From the NCBI RefSeq assembly GCF_024195295.1, contig NZ_JAMFTH010000001.1:1302001-1366000 (forward strand): DNA of 64,000 nt. Direction: 5' to 3'. Shown here piece by piece: positions 1-64,000 of the stretch. Under the pieces are notes generated by a model. That model saw only the letters and a list, made by a program, of their open reading frames with translations. It was not told the origin of the DNA and did not search any database. The stretch comes from Gilvimarinus xylanilyticus (lineage in GTDB: Bacteria > Pseudomonadota > Gammaproteobacteria > Pseudomonadales > Cellvibrionaceae). Both the position numbers and the translations under genes were made by a program. The first letter of the stretch is position 1, and every line of letters begins with the position of its first letter.

Positions 1-2400
1 CAGGCGCGATTGCACTGCCTTTAAAACGTCCTCCACCTCGACATCCGGAGCGAGCGTGAAGATGAGGCCGGGCCGACCAGCAATGGGATAATAGTGCGCT
101 TGCAACGCCACCGAAGAGCGCTCCGAGCCAGACTCAACACTCAAAAGCTCACCATCAAGCAATCGCGCCAACGCTAGGGTAAAAACCCGGTCTCGCTCAC
201 CGTCGCCGGGTGCCTGCAAATAAACACGCAGGCGCTGATCGCGCGCAACCGCCAACAACCCCGATTGATCACCCACCACCAGCCCGGCGGGCTGGGCCTC
301 GGGGGCGTTATCACTCAGAAAATAATGTTCCGCCAGGGCCTCCAAGCGCTGCGCCTCCTGGCGATACATATCGCCCACCATAAGCGCCTCAACCCGTCCG
401 ACCGGCGGCGCCGTTTTCAGCGATTGCGCATCCAGCGCCACAAGCGCCTGGCGCAAAGAGTCTCCGGACCAGGCGGGCCGATAGTGCCACTGCAACAAGG
501 GGTCATAATAAATGGGGTGAAGCAGCCCGTCTGCGGCGCCCGCAAGCGCCTGCAAAACGCGATCGCGGGCCGACTCCCAGTTCTGTAACAGCGGCCAGGC
601 ATCGCTGTAGATTTGGCCCATGCGGTTAAGCATTAATCCCATTTGGCTATTGTAACCAGTCACCTGAACATCCAGACCTAAAGGGTGTGCCTGGACACGG
701 TAATCGGCTCCGGCCATCCTGGCGTCAAACAAGGCGTTGTTCAGCGCATCGGCGTAAAGGCGTGACCACACCAGCGCCCTAGCGGCACTGTCGGCACTTG
801 CGTTGGGACCGTTGTAAATCAATCGCAGGTATACGCTTGCCAAGGGCATGCGCGTGCTCTCGGGGCGGCTGTACCAGGCCCGAACCTTGTCTGTATCCGC
901 CAGCACCGATACTCCGGCACCGCCTCCCCCCGCAAGCAACTGCGACTCTTTCATCGCCAACCGCTGGGGCACAAAGTTATTGGCCTCGGGCAGCGTCAGC
1001 TTACGCTTTACAGAGAGTTTAATATCCGGGTAGATTTCCAGAGCTTCGCGCAGCTGGTAAGGCGTGCGGGTGTCGAGTGTGCGAGCATCGAGGTCACCGC
1101 CGCGGTAGGAGCGCATGACCGCCAGGTTTTCCACTCTCAACTGCGCCAACAGCTCGCGATTGCGCTTTTCCTTAAAATCTCCCAGCTCATAGGGCGAGCT
1201 CAGCACCCGCTCCACATCCACCGCATGCATACGTGTGACCAGGCGCCGTAAATCGCGCGGGTTGCGCCACTGGTGGTAAGTGAAATCGTAACGAGCCGAG
1301 CGCGCCAGTTCTTGATAACGCCAGGATTCCAGACCGTGCAAACGAATTTGCTCAAGCTGATACATCAACAACGCGCCTATCTGCTCGTGAGCCTTGAGCC
1401 CTAAATCCGTAAGCGCAATCGTCACACGATACTCAGACGCGTTTTCGCCCTTTGCATACCACTGCGTCTGAATACCGAGGGCCCAGCCCAAATCGGCCAA
1501 CAGCGCTGCCAAACTTCCCGGCCCTTGATGTTGCAGCAAGTAAGAGATTAGCGCCAATCCCTTACGGGTATCGGGCGTTGCAGCCTCGGGCAAGAAAAAC
1601 GAAAACTGCAGCTCGGGCGGCGCATCGGTAATGGCGTCTACCGCGACCGGGAACTCTTGGTCTTGCCATGGAATAGCCGCCGCGTTTTCAGAAGACGACT
1701 TCTCGACTTTGCCTAAATCGGCCAAAACATCGCCCAAATGCTTTTCCAGCCGATCCAAAGAGGCAGAAGTGCGCACCACCAAGCGGGCGTGATTGGGTGT
1801 ATAGAATTCGCGAATAAACGCTTCCAGCTCGGGCTTAACATGCTCAAGCTGCACCAAGCTCGCCGAGGGACCCAGTGCAGCAACAGGCTTACTCGCTACC
1901 GTGCGCAATACATCGTCGCGGCGTTCTGACGCCGACACCTGGCGCGGCGAGCGCATTAAGGTCGCCAAGCGCTGCTGGCCTTCGGCAATATTTTTAGGCG
2001 CGGGAGCGTCGCCGCGCAGTATCGCGGCCACCGCCGCTGCCGGCTCTATTCCGCCTCCGGTGCGTTCGAAATAGGTGTAACTCTCTCCGACCTCCGCCCC
2101 CCAGTAGCGCAACTCGGGGGATGAAGTAAAAGAGAGCGCCGCCAAACGGCTTAAATCGGGGGTATGAGCGGGATCATCCCGACGCCCGGCCGCTACCGAC
2201 AACACCCAGCGCTCGGGCCCCTGCTCGCGAATAAGCAATACCTCAAGACCACTGGCAAAACGCAGAGCGCGGTATTCACGGGGATCGAATTCGCTGTGTA
2301 CCACCTTTACAAGCTGCGCCCCTGTCGCGAGGCCCGCCCACAAAGCCAACCAAACGCCCCACAGCAGCGGTTGTAGAAAACGGCCGATTAACTCCCTCAT
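1..2400 (-). CDS. M16 (insulinase-type) peptidase homologue, zinc motif lost; 3' end outside window
   Basis: The frame opens at the ATG at 2400 and stays open to the window edge, about 800 residues, so the C-terminus is missing. The first 30 residues look like a signal peptide. The fold is that of pitrilysin/insulysin proteins: an N-terminal half beginning FASGLEVLLIREQ, and a middle domain with LPEANNFVPQRL followed by RAWYSRPESTRMPLASVYLR. Family members carry HxxEH about 25 residues after the GLxVLL strand. Here the equivalent stretch reads PDLSRLAALSFTS, with no histidine or glutamate, so zinc binding and proteolysis should be lost. Non-catalytic M16 subunits that pair with an active partner are known; whether that applies here is inference. 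Its start overlaps the stop codon of the upstream permease gene by one base, suggesting one transcript. Confidence 0.8.
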   Translation of the reverse strand, partial: MRELIGRFLQPLLWGVWLALWAGLATGAQLVKVVHSEFDPREYRALRFASGLEVLLIREQGPERWVLSVAAGRRDDPAHTPDLSRLAALSFTSSPELRYWGAEVGESYTYFERTGGGIEPAAAVAAILRGDAPAPKNIAEGQQRLATLMRSPRQVSASERRDDVLRTVASKPVAALGPSASLVQLEHVKPELEAFIREFYTPNHARLVVRTSASLDRLEKHLGDVLADLGKVEKSSSENAAAIPWQDQEFPVAVDAITDAPPELQFSFFLPEAATPDTRKGLALISYLLQHQGPGSLAALLADLGWALGIQTQWYAKGENASEYRVTIALTDLGLKAHEQIGALLMYQLEQIRLHGLESWRYQELARSARYDFTYHQWRNPRDLRRLVTRMHAVDVERVLSSPYELGDFKEKRNRELLAQLRVENLAVMRSYRGGDLDARTLDTRTPYQLREALEIYPDIKLSVKRKLTLPEANNFVPQRLAMKESQLLAGGGGAGVSVLADTDKVRAWYSRPESTRMPLASVYLRLIYNGPNASADSAARALVWSRLYADALNNALFDARMAGADYRVQAHPLGLDVQVTGYNSQMGLMLNRMGQIYSDAWPLLQNWESARDRVLQALAGAADGLLHPIYYDPLLQWHYRPAWSGDSLRQALVALDAQSLKTAPPVGRVEALMVGDMYRQEAQRLEALAEHYFLSDNAPEAQPAGLVVGDQSGLLAVARDQRLRVYLQAPGDGERDRVFTLALARLLDGELLSVESGSERSSVALQAHYYPIAGRPGLIFTLAPDVEVEDVLKAVQSRL

Positions 2401-3485
2401 TATTCCGGCTCACTCTCACCGGGGTGCCCCGCCTGCTGCACCCCGATGGGCCAGGCGTACAAAATCGCCTTCACCAAGGTCGCCAACGGAATTGCAAAAA
2501 ACACTCCCCAAAAGCCCCACAGACCGCCGAAAACCAACACCGCCATAATAATAGCTACCGGGTGTAAGTTAACCGCCTCGGAGAACAGCAAAGGCACTAG
2601 CACATTGCCATCAATGGCTTGAATAATCCCGTAGGCGAGCATCAAGTAGAAAAACTCTGAGCTCCAGCCCCACTGAAAAAAGCCAATCATTGCCACCGGC
2701 AGCGTCACCACCGCTGCGCCGATATAGGGGATAACCACCGACAGCCCCACGGCTATGGCCAACAAAGCGGCGTAATTGACCCCCAGCAGAGCGAAGATCA
2801 CATAAGAGACCGCGCCTACCAGTAATATTTCAATGGCTTTGCCGCGCACATAGTTCGCTATCTGCTCATTCATTTCGTGCCAGATCTTACTCATCACCGG
2901 GCGCTTATGGGGCAAAAAGCCGCCGATCCAGTTAACGATCAAGGTGCTGTCTTTGAGAAAGAAAAACACCAAAATCGGCACCAACACCAAATACACCAGC
3001 ACCGCCAATAAAGCAGGCAAGCTGCTAACCGAAAAACTCACCACACTCTGACCAAAGCGACCCAGTTCGGCGGTGGTAACCGAAATTAACTCTTCGACCT
3101 GAACCTCGCTCAGCAGGTTGGGGTAGTTTTGCGGCAACAGCAGTAAAATCTCCTGCCACTCCCCCAGCATGCGGGGCAGCTCGGTCACCAAGCGAGCCGA
3201 CTGCTGCCATATTACCGGCAGCAGTACCAACACAACCGAGGCCAAAATCGCCATTAGGAGCAATGAAGTCAAGGTCACCGCCAGCCAGTGCGGCGCCCCC
3301 CAGGCGCGCAAACGCACCACCACGCCCTGCATTAAAAAGGCGATGATCACACTCGCAATCATCGGTGCGAGCACTGTGCCCATGGTAAGCAGAATGATCA
3401 AACTGGCCGCGATCATCACCACCAGCAACACAGCCTCCTCATCCGAGAAGTAGCGATCAATCCAGCCGCGAAATACCTTTAACAT
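2400..3485 (-). CDS. AI-2E family transporter (PerM/YdgG type permease)
   Basis: A 361-residue integral membrane protein with about seven or eight hydrophobic segments. There is a pair near residues 20-60, a long soluble stretch around 95-140, then a C-terminal block with LLVGAVSYVIFALLGVN and PYIGAAVVTLP, typical of the AI-2E/PerM (UPF0118) family. Members are putative exporters or sodium/proton antiporters; the substrate cannot be read from sequence. I chose ATG 3485, which has AGGGG five bases upstream; an in-frame GTG at 3491 is possible. In other gammaproteobacteria this gene sits beside a TusA-like gene and an M48 protease gene, as here. Confidence 0.85.
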   Translation of the reverse strand: MLKVFRGWIDRYFSDEEAVLLVVMIAASLIILLTMGTVLAPMIASVIIAFLMQGVVVRLRAWGAPHWLAVTLTSLLLMAILASVVLVLLPVIWQQSARLVTELPRMLGEWQEILLLLPQNYPNLLSEVQVEELISVTTAELGRFGQSVVSFSVSSLPALLAVLVYLVLVPILVFFFLKDSTLIVNWIGGFLPHKRPVMSKIWHEMNEQIANYVRGKAIEILLVGAVSYVIFALLGVNYAALLAIAVGLSVVIPYIGAAVVTLPVAMIGFFQWGWSSEFFYLMLAYGIIQAIDGNVLVPLLFSEAVNLHPVAIIMAVLVFGGLWGFWGVFFAIPLATLVKAILYAWPIGVQQAGHPGESEPE

Positions 3486-3494
3486 GCCCACCCC

Positions 3495-3782
3495 TTAGCT
3501 CCGCTGAGAATTCTGCTGATGTTGATCATGCTTTTTACGCAGCCAATGGACAAACTCCCCATCGCGCTCGTTTTGAGCCAGCAATTCGTGGCCCGCCAAT
3601 TCACAAAACGCCCGCACATCCCGCACAGACCCCTTATCCGTAGCCATTAAGCACAAAACCGCACCTGCAGGCATTCGGTTAAGCGCCTGCTTAGCGCGCA
3701 GTAAAGGCATAGGGCAAGGTAACTGACGGGCATCCACTGTTTCATCCGCGGCCAGGGAACCGGTGTTCATCATTTCGGTCAT
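3495..3782 (-). CDS. TusA/SirA-family sulfur carrier protein
   Basis: A small cytoplasmic protein (95 residues from ATG 3782) with the hallmark DARQLPCPMPLLRAKQAL, in which the CPxP cysteine is the persulfide-carrying residue of TusA-like proteins. The segment GSVRDVRAFCELAGHELL is the second conserved half. Family members relay sulfur for tRNA thiolation or other thiocarboxylate pathways; which one applies here is unknown. The frame is also open to a GTG at 3827, but those extra residues resemble nothing in the family. The gene precedes the AI-2E permease by about 10 bp and is divergent from bepA. Confidence 0.85.
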   Translation of the reverse strand: MTEMMNTGSLAADETVDARQLPCPMPLLRAKQALNRMPAGAVLCLMATDKGSVRDVRAFCELAGHELLAQNERDGEFVHWLRKKHDQHQQNSQRS

Positions 3783-3970
3783 ACACTCGACTAATTCGCG
3801 ATAGGAGCACCCCAAAAATGTACTCACAGGGCGGGACGCAACATGCTATTGAACTATAGGTCCGGGCACAAGTACATAATCCAACCCCACTAGTGGTACT
3901 ATGCCCGCCATCCAGATGCCCTATTTCAGCCTGGGCGTAGACCGCGCCGAGACGGAGTATTGAACCGATC

Positions 3971-5407
3971 GTGAAACGCTTTATCAACCGCACAGCCCTG
4001 GCGCTGTTACTCAGCTTACCTCTCGCCCCGGTAACGGCGAACGAATTAAACCTCCCCGATTTGGGCGATTCATCGTCAGGCATTATTTCCCCCCAAGAGG
4101 AAAAACGCCTGGGCCAGTTGTTTATGCGCAGCTACCGCAGCCAGATTCCCACCTCCTCGGATCCGCTGCTGATCGATTACCTAGAGTCGCTGATAGGCCA
4201 GCTGGCGCGTTACAGTGAATTGCAAAATCGCTCGTTTCACCTGATTGTCGCCGAAAACCCCACCATGAACGCCTTTGCGGCGCCGGGCAACATCATTGGG
4301 GTTCATACCGGGCTGTTTCTGTACTCTAAAACCGAGGCGCAACTGGCCTCAGTGCTGACCCACGAATTGGCACACCTTAGCCAACGCCACTACGCACGCC
4401 GCTTAGAGCAGCAGCGCAATATGACTTTGCCCTTCTACACCGCCCTACTCGCCAGTCTGGTGCTCGCCGCCAGCGGCAGCGGTGACGGCGGCATGGCGGC
4501 CATGGCGGCTACCCAAGCGGCCGCGGCCGATGCCCAACTGCGCTTTAGCCGCCAGAACGAACAAGAGGCTGATCGCCTGGGCATTCAAACCCTTATTCAG
4601 GCCGGCTACGATCCTTATGCCGCCGCCGATATGTTCGAGCAAATGCTGCGCGCCTCGCGCTACTCGCGCCGCCCGCCCGACTTTCTTTTGACCCACCCGG
4701 TGACCGAAAGCCGGGTAGCCGATGCCCGGGCGCGGGCCATGCGCTATCCGCGCACCCTAAAAGAAGACAGCCTGGAGTTTCATTTGATGCGCGCCCGGGT
4801 GCGAGTCGCCCAGGCCGAAAGTGCCCAGCGCGCGGTACAGCGTTTTACCGGCGAGCTCGAAGGCGACAGCATTTCCGCCGATGCCAGTCGCTACGGTCTG
4901 GCTCTGGCCTATGCCGAGGCGGCCGATGCCGACAAGGCCCGTGAAGTATTCGCGCCCCTGTGGCAGAGCGAGCCCGAACGCTTGACCTACCAGGTGATGG
5001 ATATTGATATCGACATTGCCGCTGGCGATTATGAGACAGCCCTGGAAAAGCTGCAGGCGGGGCTGCGCAAGCTGCCCAACTACTACCCGTTTACCGTACG
5101 CTACGCCGAGGTACTGATGGATTCGGGTCGCTACCAAAGCGGCGCCAGCTTTTTAACCCAGGCGGTGCGCGAACACCCGGACGATCCCTACCTGTGGTAC
5201 CTACTCGCCGAAATCAACGGCCTGGCCGGGGATGTCCTGGGCGTGCACGAAGCCCGCGCCGAGTATTTTATTCAGGTGGGCATTTACGACAAATCGATTG
5301 TGCAGCTGCGCAACGCGCTAAAGCTAACCGACGACAACTACAAAACGGCTCTGCTCACCGAGCGCTTACGCTATGTGGAGAAACTGCGCGCCGAGCTGGA
5401 TCGATAA
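3971..5407 (+). CDS. bepA: BepA-like M48 family periplasmic metalloprotease/chaperone
   Basis: A 478-residue precursor with a signal peptide (about residues 1-23, ending TANE). The M48 zinc motif HELAH (H131, E132, H135) is followed by QNEQEAD (E199 as third ligand) and THPVTESR (H242), matching BepA/YfgC. The C-terminal half is a TPR array (about residues 260-478). In E. coli BepA helps LptD assembly and degrades misassembled outer membrane proteins in concert with BAM. All catalytic residues are present, so it should be active. It is divergent from the tusA-like gene across a 188-bp gap. Confidence 0.92.
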   Translation: MKRFINRTALALLLSLPLAPVTANELNLPDLGDSSSGIISPQEEKRLGQLFMRSYRSQIPTSSDPLLIDYLESLIGQLARYSELQNRSFHLIVAENPTMNAFAAPGNIIGVHTGLFLYSKTEAQLASVLTHELAHLSQRHYARRLEQQRNMTLPFYTALLASLVLAASGSGDGGMAAMAATQAAAADAQLRFSRQNEQEADRLGIQTLIQAGYDPYAAADMFEQMLRASRYSRRPPDFLLTHPVTESRVADARARAMRYPRTLKEDSLEFHLMRARVRVAQAESAQRAVQRFTGELEGDSISADASRYGLALAYAEAADADKAREVFAPLWQSEPERLTYQVMDIDIDIAAGDYETALEKLQAGLRKLPNYYPFTVRYAEVLMDSGRYQSGASFLTQAVREHPDDPYLWYLLAEINGLAGDVLGVHEARAEYFIQVGIYDKSIVQLRNALKLTDDNYKTALLTERLRYVEKLRAELDR

Positions 5408-5425
5408 ATCCGCCTATCGAGACCT

Positions 5426-5467
5426 TTCGCCTCGCTGAAGATGCCAGGACAATGGGCCTGAGGCGAA
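5426..5467. terminator. Possible weak terminator/inverted repeat after bepA
   Basis: TTCGCCTC at 5426-5433 is the exact inverse of GAGGCGAA at 5460-5467, with a 26-nt loop, in the gap between convergent bepA and slyX. There is no T-run, so termination is uncertain. Confidence 0.3.
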
Positions 5468-5677
5468 TCAGTAATGGGGTGGCCTCTCGTTAGCGGGGGC
5501 CGCCACCCCCTGCTCGCGCTCGTAGGCCATATCGTCCAGCTTTTGCGCCAGCCGAGCATAAGCGTCGGTCAACTCGGTTAATTGGCGATCCTGCCGCGCG
5601 ACGATGCTGTTCAGCTCGTTCAAGGTATCTTCCTGAAAAGCCAAACGGCTCTGTAAATCTTCTATTTCGGAACTCAT
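5468..5677 (-). CDS. slyX: SlyX family protein
   Basis: A 69-residue, highly charged coiled-coil protein. It begins with an acidic helix (SEIEDLQSRLAFQEDTLNELN), continues with QDRQLTELTDAYARLAQKL and ends RPPHY, the characteristic SlyX C-terminus. Its molecular role is not established. It lies 9 bp downstream of the serine hydrolase gene on the same strand and may share its transcript. Confidence 0.9.
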   Translation of the reverse strand: MSSEIEDLQSRLAFQEDTLNELNSIVARQDRQLTELTDAYARLAQKLDDMAYEREQGVAAPANERPPHY

Positions 5678-5686
5678 TCCTACCTC

Positions 5687-6847
5687 TTATTTCAGCGCGT
5701 CAATCAGACGCTGAGCGCGCGCATCAATCAATAAACTCTGGCCCAATCGAGCGGTAACATAACCTAAAGCGATCCCGGTTTCCGGGTCGGCGTAACCCAG
5801 ACTCCCCCCGGCCCCGGGGTGGCCAAAGCCCTGTGGGCCGCCAAAACGAGCGTCATCCACATCCCGCGACAACATAAACCCGAGACCAAAACGCAAAGGG
5901 ACCCCCAGCACGGCATCCTCGCCTTCGCTGGATAACTGGGTAAAGCTCTTGACGGTTGATTCACTCAACCACTCGCCAGGGCTTAGCAGGGCCCGATAAA
6001 AACGCGCCAGCGAGCGGGCGTCGGTATGGCAATTGGCAGCGGGAATACAAGCGCTGCGCCACTCGCCCGAGTTCGTGCTGTTCATTAGCGTTAACGGGTT
6101 GGTAAAGGCCCGATTGGTGACCCCCTTGGGATCGGCCTTCATCAGTTGTCCCAAAGCTGCACTGTTGGCGCCGCGACTGGCCGACCCCAGCTCGCGCAAG
6201 GGCCGTTTTAACGGACCGACATCGGCCAGCTCTGGCTGTAATGAATCGGGCACCCCACAATAGGCATGTAGCCCCAATGGCTCCGCCACTTCGCGTTGAA
6301 ACAGCTTGGTGTAATCGGACTCGCCACTGACCTTGCAGGCGATATTGGCCAGCAACCAGCCATACAAAAAAGGCGAATATCCCTGGCGGCTGCCGGGCTC
6401 CCACCAGGGGGTTTCATACTCCAGCAGCGCGCGAACACTATCCCAGGCAAAAATGACCGGGTCTTTGACCCGCGGGTGGAAGGCACTCAGCCCACTGGTA
6501 TGGTTGAGGATTTGGCGCGTGGTAATCGCAGCTTTGTCCCGCGCGGCAAACTCGGGCCAATAATCGCCGACCGGCCTGTCCAGCTCCAGCAGACCCCGCT
6601 CGTACAAGCGCATAATCACCGCCGCCACCAAAGGCTTACCGGCTGAGAAAATATTCACACCCGTATTTTCAGCCCAGAGCTTGCGCTGCGCCCGATCGCG
6701 GGTGCCCGCGTAAAGGTTCGCGATCAGCTTATCGTGTCGGTAAACCGCCAACGCCGCACCCTGCTCGGCACTTTCAGCAAAATTCTGCCGAAAAGCATCT
6801 ACCAAAGGCTCAGCCTCGTCCTGCCACTGACCCTGCACTTCAATCAT
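5687..6847 (-). CDS. Serine hydrolase, beta-lactamase-related (EstB/class C-like) family
   Basis: A 386-residue cytoplasmic-type protein without a signal peptide. It has the S-x-x-K nucleophile motif of the beta-lactamase/penicillin-binding-protein fold as SAGK (S68, K71), the second motif as YSP in RQGYSPFLYGWLL, and a C-terminal GxGxPGAGGSLGYADPETG block. EstB-type esterases and related hydrolases share this pattern; substrate and true lactamase activity cannot be inferred. The start is ATG 6847, preceded by CGGAGG. The frame continues upstream to 6910, but that part overlaps the cytochrome gene and lacks a ribosome site. The start lies 8 nt inside the end of the cytochrome c gene, so translation is probably coupled. 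Confidence 0.85.
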   Translation of the reverse strand: MIEVQGQWQDEAEPLVDAFRQNFAESAEQGAALAVYRHDKLIANLYAGTRDRAQRKLWAENTGVNIFSAGKPLVAAVIMRLYERGLLELDRPVGDYWPEFAARDKAAITTRQILNHTSGLSAFHPRVKDPVIFAWDSVRALLEYETPWWEPGSRQGYSPFLYGWLLANIACKVSGESDYTKLFQREVAEPLGLHAYCGVPDSLQPELADVGPLKRPLRELGSASRGANSAALGQLMKADPKGVTNRAFTNPLTLMNSTNSGEWRSACIPAANCHTDARSLARFYRALLSPGEWLSESTVKSFTQLSSEGEDAVLGVPLRFGLGFMLSRDVDDARFGGPQGFGHPGAGGSLGYADPETGIALGYVTARLGQSLLIDARAQRLIDALK

Positions 6848-7187
6848 GTTCAGCCTCCGGTGAGGTTTGCGCGGCATAATAGGCGGCCAGATGCTCGATA
6901 TCAGTCTCACTCACATTCACCGCCATGGCATTCATCATGGGGTTTTGGCGCTCGCCACTTTTAAAGCGGCGCAACTGCTCGGCAAGATAAGCCTTATCTT
7001 TGCCCGCCAGCGACGGGTAGGATGCAACCCGAGATACTCCCTTGGGACCGTGACACCCCACACAGGCACGCGCTTTGCGCTCTCCCAGCGCGACCGGATC
7101 GGCAATCTCGGCCCCCGCCGGTGGCGCACTTTGCCCGCAACCATAAACCGCCGCGAGGGTTAATATCATCAACGCCCTTATCAACAC
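6840..7187 (-). CDS. Small c-type cytochrome, probable lipoprotein
   Basis: A 115-residue protein starting at GTG 7187, seven bases after AGGAGA. The N-terminus is a hydrophobic signal ending AAVYGC, a possible lipobox with C17 as the lipidated residue, though tyrosine at -2 is unusual. The haem-binding motif is CVGCH (C42, C45, H46) and a distal methionine is available in NPMMNAMA. It resembles class I cytochromes of the c4/c553 half-domain type. It would carry electrons in the periplasm; partners are unknown. It overlaps the downstream serine hydrolase start by 8 nt. Confidence 0.85.
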   Translation of the reverse strand: MLIRALMILTLAAVYGCGQSAPPAGAEIADPVALGERKARACVGCHGPKGVSRVASYPSLAGKDKAYLAEQLRRFKSGERQNPMMNAMAVNVSETDIEHLAAYYAAQTSPEAEHD

Positions 7188-7314
7188 ACAAATCTCTCCT
7201 ACCCTTGTCAGGCTCTGGGCCGCATTATACAGGTAATGCTCGGTTATACTGTGGCTTCGCCACTGGCGCCAGAAAACAATTTTGGCAGCCCAACCACTAT
7301 GCGAGAGGAGTTAT

Positions 7315-7638
7315 ATGAGTAAAAACTCACGATTGGTTTATTCCACCGATCAAGGCCGTATCAAAGAAGAAAAACCCGCGCCCGAGGCCCCGGCAGGCGA
7401 CGGTATTGTGCGTATTTGGCGCGAAAGCAAGGGCCGCGGGGGCAAGGTGGTCAGCGTCGTCAAAGGCCTGCCTCTGGCCGGCGCCGAACTTAAAACCCTG
7501 GCCAAAAAGCTTAAACAAACCTGCGGCACTGGGGGCGCCATCAAAGACGGCAATATCGAAATTCAGGGCGATCATCGCGAGCCGCTCAAGGCCGCGCTGG
7601 AAAAGGCCGGCTACCAGGTCAAGCTTGCCGGCGGCTAG
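7315..7638 (+). CDS. yciH: SUI1/eIF1-like translation factor (YciH type)
   Basis: A 107-residue protein with a variable N-terminus and an eIF1/SUI1 core: IWRESKGRGGKVVSVVKGLPL, then LKKLKQTCGTGGAIKDGNIEIQGDH and a final KAGYQVKLAGG. The GTGG segment and the basic beta-hairpin are the ribosome-binding features of the family. Bacterial YciH is thought to influence initiation fidelity or stress translation. ATG 7315 follows GAGAGGAG by six bases; a longer in-frame start at 7282 lacks this. Confidence 0.9.
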   Translation: MSKNSRLVYSTDQGRIKEEKPAPEAPAGDGIVRIWRESKGRGGKVVSVVKGLPLAGAELKTLAKKLKQTCGTGGAIKDGNIEIQGDHREPLKAALEKAGYQVKLAGG

Positions 7639-7732
7639 CGCGCTACGTCGGCATACGAGTGGCGCAAATCTTGCTCAAATGCGCTTTAGCGCACCCACTG
7701 ACGTTTTTCTGACATATTGACCTGAGACCGCT

Positions 7733-8272
7733 ATGGAAACAACTTTTGCCTACTCGCTGCTCGACACCTGCATCAAGATTGCGCTGGGGGCCGCCATCGC
7801 CCTGTTCAGCGTCTGGTGGTGGCAGCGGCGGCAGACCATCGCCGGACCGCGCTCGCTGCGCGAGCAAAAGCACCTAGCCACCTTCGAAGCCATTTCGGAC
7901 TTTGTGGGTCAAGTTACCCACTGCTTCAGTAAATACGCCTCGCTGGCGGCCGAATCGGTAGAGTTTGGCGAGCGTTGGCCCGCGGCTCGCAAAGCGGAGT
8001 TAGAACAAGTGAGTAACGAGCTGGTGGAAAGCTTTCAGAAAATGGCGGATGCCGAAGCCAAGCTCTTAATGCTGGGCGAGAAAAACCTGGAACGCAGCCT
8101 GAAAATTTACGCGGGGCAAATAGTCGCCTTTCGTCGTCAGGTCTACGCCGGACGCAAAGATATCACCTCAGAGCAGGTGGTCGCTTTACGCCAGGGCGTA
8201 CTTCAAGCGCGGGAGAGTTTTTACGATATGCTGAGCCGAAAATACGACAAGGTTTTATCAAACCCTCAATAA
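7733..8272 (+). CDS. Uncharacterised membrane-anchored helical protein
   Basis: A 179-residue protein I do not recognise. One transmembrane segment lies near residues 8-28 (IKIALGAAIALFSVWWWQRR), followed by a basic stop-transfer stretch and a largely alpha-helical, probably cytoplasmic, domain rich in Glu, Ala and Lys. There is no signal cleavage site, metal-binding cluster or nucleotide motif. It sits between yciH and the accA terminator as a probable single gene. Confidence 0.7.
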   Translation: METTFAYSLLDTCIKIALGAAIALFSVWWWQRRQTIAGPRSLREQKHLATFEAISDFVGQVTHCFSKYASLAAESVEFGERWPAARKAELEQVSNELVESFQKMADAEAKLLMLGEKNLERSLKIYAGQIVAFRRQVYAGRKDITSEQVVALRQGVLQARESFYDMLSRKYDKVLSNPQ

Positions 8273-8292
8273 CCCCAAGATTCGCAGCCATA

Positions 8293-8319
8293 AAAAAACG
8301 CCCCGAAGGGCGTTTTTTT
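8293..8319. terminator. Bidirectional intrinsic terminator between the 7733 gene and accA
   Basis: An A-run, the stem ACGCCC/GGGCGT around a CGAA tetraloop, and a T-run form a classic rho-independent terminator readable on both strands. It serves the converging upstream gene and accA, whose stop codon lies inside the T-run. Confidence 0.9.
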
Positions 8320-9268
8320 ATGAATTGCCGTAGCTCATTAAACGCTCATAACGCTTTTCTAGCAGCTCTTCAATCGGCACCCCGGACAAGGTGTCCAACT
8401 GTTCGCTTAAGCGCAGCTTAAGAGTCTCAGCCATCGCATCAATATCCCGATGCGCACCGCCGAGTGGCTCGGGAATAGTTTCATCCACAATACCCAACTC
8501 TTCCAACACGGTAGAGGTAACGCCCATAGCTTCGGCCGCCAGGGGCGCCTTGTCCACGGTTTTCCAGATAATATTGGCGCAGCCTTCGGGCGAAATCACA
8601 AAGTAGGTGGAGTACTGCAGCATGTTCAGGTGGTCCCCCACGCCGATGGCCAGCGCCCCACCAGAGGAACCTTCACCGATCACGGTGCAAATAATGGGGG
8701 TCTTAAGGCGCGACATAACCGCCAGGTTTTGCGCAATCGCCTCACTGATGCCCCGCTCTTCCGAGTCAATACCCGGGTAGGCCCCTGGGGTATCAATTAG
8801 AGTCAATACCGGCAGTTTAAAGCGCTCGGCCATTTCCATTAAGCGCAAGGCTTTGCGGTAGCCCTCGGGCTTGGGCATACCAAAATTACGGGCCACCTTG
8901 TCGTTGACGCTGCGGCCTTTCTCTTCGCCAATAACCATTACCGGCTTGCCATCTAAGCGCGCCACACCCCCGACAATCGCCTGGTCATCACCGAAGTGGC
9001 GATCGCCATGCAGTTCGTCCCAATCGGTAAAAATACGCTTGATGTAATCGGTGGTATAGGGCCGCTGAGGGTGGCGGGCCACCTGGACAACCTGCCAGGA
9101 ACTCAAATTGGTATAGATGCTTTCGGTCAGCTTAGTGCTCTTTTCCCGCAGCTTGGCAATCTCTTCGCTGATGTTCAGATCATTGTCGTTGCCCACCAGC
9201 TGCAACTCTTCGATCTTGCCTTCCAGCACCGCGATGGGTTGCTCAAAATCCAGATAGTTCAGGTTCAT
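8318..9268 (-). CDS. accA: Acetyl-CoA carboxylase carboxyltransferase subunit alpha
   Basis: A full-length 316-residue AccA. With AccD it transfers CO2 from carboxybiotin-BCCP to acetyl-CoA, the first committed step of fatty acid synthesis. The N-terminus [22 protein letters not shown] and the crotonase-fold segment [16 protein letters not shown] (about 197-212), with its oxyanion-hole glycines, are diagnostic. In many gammaproteobacteria accA follows dnaE; here its upstream side is instead the left end of the integrated element. Confidence 0.97.
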
Positions 9269-9451
9269 AGTGTCACTTGTATGTTCTGGGCTCGCCCGCG
9301 AGCAAGCTCATCAATTTTTTGGTATTGGTGCCCATAAGATACGCTAAAGCGCTCTTTTAGTCGACCTCTGCCCTGCTGGCCCCGCCACTATCGGGTGCCG
9401 ACAATAAACTCAGGTTATGGGTGGCGCCAATTATTCGGCCGCAGAAACTTG

Positions 9452-9477
9452 GGAGGGAGAGAATGGTGCCGGAGCCG
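9452..9477. repeat. Putative left attachment site (imperfect tRNA-Leu 3' end copy)
   Basis: GGAGGGAGAGAATGGTGCC followed by GGAGCCG nearly repeats the right-end sequence at 18657-18682 (GGAGGGATAAATGGTGCCC then GGAGCCG), in the same orientation. The differences are small indels: one missing C, and GAG against T. The right copy includes the last bases of tRNA-Leu (18668 onward). Confidence 0.6.
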
Positions 9478-9537
9478 CACTAAAATAATTGCGCACATCC
9501 CAGTAACTACGCCACCAACAAAATTAAAAATAATTTT

Positions 9538-9557
9538 GTGCCCCCAAAAGTGCCCCC
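9538..9557 (+). repeat. Two TGCCCCC repeats, possible left arm sites
   Basis: GTGCCCCC occurs at 9538-9545 and 9550-9557, 12 bp apart, about 60-80 bp inside the left att-like repeat. The same heptamer recurs next to the right end (18514-18580). Placement fits arm-type sites for the integrase or excisionase; function is inferred. Confidence 0.45.
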
Positions 9558-9616
9558 AAGGGCAGACCGATACCCTTTTTTAGTAGAGGGCGATGGGCGC
9601 GCGGATTATAGCAAAC

Positions 9617-9637
9617 GGTTAACGAATTTTGTTAACC
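9617..9637. repeat. Inverted repeat GGTTAAC/GTTAACC
   Basis: A perfect 7-bp inverted repeat with a 7-nt spacer in the left arm of the element. It could be an operator or a small hairpin; no adjacent gene explains it. Confidence 0.4.
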
Positions 9638-9762
9638 AAGAGATTTTCTATACGTGAGTTTAGGCGCGGTCTAGCTTTTGATTGTGTTTTGAACACACAA
9701 CAGCCCCCCCCGGCCTTGCCGTGGTGAATTCCTTTTCAATTACTCACCTATAAAAATTACTC

Positions 9763-9867
9763 TGAGGGCGCGGTGTCCGGCTGGTAGCTTCCAAGGTTTG
9801 GAGATACCCCCCCCTATAAAATTTGGGTCTCGCAAAAACTAACTTGAGGGCGCGGTGTCCGGCTGGT
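9763..9867. repeat. Two 23-bp direct repeats, 82 bp period
   Basis: TGAGGGCGCGGTGTCCGGCT plus three more bases occurs identically at 9763-9785 and 9845-9867. A CTATAAAA string precedes each copy at a different distance. On the minus strand both copies can encode TSRTPRPQ, in the frame of the weak ORF at 9814-9999 for one of them. Replication, regulatory or coding origin remains open. Confidence 0.6.
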
Positions 9868-9999
9868 GCCGGTAAAAGTTTTTAACCGCCCCGTGGGGGT
9901 GTCAATCAGGTAAGCCAGGGCAACAGCTACAGGATAAACACAGCCCAGCACGGCACCAGGTGCAAGCCAAAGCCGCCCACCGCACACAACAAGCAACAA
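9814..9999 (-). CDS. Possible small hydrophobic ORF (doubtful)
   Basis: A 61-codon frame from TTG 9999, with a hydrophobic N-terminal half and a C-terminal tail that includes TSRTPRPQ, encoded by the direct repeat. There is no good ribosome site. Small ORFs of this kind occur in the same position in satellite-like elements, but I see no firm support for translation. Confidence 0.2.
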   Translation of the reverse strand: MLLVVCGGRLWLAPGAVLGCVYPVAVALAYLIDTPTGRLKTFTGTSRTPRPQVSFCETQIL

Positions 10000-10114
10000 A
10001 GATTAAGCAGTAATCCTTACACCTGATAGCCACCCCCATACACCACCAAGCCTAGCCGCTTGTGGCGCGGTCTAATGGAGCCAATAAGGGGGCGGGAGCC
10101 AGACACGGAAAAAA

Positions 10115-10229
10115 GTAACGTTACTTCCGTTACACCCGTTACAACAATTATTAATTACTTATATATCAATGTGTTACCGGTTATAAAACGTGTAACGGGT
10201 GCAGTTTGGCTACCCGTTACCTACGTTAC
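10115..10229. repeat. Iteron cluster A (GTAACGGG-type), candidate replication origin
   Basis: Copies or near copies of GTAACGGG in both orientations: the palindrome GTAACGTTAC at 10115-10124, CCGTTAC at 10127-10133, CCCGTTAC at 10135-10142, GTTACC at 10173-10178, GTAACGGG at 10192-10199, CCCGTTAC at 10213-10220 and CGTTAC at 10224-10229. AT-rich DNA lies between the copies. The same octamer is clustered again at 17112-17223. This mirrors the ori/crr pair of satellite P4, where the primase-helicase binds iterons at both; the assignment is inference. Confidence 0.65.
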
Positions 10230-10403
10230 AAACCAGGCAAAATTGAACAATAAACAAGCAACAACGCTGAATATACGCGGCAATCACCGTATTTTATCGC
10301 CACAACACCGCCTAAGCTCACGACACCAGGAAAGCTATAAAGGCGGAACAATGGGAAGGGCTAAAGCGAATGGCAGGCAGGACACGCGAAGCAACAAGGC
10401 CAG

Positions 10404-10631
10404 TTAATCAGGCTTAACCTTTACCCCGTGCTCACCTTCAAAAGTCACACGACCGGTATCTAACAAGGCATCCCTCACCGCCTGCAAATTCTCGACGCGT
10501 ACAGAGGGTAAACCATCCGCCCGGTCTATTTTATTAACGGTGGACAACCCCACGCCGCTCTTATCTGACAAGTCTTTAGCGTTCCAACGCAACCCGGCGC
10601 GGGCCATTCTTACTTGTATTCCGGTAACCAT
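10404..10631 (-). CDS. Small Xre/Cro-CI type helix-turn-helix regulator
   Basis: A 75-residue protein: QVRMARAGLRWNAKDLSDKSGVGLSTVNKIDRADGLPSVRVENL is a lambda-repressor-like HTH with recognition helix around GLSTVNKI, followed by a short tail VTFEGEHGVKVKPD. The start is ATG 10631, eight bases after GGGGG; the frame is open further upstream, but that part is the AT-rich divergent promoter region. It is transcribed away from the four-gene module at 10771-12236 and probably represses it and itself. Confidence 0.85.
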   Translation of the reverse strand: MVTGIQVRMARAGLRWNAKDLSDKSGVGLSTVNKIDRADGLPSVRVENLQAVRDALLDTGRVTFEGEHGVKVKPD

Positions 10632-10770
10632 GCCACCCCCAACAATAATTAGATTTATTAAAAAGGTAACAAATAACCAAACAAAAGCAACAAATATTAT
10701 TGACAACCCAACAAAAACAACTATTATTAGTAACAAGTTAACAATATTTATTACCTTTGGAGCGGCAACA
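10632..10770. promoter_or_regulatory. Divergent promoter/operator region between the Xre gene and the four-gene module
   Basis: A markedly AT-rich 139-bp stretch. On the plus strand TTGACA (10700-10705) and TATTAT (10722-10727), 16 bp apart, form a good sigma-70 promoter for the 10771 gene. GTAAC words at 10666-10670 and 10730-10734, with a third at 10624-10628 overlapping the regulator start, are candidate operators; they also resemble half of the iteron. Confidence 0.65.
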
Positions 10771-11325
10771 ATGACCAAGAGCGACTACTTAAAAGAGCTG
10801 AAAGCGCATGATTGGACATACGAATACGCCAGCGGCCCAAGCTATTACAAAGGCCGGGACAATGCCCAGCGCCTGAAAGCTACTGCGGACACTGCCCCCG
10901 AGCTGGCCGAACTGTATAACGCCTATAGCGCTTTTGTGTGGTCAGGCGGTGAAGAGCCCACCATTGCGGAACCCACCCGCACCAAAGCCACCACCCGCGC
11001 CGTTATGGTTGACGCATGGGACGCAGCCCGCCGCGCTGCTAAGCGCTATGGCTACCCCGCCAAAGCCTTTATTGCTCAGGCTATGCGCCAGGCATGGGCC
11101 AAAGTGAAGGCCACCAGGTTAATCAGCAAACACGACACCAGCCGCCCCCGTGTGGTGTACACCGTGCGCATAGATGAACGTCTAAACCGTAACACCAAGT
11201 TACGCGACCAATTGGCCGTAGAGGTCTACTTTAGCGACTACAACGCCGCACAAGCCGCCCGCGAGCTACTGGCCCAAGCATTCACCAAACCATTTATTAA
11301 AACTGAAAGCACTTGCTTTGCTTAA
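10771..11325 (+). CDS. Unknown island protein, first gene of the left module
   Basis: 184 residues from ATG 10771, preceded by GGAG. I do not recognise a family. The N-terminus (YLKELKAHDWTYEYASGPSYYKG) is followed by an acidic helical part. The middle (WDAARRAAKRYGYPAKAFIAQAMRQAWAKV) is an Ala/Arg-rich helical pair of a kind often seen in uncharacterised phage and ICE proteins. The C-terminal 65 residues look alpha/beta. There is no signal peptide, membrane segment or catalytic motif. It is driven by a consensus-like promoter opposite the Xre regulator and is followed by three more small genes on the same strand. Confidence 0.7.
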   Translation: MTKSDYLKELKAHDWTYEYASGPSYYKGRDNAQRLKATADTAPELAELYNAYSAFVWSGGEEPTIAEPTRTKATTRAVMVDAWDAARRAAKRYGYPAKAFIAQAMRQAWAKVKATRLISKHDTSRPRVVYTVRIDERLNRNTKLRDQLAVEVYFSDYNAAQAARELLAQAFTKPFIKTESTCFA

Positions 11326-11343
11326 ACCAAGGGAACCCAACAC

Positions 11344-11634
11344 ATGCAAGCCACTACCACCCAACACCAAGTCATAGTAGATCAAGCCTTTACCGCCAAT
11401 GGCGACACCTACCGCCCCGGCTGTATTGCCACCATCGAACCAAGCGCAGCCCTTAGCGCTGGCGACTACATAGCCGCAATCACACCAGCCGGACGGCTGG
11501 AGGTGTTGCACGTTCAAGATAATGGCGCGGGACTAAGCTACCACACCACCACCCCTAAAACGCCGACACAGGCCATTACAGGCACCGTTCACAACGTCGG
11601 AAGAATCCGGGCAATTTCTAAAATCATCCGCTAG
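11344..11634 (+). CDS. Unknown small beta-rich island protein
   Basis: 96 residues, starting 18 bp after the previous gene with AAGGGA upstream. Alternating strand pattern: AGDYIAAITPAGRLEVLHV, then a final VGRIRAISKIIR. This distantly recalls the beta-barrel of LexA/S24 C-terminal domains, but no Ser-Lys pair is placed for catalysis, so this is only a fold guess. No other match recognised. Confidence 0.6.
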   Translation: MQATTTQHQVIVDQAFTANGDTYRPGCIATIEPSAALSAGDYIAAITPAGRLEVLHVQDNGAGLSYHTTTPKTPTQAITGTVHNVGRIRAISKIIR

Positions 11635-11648
11635 GAGGAACCACCACA

Positions 11649-11951
11649 ATGAATGCCGGCACTGAATACCGAGCCAACGCCCACGACAAATACACACCCT
11701 ACCCTGAAGGCTATATGACCATCAGGGCGACCGATAACGAACTAGATAAAGGAGACGCTATTAACTACACGTTAATGCGGGCACAAGGGCTTATTGAATT
11801 ATTAGAGCTAGCCTATGTGAACTGGGATTTAAACAAGGAAAGAGAAAACGCCGTGCATACACCTTCACCTGAAGTGCTAATGGCCTGCGTTCAAAACCTG
11901 AAGGGCCAACTTCACCAACTGGAAATACTTACCAACAGCAGCGGGCTATAA
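11649..11951 (+). CDS. Unknown small helical island protein
   Basis: 100 residues with a strong ribosome site (AGGAGGA) before ATG 11649. After a polar N-terminus, one long helical part (DAINYTLMRAQGLIELLELAYVNW) and a second (VLMACVQNLKGQLHQLEILT) suggest a helical bundle or dimer. No family recognised with confidence. It starts 14 bp after the preceding gene, in the same operon. Confidence 0.6.
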   Translation: MNAGTEYRANAHDKYTPYPEGYMTIRATDNELDKGDAINYTLMRAQGLIELLELAYVNWDLNKERENAVHTPSPEVLMACVQNLKGQLHQLEILTNSSGL

Positions 11952-11987
11952 ACCACAACCACCCAACCCAAAAAAAGGACAACCACT

Positions 11988-12236
11988 ATGCAAACCACCA
12001 GCTATTACCACGGATTGAAAAAGACAAAAGCAAAAGAGTACGACCGCGCCCGTCACGGGATGCAAGCGCCCGTAGCGCCGGAAGGGAATTTATATACCGT
12101 CCACTGGCACCCCGGTAGCTACCGCATCAAAGAGAGGCGCTCCCCTTTCTTTTTCCGCAAACACCACGCCAGGCGATTACTAAAACTACTACAGGAGAAA
12201 TACGGAAAAAACATGGCAATAATTTATATCCACTAG
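11988..12236 (+). CDS. Unknown small basic island protein, last gene of the left module
   Basis: 82 residues, strongly basic and aromatic (YYHGLKKTKAKEYDRARHG, then FFFRKHHARRLLKLLQEKYGK), with AAGGA before the ATG. Charge suggests nucleic acid binding; no known motif is present. It ends just before the convergent terminator that separates it from the primase gene. Confidence 0.55.
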   Translation: MQTTSYYHGLKKTKAKEYDRARHGMQAPVAPEGNLYTVHWHPGSYRIKERRSPFFFRKHHARRLLKLLQEKYGKNMAIIYIH

Positions 12237-12245
12237 CACCCAAAA

Positions 12246-12264
12246 GGCGGGCACCTAGCCCGCC
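12246..12264. terminator. Hairpin between the left module and the primase gene
   Basis: GGCGGGC (12246-12252) and GCCCGCC (12258-12264) pair around a 5-nt loop. On the minus strand it is followed by TTTT, so it can terminate the primase transcript; it may also stop the convergent module. Confidence 0.75.
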
Positions 12265-12270
12265 AATTGC

Positions 12271-15192
12271 TTAAAAACTGGAATCTACCCCCGCCGTTTT
12301 ATTGTCCGCCTCTGGCGCTTCGCCTTCATCGTCACACATCAACATAGAGTTGCGCACCTTATACACCCGTACACGCTTTTTACCGTGGTTTGGCAACGGT
12401 GAAGTAACCGTAAATTCACCGTTTCTAAGTGCTGAATCCGACAGGATAAGCGCCCCACGGTCACGCAACAGGCGAGCGATACGCTTATAATCCCAGCCTT
12501 TGCACACACTCCGGCGGAAGTGTTCAGGGTAGATATAAAAAACCACATCGGCGGTATCACCCTCTAGCGGGTCGCTGTCTATTTCTTCGCGCCGATACCC
12601 CCAAGACTCAGCCGTAGTAGGTACATGACTATCAATCACCAGCTTGCCTTCATCGTCTGGCGAATCCCAGCGTTTAAAACGGCTTTCACCGTATTTGCTC
12701 AAGGTTTCGCGCACATGCTCCAGCATTTGCTTATCTTCTAGGTTACCTTCACCGCCCCGCGCCTCAATCCACGATTGAAAACACGCATCAGCGGCCCGCA
12801 TGGCTTCGCCCTTTTGCCAGCCGGTTAACCCTTTAGACGTGGCCAGCTCACCAGCCACCCCCACCAGGGCAAACTTACTTGCGGCCCGCGTTACCTGCCC
12901 GCCTGCATTCGCGGTAAGGTGAATCTGTTTAAAGTTCGCCACCTTTTCCATTAAGCGCTCGCAAAACACCGCCCGCCTATCACCTGATACAGCACTCAAT
13001 AACGCCTCCAGGAATTCCGGGAAAGCCGTGCCGTGGTATTTATTCATTGTTTCGCGTAGGTGCTCAGATAATGCCGCGCCGCCTTCAAATTCGTGGGCAG
13101 TATTAAAAACGCCGTATTTTTTGCGGTCTGTTTCGGATTCCTGAAAGGTAGAGCGCAAGCCGATAAAGCGCATCTCCATTCCGCCGGTTTGCGCCTTGCC
13201 GCTTTCCATTAAATATTGCTCTAACGTCTTTTCGCCGTTACTTAAAAACGTAAGCCGCCAACGGTGCTGATTATTGCCCGCTTGCCCGCGATCATTCGCC
13301 CGGTGTTTGCCTTGCCCATTGCCCAGCATATACACCACATCGCCAATTATGCGCGGGTCTACTTGGTTAATTTCATCTAAGGCGAGTAACAAATCAGAGT
13401 GCGCCGCCGCTTGCGCCTCTAGCGCATTGTCAGTGCTGCGCCAGGTACACTTATAATCATCAGGTTTACCGTAGACCGAGCAAGCCACGTTCAACAGCGT
13501 GGACTTACCCCAGGACGAATCACCATAAAAGTGAAAGCCCATAGTCTCATAGCCCAACAGCTCCACCAGGGGCGAAGAAAACGCCGCCGATACGGCAAAC
13601 ACGGCAAGCGGGTTACCGGCGCAATACTTCGCCACATTATCCCGCCATTGCTCCAGAGTGCCAGACGGTGACAGCTTGCAAAGCGGCTCACCTTCCGAGT
13701 AATACATAACCGGGTCTTTGCTCTCGCCTATGGTGCGCTCTGGCAACACAAAAACGCCCTTGTGCCAGCCCATTTTGTAAGCCAAGGCCACCCGGCTTTT
13801 AATATCCCCGCCCTGTAAATACTCCAATAGCTTGCGCTTGGCTTCACGGTGACTATCAATATCAAGGCCGCGATCAAACAAGCCGCGCACCACTTCCGCC
13901 CCACCCTCTGTGGCGAATAAGCGCATGGGAATATTCCAGTGTTTTTCTACGCCGTCATAGTCGCAAAAGCGCACCAATTTACCCCAGTTGCGCCCGGTGC
14001 CGTGACCATCACGAGACAACGCCAACACATCAAGCCGGGCACATACACGCCGCTTTTTTTCCGCCTTGGCATCGAAAAAGTAAACGCCGCTATCGTCTAC
14101 CGTATAGCCAAAAGGCGCGGCATTATCTGAAGGCTCAGGAGCGGCCCCCGTTTGCAACTCTGGCGCGCTTGGGGCGCTGGGGGTGCTATCACCCCCACCC
14201 GCAACCAACAAACGATTATCGGCAATCAGGGCGCTCAGTTGCTCAGCGGTAAAGCCCAGCTCTAACGCGTCCGCCGCGTCTGCCTTCTCTGGCCATTCCG
14301 GCCCAAAGTTCGCCAGGTCAACCACGGCAAAGCCAACCACGCCCGCCGCCGTTAATGCCGCCTGCAATGTGGTAACGCTTTTTAACCCCGCTTCATCATT
14401 ATCAGGCCAGAACCACACCACACGCCCTGCAAGCGGCTTAAAATCCGTTTTCCCTATGGCCTTACTGCCACCGCTCCACGTCATACAAAGCCGATCAGGG
14501 AACAGCAGGCGGGCGGCATCGGCGGCCTTTTCCCCTTCCACCAACACTACAGGGGCGGACGCATCAAACCGGCCCAATAATTCCAGCCCATAAAGCGGGC
14601 GATTGTCTGGCAGTTGGAGCCAATGCCACTTGGTATAGCCGTTTTTCTTGCCATAGTTTGCTGGCCTGTATTCCTTTTTACGCTCACCATTGGAGCCGGT
14701 ACGGTCAAACCTCGCCACACGCATTAACAAGGCCCCGGACTCGCTGAGATAATCCCAGTAGCGTGAAGCCGTCCCCAGCTGGTAATGCTTTACCGGGCAA
14801 CTTTTGGCAGCTTTTGCCGGTGGTGGATACACAGGCTCAAAGGCCGGTTTTTTCGGTTTGCGCTTCGCTGGTGGGGGTGTGGTGGCGTTACTGGCATCCA
14901 TACCGAGGAACGCGGCCAACCGCTTGCACGCTTCGCCTTGCTCTATTCGCTCTAGGTACGCCACCAAGGCTATTAAATCGCCGCCCTTATCGTCGGTGGC
15001 AAAGTCAGACCATACCCCCGTATTCAGGTTAATGCTGAAGCTCCGAGCGCTACCATCGGCGCGGGTCGGGTTAATCGCTACCCATTCATGCCCCTGCCTT
15101 TTGCCGTCCGGTGCCCAGTGACTACACACTGATTCCGCACTATTCAGGGCAGCATCAGCCACCGCTTTAAAATTAAGCTTATTACTCACCAT
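12271..15192 (-). CDS. Toprim-DUF927 primase-helicase of the island
   Basis: A 973-residue replication protein. Residues about 1-100 form a DNA-binding domain (HEWVAINPTRADGSARSF, then TGVWSDFATDDKGGD) of the type found before the Toprim domain in phage and plasmid primases, without a cysteine zinc cluster. A Toprim domain follows near 210-310 (VVLVEGEKAADAAR, WPDNDEAG). A DUF927 superfamily 3-like helicase spans the C-terminal half: Walker A GDSSWGKST, Walker B LLLALDEI. By analogy with the P4 alpha protein it would open the origin, prime and unwind. Partner DNA is probably the iteron clusters at 10115 and 17112. ATG 15192 follows AAGGG. Confidence 0.88.
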   Translation of the reverse strand: MVSNKLNFKAVADAALNSAESVCSHWAPDGKRQGHEWVAINPTRADGSARSFSINLNTGVWSDFATDDKGGDLIALVAYLERIEQGEACKRLAAFLGMDASNATTPPPAKRKPKKPAFEPVYPPPAKAAKSCPVKHYQLGTASRYWDYLSESGALLMRVARFDRTGSNGERKKEYRPANYGKKNGYTKWHWLQLPDNRPLYGLELLGRFDASAPVVLVEGEKAADAARLLFPDRLCMTWSGGSKAIGKTDFKPLAGRVVWFWPDNDEAGLKSVTTLQAALTAAGVVGFAVVDLANFGPEWPEKADAADALELGFTAEQLSALIADNRLLVAGGGDSTPSAPSAPELQTGAAPEPSDNAAPFGYTVDDSGVYFFDAKAEKKRRVCARLDVLALSRDGHGTGRNWGKLVRFCDYDGVEKHWNIPMRLFATEGGAEVVRGLFDRGLDIDSHREAKRKLLEYLQGGDIKSRVALAYKMGWHKGVFVLPERTIGESKDPVMYYSEGEPLCKLSPSGTLEQWRDNVAKYCAGNPLAVFAVSAAFSSPLVELLGYETMGFHFYGDSSWGKSTLLNVACSVYGKPDDYKCTWRSTDNALEAQAAAHSDLLLALDEINQVDPRIIGDVVYMLGNGQGKHRANDRGQAGNNQHRWRLTFLSNGEKTLEQYLMESGKAQTGGMEMRFIGLRSTFQESETDRKKYGVFNTAHEFEGGAALSEHLRETMNKYHGTAFPEFLEALLSAVSGDRRAVFCERLMEKVANFKQIHLTANAGGQVTRAASKFALVGVAGELATSKGLTGWQKGEAMRAADACFQSWIEARGGEGNLEDKQMLEHVRETLSKYGESRFKRWDSPDDEGKLVIDSHVPTTAESWGYRREEIDSDPLEGDTADVVFYIYPEHFRRSVCKGWDYKRIARLLRDRGALILSDSALRNGEFTVTSPLPNHGKKRVRVYKVRNSMLMCDDEGEAPEADNKTAGVDSSF

Positions 15193-15262
15193 AAAACCCT
15201 TATATCTTGATCACCCCGGCCCCGGTGAATGCTCACAGGGCGCGAAACACATACACCAACCA

Positions 15263-15874
15263 CTAATAGCCGCTATGGCGAAACTGCCACAAAAAGCCGT
15301 CATCAGCGCGAATGATTGCGTCGCGATACAAAAGGCGCTGGCCACAAGAACTAAGACCTAAAACGGGCCATGCTTTTAAGCTACCGTTAGCAATATGGTG
15401 ATAAACAAAGTTAATATCACGACGCCCCACCGCCTTGTAAAAAGCGGCCAGGTGACCACGCCCTGTCAGCGGGTCTACTGTTCGGTGATCAAGAATTTCA
15501 TAGGGGTTTGCCATCATAAAACCGGCGCGGTCTTGACCCGGCCAGACAAAGAAAAGCATGTAAACTTGTGGGGCTAACATTCGGTCTCGATACTCACTAG
15601 CCACTACACTTTTTAAATCCATTCCTGGATAACGAGCCTCAACAAGAGACTGGCCTACAGACATAATCTGTAAAACCCTTGCCGAAATAGCCTTTACTTC
15701 ATCGGGGTTGCGATCACTGTAAAGGTTTTCCAGAATGTGCGGATTATCCAAAAGTGTCTGGCGTTCATATGACAACGCCGAATTGAAAATACCCAGCTCA
15801 CTATCGGCGGGTATAGCCTGAAGAGCCTGAACCAATTGGAGCGCTTCAGTATCGGTAAAGGGGTAGTTACTCAT
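15263..15874 (-). CDS. Unknown island protein following the AlpA-like gene
   Basis: 203 residues from ATG 15874, nine bases after AGGAGG (a GTG at 15883 is an alternative). It overlaps the AlpA gene's 3' end by 8 nt, so translation is coupled. I do not recognise it. It has a helical N-terminal half and a mixed C-terminal half with VYMLFFVWPGQDRAGFMMANP and GRRDINFVYHHIANG. There is no membrane segment or signal peptide. Position between the excisionase-like gene and the primase suggests a role in element replication, or stable cargo. Confidence 0.65.
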   Translation of the reverse strand: MSNYPFTDTEALQLVQALQAIPADSELGIFNSALSYERQTLLDNPHILENLYSDRNPDEVKAISARVLQIMSVGQSLVEARYPGMDLKSVVASEYRDRMLAPQVYMLFFVWPGQDRAGFMMANPYEILDHRTVDPLTGRGHLAAFYKAVGRRDINFVYHHIANGSLKAWPVLGLSSCGQRLLYRDAIIRADDGFLWQFRHSGY

Positions 15875-16127
15875 TTTCGCCACCCTCCTGAATCAACTGG
15901 GCAATAAATGCGTCGATATCCGATTTACGCCAGACAGTAATACCAGGTGACAATCTTATGCCCTTGGGCGCTTTGCCCTCTTGAACCCACTTATACCAGG
16001 TTGTTTTGGATACTCCCACGGAATCGCATACACGCCTTACGCGCAATAGCTGCTCATTACGGGAATCAATTAGCTTTTGAGGGCTGTAATCAGCCGATTC
16101 GGTAGGTATAGCTTGCTTCGTTGCCAC
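15867..16127 (-). CDS. AlpA-family DNA-binding regulator (possible excisionase)
   Basis: 86 residues beginning at GTG 16127, seven bases after AGGAGG. The MerR/AlpA-type winged HTH reads LLRVRRVCDSVGVSKTTWYKWVQEGKAPKGIRLSPGITVWRKSDIDAFI, with the typical W and the xxWRxSDIxxFI ending. AlpA-type proteins of P4-like elements activate integrase expression or act as excisionases (Vis). Likely binding sites are the TGCCCCC repeats near both ends, an inference from position. It is co-transcribed with the unknown genes on each side. Confidence 0.85.
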   Translation of the reverse strand: MATKQAIPTESADYSPQKLIDSRNEQLLRVRRVCDSVGVSKTTWYKWVQEGKAPKGIRLSPGITVWRKSDIDAFIAQLIQEGGENE

Positions 16128-16222
16128 GGTATGGCCTCCTATGCGTTTTAAATTGCGTAATGTGCAAAGCACGGATAGGAGTTTGGGGCGGCTGGGTTTT
16201 GCAGGACGCCAGCTCTTGCAAA

Positions 16223-16966
16223 CTATTTTTTATTAGGGTCTTTGGTTTTTCCGGTTATTGATCGAACGCTACAGCCGCTATTTTTTCCATAAAGTGGAAG
16301 GAAGTGCTCGCTAGCCTTTTTGCATAGCGCGTGATGAGATAAATTAGGATTCTTCGCGTAGAGGTCATCAATATACGCCTGTAAATCAGAGCTTTCCGGC
16401 CTCTCAACACCATCCCAGCGCGCGCGCCCCCCCGTATCTGAATTTCGGTTAGACTCCGCCCCTTTTAACGAGTAACGCTCATATTTAAGAGCAAAAATCA
16501 TCTTGTGGTGGTTATCAACGGCATACATACAGGGCTCGATTGCCTCCCTGTATCGCCCAGCGTTTAGCAGTTCATAAGCCCGCATACACTCATGTATGAG
16601 CCTATCCGCTATAAATTCGGGGGAATGTCCTGTCTTAGCGATCTCCAGTTTCTCGATGTCGTAAACCGCAAAACGTGCCTCAAATCTCTTATGAACATAA
16701 TGAAGGTCGCGTTTTACTACCGATACCCCGCGATCAGAGTAGTAATATTTAAATCCCCAAGGAGTGTACCCCGCATCGCGTAAGCAGCGCTCCGCATCCC
16801 TGCCCGCTCTTAGTAAAAATGCCACGGTGGTTTCACATGGCCCAAACTTACTAAAATCTTCGGGCTTCTCTACCGAGAACACCCTGACTTCCTTCATTCC
16901 TTTGTACTCTTTTCCCTTTGAGCCGGGATCGGGCCTCACCGAGTAACGATATTTTTTATCTGCCAC
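16223..16966 (-). CDS. Unknown island protein with a C-terminal helical basic domain
   Basis: 247 residues from GTG 16966 (AGGGG upstream). I recognise no family. The N-terminal region is mixed alpha/beta (EVRVFSVEKPEDFSKFGPCETTV, GYTPWGFKYYYSDRGVSVV). A charged helical part follows. The C-terminal part (LYAKNPNLSHHALCKKASEHF, then SVRSITGKTKDPNKK) looks like an HTH-type tail common in genes next to integrases. It is the first gene of the right module, just downstream of iteron cluster B. Confidence 0.6.
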   Translation of the reverse strand: MADKKYRYSVRPDPGSKGKEYKGMKEVRVFSVEKPEDFSKFGPCETTVAFLLRAGRDAERCLRDAGYTPWGFKYYYSDRGVSVVKRDLHYVHKRFEARFAVYDIEKLEIAKTGHSPEFIADRLIHECMRAYELLNAGRYREAIEPCMYAVDNHHKMIFALKYERYSLKGAESNRNSDTGGRARWDGVERPESSDLQAYIDDLYAKNPNLSHHALCKKASEHFLPLYGKNSGCSVRSITGKTKDPNKK

Positions 16967-17095
16967 ACCGTACCCCTACGGCACCCGGTAAAAGGTTACC
17001 AAGGCGGTGCGCCGGGTGTGCGCATTTTCAGGAGCTACCCTAGCCTTGGTAATTCGTAAACGGGCATTTTTATTGCAAATACGTCTCATTGCACC

Positions 17096-17120
17096 GAAAA
17101 AGCCCGTTTTTGTAACGGGC
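17096..17120 (-). terminator. Intrinsic terminator downstream of the integrase
   Basis: On the minus strand GCCCGTT (17120-17114), loop ACAAA, AACGGGC (17108-17102), then TTTTT. The hairpin is built from two iteron words, so the terminator and the iteron cluster overlap. Confidence 0.7.
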
Positions 17121-17223
17121 GGTAACGGGTAAAACGGGACATCCCGTTACCGAGAATTAACAACTTAACTAACTGTATTTAAAAGACTTTTTATTTCTTG
17201 TAACGGGAGTAACGGGTGTAACA
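17112..17223. repeat. Iteron cluster B (GTAACGGG), candidate second replication site
   Basis: Five exact copies of GTAACGGG: plus strand at 17112-17119, 17122-17129, 17200-17207 and 17209-17216, and inverted at 17143-17150, plus a partial GTAACA at 17218-17223. Two tight pairs flank an AT-rich gap. The sites lie 7 kb from cluster A on the far side of the primase-helicase gene, recalling the ori and crr of P4. Confidence 0.65.
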
Positions 17224-17257
17224 TGTAAAAACACCTAGCCCGGCACTTTACCCCCTA

Positions 17258-18505
17258 TTAATTAGCCTTGCGAAAGTCCGCCGTAACCACTGAAGGGGTC
17301 AATATTTCAGCCTTCAGGGTGTCCAGGTAATCAGCCCAATCTTGCATCATAGCCTTACGCTCGGGTAAGTATTTGGTGCGGTTGTATGCCCTGCCGTTTG
17401 CATCCTTCACCGCGTGGGCTAATTGTTGCTCGATGTAATCAACTCGAAAGCCCAGCACCTCATCAAGCAAGGTGCGAGCAGTAGCCCTGAAGCCGTGAGG
17501 CGTTACTCTATCTTTGCCATAGCCAAGGGTGCGAAGCGCGGCCAATACGCCAGCCTCGGACAACGGACGGCCACCCCGGCGGGCACTGGGGAACACATAA
17601 CGGCCCGAGCCGGTAAGTGGGTGTATTGCTTTCAGGAGTTCTAGCGCCTGAGTAGGTAGCGGGACTATGTGGGGCTGGCGCATCTTCATTTTATCGGCGG
17701 GAATTTCCCACCGCTCTTGCTCCCAGTCTATTTCCGACCATTCCATATGGCGTAATTCGCCAGGCCGTTGAAACAATATAGGGGTCAGCTTTAAAGCCGT
17801 AGACACCTCAACCGAGCCGGGATAAGCGTCGATAGCGACCAGCAAGGGCGCCAGCTCTTTGGGGTCAGTGATTGCCGCCCGGTGCGTGGGCTTCATGGCC
17901 ACCAAGGCACCTTTTAAATCTTGCGACACATCACGATCAGCCCGCCCGGTGGCCACGGCATAGCGCAACACCTGCCCCGCAATTCGTTTTGCCCTGTGGG
18001 CGGTTTCGTGTAGCCCGTCCGCTTCAATGCGACGTAAGGCAGACAGTAGCGAGGCGGGTTTAAGATCAACCACAGGGGTGCCCCCAATGTAGGGGCATAA
18101 TTTTTTATCCAGTATCCATTGCAGTTTATTAACGGTAGGAGGCGCGGCTCCTTCGGCCTTGCGCTTGTCCAGGTATTCAGCGCCAATAGCGGCAAAAGTA
18201 TTCGCCACCGCCGCCCTCTGTTCTAGCTTGGCTTGCTTCTTAGCTTCGCCGGGGTCTCTGCCCTCTTCTAGCATCTCTTTGGCTTCGCGGGTTTTCTCGC
18301 GGGCTTTAGCCAAGGTGACTTTAGGGTATACCCCTAGGGCTAAGCGCTTCTCTTTGCCGCCATAGCGATACTTTAGTCGCCAATACCTTGCCCCCTTGGG
18401 GGTGACTTCCAGGTACATACCGGCCCCATCGGCAAGCCTGTAGGTTTTATCCTTCGGTTTCGCTTGCCTTACCGCCGCCTCGCTGAGTTTGTTAATACCG
18501 GCCAT
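17258..18505 (-). CDS. Tyrosine recombinase, P4-type integrase
   Basis: 415 residues from ATG 18505; the frame runs on to an ATG at 18580, but family proteins begin at the LSEAAVRQAKP block. It has the N-terminal DUF4102 arm-binding domain (LADGAGMYLEVTPKGARYW, GVYPKVTLAKARE), the SAM-like core-binding domain, and the catalytic domain with RPGELRHMEW (first Arg), HGFRATAR (H-x-x-R) and AYNRTKYL (nucleophile Tyr). It integrates by cutting the tRNA-Leu 3' end next door. It stops at 17258 before the terminator in cluster B. Confidence 0.93.
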   Translation of the reverse strand: MAGINKLSEAAVRQAKPKDKTYRLADGAGMYLEVTPKGARYWRLKYRYGGKEKRLALGVYPKVTLAKAREKTREAKEMLEEGRDPGEAKKQAKLEQRAAVANTFAAIGAEYLDKRKAEGAAPPTVNKLQWILDKKLCPYIGGTPVVDLKPASLLSALRRIEADGLHETAHRAKRIAGQVLRYAVATGRADRDVSQDLKGALVAMKPTHRAAITDPKELAPLLVAIDAYPGSVEVSTALKLTPILFQRPGELRHMEWSEIDWEQERWEIPADKMKMRQPHIVPLPTQALELLKAIHPLTGSGRYVFPSARRGGRPLSEAGVLAALRTLGYGKDRVTPHGFRATARTLLDEVLGFRVDYIEQQLAHAVKDANGRAYNRTKYLPERKAMMQDWADYLDTLKAEILTPSVVTADFRKAN

Positions 18506-18513
18506 TTGGGAAA

Positions 18514-18580
18514 ATGCCCCCACCGCTGAGAATGTATCCCCAATTATGCCCCCGCCTATACCCGGATACAATGGGGGCAT
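18514..18580. repeat. TGCCCCC repeats upstream of the integrase (possible right arm sites)
   Basis: ATGCCCCC at 18514-18521 and 18546-18553 and its inverse GGGGGCAT at 18573-18580, together with TGCCCCC copies at the left end of the element. They lie about 100-150 bp inside the right att repeat, in and before the integrase start. Confidence 0.45.
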
Positions 18581-18656
18581 ATCGGACGGTTAAGGACTAG
18601 GATTTAACATCAGGGCCAGTAATGACGCGGGGTTCAGGACGATTTAGGACTAATTA

Positions 18657-18682
18657 GGAGGGATAAATGGTGCCCGGAGCCG
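18657..18682. repeat. Right attachment site (tRNA-Leu 3' end)
   Basis: GGAGGGATAAATGGTGCCC then GGAGCCG, covering the last bases of tRNA-Leu, matches 9452-9477 apart from three small differences. The intact tRNA is on this side, next to the integrase, as expected after integration. Confidence 0.6.
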
Positions 18683-18756
18683 GAATTGAACCGGCACGAT
18701 CAATTAAGATCGGCAGATTTTAAGTCTGCTGTGTCTACCAATTCCACCACCCGGGC
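18668..18756 (-). tRNA. leuZ: tRNA-Leu (UAA)
   Basis: An 89-nt gene including the encoded CCA. The acceptor stem GCCCGGG pairs with TCCGGGC (one G-T), the anticodon stem-loop is GCAGA-CTTAAAA-TCTGC with anticodon TAA, the long variable arm (GATCTTAATTGATC) is typical of tRNA-Leu, and the T-loop is TTCAATT. Its 3' end is the element's integration site. From memory, E. coli has the same pgsA-(glyW)-cysT-leuZ order. Confidence 0.95.
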
Positions 18757-18802
18757 TGGGTCGCCTCTATGGGCCGTATTTACAGAAAGCTCTGTAAAAA
18801 AG

Positions 18803-18876
18803 TGGAGGCGCGAGCCGGAATCGAACCGGCGTAACCGGATTTGCAATCCGGGGCATAACCACTTTGCTATCGCGCC
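18803..18876 (-). tRNA. cysT: tRNA-Cys (GCA)
   Basis: A 74-nt gene with encoded CCA. The acceptor stem GGCGCGA pairs with TCGCGCC, and the anticodon loop TTGCAAA sits in stem CCGGA/TCCGG with anticodon GCA. It is followed on the same strand by tRNA-Leu and sits 107 bp from pgsA. Confidence 0.95.
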
Positions 18877-18983
18877 ATTTCAAGAGGGCGGCATTCTAGC
18901 CCAAAAAAAACAGTATGCCTAGCATTGGAGTATAAAAAATCTTTAAATCTTCCAGCTAACTGTTTGATTTCTATGCGCTTAGA

Positions 18984-19556
18984 TCAGTTACTGCTCTCGT
19001 TATCGGACTTGCCGTCCATATCCGCTAGCAAGTAAGGCTTAGCCGCTTTAAGGTACAACACCATCGACCACAGGGTGAGCGCAGCGGCGGCCACAATCGC
19101 CACAAAGCCAATCCAGCGCAAGGTATCGATATCCGCCAGCAAGACAATAATCGCCACCATCTGCAACGTGGTTTTTACCTTGCCGATATACGAAACGGCG
19201 ACGCTGGCCCGTTCGCCCAGCTCTGCCATCCACTCGCGCAGCGCGGAGATCACAATTTCACGCCCCACAATTACAATGGCACAGGTGGCAAACCAAGCGG
19301 CGGGGTAAAGGGTCACCAGCAATACCAGGGCAATCACCACCATAAGCTTATCGGCGACCGGGTCTAAAAACGCGCCCAGCTTGGTGGACTGATTGTATTT
19401 GCGCGCCACGTAACCATCGGCCCAGTCGGTAATGGCGGCGGCACTGAATATCAATGCCGACACGAAATGCCCCCAGCCAAAGGGGAGAAAAAACACCACC
19501 ACGAACAGCGGAATCAGGCCAATACGAATCAGTGTGAGTTGATTTGCCAAAGTCAT
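18984..19556 (-). CDS. pgsA: CDP-diacylglycerol-glycerol-3-phosphate 3-phosphatidyltransferase
   Basis: A 190-residue multi-pass membrane enzyme making phosphatidylglycerophosphate, the first step to phosphatidylglycerol and cardiolipin. The CDP-alcohol phosphotransferase signature DWADGYVAR, then GAFLDPVADK (D-x2-D-G-x2-A-R-x8-G-x3-D-x3-D), is complete. The start is ATG 19556 (MTLANQLTLIRIGLIPL), in line with the family; the frame is open upstream to 19616. It lies between uvrC and the tRNAs, as in many gammaproteobacteria. Confidence 0.95.
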   Translation of the reverse strand: MTLANQLTLIRIGLIPLFVVVFFLPFGWGHFVSALIFSAAAITDWADGYVARKYNQSTKLGAFLDPVADKLMVVIALVLLVTLYPAAWFATCAIVIVGREIVISALREWMAELGERASVAVSYIGKVKTTLQMVAIIVLLADIDTLRWIGFVAIVAAAALTLWSMVLYLKAAKPYLLADMDGKSDNESSN

Positions 19557-19620
19557 AAATTGATATGCATCCTTACCTAAGCATCTGCCTGGGATGATAC
19601 ACCAGCCAAACGGCATTTAG

Positions 19621-21447
19621 TCAGTCATCGTGAAAATGAGCGTATATTTCCTCGGCCAAAGCGCGACTGATACCCGAGGCCCGGGCCAGGTCATCCACAC
19701 TGGCGCGGGTAATTTCCTGCAAGCCCCCAAAGTGCCGCAAAAGCTCGCGACGTTTAACCGCACCCACGCCGGCAATGCCCTCCAAGGTGGAGGTACGCCG
19801 CTTTTTGTCCCGCCGGTTTTTATGCCCGGTAATGGCAAAACGGTGCGCCTCATCGCGGATATGCTGAATCAGATGCAGAGCGGGCGAGTCCCCACCCAAA
19901 ACAATTTCCTGACCGGTATCACCATGATAAAGCGTTTCAAAGCCCGGTTTGCGGGTCGTGCCCTTGGCCACCCCCACCAGCAATACGCCTTTTACCCCCA
20001 GCTCGGCGATCACTTTTTCTGCCACCCCCAGCTGGCCTTTACCGCCATCGATAAACAAAATATCCGGCAGTTTACCTTCGCCTTTTTGCAAACGCGTGTA
20101 GCGGCGGGTCAGGGCCTGTTCCATGGCCGCGTAGTCATCCCCGGGGGTAATCCCGTCGATGTTAAAACGCCGATAGTCGGATTTGGCCGGCCCTTCTTTA
20201 TCAAATACCACACAGGAGGCAACCGTCAACTCGCCGCTGGAGTGACTGATATCAAAACACTCCATTCGGCCCGGCACTTCATCCAACCCCAAGACATCCT
20301 GCAGCGCCAGTAAGCGATCGGTCACGGATTTACGGCTATTGATACGGGCAATAATATTCTGCTCGGCGGCGCGCTGGGCCATCTGCACCCACTTGGCCCG
20401 GTGGGTGCGAACCTTATGAGTAATACTGACGCGGGTACCGCGCGCCTCGGCCAAGGCCTCGCTCAACAGCTCGGCCTCGGCGAGCGGCACACTGGTTACT
20501 ACGGCGGCAGGCACCTCGCGGCCACTGCCCAAATAAAACTGGGGCAAAAACTCACTCAACACATCCGCCTCGCTTTCGCCCAGTCCCAGTTTGGGGTAGT
20601 AGCTGCGGCTGCCGAGAATTCGTCCCTGACGAATAAACAACGTATGCACACAGGCGTTGGCGCTTTGCAGAGCCACCGCCACGATATCCATATCGCCACT
20701 GCCCTCTTCTACGCTCTGCTGGGCCTGAACCTGACGCAACGCCGCAATCTGATCGCGCAGCTGGGCCGCGCGCTCAAACTCCAGCGCCGCCGAGGCACTC
20801 TCCATATCGTCTGCTAATTCTTTCAGCAGCTGCTGGTTTTTGCCCTGCAAAAATAACCGGGTGTGATGCACATCTTTGGCATAGTCGTCCGGGCTAATCA
20901 GTTCGACACAGGGACCAGTACAGCGATCAATTTGGTATTGCAAACACGGACGCGAGCGATTGCGGAACACACTGTCTTCACACTGGCGCACCTTAAACGT
21001 TTTTTGCAAAAAATTAAGGCTATCGCGCACCGCGCTAACGTTGGGGTAAGGGCCGAAATAATCGCCGCGCTTTTTTTTCGCGCCGCGATGCAGCGCCAAA
21101 CGCGGGTAAGGCTCACCAGACGAGGCAAACACATAGGGATATGACTTATCGTCCCGCAGCAAAATATTATAAGGCGGGCGATTGGCCTTAATCAGATTTT
21201 GCTCAAGGATTAACGCCTCGCTTTCACTGCTGGTAATGGTGACTTCGATCCGGGCAATGCGCCTGACCAGAGCCTGGGTTTTGGGTGACAGGCCGCTCGC
21301 GCGAAAGTAACTCGCCAGACGTTTTTTTAAGTTTTTTGCTTTGCCGACGTAGAGAATATCGCCCTTGGTATCAAACATCTGATAGACGCCCGGCGCCTGT
21401 GTTTGATCGGCAAGAAATTGTTTGGAGTTAAACTGAGTATCGGCCAT
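19621..21447 (-). CDS. uvrC: Excinuclease ABC subunit C
   Basis: A 608-residue UvrC that makes both incisions in nucleotide excision repair. Order: GIY-YIG nuclease (GVYQMFDTKGDILYVGKAKNLKKRL), the cysteine-containing central region, a UVR motif (DDMESASAALEFERAAQLRDQI), an RNase H-like C-terminal nuclease (MECFDISHSSGE, LFIDGGKGQ) and tandem HhH (GIAGVGAVKRRELLRHFGG). It sits between gacA and pgsA, a classic arrangement. Confidence 0.97.
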   Translation of the reverse strand: MADTQFNSKQFLADQTQAPGVYQMFDTKGDILYVGKAKNLKKRLASYFRASGLSPKTQALVRRIARIEVTITSSESEALILEQNLIKANRPPYNILLRDDKSYPYVFASSGEPYPRLALHRGAKKKRGDYFGPYPNVSAVRDSLNFLQKTFKVRQCEDSVFRNRSRPCLQYQIDRCTGPCVELISPDDYAKDVHHTRLFLQGKNQQLLKELADDMESASAALEFERAAQLRDQIAALRQVQAQQSVEEGSGDMDIVAVALQSANACVHTLFIRQGRILGSRSYYPKLGLGESEADVLSEFLPQFYLGSGREVPAAVVTSVPLAEAELLSEALAEARGTRVSITHKVRTHRAKWVQMAQRAAEQNIIARINSRKSVTDRLLALQDVLGLDEVPGRMECFDISHSSGELTVASCVVFDKEGPAKSDYRRFNIDGITPGDDYAAMEQALTRRYTRLQKGEGKLPDILFIDGGKGQLGVAEKVIAELGVKGVLLVGVAKGTTRKPGFETLYHGDTGQEIVLGGDSPALHLIQHIRDEAHRFAITGHKNRRDKKRRTSTLEGIAGVGAVKRRELLRHFGGLQEITRASVDDLARASGISRALAEEIYAHFHDD

Positions 21448-21475
21448 AGGGCCGGATTATACCGCTAACCGGCCG

Positions 21476-22126
21476 CTAAACCACCGCTTCGGGATCCAGA
21501 TAGTTATATTTTACCGCGAGCAACGCCAACTCTACATCGGAGTTGATGCCCAGCTTTTCAAAAATTCGGTAGCGATAGCTGTTGACGGTTTTGGGACTGA
21601 CCGAGAAGGTATCGGCTATAGCTTGGGCTTTTTGCCCCCCGGCGATTAACATTGCCGTTTCCAGCTCGCGCTGCGAGAGTCGCTCGAAGGGGGACCGATC
21701 GCCATTACCGCTGATATTTTGCAAGGCTAACTGCTGGGCAATATTGCTGCTCATAAACTGGCGCCCGGACATCACCGTATCGATAGCCGTGGTGATATCG
21801 GTAAACCCAGTGCCCTTGGTGACATAACCTCGGGCCCCGGCCTGAAGCAGGCGCGATGGGTAAAGGCTGTCATCGCAGGCGGTGACGGCAATAATCTTGA
21901 CCCCGGGTTGGGCGTGTAACAGCTTGCGGGTAGCCTCCAGACCACCGATGCCAGGCATTTTCACGTCCATTAGAATCACATCGGGGGACAGCTCGCGGGC
22001 CTTGCGAACGGCCTCTTCACCGCTTTTGGCCTCGCCCAACACTTGATAGCCGCGCACGTCACTGAGCATTCGCACAATACCCATACGCACTAAATCATGG
22101 TCATCGACCACCAGTATTCGTGTCAC
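21476..22126 (-). CDS. gacA: Response regulator GacA/UvrY
   Basis: 216 residues from GTG 22126 after GAGGGGG. It has a receiver domain with phosphoacceptor D54 ([10 protein letters not shown]) and a LuxR-type HTH C-terminal domain ([45 protein letters not shown]). It is the response regulator partnered with GacS/BarA, which switches on small RNAs that titrate CsrA. The gacA-uvrC pairing supports this assignment over other NarL-family regulators. Confidence 0.93.
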
Positions 22127-22230
22127 CGGACCCCCTCGGCAGCCGTCACACTGCTCTTATTGCTATCCCCTTGCGGGGTCTCGCCTATCATTGATTGAAA
22201 TCTTTTAGTTCGTCCAATAGTACCAGCAGT

Positions 22231-22857
22231 TTATACACCTTGGGAACTACTAACGACCCAGCGGTAAGTGAGGTTAATACGAGGTCCCAAGGGCTTTTTC
22301 GACTTGGCAATCTGATGCTGCCAAAAACGCTGCAAAGGCCCGTGCATTAGCAATAAATCGCCGTGCTGGAGGTCCACCGCCACGCGGTGACCGTTAGTCT
22401 TATGACGCAAGGTAAAGCGCCGTGTCTGCCCCAGGCTGAGCGAGGCAATGGCGGGCTCCGGACCCAGCTCTGGCTCATCGTCGCTGTGCCAGGCGACGCC
22501 GTCGGCGCCATTGCGGTATAAATTGGCCAGCACACTGTTATAGCCAAACCCGGTCGTTGTCTGTATCGCATCGCGCAGAGAGGAGAGCTCGGCAGTCCAG
22601 GGCAAGGGCGAGAAGTACGCCCCCGAATACTGATAGCGGCTGCCGGTATCGCCATACCAGGCATTAAGCCTGGGAATAGCCACTCGCTTGCCGTACATCA
22701 TAAGCACACTTTGCTCCCACGCCAGGGTTTCTTTGAGCACTGTAAAGCTGTCATCCGCGCGCTTAGGGTCCAGCCAGTGACGATACACCAGGGCATGACC
22801 GTCTTCGGTAATCAAGGTTTCGGGACCGGGATGAGTGAATAAATCAGACTGATTCAT
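22231..22857 (-). CDS. alkB: AlkB-type alpha-ketoglutarate-dependent DNA dioxygenase
   Basis: 208 residues. A Fe(II)/2-oxoglutarate dioxygenase of the AlkB family, with ligands H124 and D126 (HSD) and H181, and 2-oxoglutarate-binding R193 and R199 in RINLTYR. The N-terminal nucleotide-recognition lid includes RLNAWYGDTGSRYQYSG. It is more like the ALKBH2/3-type bacterial branch than E. coli AlkB. It repairs N-alkylated bases such as 1-methyladenine and 3-methylcytosine by oxidative demethylation. It stands alone between gacA and murB. Confidence 0.9.
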   Translation of the reverse strand: MNQSDLFTHPGPETLITEDGHALVYRHWLDPKRADDSFTVLKETLAWEQSVLMMYGKRVAIPRLNAWYGDTGSRYQYSGAYFSPLPWTAELSSLRDAIQTTTGFGYNSVLANLYRNGADGVAWHSDDEPELGPEPAIASLSLGQTRRFTLRHKTNGHRVAVDLQHGDLLLMHGPLQRFWQHQIAKSKKPLGPRINLTYRWVVSSSQGV

Positions 22858-22925
22858 AAGGCAAGATTACGACAACGGGGCCAATACGACATACAAGTGA
22901 CACCCGTGACCAGTGTCATTCCTCA

Positions 22926-23969
22926 CTATATCGCTTTGCGGTCTTCGGGGGGGTACACCCGCGGCTCTATTTCAAGGCGCACGCGGTACTTATCCCAAAC
23001 CGCTGCCTGTATACGCGCTGCCAGGGCCAACACCTCAGTGCCCGAGCCCCGACCCGGATTGGTCAACACCAACGCCTGGCGCTCGTGTACTCTGGCGGGG
23101 CCCTGCTGTACCCCTTTAAAGCCGGCGCGATCAATCAACCAGGCGGCCGCCAGCTTTATTTGGCTACCGCCTGTCGGGTGACCCACGATATCCGGATATT
23201 CGCGGCGCAAAGCGTCAAACCGAACTGAGTCGATCAGGGGGTTTTTAAAGAAGCTGCCCACATTGGGAATGCTGGTGGGGTCGGGCAGCTTTTCGCGGCG
23301 AATGGCGCACACGGCATCACTCACCGCTTGCGGCGTCACGTTATCGTGCGGCACAGCGTCTAAGCGCGAAGCCAGCGCCGGGTAGCCGAACTGCAACCGG
23401 GGCTTTTTGCTGAGTCTGAAGGTGACATCTACAATCACATACTGATCTTTTAATCGCCCTTTAAACACACTGTCGCGATAACCGAACTCACAACTGTCGC
23501 GATCAAAGGTGACCGGCAGGGCCGAGTCCACCTGAATAGCCGTCAGCTCCTGCACCACCGCCTCAAGCTCAACCCCATAGGCGCCAATATTTTGAATGGG
23601 CGCCGCCCCCACCGAGCCGGGTATCAGCGAAAGATTTTCAAGTCCATACCAGTCCTGGTTAAGGCTGTGGCAGACAAACTCGTGCCAGTTCTCGCCCGCC
23701 TGAACCTTAACCCAGATATCGTCCGCGGTCTCGTGAACACACTCGATCCCAGCGAGCCGAATGTGCAGCACCAGCGCCGGAACGTCACGAGTTAGCACCA
23801 AGTTACTGCCACCGCCCAAAGGCAGAACCGGCAGCGAATGTTTTTTTGCATAGGCGAGCGCCTCAACCACATCCTCGCGGCTGCGGGCCTGAACATAGGC
23901 ACTGGCACGCACGGGCACAGCTAAGGTATTTAGCGAGGCAAGGTTGTGCTGCGGAATGATTAACGCCAT
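22926..23969 (-). CDS. murB: UDP-N-acetylmuramate dehydrogenase
   Basis: 347 residues, type I MurB (E. coli-like), with N-terminal FAD-binding PVLPLGGGSNLVLT, IPGSVGAAPIQNIGAYG, and NVGSFFKNP with the catalytic serine proton donor. It reduces UDP-N-acetylenolpyruvoylglucosamine to UDP-MurNAc in peptidoglycan precursor synthesis. It follows the phosphatase gene by 3 bp, in the lpxK-kdsB-ptp-murB cluster also known from Pseudomonas. Confidence 0.96.
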   Translation of the reverse strand: MALIIPQHNLASLNTLAVPVRASAYVQARSREDVVEALAYAKKHSLPVLPLGGGSNLVLTRDVPALVLHIRLAGIECVHETADDIWVKVQAGENWHEFVCHSLNQDWYGLENLSLIPGSVGAAPIQNIGAYGVELEAVVQELTAIQVDSALPVTFDRDSCEFGYRDSVFKGRLKDQYVIVDVTFRLSKKPRLQFGYPALASRLDAVPHDNVTPQAVSDAVCAIRREKLPDPTSIPNVGSFFKNPLIDSVRFDALRREYPDIVGHPTGGSQIKLAAAWLIDRAGFKGVQQGPARVHERQALVLTNPGRGSGTEVLALAARIQAAVWDKYRVRLEIEPRVYPPEDRKAI

Positions 23970-23972
23970 GGG

Positions 23973-24455
23973 CTAGCGGCTTAGGTGACGCTGTTTAATA
24001 TCGGCAAGTAAGCCTTGCGCGGCCTGCTCCACCAAATCCAACACATGGGCAAAGCCCTCTTCACCGCCGTAGTAGGGGTCGGGCACTTCGCGCTCAGCAC
24101 TGCCTCCGGCGTAATCCAAAAACAGCCGCAGTTCGCCTTTAAAATCCGCAGGCTTTAACATCGCCAAGTCCTGCAAATTGGACTCGTCCATCGCCAGAAT
24201 ATAATCGAAGTTTTCAAAATCCGCCTCGTCTACTTGACGCGCGCGCAGCGAGCGCAAATCAATACCGCGCTCGGCTGCCGCAGCAATGGCGCGGGCATCG
24301 GGCGCCTTGCCCACATGCCAGGCGCCGGTACCAGCCGAGTCGATAAAAACATCATCGACACGACCAGTGCGAGCCAGCTCGGCGCGAAACAGCCCCTCGG
24401 CCGTGGGCGAGCGACAAATATTACCCAAACAGACAAATAAAACGTTAACAGTCAT
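23973..24455 (-). CDS. Low molecular weight protein-tyrosine phosphatase
   Basis: 160 residues from ATG 24455 (GGGAGG upstream); a longer start at 24479 is open but lies inside kdsB. The P-loop is CLGNICRS (C9, R15) near the N-terminus and the general acid is in VPDPYYGG. Family members dephosphorylate tyrosine-phosphorylated proteins and often control polysaccharide kinases. Its start overlaps kdsB by 11 nt. Confidence 0.93.
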
Positions 24456-25221
24456 TGTTCCTCCCGGTGATAATGTCACTGACTCGCTGCAAATCCGCGG
24501 GCGTGTCTACCCCACCCGGCACCTTGGCACAGGCCAAATCCAGATGAATGCGCTCGCCGTAGGCCATTACCCGCAGCTGCTCCAGTGATTCGGTCAATTC
24601 CAACTGCGCGGGCTGCCAGCGCACAAAGCGGTTAAGCAGTGAGACCCGATAGGCGTAGAGACCAATATGCCGCTTGGCGGCAAAGCTGGCGGGTAGGTTT
24701 TTGTCACTGAGCACATCACCGTCGTCGCGTGGCCAGGGAACCGGGGCGCGGGAGAAGTACAGCGCCATGCCCTGAGTATCGGCCACCGCTTTGACAATAT
24801 TGGGGTCGCGAAACTCGGTATAGGTATTGAGCGGCTCGCACAGGGTCGCCACACTCGCTTGCGCATTAGCTGCGAGATTATTGGCCACCTGATCAATCAC
24901 TGCCGCCGGAATCAAGGGCTCATCGCCCTGGACATTGACCACAATGGCGTCGTCCTCCAGACCCAGCTTTTGCGCCACTTCCTGCAGGCGATCGGTGCCG
25001 GAAACGTGATCCGCACAGGTCATAACCACCTCCGCGCCAAAGCCGCGCACGACCTCCTCTACCCGCGTATCATCGGTGGCCACCAAAACCCGCGCCGCCT
25101 TACTTTGACAGGCGGCTTGGTATACCCGCTCAATCATGGGTTTACCGGCAATATCCGCCAGAGGTTTACCCGGCAGGCGCGTAGAACCAAAACGCGCGGG
25201 AATCACAACCGTATAACTCAT
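24445..25221 (-). CDS. kdsB: 3-deoxy-manno-octulosonate cytidylyltransferase
   Basis: 258 residues. It activates KDO as CMP-KDO for lipid A core assembly. Signature motifs: [20 protein letters not shown] at the N-terminus, [10 protein letters not shown] with metal-binding aspartate, and RHIGLYAYR. It is followed by the phosphatase and murB. It starts 15 bp after lpxK ends; no Trm112-like gene lies between them. Confidence 0.97.
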
Positions 25222-25236
25222 ACTGATTTTCGACTC

Positions 25237-26304
25237 TTAAATTTTCGTTTTGCGCTCGATGGCTTGGGTCAGCAGCGGCCAAAAGCGCTTGTCCAGGACT
25301 GCCTCAACTTCCAGTGCCAGCCAGTCGGGCTCGGCAAAGCTCTGGCATTTGACTGCATCTTTGCTGGTCATCACCACCGGTAGCGGTTGCTTAAAAGAAA
25401 AGTCGGCGCTACTGAAACGATGATGATCGCGGTAGATATGACATTGGGGGCGCACGCCCAAGCCGGTTAAGGTATCAAAAAAGCGCTGAGGATTGCCGAT
25501 ACCCGCCACCGCGTGCACCGCACTGCCCCGCGTCACTTGCGACAGCGGCACCTCGGTCAGGTCTTTTACTTTAAACCAGTGAGTGGGTTGCAGACGCATA
25601 TCGATGACCGGTGCCTGACCGGGTATATCCAAATGAACTTCAGCGTCGACTTGAGTTTGATTCACGATGGCAAAATCCACTTCGCGCAAGCGCGCCACCG
25701 GCTCGCGCAGAGGCCCTACCGGCAAGCAATGACCGTTTCCCAGTGCTCGCGCCGCATCCAAAACGGCAACCTCTATCTGTCGCCCCAGGCGGTAATGCTG
25801 CAATCCGTCGTCGGATAAAATCAAATCACAGCCAGCCTGCAACAGGGTTTGCGCCGCCGCGACCCGATCCGCGTCAATACACACCGGGCAGCCGGTCGCG
25901 CGCCAGATTGCCAGGGGTTCATCCCCGGCCTGGGTGGCACTCGACGCAGCTGACACCACATAAGGGTATTCGGGCGCCTGGGAGCCGTAACCGCGACTGA
26001 CCACGCCCACGCGATAGCCCGCCTTTTGTAAGTGGCGCACCAGAGCGATGATAACCGGGGTTTTACCGGTGCCGCCCACCGACAAATTACCCACCACAAT
26101 GACTGGCACAGGCAAGTGGCGCTGACAAAACCGGCGCAAAAAACAGCGCCGGGCGGCACTGACACTGCGAAACAGCCACTCCAACGGCAGCAGCCAGTAA
26201 ACCCAGCGCTCCCCCTGATACCAGGCATTGAGCCAGCGGGTTTCTCGATCAGAGGAGCGCTGGGTGGAGCTATGAGTATCGCGCTTGGTGCGTTGCTCGG
26301 GCAT
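25237..26304 (-). CDS. lpxK: Tetraacyldisaccharide 4'-kinase
   Basis: 355 residues with an N-terminal membrane segment (about 33-50) and Walker A GNLSVGGTGKTP (72-83). It phosphorylates the 4' position of the lipid A disaccharide at the inner membrane. The N-terminus is about 20 residues longer than that of E. coli LpxK; no better start is seen. ATG 26304 overlaps the exbD stop codon (TAATG), so the two are coupled. Confidence 0.94.
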   Translation of the reverse strand: MPEQRTKRDTHSSTQRSSDRETRWLNAWYQGERWVYWLLPLEWLFRSVSAARRCFLRRFCQRHLPVPVIVVGNLSVGGTGKTPVIIALVRHLQKAGYRVGVVSRGYGSQAPEYPYVVSAASSATQAGDEPLAIWRATGCPVCIDADRVAAAQTLLQAGCDLILSDDGLQHYRLGRQIEVAVLDAARALGNGHCLPVGPLREPVARLREVDFAIVNQTQVDAEVHLDIPGQAPVIDMRLQPTHWFKVKDLTEVPLSQVTRGSAVHAVAGIGNPQRFFDTLTGLGVRPQCHIYRDHHRFSSADFSFKQPLPVVMTSKDAVKCQSFAEPDWLALEVEAVLDKRFWPLLTQAIERKTKI

Positions 26305-26729
26305 TAGCGCGCATCGCCCTCCGGGCGTCGGGTGGTGATACTCAGATTAACAAACCCGAGCTGCCCCGCCGAATCCATTACCCGCACCACAAATTCGTGT
26401 GGCGCCTTGGCATCGGCGGTAATAATCAAAGGCTGGTCGGTATTATCCCCCGCCACCTCGGTTAACGCATTTTTAAGGGTTTGCGCTTTATTGTTCACCA
26501 GCTGGCGACCATTAATGGCGTAGCCACCCTGGGCATTAATCACCACCTCGAGCGGCTCAGCGCTCTCGCTGGCGGACTCGCCTACCGCCTCGGGCAAATC
26601 AATTTCAAGGTGAGTTTCTTTGGTGAAGGTGGTGGAAACCATAAAGAAAATCAGCAGCAAAAACACCACGTCAATCAGGGGCGTTAAGTTAATACTGTCT
26701 TCTTCGCGCGATTGTCTACGAAATTGCAC
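26304..26729 (-). CDS. exbD: ExbD/TolR-family energy transducer
   Basis: 141 residues beginning at GTG 26729 after GAGGG. Single transmembrane helix NLTPLIDVVFLLLIFFMV with the proton-path aspartate of ExbD/TolR, then a periplasmic domain. With the upstream ExbB-like gene it would couple proton flow to TonB- or Tol-type work, or, in this lpxK context, envelope transport. Partner identity is inferred from the operon. Confidence 0.9.
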   Translation of the reverse strand: MQFRRQSREEDSINLTPLIDVVFLLLIFFMVSTTFTKETHLEIDLPEAVGESASESAEPLEVVINAQGGYAINGRQLVNNKAQTLKNALTEVAGDNTDQPLIITADAKAPHEFVVRVMDSAGQLGFVNLSITTRRPEGDAR

Positions 26730-26742
26730 AGTGCGCCCTCAA

Positions 26743-27372
26743 TTAACGTTTGGTTTTGACGTCGACGCGACGGTCACTGTGTAAGGCATCCACAAGCTTA
26801 ATGGCCTCTTCTTCCATGGTGACCACCAGAGTATCGATATGTCGCTGAAAATAGCGGTGCAAAATCATCGCCGGAATGGCCACACACAAGCCCGCAGCGG
26901 TGGTAATCAGCGCCTGGGAAATCCCCCCAGCCAAAACGCCGGCATTGCCCGAACCTTTAATCATAATCGCGTTGAACACTTCGATCATGCCGAACACGGT
27001 CCCCAGCAAACCCAACAATGGCGTAACCGCGGCAATGGTGCCCAATACACCGATAAAGCGCTCCAAATCGTGAATAACCTTGTTAGCGGCCTCTTCGATA
27101 GAGTCTTTCATAATCTCGCGACCGTAGCGCGAATTAGACAACCCCGCCGAGAGAATCTCCCCCAGAGGCGAGGACTGCTTTAATTCTTTTAGGCGCTCGG
27201 CGTTAAGCTCATTGTTTTTAATCCAGCCCCACACTTGCGCGAGCAGGTGTCGGGGGGCAATTTTGCCCGGATTTAAACTCCAGTAGCGCTCGGCGCTGAT
27301 TGCCAACACGGCGACAGAACACAAAATAATCGGCAGCATTAACCAACCGCCAGCGGCAATCACTTCAAACAC
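26743..27372 (-). CDS. exbB: ExbB/MotA/TolQ-family proton channel protein
   Basis: 210 residues from GTG 27372, seven bases after AGAGGA; the frame is open further upstream but lacks a ribosome site. Three transmembrane segments, with the conserved GVLGTIAAVTPLLGLLGTVFGMIEVF and ITTAAGLCVAIPAMILHRYF blocks of the family. It forms the channel with ExbD next door. Confidence 0.9.
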   Translation of the reverse strand: MFEVIAAGGWLMLPIILCSVAVLAISAERYWSLNPGKIAPRHLLAQVWGWIKNNELNAERLKELKQSSPLGEILSAGLSNSRYGREIMKDSIEEAANKVIHDLERFIGVLGTIAAVTPLLGLLGTVFGMIEVFNAIMIKGSGNAGVLAGGISQALITTAAGLCVAIPAMILHRYFQRHIDTLVVTMEEEAIKLVDALHSDRRVDVKTKR

Positions 27373-27478
27373 GCATCTATCCTCTTTTGACAGGCTTTTT
27401 ATGGGTTCAGTAAAAGCGCATAAGACTACCACAGACGCGGGTTTTTGGGTGAGCGCTGGCGATCAACTGTGATCGACC

Positions 27479-29791
27479 TCAATCGCGCCAATAGCGCCGG
27501 GTACGCTGACGCCAGGTAATAATTTGCGGCGCGCGTTCGCCATCGAACAATATCTGAACAGCGCCATGTTGGGCGGTGTTATACACCCGACTTCCAACAC
27601 CGCGATAGCGCTCCACCACCTGCTGGTGCGGGTGGCCGTGACGGTTGCGATAACCACTGGAGACAACCGCAAGGTCCGGGCGTATCGAACTTAACAGCGC
27701 CGCACTGGACGACGACTTACTGCCGTGGTGCGGCACCAGCAGAAAGTCTACCGGTGCCAGCTGCCGGGCCAGAGTGCGCTCGCGGGCGCGTTCGATATCG
27801 CCTGGCAACAGCAGCCTCACACCCCGCCATTCAATCACCAACACGCACGAGGCGTTATTGCCTTCGCTTCCGGCAACCCCCGGAATAAAACGAAAGCGGT
27901 AGTCCTGCCACTGCCAGGGCTTGGCAAGGTGACAACTCACAAGGCGCTGTTCGTCCGCCTCGCGCAAATACTCCAATGCTTCGCCTGCGTAAAAACGATC
28001 CACCGGTAGAGCCTCAAGCAAACCCGGTGCACCGCCGGCGTGATCACTGTGACTGTGTGAGACCACTAGCGCGTCTATTTTTTCCCGGCCACTTGCCAGC
28101 ACGTAGGGGGCGACAATATCGGCCCCGGCGTTAAAGCTGTCGCCAAACCAGGGCCCAGTGTCGTACACCAGGGTTTTATCTCCGGCATAGATCACCACGG
28201 CCAGCCCTTGCCCTACATCCATAACGCTCACCTGCAAGAGCGCCGGTTGGGGCCTGGGCAGCAGCCAAAGAGCAATCAACAGCACGAAAGCCTGTGGACG
28301 CAACCGCAGGGACGCCGGCAGCAGCAATAGCGCGCAGGCCAAGGCGAGCAGTAACGCACCCGCCGGGGTTAAACGAGTGTCCCACACGGCCGGAAAACCC
28401 GTGGCAGTGGCAAGCCGCTGCAGGCCGTTAAGCCACCACCCAAGAACACTTAAGCCGGTATCGGCCAGCCACAGAAAAACACCGGCGGCGGGCAGCCAAA
28501 CGTAACCTAGCAGCGCGGCCGTAAACAGAGCGGGCACCACCCACACACTGACCAGGGCGATAGCGATAATATTTGCCAAGGGTGAGACCAGTGACCACTG
28601 ATCAAAAAAAAGTCCCAAGGGCACCAGCAACGCAATAAAGGCCACCCATTGGGGCCGCCACAGCACTTGCAGACGCCCGCGACTCGATGCGCTGACCAGA
28701 CCACTAAAGGCCAATACCAGAGCCGCCACGGCCACAAAAGACAGCCAAAAACCCGGATCGTAAATACTGAGCGGGTCCAGCAACAACACCGCCGCTGCGG
28801 CCAGCATAAGCACCTGAGCGCCGCCAATTCTAAGCCCGCTAAGCCTGGCGACGTAAAACATTAACAGCATCGCCAGAGCCCTCTGGGTGGGCAGAGCAAA
28901 ACCCGCCAGGGCCGCATACCCCCAGGCAGCCGCCGCGCCCAGAGCCATGGCAAATACCACGGCGGGCACAGGTAACCACAACACAAGAACCCGCCCCAGC
29001 ACTAACCCCAGTAAATAACCCCAAGCCGCCGCCAAACCAATATGCAGCCCGGATATAGCCATTAAGTGGGTCGTGCCCGTGGCGCGAAACAACTGCCACT
29101 GGGTATCGCTGATAAGAGTGCGATCACCTAGCAACAGGGCCTGTAGAACCGCCAAATTAACCGGCTGCTGGGCGCGCAACCAGCCTCTGAGCTTATTGCG
29201 AACCCCCTCGTTTTGACCGGCTTGCGCCTGGGCCAGCAACTGATTTTGCCCCCTGTCGCGCACATACCCGGTGGCCCCTACCCCACGCCGCAACTGCCAT
29301 AGTCGATAGTCAAAGCCTTCGGGGTTGATAAAACTGCGCGGCGGCTTGAGGCGCACCACCAGCTCAAGCCGGTCGCCGGGCTCCAGCGCCCCGGCCCAGG
29401 CGGGAGATCGGTACCAGCTGAGTTGAATCAACCGAGGTAAATCAGCCGATGCGGTGGGCGCCAGCAAAAACCTGACCCGCCGTTGATTCACCTCGGGCTG
29501 ATTCCAGATTTGCCCTTGGACCAGAATATCTTTACCGACCAGGGCATCGGGCAGCAGATTATCCACGAGCTTGTGCCCGTACCAGTTGGACCAAGACACA
29601 GCGGCGCTAAAAACGAGCATCAATAAGACCAATCGCTTGGCCCAGTCTTTTCGCTCAAAACGGGCCAACACTGCGCCCAGGACGAAACCCACCGCGAGCA
29701 GTAGCGCGCACACCCACCAGGGGAGCAAGAAAGGTAAAAAGCCCGGAAGAATTAAACCTGCGATTACTGCGGCCAACCAATACAACATCAT
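27479..29791 (-). CDS. comEC: DNA internalisation/competence protein ComEC/Rec2
   Basis: 770 residues. An N-terminal membrane part and DUF4131 domain, then the competence domain (HLMAISGLHIGL), then a C-terminal metallo-beta-lactamase-like nuclease domain (SHSHSDHAGG, GDIERARE, PHHGSKSSS). ComEC is the inner membrane channel for transforming single-stranded DNA, so the organism may be naturally competent if its type IV pilus genes are present elsewhere. The gene is intact. Confidence 0.93.
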   Translation of the reverse strand: MMLYWLAAVIAGLILPGFLPFLLPWWVCALLLAVGFVLGAVLARFERKDWAKRLVLLMLVFSAAVSWSNWYGHKLVDNLLPDALVGKDILVQGQIWNQPEVNQRRVRFLLAPTASADLPRLIQLSWYRSPAWAGALEPGDRLELVVRLKPPRSFINPEGFDYRLWQLRRGVGATGYVRDRGQNQLLAQAQAGQNEGVRNKLRGWLRAQQPVNLAVLQALLLGDRTLISDTQWQLFRATGTTHLMAISGLHIGLAAAWGYLLGLVLGRVLVLWLPVPAVVFAMALGAAAAWGYAALAGFALPTQRALAMLLMFYVARLSGLRIGGAQVLMLAAAAVLLLDPLSIYDPGFWLSFVAVAALVLAFSGLVSASSRGRLQVLWRPQWVAFIALLVPLGLFFDQWSLVSPLANIIAIALVSVWVVPALFTAALLGYVWLPAAGVFLWLADTGLSVLGWWLNGLQRLATATGFPAVWDTRLTPAGALLLALACALLLLPASLRLRPQAFVLLIALWLLPRPQPALLQVSVMDVGQGLAVVIYAGDKTLVYDTGPWFGDSFNAGADIVAPYVLASGREKIDALVVSHSHSDHAGGAPGLLEALPVDRFYAGEALEYLREADEQRLVSCHLAKPWQWQDYRFRFIPGVAGSEGNNASCVLVIEWRGVRLLLPGDIERARERTLARQLAPVDFLLVPHHGSKSSSSAALLSSIRPDLAVVSSGYRNRHGHPHQQVVERYRGVGSRVYNTAQHGAVQILFDGERAPQIITWRQRTRRYWRD

Positions 29792-29905
29792 CGTCCCTGA
29801 TTGCGTTATCTGTTACGCGCAGTGTAGCAGTCACAGGGTTTTGACATGGTATGAGGGGAAAATAACAGGTAGAATGCGGCCATCTTGCACGATGTAGTAG
29901 TCCCC

Positions 29906-30433
29906 ATGGCTCGCAAAATAATCCGACGCTTTTTACCCGACGCCGCTGCCGTGAAAGAGAAACCGGCGCTTCAGTTTTTAGGTGACCTGCTGCACGATCC
30001 AAACTTGTTTCACCTAAATCGTCACTCGGTCTCGCTGGCCTTCTTTTTCGGTATCTTTTTCGCTTTCATGCCTTTGCCTGGGCAGATGGTGCTGGCCGCC
30101 CTGTGCGCGCTCTGGGTGCGCTGTAATCTCCCTATTACTCTGGCGCTGGTGTGGATTACCAACCCCCTCACCTACGCCCCCATCTTCTTTGCCACCTACC
30201 AACTGGGGCGCTGGATTCTGGACGTACCCAGCCTGGCCACCAGCAGTGAACACAACTGGGCCTGGGTGATGGAAGAGTTCTCCCATATCTGGAAACCCCT
30301 TTTACTGGGTTCAGCACTAACGGGTTTTGTGATCGGGGGGCTGGGGTATATCACCATGCAGCTGTTCTGGCGCTGGCACGTGGCCCGCGCCTGGCAAAGG
30401 CGCAAAGACGAGCGTCAACAGCGAGATAATTAA
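29906..30433 (+). CDS. DUF2062 membrane protein
   Basis: 176 residues from ATG 29906 (MARKIIRRFLPD); an in-frame ATG at 29885 is alternative. Three or four hydrophobic segments and the DUF2062 hallmark HSVSLAFFFGIFFAFMPLPGQMVLA, then ITNPLTYAPIFFATYQLG. Function is not known. It is convergent with lolE, whose stop lies 1-2 bp away, so the ends are shared. Confidence 0.88.
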   Translation: MARKIIRRFLPDAAAVKEKPALQFLGDLLHDPNLFHLNRHSVSLAFFFGIFFAFMPLPGQMVLAALCALWVRCNLPITLALVWITNPLTYAPIFFATYQLGRWILDVPSLATSSEHNWAWVMEEFSHIWKPLLLGSALTGFVIGGLGYITMQLFWRWHVARAWQRRKDERQQRDN

Positions 30434-30434
30434 G

Positions 30435-31667
30435 CTATTCGTGCCGCAAAGCCTCGGCCGGAGGAATACGGGCCGCTCGCCAGGCAGGGTAAATGCTAGC
30501 GCAAAAGCTAAGACCTAACGCCACCGCAACAATCAGCCCCACATCCCCCCACAAAAGCTCCGAGGGTAAGTAACTGACCGGGTAGACATCGGAGTGCAAA
30601 AACTGAAACCCGATGAGACGCTCCAAAGCCGCGACCGCAGGAGTAACCGTATAAGCCAGCACCACGCCCGCCAACACACCAATACCGGTGCCGATCAAAC
30701 CGATAATACCGCCCTGAACCAGAAAAATACTTAAGATATCGGCCGTACTGGCGCCCTGGGTCCGCAAAATAGCAATATCCGCTTCTTTATCCACCACCAC
30801 CATAATAAGCGTCGTGACCAAATTAAACGCGGCGATGCCAATTAACAGTAACAGCAGTAAACTCACCAGCCGCTTAGACATATGAATGGCCTGGTACAAG
30901 TTACCGTGGGTGCGCGACCAATCTTTACCGTAAAAACCCGGGGGCAGCTCGGCCGATAACTGGTGCACCGTGCGCGCGGCGGAAAATAAATCGGCCACTT
31001 TCAGGCGAATACCACTGACCCGTCCCGGGTGAGGCGAAAGACTTGAGGCCTGGGCCAGATTAATCAGGGCAAAGTTATTGTCGATCTCGGTGCCGCTGTC
31101 GAGTAAATCCCGCACCGTAAACACCTGAACGGCTGCAGCCGCCCGCGCCTCGCCGTGAGGGATGATTAGGCGCAATTTGTCCCCCACCGTGACTCCCAGT
31201 TGTTGCGCCAGCGCGCCTCCCAAAATGATGCCTTGCGGATCACCTGACAGCACTTGCAAGCTGCCACTGCGTAAATACTCTGAGGCGCCCGAGACTTTTT
31301 GCTCAAGAGCGGGCTCGACCCCAAACAGAACCACCGGTGCCACTTGGTTGGCGTGAGACAATAACCCCTGCAAAGTGACATAGGGCGCCGAGGCCAACAC
31401 CTGTGAGTGGGTATTCAGCTCGGCCATAATCTCGCTGGGATTGGCAATACCCTCGCGTTTATAAATGGTCGCCTGCGGCATCACCTGCAAAATGCGCTCG
31501 CGCAACTCGCGGTCAAAACCATTCATAATGGACATCACCAATATCAGCAGTGCCACCGAAATGATTAAGCCCATCACCGACATGCGCGAGATAAAACTAA
31601 CCAGGTGGCTGCCTTTGGCCGCCAGGGCGTAGCGCTTGCCGACCTGAACGCTAAAACGACTAAACAC
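30435..31667 (-). CDS. lolE: Lipoprotein-releasing ABC transporter permease LolE
   Basis: 410 residues from GTG 31667, directly after the lolD stop. N-terminal helix, large periplasmic domain, then three C-terminal helices (LLLLLIGIAAFNLVTTLIMVVVDKEADIAILRTQGAS is the FtsX-like coupling region). LolCDE extracts lipoproteins from the inner membrane and gives them to LolA. This copy and lolC differ enough to form the LolC/LolE heterodimer. Confidence 0.92.
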   Translation of the reverse strand: MFSRFSVQVGKRYALAAKGSHLVSFISRMSVMGLIISVALLILVMSIMNGFDRELRERILQVMPQATIYKREGIANPSEIMAELNTHSQVLASAPYVTLQGLLSHANQVAPVVLFGVEPALEQKVSGASEYLRSGSLQVLSGDPQGIILGGALAQQLGVTVGDKLRLIIPHGEARAAAAVQVFTVRDLLDSGTEIDNNFALINLAQASSLSPHPGRVSGIRLKVADLFSAARTVHQLSAELPPGFYGKDWSRTHGNLYQAIHMSKRLVSLLLLLLIGIAAFNLVTTLIMVVVDKEADIAILRTQGASTADILSIFLVQGGIIGLIGTGIGVLAGVVLAYTVTPAVAALERLIGFQFLHSDVYPVSYLPSELLWGDVGLIVAVALGLSFCASIYPAWRAARIPPAEALRHE

Positions 31668-32366
31668 TTACGCGCCCCCGGCGGCTTGCTCGGTTAACCG
31701 ACCGTCCGCCAAGCGCAAGGTGCGATCCATCTTTTGCGCCAGAGTTAAATCGTGGGTCACCACCACAAAGCTGGTGCCAATACTATGGTTAAGCTCGGCC
31801 ATTAACGCCTGAATATCCTCGGCGGTGTGGGTATCCAAATTACCGGTGGGTTCATCCATCAACACACACGCCGGTTGGGTGGCCAGAGCACGGGCGATTG
31901 CCACGCGCTGGCGTTCGCCGCCGGACAACTCCGAAGGCTTGTGCCCGCGGCGTGGGGCCAGCCCCACCCGCTCCAGCAACGCGCCGGCCCGCTCAAGGGC
32001 CTCGGCGGGACTGCGCTTACCAATCAACAATGGCATGGCGACATTTTCCAGCGCGGTAAACTCGGCCAACAGGTGGTGAAACTGATAGACAAAGCCCAGG
32101 CTTTGATTACGCAGGCGCCCCCGCGCGTCCGCGCTCAAGCTTGACAGGGATTGTCCGGCGACACTCACCGAGCCGCAATCGGGAGTATCCAAGCCGCCTA
32201 AAATATTTAACAAAGTGGATTTGCCCGACCCCGAAGCGCCGATAATCGCGACCGATTCGGCCGCCCGCACTTGCAGATTAATATCATCGAGCACCTGCAC
32301 CGCTTCGGGCCCCTGGCGATAGGATTTGCCCACACCTTCACAGGTTAAGACTAAAGAATCATTCAT
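31668..32366 (-). CDS. lolD: Lipoprotein-releasing ABC transporter ATPase LolD
   Basis: 232 residues with Walker [10 protein letters not shown], signature [15 protein letters not shown], Walker [12 protein letters not shown] and switch histidine THD. Start ATG 32366 overlaps the lolC end by 8 nt. Confidence 0.95.
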
Positions 32367-33597
32367 AACGTAACGCCTCGGCGGGCTCTACCCGGCCGGC
32401 GCGCCAGGCCGGGTAGAGCGTTGCCAGAAAACTTAACACCACAGCCAGAGAGCAGATCGTGGCCACATCCTGCCAATACAGCTGGGAGGGAATCTGGCTG
32501 ATAAAATATACGTTGGGGTCAAAAATTGTCTGCCCGGACAGCGATTCAATAAAAGCCACTAGGGCGCTAATGTTAAGCGCCACCAACACTCCAAGTAGTG
32601 CGCCGATCAGCACGCCGATCAGCCCCACGCCACAGCCCTGCACCATAAAAATCGCCATCACCTGGCGTGAGCTAAGCCCCATAGTTCGCAATACCGCGAT
32701 ATCCGAGCGCTTATCGGCTACCATAAGCACCAAAGACGAGACAATATTAAAAGCGGCGACGGCGATGATGATGCTGAGCAGCACCCCGATCACCAGCTTC
32801 TCCATCTTCACCGCCTGAAACAAACTGCCCTGGGTCTGGCTCCAATCGCGCACCTGATAGTCGCCACTCAACGCCTCGCGCGCCCGACCTAATACCGCGC
32901 CTGCCTGATAGATATCGCTTACTTTAACCTGCACCCCCTGGGCGCCATCGACACGCAGTAAACGCGCGGCGTCTTCCAGGTGAATAAGCGCTAATTGCTG
33001 ATCCACCGGCGCCCCCACCTCAAACACCCCTGAAACGGTAAAGCGCTTCACCCGGGGGTAAACCCCGGCGGGAGTCACACGAATTTTAGGTAAGGTAAGC
33101 GTGACTTTATCGCCGGGAATAACCCCCAGCTGGCGCGCCAGCAGAGAGCCCAACACGATATTAAAATCGCCGCTGATAAGGCTATCCAGCTGGCCCATCA
33201 CCATACTTTGCGCCACCTCGGATACCTGGACCTGACGGGAGGGAATAACACCGGAAAACTGAACCCCTTCAATCTTGTCGCGATACCCCAGCAAGCCAAA
33301 ACCACCAATATAGGGCGCGGCTGCCTGAATATCGGGTACCACCAACAGTTGCTCAATTAGATTGGTCCAATCGCTCACCCCATCGGGTTGATCCACAAAC
33401 CCGTGGGGCACGACTTTTAGGATGCGGCTTTTCATTTCCCGATCAAAACCGTTCATCACCGACATGACAACGATTAGGGACAAAACCCCAAGGGCCATCC
33501 CCAACAGGGAAAAACCGCTCACAAAGGAAATAAACTGATTGCGACGCTTGGCGCGGATATAACGCAAGCCTATCAGTATAGGGATGTTTTTTAGCAT
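32359..33597 (-). CDS. lolC: Lipoprotein-releasing ABC transporter permease LolC
   Basis: 412 residues from ATG 33597 ([31 protein letters not shown]), the conserved LolC start; the open frame continues upstream but without family similarity. FtsX-type permease with one N-terminal and three C-terminal helices. First gene of lolCDE. Its 5' end is 89 bp from the divergent PilZ gene. Confidence 0.93.
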
Positions 33598-33686
33598 TTG
33601 CGCATTTAACCCGAACTGCCCCGTAACCACAAGCGCGGCGTATGCTATTGTAATAAACCACCGTTTACTAAAATAAAGGCCCGCAT

Positions 33687-34244
33687 ATGGATGAAAGACG
33701 CGAGTTTTTTCGTATAGACGTGAAGGCCCGTATCGACTTGGCCACACTCGATAGCGCGCCCACTGGCCGACAAGATCCGTCACAACACTTTGCCCAAAGT
33801 AATGTGCTCCACACCCTGGCGGAGCTAAAAAAGCTCGACGCCGACGCCATGCAGGCGCAACAACAGGTAAAAGACAGTGACCGCGCCCTGGGCGAGTACT
33901 TAAATATTCTCTCGCGCAAGGTGGACATCCTGGCGCTCTACTGCCTAAGCAGCAGTGCCGAAGCCCTGGGAGAGCCCCAGATCATCACGATTAGTGAAGG
34001 TGGTATTGATTTTAACGCGCCCCACTCTGTAAGCAGCGGCAGCTATATTGCCCTCATGCCGGTCTTTACCAGCCCGCCCATGGCCATTGCCCTTTACGCC
34101 CAAGTCGTGCGCTGTGAACCAGATCCCACCAATGGATTTACCATTGCGGCAGAATTTCACTACCAAAACAGCGCCCAGCGCCAACAAATCAGCCAGCAAA
34201 TTATGCGTTCGCAGATGGAATCCATTCGCAGCAGCAAGGCGTAA
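33687..34244 (+). CDS. PilZ-domain protein
   Basis: 185 residues. The N-terminal RREFFRID resembles the RxxxR c-di-GMP contact and ISEGGIDF the (D/N)xSxxG motif, here separated by a 90-residue helical insertion, so N- and C-terminal halves of the binding site are far apart in sequence. In P. aeruginosa a PilZ gene also follows the lol operon, divergently. It probably binds c-di-GMP, though serine replaces a basic residue near the motif. Target unknown. Confidence 0.8.
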   Translation: MDERREFFRIDVKARIDLATLDSAPTGRQDPSQHFAQSNVLHTLAELKKLDADAMQAQQQVKDSDRALGEYLNILSRKVDILALYCLSSSAEALGEPQIITISEGGIDFNAPHSVSSGSYIALMPVFTSPPMAIALYAQVVRCEPDPTNGFTIAAEFHYQNSAQRQQISQQIMRSQMESIRSSKA

Positions 34245-34259
34245 CAACGTGGAGTATTA

Positions 34260-34553
34260 ATGAAAGCCGCACTGATATTTTTAGTTTTCACCCTCGCTTC
34301 GGCAAACCTCTTGGCCGAAACGGTTCGCATACCCATAGGCCAGCAAGGCGAGCACAGCCAAGCCACCCCGCAAACGGGGGATAGTAAAGCTCAGGTACTC
34401 GAAAAATATGGTGACCCAACGCAGCAATCAGGCCCCGTCGGCGACCCCGCTATTTACCGCTGGGACTATCAAGACTTTGTGGTTTATTTTGAAGATGATC
34501 GGGTTATTCACGCGGTTATAAAGTTTGAACCTAAGGTCGCCAGTGACAGCTAA
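34260..34553 (+). CDS. Small secreted protein of unknown function (BamE/DUF2845-like core)
   Basis: 97 residues with a signal peptide (cleavage near LLAE, residue 20). The mature part reads GDSKAQVLEKYGDP, then GDPAIYRWDYQDFVVYFEDDRVIHAV, the pattern of small periplasmic BamE/DUF2845 folds. It starts 15 bp after the PilZ gene and is probably co-transcribed. Confidence 0.7.
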   Translation: MKAALIFLVFTLASANLLAETVRIPIGQQGEHSQATPQTGDSKAQVLEKYGDPTQQSGPVGDPAIYRWDYQDFVVYFEDDRVIHAVIKFEPKVASDS

Positions 34554-34576
34554 TCACGCCTTACAGCTGCAAACTT

Positions 34577-34966
34577 TTAGTCACTGCGGTTTTCCTGTTT
34601 TAAACGATCGCAGGCATCGGTCCATTCCCAGTCACTTTCTGGCAATTCACCGTTTAACCGCGCTTTAACCAAATACTGCGCCGCTGTCGACTGATCGCCC
34701 TCCGCCCAGGCCTGCCGCGCTAGCGCCAGATATTTATCCCGACGCTGAGTAAATAAGCGAGTGGTCTCTCCGCCAGAAAAGAAGGTGCTGACCACCGTAA
34801 AACAAAAAAGTAGGATAAACCCGACCACAACCCAACCCGGGCTGCGATTTAAAACGGCGTAACCGATAGATAGTAACAAAGCCAAAACGCCTAATAGGCC
34901 CAAGCCATTATTGCCACCTGAGCCCTTTCCTTCAAACTCACCGCCAAAGCGTTTAAACCCCTTCAT
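34577..34966 (-). CDS. Unknown protein with two transmembrane segments
   Basis: 129 residues. Gly-rich N-terminus, then two hydrophobic helices (LLGVLALLLSIGYAVL and WVVVGFILLFCFTVVST), and a polar C-terminal helical hairpin (LALARQAWAEGDQSTAAQYLVKARL) that resembles one TPR-like repeat. No family recognised. It is convergent with the preceding secreted-protein gene. Confidence 0.65.
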   Translation of the reverse strand: MKGFKRFGGEFEGKGSGGNNGLGLLGVLALLLSIGYAVLNRSPGWVVVGFILLFCFTVVSTFFSGGETTRLFTQRRDKYLALARQAWAEGDQSTAAQYLVKARLNGELPESDWEWTDACDRLKQENRSD

Positions 34967-35120
34967 GCGCGCTTTCCCTCCATGAATACTCAGCCTTAAG
35001 GTAAAGCATACACGAACGAAAAACCACCAATCTAAGGCGACAGTACTAGCCTATAATTGAGACAAAAAGGTGTTCAGCTCAGGAAAAAGCGGATACAAGG
35101 GTGAATAACTGACGGAGGGA

Positions 35121-35153
35121 AACGACCAGAAAGACTTTCACTTTCTGGTCGTT
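35121..35153. terminator. Strong hairpin between the two-TM gene and sthA
   Basis: AACGACCAGAAAG (35121-35133) and CTTTCTGGTCGTT (35141-35153) form a perfect 13-bp stem with a 7-nt loop, 33 bp past the sthA stop. No long T-run follows on the minus strand, so it may be a factor-independent terminator of modest strength or an mRNA 3'-end stabiliser. Confidence 0.6.
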
Positions 35154-35184
35154 AATACCGGTTTTTCGTTAATACCGATTTTTT
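35151..35184. repeat. Tandem 17-bp repeat with T-tracts beside the sthA stop
   Basis: GTTAATACCGGTTTTTC (35151-35167) is repeated as GTTAATACCGATTTTTT (35168-35184). Runs of T follow each GTTAATACCG. Confidence 0.6.
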
Positions 35185-35185
35185 A

Positions 35186-36586
35186 TCAGCTGCGACTGGT
35201 ACGGTTGGTACCATCGAGAGCGGCCAAGCGATACGCCTCGGCCATGGTGGGATAATTAAACGTGGTGTTGAGAAAGAAGTTGATATTATTCCCCTCCCCC
35301 GGTTGACTCATAATGGCCTGGCCAATATGGACAATTTCGGCCGCCTCGGCACCAAAGCAATGAACGCCGAGAAGCTGCCCTGTATCGACATGGAACAATA
35401 GCTTCAACATGCCCACATCTTCACCGCTGATTTGTCCGCGAGCGGTATTTTTAAATAGGCAGCGACCGACCTCGTAGGGAACCTTAGCCTCGGTCAGCTC
35501 GCGCTCGGTTTTACCAATTGAGCTGATTTCCGGCAAGGTGTAAATCCCGGTGGGAACACCGGCAACCTCTTGATAGGGCTTACCTAAAATTGCGGCGGCA
35601 AGGGCACGGCCCTGATCAAAGGAGGCACTCGCGAGGCTCGGCCAGCCCACCACATCGCCCACCGCGTAAACATTTTCTACCGCCGTTTGGTACTGCTCGT
35701 TAACGGTTAGGTTGCCGCGATGATCGGGCTCTAAGCCTATGGCTTGCAGATTGAGCTTGTCGGTATTCCCGCTGCGGCCGTTACACCACAAAAGTGCATC
35801 GGCAGTAATGCGTTTGCCCGACTCTAAATACAGAGTGACGCCGCGCTCGTTCGCCTCAATTTTTTCGTAGGTTTCGCTGTGCCGAACCCGCACACCGTTA
35901 TCGCGCAAGTGGTAGCTAAGCGCATCGGAAATTTCATCGTCCAAAAACGAGAGTAAACGATCGCGGTTGTTAATTAAATCAACCTTGACCCCCAGACCTG
36001 AAAAGATAGAGGCATACTCACAACCAATCACCCCGGCCCCGTACAAAATAATATGACGCGGTGAATGCGCCATTTCTAAAATGGTGTCGGAGTCATAAAT
36101 GCGGGAGTGTTCAAAATCAATATCCGCGGGCCGATAGGGACGCGAACCGGTCGCGATAATTATTTTATCCGCGGTAATAACCTCGTCGCGCGCACCGTCG
36201 AGTAGTGCTATGGATACAGTGTGCTCATCGATAAAACTGGCAAACCCCGAATACAGCTTGACGCGGTTGCGCACATAAAAATCGGTATGCAACTCTACCT
36301 GCTTGGGAATAACCGCGTTAGCGGCCGCCAGAACCCGCGGATAGGTAAGACGCCAAGTCTCGCCCGTTTCGCGAAACAAATTGCCAGTTTTAAACTGAAT
36401 GATCTGCTTGACCGCATGGCGCAATGACTTGGAAGGTATTGTGCCTTTGTGGGCGCAATTACCGCCCACGGTCGATCGCCCCTCAACCACAGCGACTCTT
36501 TTTCCCGCTTTGGCCGACGCCATTGCCGCACTTTCCCCAGCCGGACCGGAACCAATAATCAGTACATCTACATCGTATTTTGCCAC
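35186..36586 (-). CDS. sthA: Soluble pyridine nucleotide transhydrogenase
   Basis: 466 residues from GTG 36586 (GAGGGG upstream). A flavoprotein of the disulfide-reductase fold with FAD motif [12 protein letters not shown]. It lacks the CxxxxC redox disulfide: the stretch [16 protein letters not shown] has only one cysteine, as in SthA/UdhA rather than lipoamide dehydrogenase. NAD(P)-binding [13 protein letters not shown]. It equilibrates NADPH with NAD+. Confidence 0.94.
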
Positions 36587-36682
36587 TCGCTATCCCCTCT
36601 TACATCGTTGGGGTACGCCACTCTCTATCGGAGCTTACATACCTGTTTCGTGAGCATTGTTGTACCGGGCACCACCCGCGCG

Positions 36683-36931
36683 TTAGCGCGGACGGGTCGC
36701 GTCAACCGCCAAATCCTGGTTGGCGGTTTTCGCACTGTTCTCTTCGCTGTTAATGCTTTCGCACTTGGCTTCGTCGCCACCGCACAGCTCGCAGGTGTAA
36801 TCTTTCTCCCCTAAAGCCTGGCCCACACCACCACAGGATCCGCTAAGCGGTTTGCGGCCAAAAATAACGCCCACGGCCATACCCGCTACAACCAGCAGCA
36901 TGACACACAGTGCAACCATAAACATCGCCAT
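36683..36931 (-). CDS. nqrM: Na+-NQR maturation protein NqrM (DUF539)
   Basis: 82 residues with one transmembrane helix and the cysteine cluster SCGGVG (C33), CELC (C47, C50) and C57, which matches NqrM. NqrM is needed to deliver iron for the membrane-embedded Fe site of Na+-NQR. It lies 14 bp after apbE in the nqr locus. ATG 36931 follows GGGAGG. Confidence 0.93.
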   Translation of the reverse strand: MAMFMVALCVMLLVVAGMAVGVIFGRKPLSGSCGGVGQALGEKDYTCELCGGDEAKCESINSEENSAKTANQDLAVDATRPR

Positions 36932-36945
36932 AAGTACCTCCCGCC

Positions 36946-37998
36946 CTAGGGGGCGTATTGCGAAAAAGTAACAGAGTGTTGGTCGCTAAAACCATCTCCA
37001 TCTTTGACAATCATATACACCGCCAGTTGCTCGGCATTCGCCAACTCCAGCGCTTTTTCGGGCCCCAGAACATTCAACGCTGTAGCCCAGGCATCTGCTT
37101 GCGCGGCTGTGTCCGCTATAACTGTCACCGAAGCCAGATTGTGGGTAATCGGACGCCCGGTTTTAGAATCAATGGTGTGGGAATAACGCACTCCATCGAC
37201 CTCAAAATAGTTGCGATAATCTCCCGAGGTGGCAATCGCTTTGTTTTGTAGCGCCACCGCCAAGCGAGCACTGCCGCCAAGACTTGTGGGTTGCTCGACC
37301 GCAATACGCCAAGGCGTGCCCCGGGGGCTGACGCCCGCGACTCGAACCTCGCCGCCAATTTCGACCATAAAGTGGTCAAAACCACGCTTTTGCAGAATCT
37401 CGGCCAACCAGTCCACACCATAGCCCTTGGCAACGGCCGACAAGTCGACAAAAATAGGCGCGGTGCGACGGGCGCGGGTGACATCCAATTGCAGCTTGTC
37501 GTGGCCCGTTAGAGCCAGCGCCTGAGCCAGCTCATCGTCCGAGGGCACCTCCTCGGGACGCATTTGTGGACCAAAACCCCACAAATTAACCAGCGGCCCC
37601 ACGGTAACATCAAACGCACCGCTCGATCGCTCGCTGATATCTTCGCTGATCGCCAGCACCTCCATCAGCGGCTCGGACAACTCCATCCACTGATCGATTG
37701 GCGCGTCATTAAAGCGCATCAACTCAGAATCATCGATATAGGTCGACATCAACTGATTGATAGTTTCCAGTTCGTCGTCGATGGTTTTTTGCAGTTCATC
37801 GCGATCAAACTCAAAGTGCTCACCTTCATCAGCCACCAGAGTTATATGATAACTAGTGCCCATTGTAGGACCGCTAATTTTGACCGCTTCGCGGGGTTCA
37901 GCACCGGGGTTGCAACCGGCAATTAAGCTACTTACAAACAAAAACGAGGCTAGGAATACCAGCCTCGTTTTTGTTATTGCTTTTGGGGCAAATATCAT
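36946..37998 (-). CDS. apbE: FAD:protein FMN transferase
   Basis: 350 residues from ATG 37998, with a lipoprotein signal peptide ending SLIAGC. The mature ApbE domain has GPTMGTSYHITL, FDVTVGPLVNLWGFGP and SHTIDSKTGRPITHN. It links FMN covalently to threonine of NqrB and NqrC in the periplasm. The start overlaps the 3' end of nqrF by a few bases in the longest frame; the chosen start lies 8 bp after it. An intrinsic-terminator-like hairpin sits within codons of its signal peptide. Confidence 0.93.
   Translation of the reverse strand: MIFAPKAITKTRLVFLASFLFVSSLIAGCNPGAEPREAVKISGPTMGTSYHITLVADEGEHFEFDRDELQKTIDDELETINQLMSTYIDDSELMRFNDAPIDQWMELSEPLMEVLAISEDISERSSGAFDVTVGPLVNLWGFGPQMRPEEVPSDDELAQALALTGHDKLQLDVTRARRTAPIFVDLSAVAKGYGVDWLAEILQKRGFDHFMVEIGGEVRVAGVSPRGTPWRIAVEQPTSLGGSARLAVALQNKAIATSGDYRNYFEVDGVRYSHTIDSKTGRPITHNLASVTVIADTAAQADAWATALNVLGPEKALELANAEQLAVYMIVKDGDGFSDQHSVTFSQYAP
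37938..37974 (-). terminator. Terminator-like hairpin inside the apbE signal-peptide codons
   Basis: AAAAACGAGGCT (37940-37951) and AGCCTCGTTTTT (37961-37972) pair around a 9-nt loop and flanking bases extend the stem to about 14 bp. On the coding strand the stem ends in TTTTTGTTTG, a good U-tract. It lies 32-68 bp downstream of the nqrF stop and within the reading frame of apbE. Confidence 0.7.
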
Positions 37999-38005
37999 CG
38001 CTTGA

Positions 38006-39226
38006 TTAACCACCAAAGTCATCGAGCATAATATTTTCGTCTTCCACACCCAAATCGTGCAGCAGCTTAATAACCGCAGCGTTCATCATCGGTGGCCCAC
38101 ACATGTAGAACTCACAGTCTTCCGGCGCCGGGTGATCCTTCAAGTACTCTTCGTAAAGCACGTTGTGGATAAACCCGGTCAAGCCTTCCCAGTTGTCTTC
38201 AGGCTGAGGGTCAGACATGGCTACATGCCATTCAAAATTGTCGTTCTCTTCAGCCAGCATGTCGTACTCGTCCTGATAGAACAGCTCTTTGAGCGAGCGA
38301 GCGCCATACCAGAATGAAATTTTACGCTTACTATTCAAACGCTTCAGCTGATCGAAGATGTGCGAGCGCATAGGCGCCATACCGGCACCACCACCCACAA
38401 AGACCATTTCCGCATCAGTGTCTTTGGCAAAGAACTCACCGAAGGGACCGAACACAGTAATCGTATCGCCCGGCTTCAGGTTAAAGACATAGGTGGACAT
38501 AATGCCCGGCGGAATGTCTTTAGAGCCAGGAGGCGGAGTCGCAATACGGATGTTGAACTTAACCAGACCTTTTTCTTCCGGGTAGTTCGCCATTGAGTAA
38601 GCGCGCTGAACCGTTTCGGTGCTCTTGGCCTTGATGTTAAAGAAACCAAAACGCTCCCAGTCACCGCGGAATTGCTCTTCAATATCAAAATCAGAGAAAC
38701 TGATATCGTAGGGCGGACACTCCAGCTGCACGTAACCGCCAGCGCGGAAGTCTACGTTCTCACCTTCGGGCAGCTTCAGGGTCAGCTCTTTAATGAAAGT
38801 GGCCACGTTGGGGTTGGACTCAACGGTACACTCCCACTGCTTAACTCCGAAGACATCCTCAGGCACTTCCACCTTCATGTCCTGCTTAACCGGCGTCTGA
38901 CAAGACAGGCGCCAGCCTTCTTTGGCTTCACGCTTGGTAAAGTGGCTCTCTTCGGTGGGCAGCATAGAGCCGCCCCCTTCGCTTACCACACAGCGACACT
39001 GGGCACAGGTACCACCGCCACCGCAAGCAGAAGGCAAAAACAAACCAGCATTCGACAAAGTTCCCAGCAGCTTGCCGCCAGCGGGTACTGTCATGGTTTT
39101 TTCGCCGTTAATATCGATAGTCACGTCACCCGACGCCACCAATTTTGCACGCGCACTCAGGATCACAAACACCAGCGCGAGCACGATGACTGTGAACATG
39201 ACTACACCAAGAATAATCTCGCTCAT
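38006..39226 (-). CDS. nqrF: Na+-NQR subunit F
   Basis: 406 residues. N-terminal membrane helix, [2Fe-2S] ferredoxin domain with C68, C74, C77 and C109, then the FAD domain ([11 protein letters not shown]) and NADH domain ([11 protein letters not shown]). It is the NADH-oxidising entry subunit. Start ATG 39226 after GAGGAT. Confidence 0.97.
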
Positions 39227-39241
39227 GTGTATCCTCGCTGA

Positions 39242-39850
39242 TTACAGATCAATACCGCCGAAGGACATAAAGCCCAGCGACATGAGTCCTACGGTGATGA
39301 AAGTAATGCCCAGACCGCGCAGGCCGTCGGGAACATCGGAGTACTTCATCTTCTCGCGAATACCCGCCAAGGCGGTAATGGCCAGCGCCCAGCCCACACC
39401 GGAGCCCGCGCCGAACACCACACTCTCGGCAAAGTTGTAATCGCGCTCCACCATAAACAGCGAGCCACCCAGGATGGCGCAGTTTACGGTAATCAGCGGC
39501 AGGAACACGCCCAGCGCGTTGTACAGCGCGGGAACGTATTTATCCAGAACCATCTCCAGAATCTGTACCAGGGCGGCAATGACACCAATGTAGGTAATCA
39601 GGCCCAAAAAGCTCAGATCCACATTGGGCAAGCCGGCCCAGGCCAGCGCGCCATCGGCCAGTACATAGGTGTACAGCAGGTTATTGACCGGCACGGTAAT
39701 GGTCTGCACCACAACCACGGCAATACCCAAGCCAAAAGCGGCGCCAATCTTTTTAGAGATGGCCAAAAAGGTACACATGCCCAGGAAGAAAGCCAGGGCC
39801 ATGTTGTCGATAAAAATCGACCGGATAAACAGGCTTAAATAAGCTTCCAC
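39242..39850 (-). CDS. nqrE: Na+-NQR subunit E
   Basis: 202 residues, six transmembrane helices, GTG start at 39850 right after the nqrD stop. Half of the NqrD/E pair that holds the membrane iron centre (cysteine in FFLGMCTF and NCAILGG). Confidence 0.96.
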
Positions 39851-39852
39851 GA

Positions 39853-40515
39853 TTAGGCCTCCTTCGGTAGTGGCTTGGTGTTAGGTGCCATTTTGTAGTC
39901 GACCTCTTCCACCTGGTCTTTTTTCCAGGCGCGGATGCCCCAGATAAACAGACCGATCAAGAAGAAGGCGCTGGGTGGCAACAGCAGCATACCGTTGGGG
40001 ACGTACCAGCCGCCCTCGGTAGCCAGCGGCAAGATTTGGTAACCGTAAAGGCTCCCGGTACCGAACAGCTCGCGGATAAATGCCAGGCCCAGCAAGATGG
40101 CGCTGTAACCAAAACCGTTACCCACACCGTCTAAAAAGCTCGGCAGAGGAGGGTTTTTCATGGCAAAGGCTTCGGCGCGGCCCATCACAATACAGTTAGT
40201 AATAATCAGGCCCACAAATACCGACAGCTGCTTGCTGATCTCGTAGGCAAAAGCCTTAAGCACCTGATCCACCACAATCACCAGCGAGGCGATAATGGTC
40301 ATCTGGATAATAATCCGGATGTTACCCGGGGCGTGATTTCGCACCAGCGATACGAACAGGTTCGAGAAAGCGGTCACCGTAGTCAGTGCAATACACATAA
40401 CCACTGTCACTTTCAAACTGCTGGTAACGGCCAGCGCCGAACAGATACCCAAAATTTGCAGTGCAATCGGGTTGTTCGAGAAAATCGGCGCAAATAAAAG
40501 CTCTTTCACTTTCAT
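39853..40515 (-). CDS. nqrD: Na+-NQR subunit D
   Basis: 220 residues, six transmembrane helices; cysteines in GICSALAV and TNCIVMGR correspond to the iron ligands shared with NqrE. Starts 4 bp after nqrC. Confidence 0.96.
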
Positions 40516-40519
40516 GGTC

Positions 40520-41302
40520 TTAGGCCTCCCCTTTCTTAAGGTTGGTCAAAAACGGCTCATAGCCCTGTTCACCTAACCAGAACTGAACCAAGTTGCCGAC
40601 ACCGCGACTAGTCAAAGTGGCGCCCGACAAACCATCAACCTTGTGCTCGGCATCTTTGGTATCCGGGCCTACGGCACCTTTAATCACCGTCAGTTGAGCA
40701 TTACCCTCTTCGTCGTAAACCTCTTTACCTTCCCACAGCGATTTCCAGTTGGGATTGTCCACCTCGCCGCCCAGGCCTGGGGTTTCACCATGCTCGTAAA
40801 AACCTAAACCTTTCACAGTGTTCAAGTCTTTTTCCAGGGCCACAAAGCCGTAAAGGGTAGACCAAAGGCCGTAACCGCGCACCGGCAGAACAATGGTTTC
40901 CAGACCATTGTCACCTTCAATCAGGTAAACCAAAGCCACGTCTTCGCGACGGCCAATTTTGGCAATATCCTGATCGGCGCTTAAGTCTTCCGACATAGAC
41001 GGATCTTTCGCCGCTTTACGCTGCTCGTAATCGGCAGGGTTGATCTCGTCGGTATAAGTGCCGGAGTCAAGATCCACAGCGCGGGTGGTAACCCGCTGAT
41101 TGAAAACCTCATCCACACTCTTGCCATTCATCTGATCGGTCAGACCGGCGGCGGCGAGAATGTTGCGCTTAAAGTCCAGTGATTTGTTCACTTCCTGCAC
41201 GGGGCGCAGGTACACGGCAGCGGTAGAAACCACCACCGAGCAGACGATACACAGCAAAATGGTGACTGTGAGCGTCTTTTTGATGGAATCGTTATTAGCC
41301 AC
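40520..41302 (-). CDS. nqrC: Na+-NQR subunit C
   Basis: 260 residues from GTG 41302, seven bases after GGAGG and 7 nt inside the nqrB end. One N-terminal helix and a periplasmic FMN-binding domain; the flavinylated threonine is in [10 protein letters not shown]. The frame continues upstream but family proteins begin at ANNDSIKKT. Confidence 0.95.
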
Positions 41303-42500
41303 GTGCCAACCTCCGCTTGATGTTTGCTCGTACAACCAGGTAATCAATCAGCGGGGCAAACAGGTTAGCAAACAAAATTGCCAACATCATGCCTTCGGGG
41401 AAGGCGGGGTTTACCACACGGATAATAATCACCATAAAGCCGATCAGGGCGCCGAACCAGTATTTACCGGTATCGGTCATAGACGCCGAAACTGGGTCTG
41501 TCGCCATAAAGATCATGCCGAAGGCAAAGCCACCGATGACCATATGCCAGTACCAGGGCAAGGCAGTCGCCGGGTTGCTCGAAGCATCGCCGGTGACATT
41601 AAGCAGCAGCGTAGTGGCGATCATACCCAGCATTACACCGGCGACAATGCGCCAGGAAGCAATACCCATCACCAGCAGCACAGCGCCACCGATAAAGATT
41701 GCCAGGGTTGACGTCTCGCCGATACTGCCCTGAATGTTACCCAGGAAGGCGTCCATCCAGGTGAACTGGCTGGTAATCGCGTCTACGCCACCTTGAGCGG
41801 CCACAGACAGCGCGGTTGCGCCGGTGTAACCATCCACGGTCGTCCACACACCGTCACCCGACATACTGGCGGGATAGGCGAAGAACAAAAACGCGCGGCC
41901 GGTCAGCGCGGGGTTTAAGAAGTTTTTACCGGTACCACCGAACACCTCTTTACCCAATACCACACCAAAGCTAATACCGAGAGCGGCGTACAGCAGTGGC
42001 AAATCTGGCGGGCAGATCAGCGCAAACAGTACCGAGGTCACAAAGAAACCTTCGTTGACTTCGTGACCGCGCACCGAGGCAAACAGAACCTCCCAGAAAC
42101 CACCGACAATAAACACCACCGCGTAAATCGGCAGGAAGTAAGCGGCGCCGTGCACCAGGCAATCCCAAATGCTATTGGGGTCAAAACCGGCAAAGGCGCT
42201 GATCAGCGCAATGCGCCAGCCCTCACCGGCTCCTGAACCCATCTCGGCGAGAATGGTGTTGGCCTGATGACCGACGTTGTACATGCCGAAAAACATAGCC
42301 GGAAACGTACAAATCCACACGGTAATCATGATGCGTTTCAGGTCGAGACCGTCGCGCACATGGCTGGTGGTTTTAGTTACATTGGCCGGGCGGAATAAAC
42401 CAGTGTCAATCGCCTCGTAAAGCGAATACCACTTTTCCAGCTTGCCGCCCTTGTGAAAACTCGGCTCGATTTTATCGAGATAATTACGCAAAAATTTCAT
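41295..42500 (-). CDS. nqrB: Na+-NQR subunit B
   Basis: 401 residues with about ten helices; covalent FMN threonine in [10 protein letters not shown], riboflavin site nearby. It is the main sodium-translocating subunit. Starts 3 bp after nqrA. Confidence 0.97.
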
Positions 42501-42503
42501 ACC

Positions 42504-43847
42504 TTAACCCTCCAGCTCGATACGGGTGAGGTTGTCGCGCAAAATCGGGCCGTACTCGTACTTACCCGGGCAGACAAACGTACACAGAGCCAGATCATCT
42601 TCGTCCAACTCAAGGCAGCCAAGCTGCTGAGCGGTCTCGGTGTCGCCCACAATTAACGCGCGCAACAGCTGAGTGGGAAGAATATCCAGCGGCATCACCT
42701 TCTCGTAAGCGCCCACTGGCACCATGGCGCGCTCACTACCAAAGGTGGTAGTGGTGAAGTTAAAGCGCTTGGACGGCATCAACTTAGACAAATAGATGTT
42801 CATGACCGAGAAGAAATCGGTACCGGCGCGCAGGTAGTGCAGCATGGGGCGATCGTCACCCTCTTCCAGCACGCTTACCTGAGTGTGGTAGCGCCCCAAA
42901 AAGGCGTAGGGGCCGTTAGCGGTACGACCGCCGAATACCGAACCGGAAATCACACGGTTATGGTCGCCTTTCAGCTTACCGGCGGTCAGCTCGTCAAGGC
43001 TGGCGCCGACACGGGTGCGCACCAGAGCAGGCTCGTTAACCTGAGGCCCGGCGAGTGAAACCACACGTGAGGTTTCCAGACGCCCCTCGCTGAACAAAAT
43101 GCCCACGGCCACAACGTCTTGGTAGTTGATGGTCCAGACAAATTTAGTCGCGGTAACGGGGTCCAGATGGTGAATGTGCGTGCCGGCGTTACCCGCGGGG
43201 TGAACACCACCGAACTCGTGCACCTCAACCTGACCTTCAGCCTTAGCGGGAATACCCGCACCGCCGGCTTTACAGACAAATACTTTGCCTTCGGTCAGGC
43301 GCGTCAACACTTGCAGACCTTTCTGAAAGGCGTCTTCCTGGCCCTTCAAAACCACTTGCGGATCGGCCGCGAGCGGGTTGGTGTCCATAGCCGTGACGAA
43401 GATTGAATGGGGTTTGGCATCCAGTGCCGGAACCTTGCTGTAGGGGCGCGAGCGTAACGCTGTCCACAAACCCGCTGCATTCAGCTGGTCGCGAACCGCC
43501 TGGCCATCCAGCGAGCCGAGCTCACTGTCGCTGTAACTTTGAAAGCTCTCGCTGTCATCGCCTTCTACATCGATAACAACAGACTGCAGCATGCGGCGCT
43601 CACCACGGTTAATGGCGGCAATGGTGCCTGCTGCAGGAGCGGTGTATCTTACCCCTTCGGTTTTTTTATCGGTAAACAGAAGCTGTCCGAGCTTGACCTT
43701 ATCACCCACGGCTACTTCCATGGTCGGCTTCATGCCGTGATAATCTGGGCCAATGACTGCCACAGAGCGGGCCGCCGGCCCATCTTTGATAGTCTGCTCG
43801 GGCGCACCGGATATAGGTAAATCCAATCCCCGACGAATCTTTATCAT
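42504..43847 (-). CDS. nqrA: Na+-NQR subunit A
   Basis: 447 residues from ATG 43847 ([16 protein letters not shown]), the usual NqrA start, with AGAGA upstream. Soluble quinone-side subunit. First gene of nqrABCDEF-apbE-nqrM. Confidence 0.97.
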
Positions 43848-44260
43848 ACGTCTCTGCCTAATCACTCGTTGGATTAATGACTTTGCACGGCTCATTTGCA
43901 AGCCGCAGTGTTGCGCTGGTGGTTGTCCAGCTGCTTCTATTGAGTTGAAGCTTTATCGATTAGACCGGCTGGCGGCAAGAGCGAATAGCGAAGAAGAATC
44001 GTTGGAAATATCCAATTCAAACACCGCGAAAACCGAAAAACACCCACTAAAAAGAGACTTTTTTCAGACACACTACGCCCAGCCAGCGTAAAAAATCGCG
44101 GCAATTATAAAGATCACCGCTGCTAAAGGCCAGTCTCGCGGCACATTTTTAGTGCCCTGCCCCAGCGTTGGGCAGACAAACCGCCGGTGCGACTACAGCC
44201 ACTTGGCAAACACGGGTACAATCGCCGACTCCGTTCACCCGCAAACCGACAAAGTTGCCC
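43848..44260. promoter_or_regulatory. Divergent nqrA-mfd intergenic region
   Basis: 413 bp without a convincing gene. A TATAAT is present on the minus strand (44104-44109), but no clear -35 accompanies it. Promoters for both divergent operons should lie here. Confidence 0.4.
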
Positions 44261-47200
44261 ATGACCCTTGCCGATCCTTTTGCCCTCGACGTATCCACCC
44301 GCCCCGGCGAGCGCCGCCAATGGGGGCAATTATCGGGCAGCGCCGCAGCCCTTACGCTCGCCAACGCCGCCCGCGCCCACCGGGGCCTGAGTCTGGTGGT
44401 GGTGAGCGATACCGCCGGCGCTCAGCGGCTGGAAGCCGAGCTGGCATTCTTCGCCCCCGAAGGCCTTGAGATTCTGCATCTGGCGGACTGGGAAACCCTG
44501 CCCTACGACACCATATCGCCGCACCAGGATATTATCTCGGAGCGCCTGCGCACCCTCTACCAGCTGCCCAGTGTTACCCAGGGCATTTTGGTGGTGCCAG
44601 TGACCAGCCTGCTGCAAAGACTGATGCCCAAAACCTATTTACTGGGCGGTAGCTTGATGCTGAAGGTGGGGGAATCACTTAACCCCGACACCTTGCGTCA
44701 CAACTTGACTCAGGCGGGTTACCGCGCCGTGGATACGGTGTACGAGCACGGCGAGTATGCGGTACGCGGCTCGCTGATTGATATTTTCCCCATGGGTAGC
44801 GAAACCCCCTTGCGCATTGACTTGTTTGACGATGAAATCGACTCGCTGCGCACCTTCGACCCAGACACTCAACTGACCGAAGAAAAAATAGAATCGCTGG
44901 AGCTTTTGCCCGCGCGGGAATTCCCGCTGGATAAAACTGGCATCAGCGCCTTTAAACAGCGCTGGCATCAGCGCTTTGATTCCGACCCCAGCGCCTGCTC
45001 GGTATACCGGGATGTGAGTGACGGCATCGCCCCTCCAGGCATTGAGTACTACTTACCGCTGTTTTTCGATCACTGCGACACACTATTCGACTACCTACCT
45101 GATAACACAGTAGCCTACACCATCGGCGACATCAACGAAGCCAGCGCGCGTTTTTTAAGCGAGCTAAAGGCCCGTTTTGACTCGCGCGGGGTGGACCCCA
45201 GCCGCCCCCTGTTGCGTCCAGAAGAGATCTATCTGCGCGAGGAAGAGCTGTTTTCCGGCCTCAAAGCCCTGAGTCGCACCGCCGCACAAGCGCACTCGCT
45301 GGCCGATGAGGCGGGCAACACCAACTTCGCCTTTTCCGCCCCACCCTCATTGCCAGTCCAGGCGCAAAGCGAACACCCTCTGACGGCCCTGGAAGCCTTT
45401 TTAATGGAGTTTAACGGCCGCGTTTTGTTCTGCGCCGAATCCGCTGGCCGCCGGGAGACCCTGCTGGAGCTATTGGGGCGCATTCGCTTGCACCCAGAGG
45501 AAACTGCCAACTGGCCGACTTTTATTGCCGATGACAGCAAAGTCGCCATTACCGTGGGCGCCATTGATCAAGGGCTTATTTGCCATCAGCCCAATATCGC
45601 CCTGATTACCGAAAGCCAGCTGTTCGGTGAGCGGGTGCAGCAAACCCGGCGCCGACGCCAAAGCCAGGAAAACGCCGACAATGTCGTCAAAAACCTAACC
45701 GAGCTTCAGGTGGGCGCCCCGGTGGTTCATATTGATCATGGCGTAGGCCGCTACCGCGGACTCGAGACCATCAGTATTGAAGATGAAACCAACGAATTTT
45801 TGATGCTGGAGTACGCCGACGAAGCCAAGCTGTATGTCCCCGTCACCAGCCTGCACCTTATTAGCCGTTACAGCGGCGCCGACGAGGCGGTAGCCCCCCT
45901 GCACAAGCTGGGCTCGGAGACCTGGGGTAAAGCAAAGCGCAAGGCCGCCGAACAGGTGCGCGACACCGCCGCAGAGCTACTGGACATCTACGCCCGCCGC
46001 GCCGCGCGCAAAGGCCTTGCCTTTGCCGACCCCAAGGCAGACTATCTCGCCTTTGCGGCGGGTTTTCCGTTTGAAGAGACTGCCGACCAGCAGCTCGCGA
46101 TCGACGCGGTGGTAAAAGACATGCTCTCGCCCCAGCCCATGGACCGACTGGTGTGCGGCGATGTAGGCTTTGGCAAAACCGAGGTCGCCATGCGCGCCGC
46201 CTTTGTCGCCGCCCACGCAGGCAAACAAGTGGCCATACTCGCCCCCACCACCCTGCTGGCACAGCAGCACTTTGAATCACTGAAAGATCGCTTTGCCAAC
46301 TGGCCTTTTACCATTGAAGTCATGTCGCGGTTTCGCACCAACAAAGAGGTGGAGGCCGTCAAAGAGCGTCTGGCCGAAGGCAAAATCGATATTGTGGTGG
46401 GTACCCACAAGCTGATTCAGCCGGATATTAAATACAAAGACTTGGGCCTTTTGGTTATCGATGAAGAACACCGCTTCGGGGTGCGTCAAAAAGACCAGCT
46501 GAAAAAGCTGCGCGCCGAAATCGATATTCTGACGCTCACAGCCACCCCTATTCCGCGAACCCTGAACATGTCTATGGCCGGTATTCGCGACCTGTCGATT
46601 ATCGCCACCCCACCGGCGCGCCGACTGAGTGTAAAAACCTTTGTGCGTCAGCACGATGACGCCGTTATTAAAGAGGCGATTCTGCGGGAAATTTTGCGCG
46701 GCGGGCAAGTGTACTACCTGCATAATGAAGTCAAAAGCATTGAGCGCACCGCCCGGGCCCTGCAAGAGCTGGTGCCCGAGGCGCGCATTGGCATTGGCCA
46801 CGGCCAGATGCGCGAGCGCGAGCTGGAAAGGGTCATGTCCGACTTTTACCACAAGCGCTTTAACGTCATGGTCTGCTCTACGATTATCGAAACCGGCATC
46901 GATATACCCAGCGCCAACACCATTATTATCCACCGCGCCGACAAATTCGGCCTGGCTCAGCTACACCAATTGCGCGGCCGCGTGGGCCGATCTCACCACC
47001 AAGCTTACGCTTACCTGTTAACGCCCGAGCGCCGCGCCATGACGGGCGATGCGATTAAGCGCCTGGAGGCTATCGCCAGCGCCGAAGATTTGGGGGCGGG
47101 CTTTACCCTGGCTACCCACGATATGGAAATCCGTGGCGCGGGCGAGCTGTTGGGCGACGAGCAAAGCGGACAAATTCAAACCGTGGGCTTTTCCATGTAT

Positions 47201-47707
47201 ATGGACATGCTCGATCGCGCCGTCAAAGCCATGCGCGCGGGTAAGCAGCCCAATATTGAGGCGCCTCTGGCGGATAATATCGACGTCAACTTGCGCATCC
47301 CCGCGCTGATTCCCGATGACTATCTGCCCGACGTCCACACCCGCCTGGTACTCTATAAACGCATTGCCGGCGCCGAAAACGCCGAAGCGCTGCGCGAGCT
47401 GCAGGTAGAAATGATTGACCGATTTGGACTCTTGCCCGAGCCCACTAAAAACCTGCTACGGGTCACTGAACTGAAGCTGCGCGCCAAAACTCTGGGGGTC
47501 GCCAAACTCGAAGCCTCCGCCAGCGGCGGCAAGGTAGAGTTCGGCCCCGACGCGGAGATAGACCCGCTAAAAATTGTGCAGATGGTGCAAAGCCAACCCC
47601 AGGTATTCTCTCTGGCTGGCGCCAATGGGTTAAGCTTTAAAATCCCCATGCCCGAGACCGAAGACCGCCTGCAGCGAGTCACCGATTTGCTGGACAACCT
47701 GGAATAA
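44261..47707 (+). CDS. mfd: Transcription-repair coupling factor Mfd
   Basis: 1148 residues from ATG 44261. Order: N-terminal UvrB-homology module, RNA polymerase-interacting domain (VVHIDHGVGRYRGLETI), helicase with Walker A GDVGFGKTEV and DEEH, and the C-terminal TRCF domain. Mfd removes stalled RNA polymerase and recruits UvrA. The open frame extends upstream to 44168 without family similarity. Confidence 0.97.
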   Translation: MTLADPFALDVSTRPGERRQWGQLSGSAAALTLANAARAHRGLSLVVVSDTAGAQRLEAELAFFAPEGLEILHLADWETLPYDTISPHQDIISERLRTLYQLPSVTQGILVVPVTSLLQRLMPKTYLLGGSLMLKVGESLNPDTLRHNLTQAGYRAVDTVYEHGEYAVRGSLIDIFPMGSETPLRIDLFDDEIDSLRTFDPDTQLTEEKIESLELLPAREFPLDKTGISAFKQRWHQRFDSDPSACSVYRDVSDGIAPPGIEYYLPLFFDHCDTLFDYLPDNTVAYTIGDINEASARFLSELKARFDSRGVDPSRPLLRPEEIYLREEELFSGLKALSRTAAQAHSLADEAGNTNFAFSAPPSLPVQAQSEHPLTALEAFLMEFNGRVLFCAESAGRRETLLELLGRIRLHPEETANWPTFIADDSKVAITVGAIDQGLICHQPNIALITESQLFGERVQQTRRRRQSQENADNVVKNLTELQVGAPVVHIDHGVGRYRGLETISIEDETNEFLMLEYADEAKLYVPVTSLHLISRYSGADEAVAPLHKLGSETWGKAKRKAAEQVRDTAAELLDIYARRAARKGLAFADPKADYLAFAAGFPFEETADQQLAIDAVVKDMLSPQPMDRLVCGDVGFGKTEVAMRAAFVAAHAGKQVAILAPTTLLAQQHFESLKDRFANWPFTIEVMSRFRTNKEVEAVKERLAEGKIDIVVGTHKLIQPDIKYKDLGLLVIDEEHRFGVRQKDQLKKLRAEIDILTLTATPIPRTLNMSMAGIRDLSIIATPPARRLSVKTFVRQHDDAVIKEAILREILRGGQVYYLHNEVKSIERTARALQELVPEARIGIGHGQMRERELERVMSDFYHKRFNVMVCSTIIETGIDIPSANTIIIHRADKFGLAQLHQLRGRVGRSHHQAYAYLLTPERRAMTGDAIKRLEAIASAEDLGAGFTLATHDMEIRGAGELLGDEQSGQIQTVGFSMYMDMLDRAVKAMRAGKQPNIEAPLADNIDVNLRIPALIPDDYLPDVHTRLVLYKRIAGAENAEALRELQVEMIDRFGLLPEPTKNLLRVTELKLRAKTLGVAKLEASASGGKVEFGPDAEIDPLKIVQMVQSQPQVFSLAGANGLSFKIPMPETEDRLQRVTDLLDNLE

Positions 47708-47811
47708 ACACCATCGCAACCGGCGCCAGTTCAACCACGCGATGGGCGAAACAAGGTAAACTGAAGCCTCGGGGCCCGGCCCCGGACTTTAGCAGCTGAA
47801 AGGAAAGATGA

Positions 47812-48759
47812 ATGACCGCGACAATCCGCCCAACCCTAGCCCGGCGACTGGCACTGATGGCGCTAGCCCTCGCCTCCGTACTGGCGCAACCAGCGATGGC
47901 ACAATCGCCTCACGAGGGCTGGTATCAGGTCGAAGTGATTGTCTATTCGCGCCCGCTGGACACCAGCGCCGAGACCTGGCCGTCAGATTTGACGCTTCGC
48001 TATCCTCTCAACTGGCAAGAGTTGCGCGACCCCGATGAAGAACTGGAAAAACGCCGCCGCGAGCTTAGCGCCGCGCAGACCGCGCCCACTACCAGCTCTA
48101 GCGACGATATGAGCGCGAGCAGCGAACCAGCGCCAGCCAGCGAGCCCGAACCCATTGATTTGGCCCGCGCCGGTTTTTACCAACTACCCCGCGACAGCCG
48201 GGGGTTAAACCAGGTTGCGGCCCGCCTGCAGGCGCAACCCGGCTTTGAGATACTGTTTCACGAGGCATGGCGCCAAAATGTAGTAGGCGAAAACCGGGCC
48301 CCCTGGATACTGATCAGCGGTGGCGAAGCCTACGGCGATCACTTCGAGCTGGAAGGCAGTCTCAATATTAACGTGTCGCGCTACTTACACGTTTTTACCA
48401 ACTTGTGGTTTAGCGAGTTTCAAATGAATACCGGGCAGGTTCGCAACCAGTGGCCCAGCTTGCCGCAAAACCCGCTGCAGCGGCTACAGGCGAGCAGCGC
48501 AAACGCCAATATGGATGTAACAAGCTTCTGGCAGAGTGAAGAACAAACGGGCAATGAAAATGCCCTGCAAGACTTTCTGGACGCCCCCTACCTGCCCCGC
48601 CAAATTGTCAAACTGGAGCAAAAGCGGCGTATGCGCAGCAGCGAACTGCACTATATCGACCACCCCCGACTGGGAATGCTGGTGAAAATTGTCCCCTACA
48701 AACGCCCCAGCGAACAATCGCTGCAGCTTTCAAGCGAACCAGAAAGCCGCGGCGATTAG
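47812..48759 (+). CDS. csiV: CsiV-like periplasmic peptidoglycan-binding protein
   Basis: 315 residues with a signal peptide (cleaved after MAQ, about 30). Conserved GWYQVEVIVYSRP, a disordered acidic Ser/Ala/Pro linker (about 90-125), and a C-terminal domain (LNINVSRYLHVFTNLWF, then RRMRSSELHYIDHPRLGMLVKI). In Vibrio cholerae CsiV is encoded by mfd and is needed with LpoA to stimulate PBP1A; position here supports the assignment. Confidence 0.85.
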   Translation: MTATIRPTLARRLALMALALASVLAQPAMAQSPHEGWYQVEVIVYSRPLDTSAETWPSDLTLRYPLNWQELRDPDEELEKRRRELSAAQTAPTTSSSDDMSASSEPAPASEPEPIDLARAGFYQLPRDSRGLNQVAARLQAQPGFEILFHEAWRQNVVGENRAPWILISGGEAYGDHFELEGSLNINVSRYLHVFTNLWFSEFQMNTGQVRNQWPSLPQNPLQRLQASSANANMDVTSFWQSEEQTGNENALQDFLDAPYLPRQIVKLEQKRRMRSSELHYIDHPRLGMLVKIVPYKRPSEQSLQLSSEPESRGD

Positions 48760-48783
48760 ACCGACGCGGCTCGGGATAAACCT

Positions 48784-48996
48784 TTACAGCTGAATAACGT
48801 CGTCGGCCTGAAGGCCTTTATCGCCCTCTTGTACCGAAAACTCGACATTCTGCCCCTCGGCCAGAGAACGGTAGCCTTCACCGCGAATATTGCGGTAGTG
48901 AACGAAGACATCTTCACTGCCCTCGCCCCGGGTAATAAACCCGTAACCGCGGGCATTATTGAACCACTTCACCGTACCGGATAATCGATCAGACAT
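48784..48996 (-). CDS. Cold-shock domain protein
   Basis: 70 residues, single OB-fold. RNP1 is ARGYGFIT (K/N-G-F-G-F-I relaxed) and RNP2 VFVHY. Binds single-stranded nucleic acids. AGAGGTT precedes ATG 48996. Closest in type to CspD, although the expression pattern cannot be read here. Confidence 0.9.
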
Positions 48997-49170
48997 AGTT
49001 TAACCTCTTTATTGTTATCGATTGCGGAAGACGGCCCCCAAAAGCCGCCTGCTGCATTTTGTACTGCATTGCGCGCGAATTGTCCACTTTGACGGTCAAT
49101 TGGACAGATTTATTGCCGCTTTTTTGGAAAACCCGCACACAAATAACCGAGTCGGCTCAGACTCACACCG

Positions 49171-49692
49171 CTACAGCGCAAAAATCCCCGGCGCATTGCG
49201 CTCAAGCTCGGCATTATCCATCCCAAAACCGTAGACGTAGCGATCCGGCACCGTCAGAGCAACATAGTCGGCCTCCACAACAGCGGCCTGAGGCAGAATT
49301 TTCTGCACCAAAACAGCACTGGCAACCCGCCGGGCACCCTGCTCGCGACAGTAATCAGCGACCGCCTGTAAGGTAACCCCGCGGTCGAGAATGTCATCCA
49401 CCAATAAAACCCGGCGCCCCGCGAGCGACAAACTGGGCCCCGCGCGCCAATCAATTTGCTGGCCCGCGCGGTTATCCCGATAGCGAGAGGCGTGAATATA
49501 ATCCACCTCCACAGGCATGGTCAGCTTGGGCAATAAAGCGCCGGCAGTCACCAAAGCGCCTTTTAGTAAAACCATCACTACCAAAGGATCGGACGGCGCA
49601 TCAAAATCTGTATTGATACGCGCCGCCATAGCGGTCAGCGCCCCATCGATGTGGGCTAGGCTATACAGGCACTCCGGGGTCTTATTAGGCAT
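49171..49692 (-). CDS. Hypoxanthine-guanine-type phosphoribosyltransferase
   Basis: 173 residues from ATG 49692, which overlaps the end of the MscS gene. PRPP-binding loop VLLVDDILDRGVTL and metal-near VVMVLLKGALV. A purine salvage enzyme; hypoxanthine/guanine preference is inferred from the family. The longer frame upstream is not supported. Confidence 0.85.
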   Translation of the reverse strand: MPNKTPECLYSLAHIDGALTAMAARINTDFDAPSDPLVVMVLLKGALVTAGALLPKLTMPVEVDYIHASRYRDNRAGQQIDWRAGPSLSLAGRRVLLVDDILDRGVTLQAVADYCREQGARRVASAVLVQKILPQAAVVEADYVALTVPDRYVYGFGMDNAELERNAPGIFAL

Positions 49693-50800
49693 CGGCGGCC
49701 CCGCCTTTACCTTCGGCACTCTGGGCCTCTGAAGCCGCTGGCATACTTGCCATATGCAGCGTGCGGGTGGGGAAAGCACACTCTGCGCCCTCGCTCTCGA
49801 CAATGGCAATGACTTTTAACAAGACGTCTTGTTTAACCTCGTGGTAGTGCACCCAATTAATGGTCTTGGTAAAGGTATAGAGAAAAAAGTTTAATGACGA
49901 ATCGGCAAACGCATTAAAATTCACAATCAGGGTTTGATCGGTATCGATCTCGTGGTGGGATTCCAGCATCTTGCGCACCTTATCGACAATCCCAGGCAAT
50001 TTGTCGACATCCTCGTAACGCACCCCGATGGTCTCGTAGATCCGACGGTTAAGCATGCGCGATGGGTTCTCCACCGAAATCTGAGTAAACGTCTGATTGG
50101 GCACATACAGCGGCCGCTTATCAAAGGTGCGAATCCGGGTCAGGCGCAGCCCGATCTCCTCCACCGTACCCTCAATTTCCTGATCCGGCGAGCGCACCCA
50201 GTCCCCCACTTTAAAGGGCCGATCCAAGTAAATCATCAAGCTGCCAAAAAAATTGGCCAGCAAATCCTTGGCGGCAAAACCCACTGCGATGCCACCGATT
50301 CCGCCAAACGCCAAAACCCCCGACACGCTGTAGCCCAAGGATTGCAATAACACCAGAGAGGCGGTGATGACAATCGAAATCCGCAGCAGCTTACCCACCG
50401 CCATCACCGTGGTGGGATCGGCGGGCTTGCCATCGTCCGGAGCGAGAAAGTTCTGCTCGCCGTATTTGACCAAACGCACCAAAAACCACGTCAACAGAAC
50501 AATAATCCCCACCCGTACCACCTGATCGGCGTACTCGAGCAGCGACTCTTCGGTCATCGCGTGGGTGAGTTCGGCGGCCCACCCCAAGCCGACCAGCCAA
50601 ATAAGCCAACGCAGCGGGGCGATGGCGGCCTCCACCAGAGTGTCGTCCCAGCGGGTACGGGTTTTGTGAGCGTGCTTTAAGAGGGTCTTAAGCAAGGTGC
50701 GAATAAAAGTCGCCAGTACCAGGGTGACAAAGACAACGGTAAACACCTCAACCAACCAGAGCCGTTCATCTTCCATGAGCGTTAAAAACCATTCTTTCAT
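49685..50800 (-). CDS. Small-conductance mechanosensitive channel, MscS family
   Basis: 371 residues with about four helices before the channel core (GIGGIAVGFAAKDLLANFFGSLMIYLDRPFKVGDWV), then the beta/alpha cytoplasmic vestibule. Relieves osmotic pressure. Translationally close to the phosphoribosyltransferase downstream (8-nt overlap). Confidence 0.92.
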   Translation of the reverse strand: MKEWFLTLMEDERLWLVEVFTVVFVTLVLATFIRTLLKTLLKHAHKTRTRWDDTLVEAAIAPLRWLIWLVGLGWAAELTHAMTEESLLEYADQVVRVGIIVLLTWFLVRLVKYGEQNFLAPDDGKPADPTTVMAVGKLLRISIVITASLVLLQSLGYSVSGVLAFGGIGGIAVGFAAKDLLANFFGSLMIYLDRPFKVGDWVRSPDQEIEGTVEEIGLRLTRIRTFDKRPLYVPNQTFTQISVENPSRMLNRRIYETIGVRYEDVDKLPGIVDKVRKMLESHHEIDTDQTLIVNFNAFADSSLNFFLYTFTKTINWVHYHEVKQDVLLKVIAIVESEGAECAFPTRTLHMASMPAASEAQSAEGKGGAADA

Positions 50801-50893
50801 CTTCTATTTCCGTGCAACCTGTGAAAAGCCGCAGTATACACGAGGCACTTCATCATCGAGCGGACGAGGAACGCGGCGGTAAGAGGAAAAGCC

Positions 50894-50945
50894 TTGCACC
50901 CCACGAACAACTGTATATAATCACAGATACTGTATAACCAAACAG
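50894..50945 (+). promoter_or_regulatory. lexA promoter with two LexA (SOS) boxes
   Basis: TTGCAC (50894-50899) and TATAAT (50916-50921), 16 bp apart. SOS box 1 CTGTATATAATCACAG (50911-50926) covers the -10. Box 2 CTGTATAACCAAACAG (50930-50945) follows by 3 bp. Both fit CTG(T)-N8-(A)CAG, giving autoregulation of lexA-sulA. Confidence 0.92.
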
Positions 50946-50962
50946 TTAACAAGGGCCAGACT

Positions 50963-51565
50963 ATGCAAAACCTTACCAACCGGCAACAACAGGTGTTGGA
51001 ACTGATTAAAAGCTACGCCGACGAAACCGGCTACCCCCCTACTCGCGCCGAAATTGCGCGCATGCTGGGCTATAAGTCAGCCAATGCCGCCGAAGAACAC
51101 ATCAAAGCTCTGGCCCGCAAAGGGGCGATTGAACTCATCCCCGGCGCCTCGCGCGGTATTCGTCTGCCCGAGGGGCAAGATGGCCTGCCCATTGTAGGCC
51201 AAGTGGCAGCCGGTAGCCCCATTCTGGCGCAGGAGCATATCGAAGACTACTGCAGCATCCCGCCCAACTTTTTCCATCCCCAGGCGCACTTTTTTCTCAA
51301 TGTAAAAGGCATGAGCATGAAAGATGTGGGGATTCTCGACGGCGACCTTTTAGCCGTACACCGCACCGATCAGGCCCACAATGGCCAGATTGTCGTGGCC
51401 CGTATCGACGATGAAGTGACCGTAAAACGATTTAAACGCGAAGGTAATCGAGCTCAGGTAGAGCTTTGGCCCGAAAACCCGGACTTTGACGTTATCCGCG
51501 TAGATTTGAGAGACCAAAACTTTGCCATTGAAGGCCTAAGCGTAGGAGTAATTCGCCGTGATTAA
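50963..51565 (+). CDS. lexA: SOS repressor LexA
   Basis: 200 residues. N-terminal winged HTH ([32 protein letters not shown]), cleavage site A83-G84, catalytic S118 (GMSM) and K155 (VKR). Represses SOS genes until RecA filaments induce self-cleavage. Own promoter carries two SOS boxes. Confidence 0.97.
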
Positions 51566-51968
51566 TCCGCAACCCTTGCAGTCCCCATCCGTCCAGCCGC
51601 AAACCACTCAGCCCAGCGGCCTGACCGAGCTGGTGTTGACCCAGCACAGCGCGGGCTCCTGGCTGATGGTTATGCCGATGATTGCTCATTTAAGCCGCCA
51701 AGGCGGCGACCGCTGGCTAACCTGGCTCACGCAAGAGCCGGTACCGGCAAAAATACTGCAAGAGTTTGGCGTCGATACCTCGCGCCTGCGACTGGTGCAC
51801 TGCAAAAGCGAAGAAGAACAGTTGTGGGTTTGCTGGGACGCACTGGCGCTAGGCAACAGCCATACCGTGATCGCCAACCCGGGCTCACTGACCAAACAGG
51901 CCTTGGCGCAATTAGAAAAAGCTTCGCAAATAGGCCAGAGCCAGGGGCTTTTAATACGAGAGCGGTAG
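51558..51968 (+). CDS. sulA: SulA-like cell division inhibitor
   Basis: 136 residues from GTG 51558, overlapping lexA by 8 nt. The conserved region [36 protein letters not shown] and the final [16 protein letters not shown] match the SulA family. It blocks FtsZ assembly during SOS. In Pseudomonas the same lexA-sulA operon exists. Confidence 0.9.
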
Positions 51969-52033
51969 AATTGCTAAAAGGTTTTGTCGTGGAGACTCAG
52001 AAGGTCTGACGCAATCTAGCTGGACGCAATACC

Positions 52034-52087
52034 CTAGAAAGGATGACCGAACTAGAAAGGATGACGAAATACCAGAAAAGGATGTAA
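52034..52087. repeat. Three short CTAGAAAGGATGAC-like repeats
   Basis: CTAGAAAGGATGAC at 52034-52047 and 52052-52065, and a diverged copy CCAGAAAAGGATGTA from 52072. They lie in the 199-bp gap between sulA and the next gene. Confidence 0.55.
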
Positions 52088-52167
52088 AACGGAGAGTAAA
52101 AACCTAGAGAACCCAAGCCTAATAACTTCCACCTGAGCAGGCTGCCAGGCTCTCGAGATTGTCCCTC

Positions 52168-52428
52168 TTAGTGCAGAGTACGATCGGCGTAGAGCGCGTC
52201 GTCGCTATCGGCGGCAAAATCTTCCGGCTCGGCATCGGCTAAGTCACCCGCTGCCTCCATGCCCGCTTCAATCATCGCCTTGGCGATATCAAACTTGCCT
52301 TCGCGCATAAATGACTGACTTTCGGTAGAAAACTTAATGCTCAGCAGAGGCTCGCCCTCTTCGTCCGCGCGCTGCAGTACCACCTCGCCGTTGGCCAGTT
52401 CAACAATTTCGTACAATGATGCTGACAT
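52168..52428 (-). CDS. Conserved small acidic protein of unknown function
   Basis: 86 residues from ATG 52428 (MSASLYEIVELANGEVVLQRADEEG), with GGAGCGGGT upstream. Beta-strand rich N-terminus, acidic C-terminal tail. A gene of similar type lies between sulA and topA in Pseudomonas; no function known. Confidence 0.75.
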   Translation of the reverse strand: MSASLYEIVELANGEVVLQRADEEGEPLLSIKFSTESQSFMREGKFDIAKAMIEAGMEAAGDLADAEPEDFAADSDDALYADRTLH

Positions 52429-52525
52429 ACCCGCTCCACTCAGACAGACGTTAACCGAAAACAAGCGTTCCATTTTAACAGCTATCGCAGAAACAATAAA
52501 TGCGCCGACTTGCAGGCCGGGAACA

Positions 52526-53020
52526 TCAGTACTCCAAAGTGGATTCTCGGTGACGATCGATCAACCCCTGAAACTCATTAACGGCGGTTAACAGCGCCTG
52601 CTCGTCCAGAGGCAGCGACGGCTGAGCGTCCAGATTGGTCACGGGGATGGCGTTGGCGCTGGGCGCGGCGAACGCCTCGGGCAAGGCATCAAATTCAGCC
52701 CAGGCCCGTTTAAGGCGCGCCAGCCAGGAACTTGGACTCTCGGCCAGATGGCACAACTCCCGAATCTCCGCCGGCGTTTTGTCTATTTGCGCAAGCGACT
52801 TGGCGGCACTTTGCTCATCCTGCACGGCAGCCAAGTAGTTAACACCGTAGCCTTTGGCCAGCTCGCGCACATAATGGCGATAGCCGCACTGCAGATGAAA
52901 GACACAGGCATCGAGCAGCGCCTTGCTGTGCACCGGCGTGCGCGCCTGCGGCAAATCCTGCAACAACGCACGACAGCACGCGAGTCTTTGATTGACCAGC
53001 GAGACCAAAGATACCGCCAT
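52526..53020 (-). CDS. DUF6586-type conserved protein upstream of sulA region
   Basis: 164 residues, helical, beginning MAVSLVSLVNQRLACCRALL; it follows topA by 8 bp. Resembles the conserved unknown protein found next to topA in Pseudomonas (DUF6586, from memory). No catalytic motif seen. Confidence 0.7.
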   Translation of the reverse strand: MAVSLVSLVNQRLACCRALLQDLPQARTPVHSKALLDACVFHLQCGYRHYVRELAKGYGVNYLAAVQDEQSAAKSLAQIDKTPAEIRELCHLAESPSSWLARLKRAWAEFDALPEAFAAPSANAIPVTNLDAQPSLPLDEQALLTAVNEFQGLIDRHRESTLEY

Positions 53021-53028
53021 AACAACCT

Positions 53029-55653
53029 CTACTTATTGGCTTTCCACTTGCCGCCGCTGTAAAAGGACTTCCAGCCGGTGGCTTTACCATCCACCTCGGA
53101 TTGAACATATTGCTCTTTGGTTTTACGGCTAAAACGAATCACCGTGGGTACGCCATCCGGGTCTTCCGTGGGCGCGGAAAACAAGAAGGTGTATTTGGGA
53201 TCAATCTCTTTCTTGTGGGGCAAGAGTTCTTTGACCAGCGGCGCGCGGGTTTCGCGGTTTTTGGGAAAACCACTGGCCGCCAAAAATAGGCCCGAGGCTC
53301 CGTCGCGCAGCACATAAGTGTCATCCACCTTCTGACACTGCAACTCGGGCATGGGCACCGGGTCCATTTTCGGCGGCGCGGCTTCGCCGTTGCGCAGGAG
53401 TTTGCGGGTATTTTTACACTCTTCGTTGGTGCAGCCAAAGTACTTGCCAAAGCGCCCGGTTTTTAACTGCATCTCGCTGCCGCACTTGTCGCATTCCAAG
53501 GTCGGACCTTCGTAACCCTTGAGCTTGAAGGTACCGTGCTCTACCTCGTAGCCCGAGCAGTCGGGGTTGTTACCGCAAATATGCAGCTTGCGTTTTTCAT
53601 CCAGCAGATAGCTGTCCATCGCGGTATTGCACAACTTACAGCGGCGCTTGGCACGCAGCTGACGTGATTCGGCCTCTTCATCCGCCTCGACATCAACCGC
53701 TTCATCCCCCGACACCAAATTCATGGTGTTTTTGCAGCGCTCTTTGGGCGGCAAGGCATAGCCGGAGCAACCCAAAAACACCCCAGTAGAGCCGGTACGA
53801 ATTTGCATGGGGCGGCCGCACTTGTTGCACTCAATATCGGTATTGGTGGGGTCGTTGGCGCGCATGCCGCCTTTTTCTTTGCTCTGAGCCTGCTTTAGTT
53901 TTTCCACAAACCCCGCGTAAAATTCATCCAACAGCTGACGCCAATTTTTGCCGCCCTCGGCCACCACATCCAGAGATTCCTCCATATTCGCGGTGAAGCT
54001 GTAATTCATTAAATCGTCGAAGCTTTCGTTCAAGCGCTCGGTAACAATATCGCCCATTTTTTCAGCATAAAAGCGACGGTTTTCAACCCGTACATAACCG
54101 CGATCCTGAATGGTGGAGATAATCGAGGCGTAGGTCGACGGACGACCAATGCCGCGCTTTTCCAGCTCTTTAACCAGGCTCGCCTCGGAGTAGCGCGCGG
54201 GCGGTTTGGTAAAGTGCTGCGACGGGTCGAGCTTTTGCAGGGGCAGCACATCGCCCACCGCCACCTCGGGCAGCACCACGTCTTCGTCTTTTTTGCTCAG
54301 AGGCGGCATGACCTTGGTAAAACCGTCAAAACGAATCACCCGGCCACGGGTACGCAGTTCGTAATCGCCGGCAGCGACCGTGACGTTGGTGCTGGTGTAC
54401 TGGGCGGGGCTCATTTGACAGGCCACAAACTGCGCCCAAATAAGCGCATACAGGCGTTCGGCGTCGCGCTCCATGCCTTTTAACTGGGTGGGCATGACGT
54501 CAACACTGGAGGGACGAATCGCCTCGTGCGCCTCTTGCGCGCCCTGTTTGCTGCTGTAGACGTTGGGCGAATCCGGTAAATATTTTTTACCAAACTCTTC
54601 CTGAATATACTCGCGACAGGACGCCACCGCCTCCTGGCTGAGATTGGTCGAGTCGGTACGCATGTAGGTGATGTAACCTGCCTCATACAGGCGCTGGGCC
54701 AACATCATGGTCTTTTTCACCCCGAAGCTTAAGCGGGTGCTGGCCGCCTGCTGCAGAGTTGATGTGATAAAAGGCGCCGAAGGCTTGGACTGGGTGGGCT
54801 TATCGTCCCGCGCGACCACCTCGTAGCTGGCTTCTTTAAGCGCCGCAACGGCGGCCATGGCCTGCTCTTCGTTGGTGGGACGGAAGTTTTCCCCGGCGTG
54901 TTTTTTAACCTCAAAGCGTATTTTGTCGTCACTTTTGGCTTTGAGATCGGCAAAAATATTCCAGTACTCTTCGGGTACGAAGGCGCGAATTTCCCGCTCG
55001 CGCTCGACCACTAATTTAGCGGCAACTGACTGTACCCGGCCAGCGGACAAGCCGCGCGCGACCTTTTCCCACAACAGCGGCGACACCATATAGCCCACTA
55101 CACGATCGAGAAAACGCCGCGCCTGCTGCGCATTAACCCGGTTTTGATCGATAGGCCCCGGCGCCTTAAAGGCGTTTTGAATCGCGGTTTTGGTGATCTC
55201 GTTAAACACCACGCGGCGAAAACGATCATTATCGCCCCCAATGGCTTCACGCAAATGCCAGGCGATGGCCTCCCCTTCGCGATCCAAATCCGTTGCCAGA
55301 TAAACCGTATCGGCCTTCTCTGCCAACTGTTTTAGCTCGTTCACCACCTTTTCTTTACCGGGAAGAATTTCGTAATGCGCTTCCCAGTCATGATCCGGGT
55401 CTATCCCCATACGGTTAATCAGCTGGGTATGAGCCTTTTCAGCTTTGTATTTGGCCTTCTCATCGGGCGACATCTTGCGGGTCTTGGCCGCTTGCCGAGC
55501 GCGCTCTTTGGGGTCGGTTTTTTTAGCGCTACCACTGGTGGGCAAATCGCGAATATGACCGACACTGGACTTGACGATATAATCGCGCCCTAAGTATTTA
55601 TTGATGGTTTTCGCTTTGGCTGGAGACTCTACAATTACCAGAGATTTACCCAT
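53029..55653 (-). CDS. topA: DNA topoisomerase I
   Basis: 874 residues. TOPRIM domain at the N-terminus ([13 protein letters not shown]), catalytic tyrosine in [12 protein letters not shown], and C-terminal zinc ribbons ([22 protein letters not shown] and others). Relaxes negative supercoils. Intact. Confidence 0.97.
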
Positions 55654-55980
55654 ATGCGCTCAATATTCCTTGTCTGAATCGGTCAGAATTTGCGTTATTC
55701 ATCGAAAGCCTAGGCGGTATATGAGTAGCCAACAAGGCAAAACTCCCGCCGCGAGGTGGGCATATATAAGTCCTGGGAGAGGCGGGGTCAAGCAAGGAGC
55801 TGGTAATTTTTTCTCGCAGCCACTCAAAAAATGGTATTTTATACGTCACCAGCACAGCGCCGGACGCCCCCCAAAAAGCTCCGGCAAAACTGTTACAGCT
55901 CATTGATTTACATACAAATTTCACTTTAACGAACGATCCCGCCAAAAGGTTTTACACAACCTTGGCGAGCCACCCGTGAA
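55654..55980. other. topA upstream region, no gene seen
   Basis: 327 bp between divergent topA and the 55981 gene. It should hold both promoters; no convincing -35/-10 pair, repeat or RNA gene was found by eye. Confidence 0.4.
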
Positions 55981-56733
55981 GTGGTCGGACTTTTTTCTAT
56001 GGCTCCGCTTACTCTTTTAGCTCTAGTGATTATTACCATTGTGGCTCTAGCAGCGGTCAATGCCATCAACCTGCGCCAGCAAACACTCAAGCAGTTGGCG
56101 CGCCGCCAGCAGCGCCTCTACCATGATCTGGAGCAACTAGAAGAGGCCCTGGCGGCCAGCTTACAATACGTCGAAGACATAGAAGTAAGCCGTCAGCTAG
56201 CAAAGGAAAAGCTCGCCACCTTGCAATTGCTGCTGGAATTAGAACGCCACAATCCCGCCCCATTGCAGGCCCGTGTCGAGCAGGCTCAAACCTACCTACA
56301 AAACCTCAGCACCGGCGGCACCGAGAGACAGATAAACCGCTACTGTTATAGCGATGTAGAAATCAAAGCGGCGCAGGAAAAACTTGCCCGGGCAGCGGTC
56401 TGTCTGCATCAGCGTTGGAGCAGTGAGCGAATGGATCGTGAGGCGGCCAACCAATGCCGGCAACAAATTGACTGGGCAACGCTGATGGTCAGAGTGCTGT
56501 CGCTTTTGGGGGCCGCTTACAGCGCCCGGGACAATAATCAAAATATCAGCGCGCTCAATTACTTTCGCAAAGTGCAGAGCTTATTGCAGGCCTCGCAGCA
56601 TACAGACCCGCGACGCCTGCAACTCATTAAAGAAATCGCCCAGGTAATACGCCTGGAAAAGCCTTATATTGACGCCGCGCTATTTCCCGAGTATCACGCC
56701 CTTATCGAGAGTGAAGAGGCTCACGCGGTATAA
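55981..56733 (+). CDS. Unknown membrane-anchored coiled-coil protein
   Basis: 250 residues from GTG 55981 (or ATG 55999). One N-terminal transmembrane helix (TLLALVIITIVALAAV), then a long helical coiled-coil region (LKQLARRQQRLYHDLEQLEEALAASLQYVEDIEV) and a helical C-terminal part. I do not recognise a family. Its 3' end overlaps the convergent next gene by 32 bp. Confidence 0.65.
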   Translation: MVGLFSMAPLTLLALVIITIVALAAVNAINLRQQTLKQLARRQQRLYHDLEQLEEALAASLQYVEDIEVSRQLAKEKLATLQLLLELERHNPAPLQARVEQAQTYLQNLSTGGTERQINRYCYSDVEIKAAQEKLARAAVCLHQRWSSERMDREAANQCRQQIDWATLMVRVLSLLGAAYSARDNNQNISALNYFRKVQSLLQASQHTDPRRLQLIKEIAQVIRLEKPYIDAALFPEYHALIESEEAHAV

Positions 56734-57217
56734 CGACCGCCCCCTGCGCCGCCGCCAGTTGACGCAAGAAGTCGTCAATCACATCCACATCCGAGTTTTG
56801 CGAACTGGCATACCAAGTGAGTGCCAGTTCGCCAGCGGCGCTGCTGATCGCCTGAATTCGGGGCGACAACAAAGGTAACTGCACCTTTAAAAAAACCTCA
56901 ACGGCAGCGCTGGGACGGCCCGAGCCTACAAACTGCCAATACTCGGCCAGATGGGATTCGTGAGCGAAAGAGGCTCGCCTCAAGGTCCAGGTCTCGCCTC
57001 CTTTGATCTGTAGAGTATAGGTCGGCAGCAAGCCCGCCTCCTCCATGTCGGTAGCCAGCTTGGGGAGCGCCCGAAGTGTCACCCCAAGCCCCTTAGCCAC
57101 CACATACTGGCGCTGTTGCTCACGCTTTTTTTGCCCCGCCGAAGGCCGTAACATAGCCACAGGGCCAATCACCATAGCCACGACTAACAGCACAATTATT
57201 AAAGTGATACTATCCAT
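56702..57217 (-). CDS. Unknown membrane-anchored protein
   Basis: 171 residues with an N-terminal transmembrane helix (TLIIVLLVVAMVIGPVAML), a basic stretch (QKKREQQRQYVVAKGLG), then an alpha/beta domain with GGETWTLRRASF. Likely faces the cytoplasm. No family recognised with confidence. Confidence 0.65.
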   Translation of the reverse strand: MDSITLIIVLLVVAMVIGPVAMLRPSAGQKKREQQRQYVVAKGLGVTLRALPKLATDMEEAGLLPTYTLQIKGGETWTLRRASFAHESHLAEYWQFVGSGRPSAAVEVFLKVQLPLLSPRIQAISSAAGELALTWYASSQNSDVDVIDDFLRQLAAAQGAVVIPREPLHSR

Positions 57218-57324
57218 AAAAATCCATCATCCGGTGGCGATGTGAAGAAAAACAATCCAGACTAAAAGAGGCCCCTATCAATAATCAAGGTGCCCTTACA
57301 GTGGCCCAGCACGAGGAGAGTGCC

Positions 57325-57765
57325 ATGAACGCCTACACCCATATTTTAGTTGGCCTGGATCTTACCGAAGAGTGCCCCCAGATTCTGCAGCGAGCCTGGA
57401 CTCTGGCACAGGTTTGCGGGGCCAAGCTGACTGTAGCCCATGTCATTGAGCCACTGACTTTTGCTTACGGGGGCGACATGCCCATCGATTTATCCGAAGT
57501 CCAGGACCAACTGCAAATTAAGGCCGAACAAGAGCTTTTACGTTTAATCCGCAATGCCGATTGCGAGGTCGAGCAGGAGCATGTGCTGGTGGGCCAGCCA
57601 GCCACCGAACTGCACCATCTGGCCAAGCAAATTAACGCTGACCTGATTACTGTCGGCAGCCACGGCCGCAAGGGCTTTGCGCTGTTATTGGGCTCCACCT
57701 CTAACAGCGTACTTCACGGCGCCGGTTGCGATGTGCTGGCCATTCGGGTGAGCGGCAACGATTAA
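57325..57765 (+). CDS. Universal stress protein (UspA family)
   Basis: 146 residues from ATG 57325 after GAGGAGA (GTG 57301 is the alternative). The ATP-type signature GSHGRKGFALLLGSTSNSVL is the Walker-like loop (G-2x-G-9x-G-S/T) near the C-terminus. Role in stress resistance is family-level knowledge. Confidence 0.9.
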   Translation: MNAYTHILVGLDLTEECPQILQRAWTLAQVCGAKLTVAHVIEPLTFAYGGDMPIDLSEVQDQLQIKAEQELLRLIRNADCEVEQEHVLVGQPATELHHLAKQINADLITVGSHGRKGFALLLGSTSNSVLHGAGCDVLAIRVSGND

Positions 57766-57774
57766 ACCCAAGCA

Positions 57775-59697
57775 TTAACCGCCCATTTCCTCCAGCTCGG
57801 CCCAGCGCTCGTAACACTCATCCAGCGATGCCTGGGTTGTGGCTATGCGTTGCATATGCGCCTCAATTTCCGCTGGATCACCGGCGTAAAAATCGGCGTC
57901 GCCGGCAACCTGCTGTAAACTCTCAAGCTCGGTTTCCAAGCGCTCAATCTCATCGGGCAAAGCATCAAATTCGCGCTGCAATTTGTAAGAGAGCTTCTTT
58001 TTAGTCGCGGGTTTACTGGCGCTGGGAGCCTGCTTGTCAGCTGCCGACTCGCTTGATGGCACCTCGGATTTCTGCTCTTGCTGGGCCGCTGGGTCACGCC
58101 AGCGTCCGCCCTGGCGAATCCAGTCGTCATAGCCCCCCACGTACTCGCGCACCTGGCCCCCGCCTTCAAAGGCGATGGTGCTGGTAACCAGGTTGTTGAG
58201 AAACGCGCGGTCGTGGCTTACCAACAATACCGTGCCACTAAACTGACTCAGCACTTCTTCCAACAGCTCCAGGGTTTCCACATCCAGGTCATTGGTGGGC
58301 TCGTCCATGACCAGAATATTGGCGGATTTGCTGAACAGCTTGGCCAGCAATACCCGGTTGCGCTCGCCCCCGGATAGGGCTTTCACCGGCGTTCGGGCGC
58401 GCTCACCGGAAAACAAAAAGTCGCTCAGATAGGAGATAATGTGCTTAGACCGACCGCCGATCTCGATGCTTTCGCGCCCCTCGGCAACATTGTCTACCGC
58501 GCTTTTTTCCAGGTCCAACTGATCGCGCAGCTGATCGAAATAAGCCACACTTAAGTTGGTCCCCAGCTTAACCCTGCCCGAGTCGGGCGATAGCTCGCCC
58601 AAAATCAACTTAAGCAGCGTACTTTTACCCGCGCCGTTGGGGCCCACCAAACCGATGCGGTCGCCGCGCAGAATACGGCAGGTAAAATTATCAATAATCG
58701 GCTTGTCGCCATAGCGAAAACTCACCTGATCCAGCTCGGCCACAAGCTTGCCCGACAAACCGCCCTGCGCCAGTTCAAAGTTGGCGTTGCCCTGCTGGAC
58801 CCGGCGCGCCTTGTGCTCTTCGCGCATGGCCTTCAGCGCCCTGACCCGCCCCTCATTGCGGGTACGCCTGGCTTTAATGCCCTGGCGGATCCACACCTCT
58901 TCCTGGGCCAGTTTTTTATCGAACAACTCGTTGTGGCGCGCCTCTTCGGCCAGCGCCTGCTCGCGGTACTCCAGAAAGCTGCGATAGTCGCCCCGCCAGG
59001 TGCGCAGATGGCCGCGGTCCAATTCGGCAATATGAGTCGCCACTTTTTGCAGCAGCGCCCGATCGTGAGTAATAAACACAATCGCGCCGTTAAACCCGAT
59101 TAACTCGCTTTCCAGCCACTCAATAGCCGCCACATCCAAGTGGTTAGTGGGCTCATCCAGCAGCAGAATATCCGGCTCGATAACCAGTGCCCGCGCCAGG
59201 GCTACGCGGCGCCGCCAACCGCCCGAAAGCGACGCCATTAATACCGCACCATCCAATTGCAAACGGCTCAGGACGGTTTCCACCCGAGTCTGCAGGCTCC
59301 AGCCGTCCACCGCCTCGAGCTCGCTCTGGACCCGGGCCAGCTTTTCTACCCAGGCATCGTCGCGACCCTCTTCGGCCACTTGAGTTAAATGATAAAAACG
59401 GCTCAGCAGCGCCCCCGCCTCGGGCAAACCCGCCGCTACCACATCAAACACGCTTTTGTCGTCGGCGTCGGGTAAATCTTGCGCCAGGCGCGCAATTTTA
59501 ACGCCCCGATCCATCACCACCGCGCCCCCATCGAGGCTGACCTCGCCATCCAAGACTTTCAAAAAGCTCGATTTACCCGCACCATTGCGACCGATCAGAC
59601 ACCAGCGCTCACCGCGCTCAATGGTAAAATCCACCCGATCTAAGAGCACCTGCAAGCCGTAATTGAGCTCGGCTTTATCCACCGTCAAAAGAGCCAT
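57775..59697 (-). CDS. uup: ABC-F ATPase Uup
   Basis: 640 residues with two ABC domains (Walker A GRNGAGKSSF and GPNGAGKSTL, signatures LSGGWRRRV and LSGGERNRV) and a C-terminal coiled-coil DNA-binding domain typical of Uup. No transmembrane part. Implicated in ribosome function and DNA branch intermediates. Confidence 0.92.
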   Translation of the reverse strand: MALLTVDKAELNYGLQVLLDRVDFTIERGERWCLIGRNGAGKSSFLKVLDGEVSLDGGAVVMDRGVKIARLAQDLPDADDKSVFDVVAAGLPEAGALLSRFYHLTQVAEEGRDDAWVEKLARVQSELEAVDGWSLQTRVETVLSRLQLDGAVLMASLSGGWRRRVALARALVIEPDILLLDEPTNHLDVAAIEWLESELIGFNGAIVFITHDRALLQKVATHIAELDRGHLRTWRGDYRSFLEYREQALAEEARHNELFDKKLAQEEVWIRQGIKARRTRNEGRVRALKAMREEHKARRVQQGNANFELAQGGLSGKLVAELDQVSFRYGDKPIIDNFTCRILRGDRIGLVGPNGAGKSTLLKLILGELSPDSGRVKLGTNLSVAYFDQLRDQLDLEKSAVDNVAEGRESIEIGGRSKHIISYLSDFLFSGERARTPVKALSGGERNRVLLAKLFSKSANILVMDEPTNDLDVETLELLEEVLSQFSGTVLLVSHDRAFLNNLVTSTIAFEGGGQVREYVGGYDDWIRQGGRWRDPAAQQEQKSEVPSSESAADKQAPSASKPATKKKLSYKLQREFDALPDEIERLETELESLQQVAGDADFYAGDPAEIEAHMQRIATTQASLDECYERWAELEEMGG

Positions 59698-59970
59698 ACT
59701 ACCTCGTGTTTCCGCCCAATCTAGAATGGGCTGTTATAAAGAAAATCAATCCCTTAGAGAATCTATCTAAGGCGGCGAATACCCCTACAAAACGTTTGCT
59801 TCGCCCTGGAAAAAGTGGCAGCATATTAACGTCTATTAACGCCCGAAACAGCATTTTTGGGCGCAAATCACGGTTCCAGAACAAAGAAAACAATAAAATC
59901 GAACAAATTGGGTATTTTAGAGCCCAAGGCAAATGCAACGTTCGTCACTTTCAGCAGCCCCGAGGTAATT

Positions 59971-61968
59971 ATGAGGCTATTCAACCGCGAACGCTTCAAA
60001 CACTCCTTTTACGGCAAGTGCCACTTGCTGAGCAGCACCGTTTTGCTCGCTGGCAGTCTTTGCGTCAGCGCCGTAAGCTGGAGCCAGACTCAAGCCGCTC
60101 CGGATGCAATTGCCGACAAATCTGTACAGCGTAAAGCCTACGCCGAGGCGCACGAAGCGCTGAGCCAAAGCCGCTATAGCGACTACCGTGAATTGCGCGA
60201 CAGCCTCGCCACCTATCCGCTGCTGCCTTATATTGAATACCGTTACATAACCCGCCGCATTTCGCGGGTCGATCACAGCGAAATTGACCAGTTTCTCGCG
60301 CGCTATCCCGATTCGTACTTAGCGGACAAGCTGGAGCGGCTGTGGATTGAAAAACTCGCCGAAAAACGCGACTGGGAAAGCCTGACCCGTTACTATCGAC
60401 CGGAAAACAGTACCACCACGCTCGCCTGCCTGAATTTGCGTGCGCGCATCAATATGGGAGACAAGACCGCGCTGGACGAAGTCGCCGCCCTGTGGGATGT
60501 CGACCACTCGCAACCCAAAGCCTGCGACCCGGTCTTCGCCGCCTGGATGCAGGCAGATCGGCTCACCGACGACATTGCCTGGTCGCGGTTTGTCAAAACC
60601 ATGGATGCTCGCCAGCGCTCGCTGGCACGCTATATCAGCAAACAAATGTCGCCAGAGACTAAAGCTCTGGCAGACCTGTACTATCGGGTTGACAGCAATC
60701 CGCGCCTGCTGCGTGACATGCAACGTTTTAGTCTGCAAAGCTCGCGCATGCAAGATCTGATTCTCCACGGCCTGCAGCGCCTGTCATTGCGCGATGCTGC
60801 TCTCGCAATCGATTTATGGCACAAATACGATGCCCAGCAACTGTTTGACGATCAGGAGCGTATAGATACTCAACGCTATATCGCCGTGCGACTGTTGCGG
60901 CAAGATCACACGGATCAAGCTGAAGCCCTACTGGCTTCCTCCCCGGCGCTGAGCAGCGAAACCGTCACCCAATGGCTGATTCGCGATGCCCTGCGCAAGC
61001 AGGACTGGGAGCGAGTGCAAAAGTGGATCGGTATGCTTCCCGCCGACGAACAAGCCAGTGAACGCTGGCGCTATTGGCGCGCCCGCGCCCTGACCCAGCA
61101 AAATCGAGAAGCGGCGCAAGTGCGAGACCTATACGCTGAGGTGGCCAAAACCCGTTCGTTTTACGGCTTTCTCGCCGCGGATATTCTGGGCCAGGATTAC
61201 GAGCTCGTGGATAAGCCTATTCAGGTGTCCCAAGACAGTTATCGGGCCGTATCGCAAAACCCGGGCATTGTGCGCGCCCGCGAACTCTATATTATCGGCG
61301 AAAACCTCGATGCCCGGCGCGAGTGGTACCACACCACTCGGGCGCTCAGCAAAGCTCAGGTTATCGCCGCCGGCAAACTGGCCGAAAACTGGGGCTGGCA
61401 CCGCAATGGCATTCAGGCCATGATTCAGGCGAGCTACTGGGACGATCTGCAAACCCGCTTCCCACTGGCGTATCAGGAGCATGTTAACTCCACGGCCAAA
61501 GAAACGGCGATTGAGCCTCACCTGCTGTTTGCCATTGCCCGCCAGGAGAGCGCCTTTACCCCCGACGCCCGATCCTCGGCCGGCGCCTTGGGTCTGATGC
61601 AGCTACTGCCCTCTACAGCCAAACAAACCGCGCGGCGCAACGGCATGAGCATATCCACCTGGGATTTATTAACCCCGGAAACCAATATCGCTCTGGGAGG
61701 CCGCTATCTGGGCCAACTGCTGAACCAATTTGACGGCAATCGTATCCTTGCCGCTGCTGCCTACAACGCAGGGCCCACCCGGGTCAAACAGTGGCTCAAC
61801 GACGACAAAGCTTCACAGCTGCCGTTTGATATCTGGATTGAAACCATTCCCTATCGTGAGACCCGCGGTTATGTGCAAAACGTGCTGGCCTACTCGGTCA
61901 TCTACGGCTACCGTTTGGGAGACAAAAAACCCTTTATCACTCAGGGCGAGGCCAAAAAGCCCCTGTAA
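59971..61968 (+). CDS. slt: Soluble lytic murein transglycosylase
   Basis: 665 residues from ATG 59971 (GAGGTAATT upstream), with a signal peptide (to about 42). An alpha-superhelical U/L domain and the SLT domain with catalytic E526 (ARQESAFTPDARSSAGALGLMQLLPSTAK), then AAAYNAGPTRVKQWL. Cleaves MurNAc-GlcNAc bonds with 1,6-anhydro product. Order uup-slt is as in Pseudomonas. Confidence 0.95.
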   Translation: MRLFNRERFKHSFYGKCHLLSSTVLLAGSLCVSAVSWSQTQAAPDAIADKSVQRKAYAEAHEALSQSRYSDYRELRDSLATYPLLPYIEYRYITRRISRVDHSEIDQFLARYPDSYLADKLERLWIEKLAEKRDWESLTRYYRPENSTTTLACLNLRARINMGDKTALDEVAALWDVDHSQPKACDPVFAAWMQADRLTDDIAWSRFVKTMDARQRSLARYISKQMSPETKALADLYYRVDSNPRLLRDMQRFSLQSSRMQDLILHGLQRLSLRDAALAIDLWHKYDAQQLFDDQERIDTQRYIAVRLLRQDHTDQAEALLASSPALSSETVTQWLIRDALRKQDWERVQKWIGMLPADEQASERWRYWRARALTQQNREAAQVRDLYAEVAKTRSFYGFLAADILGQDYELVDKPIQVSQDSYRAVSQNPGIVRARELYIIGENLDARREWYHTTRALSKAQVIAAGKLAENWGWHRNGIQAMIQASYWDDLQTRFPLAYQEHVNSTAKETAIEPHLLFAIARQESAFTPDARSSAGALGLMQLLPSTAKQTARRNGMSISTWDLLTPETNIALGGRYLGQLLNQFDGNRILAAAAYNAGPTRVKQWLNDDKASQLPFDIWIETIPYRETRGYVQNVLAYSVIYGYRLGDKKPFITQGEAKKPL

Positions 61969-62006
61969 AAGCCAGTGGACAGCTCGAACGGTTATCCACT
62001 GGCTTT
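61968..62006 (+). terminator. Hairpin after slt
   Basis: AAAGCCAGTGGA (61968-61979) and TCCACTGGCTTT (61995-62006) form a perfect 12-bp stem with a 15-nt loop. There is only a short T-tract; probable terminator. Confidence 0.65.
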
Positions 62007-62080
62007 CAGGATTTCTCCTCTGAAACCGGTTAAATGCTAAACTACAATAACGAATCAGCCGTCAGAGATCGACAGACTTC

Positions 62081-63328
62081 ATGCCCGACTCATCGCCTTT
62101 GTTGGCGCGCCAACCCATCTTTAACACCCAGCTTGAAGTGGTAGCCTACGAGTTACTTTACCGGGCCACGCACGCTAATCGAGCCGACTTTGTCGATGGG
62201 AGTATTGCCAGCTCTCAGGTACTGCTGAACACCTTCACCGAACTTTCCATTGAAGCGGTGGTGGGACCACACCGAGCCTTTGTCAACTTTACCGGCCCCT
62301 TGATGGACGCCACCTTGCCGTTTGATCACAAACAACTGGTGATCGAAGTTCTGGAGACGGAGCATATTGATGCTGGCCTGCTGCACCGCTTAAAAATTTT
62401 GCGCGAACAGGGTTTTTCCATCGCCCTAGACGACTTTGTTCTCAACCGGAAAAGCGCCGCCTTGCTGCCCTACGCTGATATTATCAAGCTCGACGTGCTG
62501 GCCCTTAACCAGGAACAACTTGAAAAGCACAGTGGCTACCTTAAGAAGCTGGGACTGGAATTGCTGGCCGAAAAAATCGAAACCTTTGAGATGCTGGAAT
62601 ATTGCCAGGGCTTGGGGTTTGATTACTTTCAGGGCTATTTTTTGGAAAAACCCAAAGTGCTTAGCGGCCAGAGGCTGAGCGAAAGCAAGCAATCGGTCTT
62701 GCAACTGCTGGCTAAACTCAACGCCCCCGAAGCCTCGTTCGAAGACATTGAAACCATTATTTCCCGCGATCCGGTGCTCAGCTACAAGCTTCTGCGGCTG
62801 GTTAACTCAGCGGCTTTTGGCCTGCCCCGGCAAATAGAATCTCTGCGCCAAGCCCTGACACTATTGGGGCTGAAGATTATTAAAAACTGGATCGGCCTGT
62901 TGGCCATGGCCAAGCTCAGCGATAAACCACCAGAATTGGCCGTAAACGCGCTGATTCGCGCCAAAATGTGTGAGCTAATGGCTGCCGTCCAGCTGCCCCA
63001 AGCGCAGTGCGACACCTACTTCACTACCGGCTTACTGTCTATGCTGGATGCGTTTATGGACGCTCCCCTGGAGCAGGTGCTGGCCGACATCCAACTAAGC
63101 GATAACTTGCGGCGGGCGCTGCTGGATTTTGAAGGCACCGAAGGCAAATTTTTACAAGCGGCGATTACCTACGAGCGGGGCCAATGGCAGGATATTGACT
63201 GGCCGTATCTCGCCCATTACGACTTGAATCCGGGTGTGCTTACCGAACTCTACCTACAAACCCTAAGCTGGGTGGATGACACCCAGCTTACCCTGCAGGC
63301 GGATGTGCGCGAGGCAAAGCGCAGATAA
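62081..63328 (+). CDS. EAL-HDOD domain signalling protein with degenerate EAL
   Basis: 415 residues. An N-terminal EAL-like barrel (LLARQPIFNTQLEVVAYELLYR, VIEVLETE, ALDDFV, AEKIET, FQGYFLEKP) followed by an HDOD domain (IISRDPVLSYKLLRLVNSAAFGLP). YELLYR replaces the ExLxR motif in part, and other metal-binding positions look altered, so phosphodiesterase activity may be weak or absent; related EAL-HDOD proteins signal motility or biofilm. It ends overlapping the convergent glutaredoxin gene. Confidence 0.85.
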   Translation: MPDSSPLLARQPIFNTQLEVVAYELLYRATHANRADFVDGSIASSQVLLNTFTELSIEAVVGPHRAFVNFTGPLMDATLPFDHKQLVIEVLETEHIDAGLLHRLKILREQGFSIALDDFVLNRKSAALLPYADIIKLDVLALNQEQLEKHSGYLKKLGLELLAEKIETFEMLEYCQGLGFDYFQGYFLEKPKVLSGQRLSESKQSVLQLLAKLNAPEASFEDIETIISRDPVLSYKLLRLVNSAAFGLPRQIESLRQALTLLGLKIIKNWIGLLAMAKLSDKPPELAVNALIRAKMCELMAAVQLPQAQCDTYFTTGLLSMLDAFMDAPLEQVLADIQLSDNLRRALLDFEGTEGKFLQAAITYERGQWQDIDWPYLAHYDLNPGVLTELYLQTLSWVDDTQLTLQADVREAKRR

Positions 63329-63542
63329 ACTCATCCAGTTGCCGAGAGGTGAAAGGCCAATCCAATTCATCCCCGGTATCGGCGCGCAACACCGGAATTC
63401 GCAACCCGTAGCGCTCGATCATCTCGTCGTCGCAGGCAATATCGAAACGACGCAAGTCTAGCCCACCGGGGTAGGCATCCACTATGGCTTGAGCGTGTTC
63501 ACACAAGTGGCAGGAAGCAGTCGTCAGAAGGGTTAGTCGCAT
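63288..63542 (-). CDS. Glutaredoxin-like protein (DUF836 type)
   Basis: 84 residues with CHLC redox motif after a first beta-strand (LTLLTTASCHLCEHAQAIV) and the cis-proline in RIPVLRA. A small thioredoxin-fold protein; partner unknown. It overlaps the preceding convergent gene by 41 bp. Confidence 0.85.
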   Translation of the reverse strand: MRLTLLTTASCHLCEHAQAIVDAYPGGLDLRRFDIACDDEMIERYGLRIPVLRADTGDELDWPFTSRQLDEFICALPRAHPPAG

Positions 63543-63623
63543 TAGGATCGGTCGGGCAATGGCTGAGGGTTGCCATTTTACCCGACTCTATTGCGTGCTG
63601 TTAACATCAGGGCCTGCTAGGGC

Positions 63624-64000
63624 TTACTCACCCTCTACGGGTGTTTGATTCAGCATTTGCGCGGTCTGATTCAACACCCGATCCAAAAACTGCGTAAAAC
63701 GCTGACCATCGGGGTTCGCGGGACGATCGATGTCCGCGTACATGGCCTCCACCAGCGAGCGCATCAGCTCGATGGGCTCGGCAAACTCCGAGGCGGTATC
63801 CACCGCTTTGCGGGTCTGCTCGATAAAATCCCCTAGAGGGGCGAGACGCGAGGCCAGACTATCGGCCCTGTCGCTCCCTTGATAGGCGGCGTCAACACGT
63901 TGATATTCGGTACGGGTCAGCTGCAACGCAAAACCGCTGATTTGCGAGTCGTCGTAACCCAGTGACTGAGCATACTCAAACGCCTGATCCAGATCACCGG
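63624..64000 (-). CDS. Unknown helical protein, 5' end outside window
   Basis: At least 124 codons open to the window edge; no start in the window can be trusted. Helical sequence (FEYAQSLGYDDSQISGFALQLTRTEYQRVD, then FIEQTRKAVDTASEFAEPIELMRSLVEAMY) without recognised motif. TTG 63926 is only one of several codons in the open frame. Confidence 0.6.
   Translation of the reverse strand, partial: GDLDQAFEYAQSLGYDDSQISGFALQLTRTEYQRVDAAYQGSDRADSLASRLAPLGDFIEQTRKAVDTASEFAEPIELMRSLVEAMYADIDRPANPDGQRFTQFLDRVLNQTAQMLNQTPVEGE

Follow-up and report, generated by a model that had tools for sequence, protein, structure and literature searches.

P4 integrates at a tRNA target, as does the element described here. 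In the P4 record (NC_001609), two separate sets of iterons are annotated, an ori just upstream of the AlpA-like gene, with repeats in the order ++-+++ [10,43,22,11,10], and a crr between alpha and attP, with -++-- twice; a literature search on the P4 crr returned phage-delivery work, the available text of which does not explain crr. The PICMIs of the Vibrionaceae are described, in the available text of PMC10803314, as minimal elements in the order int, variable gene, alpA, variable gene, primase, which lie at fis, encode a primase with DUF3987 and DUF5906, and are packaged without capsid-remodelling genes; in PICMI115 the gene beside int is required for excision. Gram-negative PICIs, in the available portions of PMC6092414 and PMC10111431, likewise carry int, alpA and a primase, have mostly unidirectional genes and two iteron sets flanking an AT-rich region, and have their origin immediately 3' of the initiator. 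In phiAH14b of Pseudomonas sp. ANT_H14 (KU708005), int, a gene and AlpA are followed by a primase and a helicase, and the element is reported to be packed in capsids of the helper phiAH14a (PMC4936722, available text). Finally, the C-terminal domain of SaPI Rep recognises its iterons, and the DUF927 helicase Cch is akin to SaPIbov1 Rep (PMC7581432, available text).

We analysed a 64-kb stretch of DNA from Gilvimarinus xylanilyticus (the window; all positions are those of this stretch), in which an element of ~9.2 kb is integrated in tRNA-Leu(UAA) between the attachment repeats attL and attR. The 3' end of the tRNA gene, AATGGTGCCCGGAGCCG at 18666–18682, recurs with one base less at 9462–9477. 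The features are as follows.

9462–9477, no strand: left attachment repeat attL, AATGGTGCC-GGAGCCG; imperfect copy of the tRNA-Leu 3' end
10127–10230, no strand: iteron array B, crr-like; CCGTTACA-type words, --+-- [9,23,55,9], one mismatch allowed; AT-rich gap 10143–10189
10404–10631, minus strand: small Xre-type regulator, divergent from gp111; HTH_3 E 0.018, below the cut-off; phrog_9425 E 7e-4
10771–11325, plus strand: gp111, conserved accessory gene; PF07410 Phage_Gp111, 36.4 bits (cut-off 27.1), a family whose function is not known
11344–11634, plus strand: s96, small gene; no family in scans
11649–11951, plus strand: s100, small gene; 86% identity in the G. gilvus element
11988–12236, plus strand: s82, small basic gene; identity 73% in L054, 68% in L055 and 44% in L063
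12271–15192, minus strand: primase fused to DUF927 helicase; C-terminal residues ~885–950 a putative iteron-binding domain
15263–15874, minus strand: orf203, alpA-primase position, variable between elements; no family found
15867–16130, minus strand: AlpA-family regulator/excisionase, AlpA/HTH_17; PF05930 3.6e-7, PF12728 2.9e-7
16223–16966, minus strand: orf247, int-alpA position, variable between elements; a helical domain is predicted at the C-terminus
16984–17050, minus strand: int-alpA RNA (RF02996), a short way upstream of orf247; 41.0 bits against a gathering score of 35.8, E 7e-6
17111–17215, no strand: iteron array A, ori-like; ++-++ [9,55,23,10], read from int to primase; AT-rich gap 17151–17197
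17258–18580, minus strand: P4-type tyrosine integrase; Arm-DNA-bind_3, Phage_int_M and Phage_integrase (Pfam)
18666–18682, no strand: right attachment repeat attR, at the tRNA-Leu(UAA) 3' end
18668–18756, minus strand: tRNA-Leu(UAA), integration target, intact (tool detection)

The integrase thus adjoins an intact tRNA gene, as the original prediction had stated. That prediction had also proposed that the ends be fixed by comparison with genomes lacking the element, and in three of seven same-genus loci (L004, L005 and L006) both window flanks lie on either side of the tRNA gene without an insert; this empty site is one of gene order and not of single bases, because a short stretch directly left of the tRNA gene is unaligned. 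In the other four loci the left flank was unmatched within the 1.5 kb compared. The names accA and pgsA, under which we read the flanking genes, come from their open reading frames alone rather than from a family search. The six genes that had been flagged as unrecognised are not ordinary core genes, the reading named at the outset as the one that would overturn the prediction: in the three loci the flanks stand together without them.

With respect to the P4-like satellite components listed in PMC8628076, the element has both the tyrosine integrase (PF00589) and AlpA (PF05930), and the alpha primase-helicase (PF03288), psu (PF07455), delta (PF04606) and epsilon (PF10554) were unlisted at E values up to 1 in the 10 proteins scanned. 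With P4 Int the integrase shares 160 of 420 columns (38% identity), and AlpA scores 30.4 bits against PF05930 (cut-off 21), which supports the AlpA-type regulator predicted earlier. In a comparison of our own, outside that component list, the element is also like P4 in layout, not in word, in having two separate iteron sets that are mirrored and in the same relative order. The crr is doubled in P4 and the crr-like array single here, P4's genes between int and ori are all missing, and a DUF927 helicase takes the place of the P4 alpha family. The description as P4-type and satellite-like stands as far as integrase, tRNA site, AlpA and the ori/crr-like arrangement of the two arrays are concerned, but strict membership of the P4-like family fails on psu, delta, epsilon and alpha.

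The gene order, the minimal content and the absence of capsid-remodelling genes are those of PICMIs; int and alpA lie together, with a variable gene between them, as in most elements of the PICMI model. Unlike PICMIs, the element lies in tRNA-Leu(UAA), has DUF927 and carries in addition a convergent gene cluster and xre, and the available PICMI text does not mention paired arrays. Like the Gram-negative PICIs, the element has int, alpA and a primase, as well as iteron sets that flank an AT-rich region. Unlike them, it yields no array immediately 3' of the initiator in word scans, has two distant mirrored units, one beside int and one beyond xre, and has four genes, at 10771–12236, that run opposite to int and the primase. 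The helicase of phiAH14b matches the DUF927 part by tblastn, but there primase and helicase are two genes, the arrays are adjacent after the helicase, and the 16.8-kb element has a C4 antisense RNA. SaPI Rep and SCCmec Cch have a similar helicase domain, which here is fused to a primase-like part and accompanied by two remote origin-like units.

Related elements share the backbone order int, variable gene, alpA, variable gene and primase-DUF927 helicase, to which close relatives add the convergent small genes and xre, and they adjoin several different tRNA genes. The G. gilvus element lies at another tRNA-Leu gene and is 93% identical to the window over 3010 nt; one host locus, apparently of the same genome, is 74% identical to the window over 545 nt. 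Against this element dN/dS is 0.08 for the primase and 0.09 for int (the corresponding int row for L055 is void, the extracted frame apparently being too short). A search of viral contigs returned four distant fragments only and no near match.

Arrays A and B are built of the same word and are near-exact mirrors of each other, with gaps that are 77–79% AT against 48% for the element, and eight of the ten GTAACGGG words in the window fall within the two clusters. A position-blind scan of 35 loci found same-word array pairs in 17, among which L059 looks spurious and L070 weak; in the sequence retrieved for the other 18, no pair was seen with a separation of 1.5 kb or more, so that the two-array layout is not universal. 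phiAH14b, with its two arrays side by side, belongs to these 18. Pairs were recovered in 11 of 11 elements at three copies per array and in eight of 11 at four, these elements having been picked because their arrays were visible, and in 0 of 330 dinucleotide shuffles and 0 of three other pieces of the window. The original prediction had noted neither array. Topology was tabulated, with one mismatch allowed, for seven family elements together with P4, phiAH14b and pMNOD05, the last a circular plasmid record with a DUF927 protein and arrays of +++-++ [9,9,45,21,21] and --+--- [21,21,45,9,9], one of which overlaps a CDS annotated as hypothetical. In L057 and L069–L072 int is not immediately followed by the first array, in L062 and L113 the two arrays mirror each other loosely, and array B of L053 is one site short.

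In related elements the word is altered in both arrays, and it tracks the C-terminus of the primase better than it tracks Int, AlpA or Xre. Between the window and L054, whose words differ, the primase body is 90% identical and the C-terminus 51%; the words of L054 are replaced in place, and the downstream flank and the int-alpA RNA stretch are near-identical. Among the same 11 elements chosen for their visible arrays, the C-terminus was at least as conserved as the body in six of seven same-word pairs and in four of 48 different-word pairs, although in distant pairs its similarity often falls just a little short of that of the body. A partial Mantel test on this selected set placed the C-terminus at the top of eight primase regions (r 0.84; none of 2000 permutations as high), with the stretch ahead of it also correlating (r 0.61, p 0.0005). 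For 23 elements, nine of them with one array only, the C-terminus was again at the top of the seven regions with a value (r 0.45), and two N-terminal regions reached p 0.01 and 0.04; the alignment excluded primases shorter than 850 residues (eight of the 35 loci), and 23 of the remaining 27 entered the fold alignment. Word classes were assigned by judgement, L106 (GTGGGAAC) being scored as different from L107 and L113 (CTGGGAAC).

The primase-helicase matches DUF927, DUF6371 and, below threshold, Zn_ribbon_DnaG in Pfam, and PHROG primase families cover residues 5–324. The DUF927 primase-helicase of the original prediction is thus borne out, whereas 'Toprim' is a presumptive name for the primase part, because Pfam listed no Toprim match. 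The helicase part has matches in PDB to 8tch at E 4e-15 and to 5dgk at E 3e-12; these are named 'Pathogenicity island protein' and 'Active helicase', respectively, and we take them to be the SaPI Rep and SCCmec Cch helicase entries. BLASTP detected no significant similarity between the primase and P4 alpha (best E 0.42). The model of the C-terminus is modest (pLDDT 75–88 per block in the relevant stretch, mean 69); a PDB fold search with it gave no match at E < 0.001, and a profile search of PDB sequences with the C-terminus gave nothing convincing, only two chance-level matches.

Of the 19 loci mapped, 18 have a gene in the position beside int, and these genes fall into four clusters plus seven singletons; the alpA-primase position is likewise variable. 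The single relative of orf247 in 144 family genomes is in a G. algae element (39–42% identity); 369 class genomes contained only the window's own copy, the G. algae relative evidently lying outside that draw, and viral contigs held no relative. Its structure model is confident only at residues ~190–247 and poor elsewhere, and gave no fold match at E < 0.001. For orf203 the 144 genomes yielded one weak relative, in the L055 element (E 4e-4). In L053 and L065 the gene beside int contains DUF6387, which the family scan did not find in orf247. YfjH of K-12, between intA and alpA in CP4-57, has no Pfam family above the cut-off; it lies on the opposite strand. The int-alpA RNA was among the matches in three of eight elements scanned (the window, L053 and L055), and a literature search under that name found no paper.

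At the other end of the element, Xre homologues with 44–95% identity occupy the same place in L053–L055 and L061–L063; the Xre regulator predicted earlier is recognised as a weak HTH (Xre-like) protein. gp111 is 79–84% identical in all three Gilvimarinus relatives compared (dN/dS 0.15–0.19) and had no relative in the viral contigs searched. No homologue of s96 was found in related elements, s100 has a dN/dS of 0.07 from 100 codons, and s82 is present in two of the three Gilvimarinus relatives. We take gp111 and the small genes, together with the divergent xre, to be most likely a module for regulation. We doubt that an open reading frame at 10060–10407 (plus strand), which overlies array B, is a gene; similarity of its translation to the L053 element, at 75% over 60 residues, and to the L055 element, at 49%, counts against this doubt but may reflect conserved array DNA only. 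Four elements (L053, L061, L063 and L070) have extra genes in the slot between xre and array B: a gene for a NACHT-pentapeptide protein, one resembling an antitoxin gene, or genes for membrane proteins. The slot is empty in the window, L054, L055 and L062. A tentative reading of the membrane proteins of L053 and L061 as PutAbiC-like was unconfirmed, the only matches being weak ones to DUF456 and ZorB.

Taken together, these findings suggest that the element is probably an integrative, self-replicating satellite-like island of the P4/PICI style, its replication being predicted; it can also be read as a P4/PICI-style self-replicating satellite or integrative replicon without psu, delta, epsilon and alpha. 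By analogy with PICMIs, AlpA, together with the variable gene beside int, would trigger excision. The primase-DUF927 helicase would bind both arrays through its C-terminal domain and might melt the AT-rich gap, loading itself as SaPI Rep is thought to. Replication would start on the excised circle, on which the arrays, ~2.1 kb apart and flanking attP-int, would serve as a P4-style ori and crr. Packaging of the replicated DNA by a helper phage is the least certain step.

It is very improbable that the arrays are instead operators or recombination arm sites for Xre, AlpA or Int. Array A does lie between int and orf247 and array B beyond xre, and the word shows a weak correlation with similarity of Xre (r 0.34, p 0.03). 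However, the correlations for Int (0.13) and AlpA (0.26) are not significant, the C-terminus reaches 0.83–0.87 on the same sets (that for integrase without L055), and L055 has the window's word despite an Xre that is just 45% identical. Moreover, the annotated arm repeats of P4 are found within ~0.5 kb of its core, but ~0.65 and 1.45 kb separate the arrays here from the att cores; in P4, the repeats that are arranged in a similar way carry the annotations ori and crr, and a mirrored pair also occurs on the circular pMNOD05 record. We regard it as rather unlikely, though a more serious prospect, that the element is an autonomously replicating, integrative plasmid-like island and no phage satellite, moving by generalised transduction or transformation. 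The absence of a capsid-remodelling gene and of a convincing terminase gene, the helicase type and arrays of pMNOD05, and the lack of a near match among viral contigs would all fit such an island; against it stand AlpA and a gene order shared with PICMIs, which are packaged although they too have no capsid-remodelling genes, and the reported packaging of phiAH14b, whose early order is similar.

The original prediction had put forward the six unrecognised genes as candidates for new functions, such as defence against phages or the hijacking of a helper; that they are cargo of this kind we now consider improbable. Fast-diverging satellite genes are sometimes defence genes, and orf247 and orf203 are near-orphans with one relative each. 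On the other hand, no PADLOC family matched any of the six, and among the 10 proteins scanned PADLOC models hit only AlpA and Xre, both with mad1, and the primase, with a DnaG-like model; the position beside int is a variable part of the backbone that is nearly always filled; gp111 and s82 recur in Gilvimarinus relatives; and the slot that bears genes in four relatives is empty here. The HMM searches that had been suggested found a family for gp111 alone and left the other five unrecognised, as before. The scan of 10 proteins found no structural or conjugation families, and its sole 'packaging' matches were weak ones of PHROG terminase-small-subunit models to the HTH of AlpA (best E 0.006); with that exception it agrees with the earlier statement that virion, packaging, conjugation and known defence genes are missing. 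orf247 or orf203 may have a defence role, because neither has a relative with known function.

If the satellite-like island is a replicon as we propose, an anonymous island becomes a testable one, with two defined DNA stretches and one defined protein domain to work on, and natural variants whose differences lie mostly in these. Screens for new defence genes should begin with the slot that separates xre from the left array rather than with the six genes flagged earlier. We offer tentatively, at somewhat less than even confidence, the wider idea that mirrored paired origins are a common replicon plan of tRNA-integrated satellites with dissimilar initiators (P4 alpha and DUF927 primase-helicases), in which the word of both arrays and the C-terminal domain of the primase are rewritten together on a largely constant layout, word and C-terminus forming an exchangeable specificity module. 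Were the pairing to hold, DUF927-primase satellites could be found, and sorted by their origin arrays, without phage genes, and the need of P4 for a second cis site, crr, would gain a family of natural parallels. If the wider idea is true, similar satellites would fall into replication-compatibility groups, for example the G. algae element as against the other Gilvimarinus elements, and related elements could share one cell.

The tRNA-Leu(UAA) gene beside the element is intact, and its 3' end (AATGGTGCCCGGAGCCG, 18666-18682) recurs in a copy one base shorter at 9462-9477, a repeat-to-repeat distance of ~9.2 kb that agrees with the element coordinates of the original prediction. The window's genome, of the family Cellvibrionaceae, has G. 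gilvus, G. algae and G. polysaccharolyticus as close relatives. In three of seven same-genus loci (L004, L005 and L006) the insert is absent and matches to both window flanks border the tRNA; in the remaining four the left flank is unmatched within the 1.5 kb compared. Because the tRNA is intact, its end is repeated at a spacing of ~9.2 kb and three of the seven loci are insert-free, the insertion originally observed stands. Comparison with relatives lacking the element fixed the gene order but not the exact insertion base, because a short stretch immediately left of the tRNA fails to align. Outside the element, positions 28001-29000 show a strong AT skew (0.41). The features on which the analysis turns are as follows.

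10127-10230: array B, behind xre and 0.65 kb from attL; sites --+-- at spacings of 9, 23, 55 and 9
16984-17050, minus strand: int-alpA RNA, exceeding the Rfam gathering score
17111-17215: array A, directly behind int; sites ++-++ at spacings of 9, 55, 23 and 10
18668-18756, minus strand: intact tRNA-Leu(UAA)

Eight of the ten copies of the word GTAACGGG in the 64-kb window sit in two clusters of ~105 bp each, arrays A and B (site orders are read from int to primase, with one mismatch allowed). Array B is the mirror of array A save for one base, and the long gaps of both are 77-79% AT, as against 48% for the element. In an excised circle, attP and int would separate the two arrays, which would be ~2.1 kb from each other. 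Some relatives carry such pairs with words of their own: L054 has TGAAGACA in both arrays (9, 44, 34, 9, and a mirror with one outer site more), and L061 has CTGGGAAC (9, 9, 55, 22, 9, and a mirror, each with an outer site). The arrays of L055 are a near-exact mirror, array B of L053 is one site short, and the mirrors of L062 and L113 are loose. When array A of L054 is aligned with that of the window, the words are exchanged in place while the downstream flank is near-identical. A pair was present in all 11 preselected elements when three copies were required in each array, and in 8 of the 11 when four were (0 of 330 shuffles). In a position-blind scan, 17 of 35 loci had two arrays of one word, the pair of L059 being probably spurious and that of L070 weak; L057 and L069-L072 differ in that their first array is not immediately behind int.

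Of the proteins compared, the one whose sequence most closely follows the word is the primase-DUF927 helicase, in its C-terminal segment (residues 893-950). In seq­uence pairs sharing a word, C-terminal identity equalled or exceeded body identity in six of seven cases (C-terminal/body 95/98, 84/83, 89/83, 93/91, 92/83, 51/47 and 51/46), as against 4 of 48 pairs with different words, two of the four being between near-identical words. The window differs in word from L054 and L061, and the corresponding identities are 51/90 and 56/78; among distant different-word pairs the gap is often small. When body identity was controlled for, the correlation of C-terminal identity with word similarity was 0.84 across 11 elements (0 of 2000 permutations as high), the highest of eight primase regions, the preceding stretch reaching 0.61. 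Across 23 elements, where one region yielded no value, the C-terminus again ranked first (0.45), and two N-terminal regions gave 0.25 and 0.20 (p 0.01 and 0.04). Xre reached 0.34 (p 0.03), AlpA 0.26 and Int 0.13, against 0.83-0.87 for the C-terminus in the same sets. In the PDB, the helicase part has matches to 8tch, titled 'Pathogenicity island protein', and to 5dgk, titled 'Active helicase'. According to PMC7581432, SaPI Rep binds its iterons specifically through its C-terminal domain, and Cch, a DUF927 helicase, is a relative of SaPIbov1 Rep. In the predicted model the C-terminus forms three helices and then two strands, which we read as resembling a winged helix; a fold search with this model returned no PDB match.

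Of ten element proteins put through family scans, five were assigned: an integrase with an arm-binding domain (38% identity to the P4 integrase), AlpA, a DUF927 helicase whose N-terminus is primase-like, a member of the Gp111 family and, weakly, an HTH protein. The remaining five matched no family above chance. The int-alpA RNA was listed in three of eight elements scanned (the window, L053 and L055) and was absent from the Rfam matches of L054, L061, L062, L063 and phiAH14b, although a four-way alignment shows the stretch almost unaltered in L054. A C4 antisense RNA was listed in phiAH14b (L079:3957-4043) and none in the window element, L053-L055 or L061-L063. Between attL and array B lie two direct 34-nt copies (9752-9785 and 9834-9867; 88% alike, 82 bp apart) and a TTG-start ORF of 61 codons (9814-9999, minus strand) that may be a small gene or merely conserved DNA; an ORF of 58 codons from the equivalent position of L053 falls into its cluster.

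Among 144 family genomes, 27 have a primase match (E up to 0.001, with some matches covering a single domain only), and among 390 order genomes 40 do (E up to 1e-30), the window's own included in both. The relatives adjoin tRNA-Leu, -Phe, -Arg, -Met or -Cys genes, with attachment repeats clear in L054, L059, L069 and L070 and weak or not seen elsewhere. Of 19 mapped loci, 15 have alpA (14 via clustering, plus L055) and 18 have a gene beside int, falling into four clusters and seven singletons; six relatives (L053-L055 and L061-L063) have an extra convergent small-gene cluster with xre. All three Gilvimarinus relatives have gp111 (79-84% identity), two have s82, one has s100 and one has orf247 (39% identity), and none has a homologue of s96; orf203 has a single weak relative. 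The L069 primase gene is split into ORF pieces of 508 and 415 codons, with att repeats and mirrored word pair retained. Before int in several related loci (L064-L067, L062 and L110 among them) are short clustered words that differ between elements (for example GGTGCTA, +++- at 10, 12 and 29) and look like integrase arm-binding sites. The L053 element of G. gilvus is 93% identical to that of the window over 3010 nt around the primase, versus 74% over 545 nt at the one host locus compared (G004, taken as the genome of L053), and occupies a different tRNA-Leu gene, which fits a recent transfer; between the two elements, the primase has a dN/dS of 0.08 and int one of 0.09.

The original prediction regarded six unrecognised genes as candidates for new functions, in a position where P4-family elements usually carry cargo. 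Since excision of PICMI115 requires iolg, a gene in the same position beside int (PMC10803314, which counts 13 families of such genes), we infer that orf247 is probably an excision or regulation gene and not cargo. Nothing occupies the slot between xre and array B in the window, L054, L055 or L062. In four relatives it is filled: in L053 and L061 by related coiled-coil membrane proteins; in L063 (12981-13572) by a gene resembling an HTH antitoxin and a small neighbour that may be its toxin-antitoxin partner; and in L070 (12736-16197), next to xre, by a protein that joins pentapeptide repeats to a NACHT N-terminal helical domain. The DNA of L070:12736-16197 contains words with a 15-bp periodicity.

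In layout, the arrays resemble known origins. The P4 record annotates 'ori type 1 repeats'; in the orientation of alpha, the ori has sites ++-+++ at 10, 43, 22, 11 and 10, and the crr has -++-- twice. In P4 the ori is found just upstream of the AlpA-like gene, and the stretch between alpha and attP holds crr. Arrays A and B have this relative order too, but P4 has other genes between int and ori. PICI origins are described, in PMC6092414, as two iteron sets flanking an AT-rich region 3' of the initiator. In phiAH14b the two arrays are adjacent to each other after the helicase. A mirrored pair is also present in pMNOD05, a 20-kb Methylobacterium plasmid with a circular record that encodes a DUF927 protein (L125, near 251 and 18537). 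One array falls inside a CDS annotated as hypothetical, right after the DUF927 gene. The presence of the pair on this plasmid suggests that the module can be a stand-alone replicon.

Taken together, we propose that Int and AlpA would excise the element, that the primase-DUF927 protein would replicate the circle with its C-terminus bound to both arrays, and that the xre/gp111 module would exert control. Less certainly, a helper might then package it. PMC4936722 describes phiAH14b as induced along with phiAH14a and sharing its capsids, a satellite relation that its authors call probable. In the open-access literature, outside which most subscription journals lie, we came across no account of DUF927 elements whose arrays are paired and mirrored. 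The parts of the element are already known separately, and it is best called a variant of the P4/PICI/PICMI kind.
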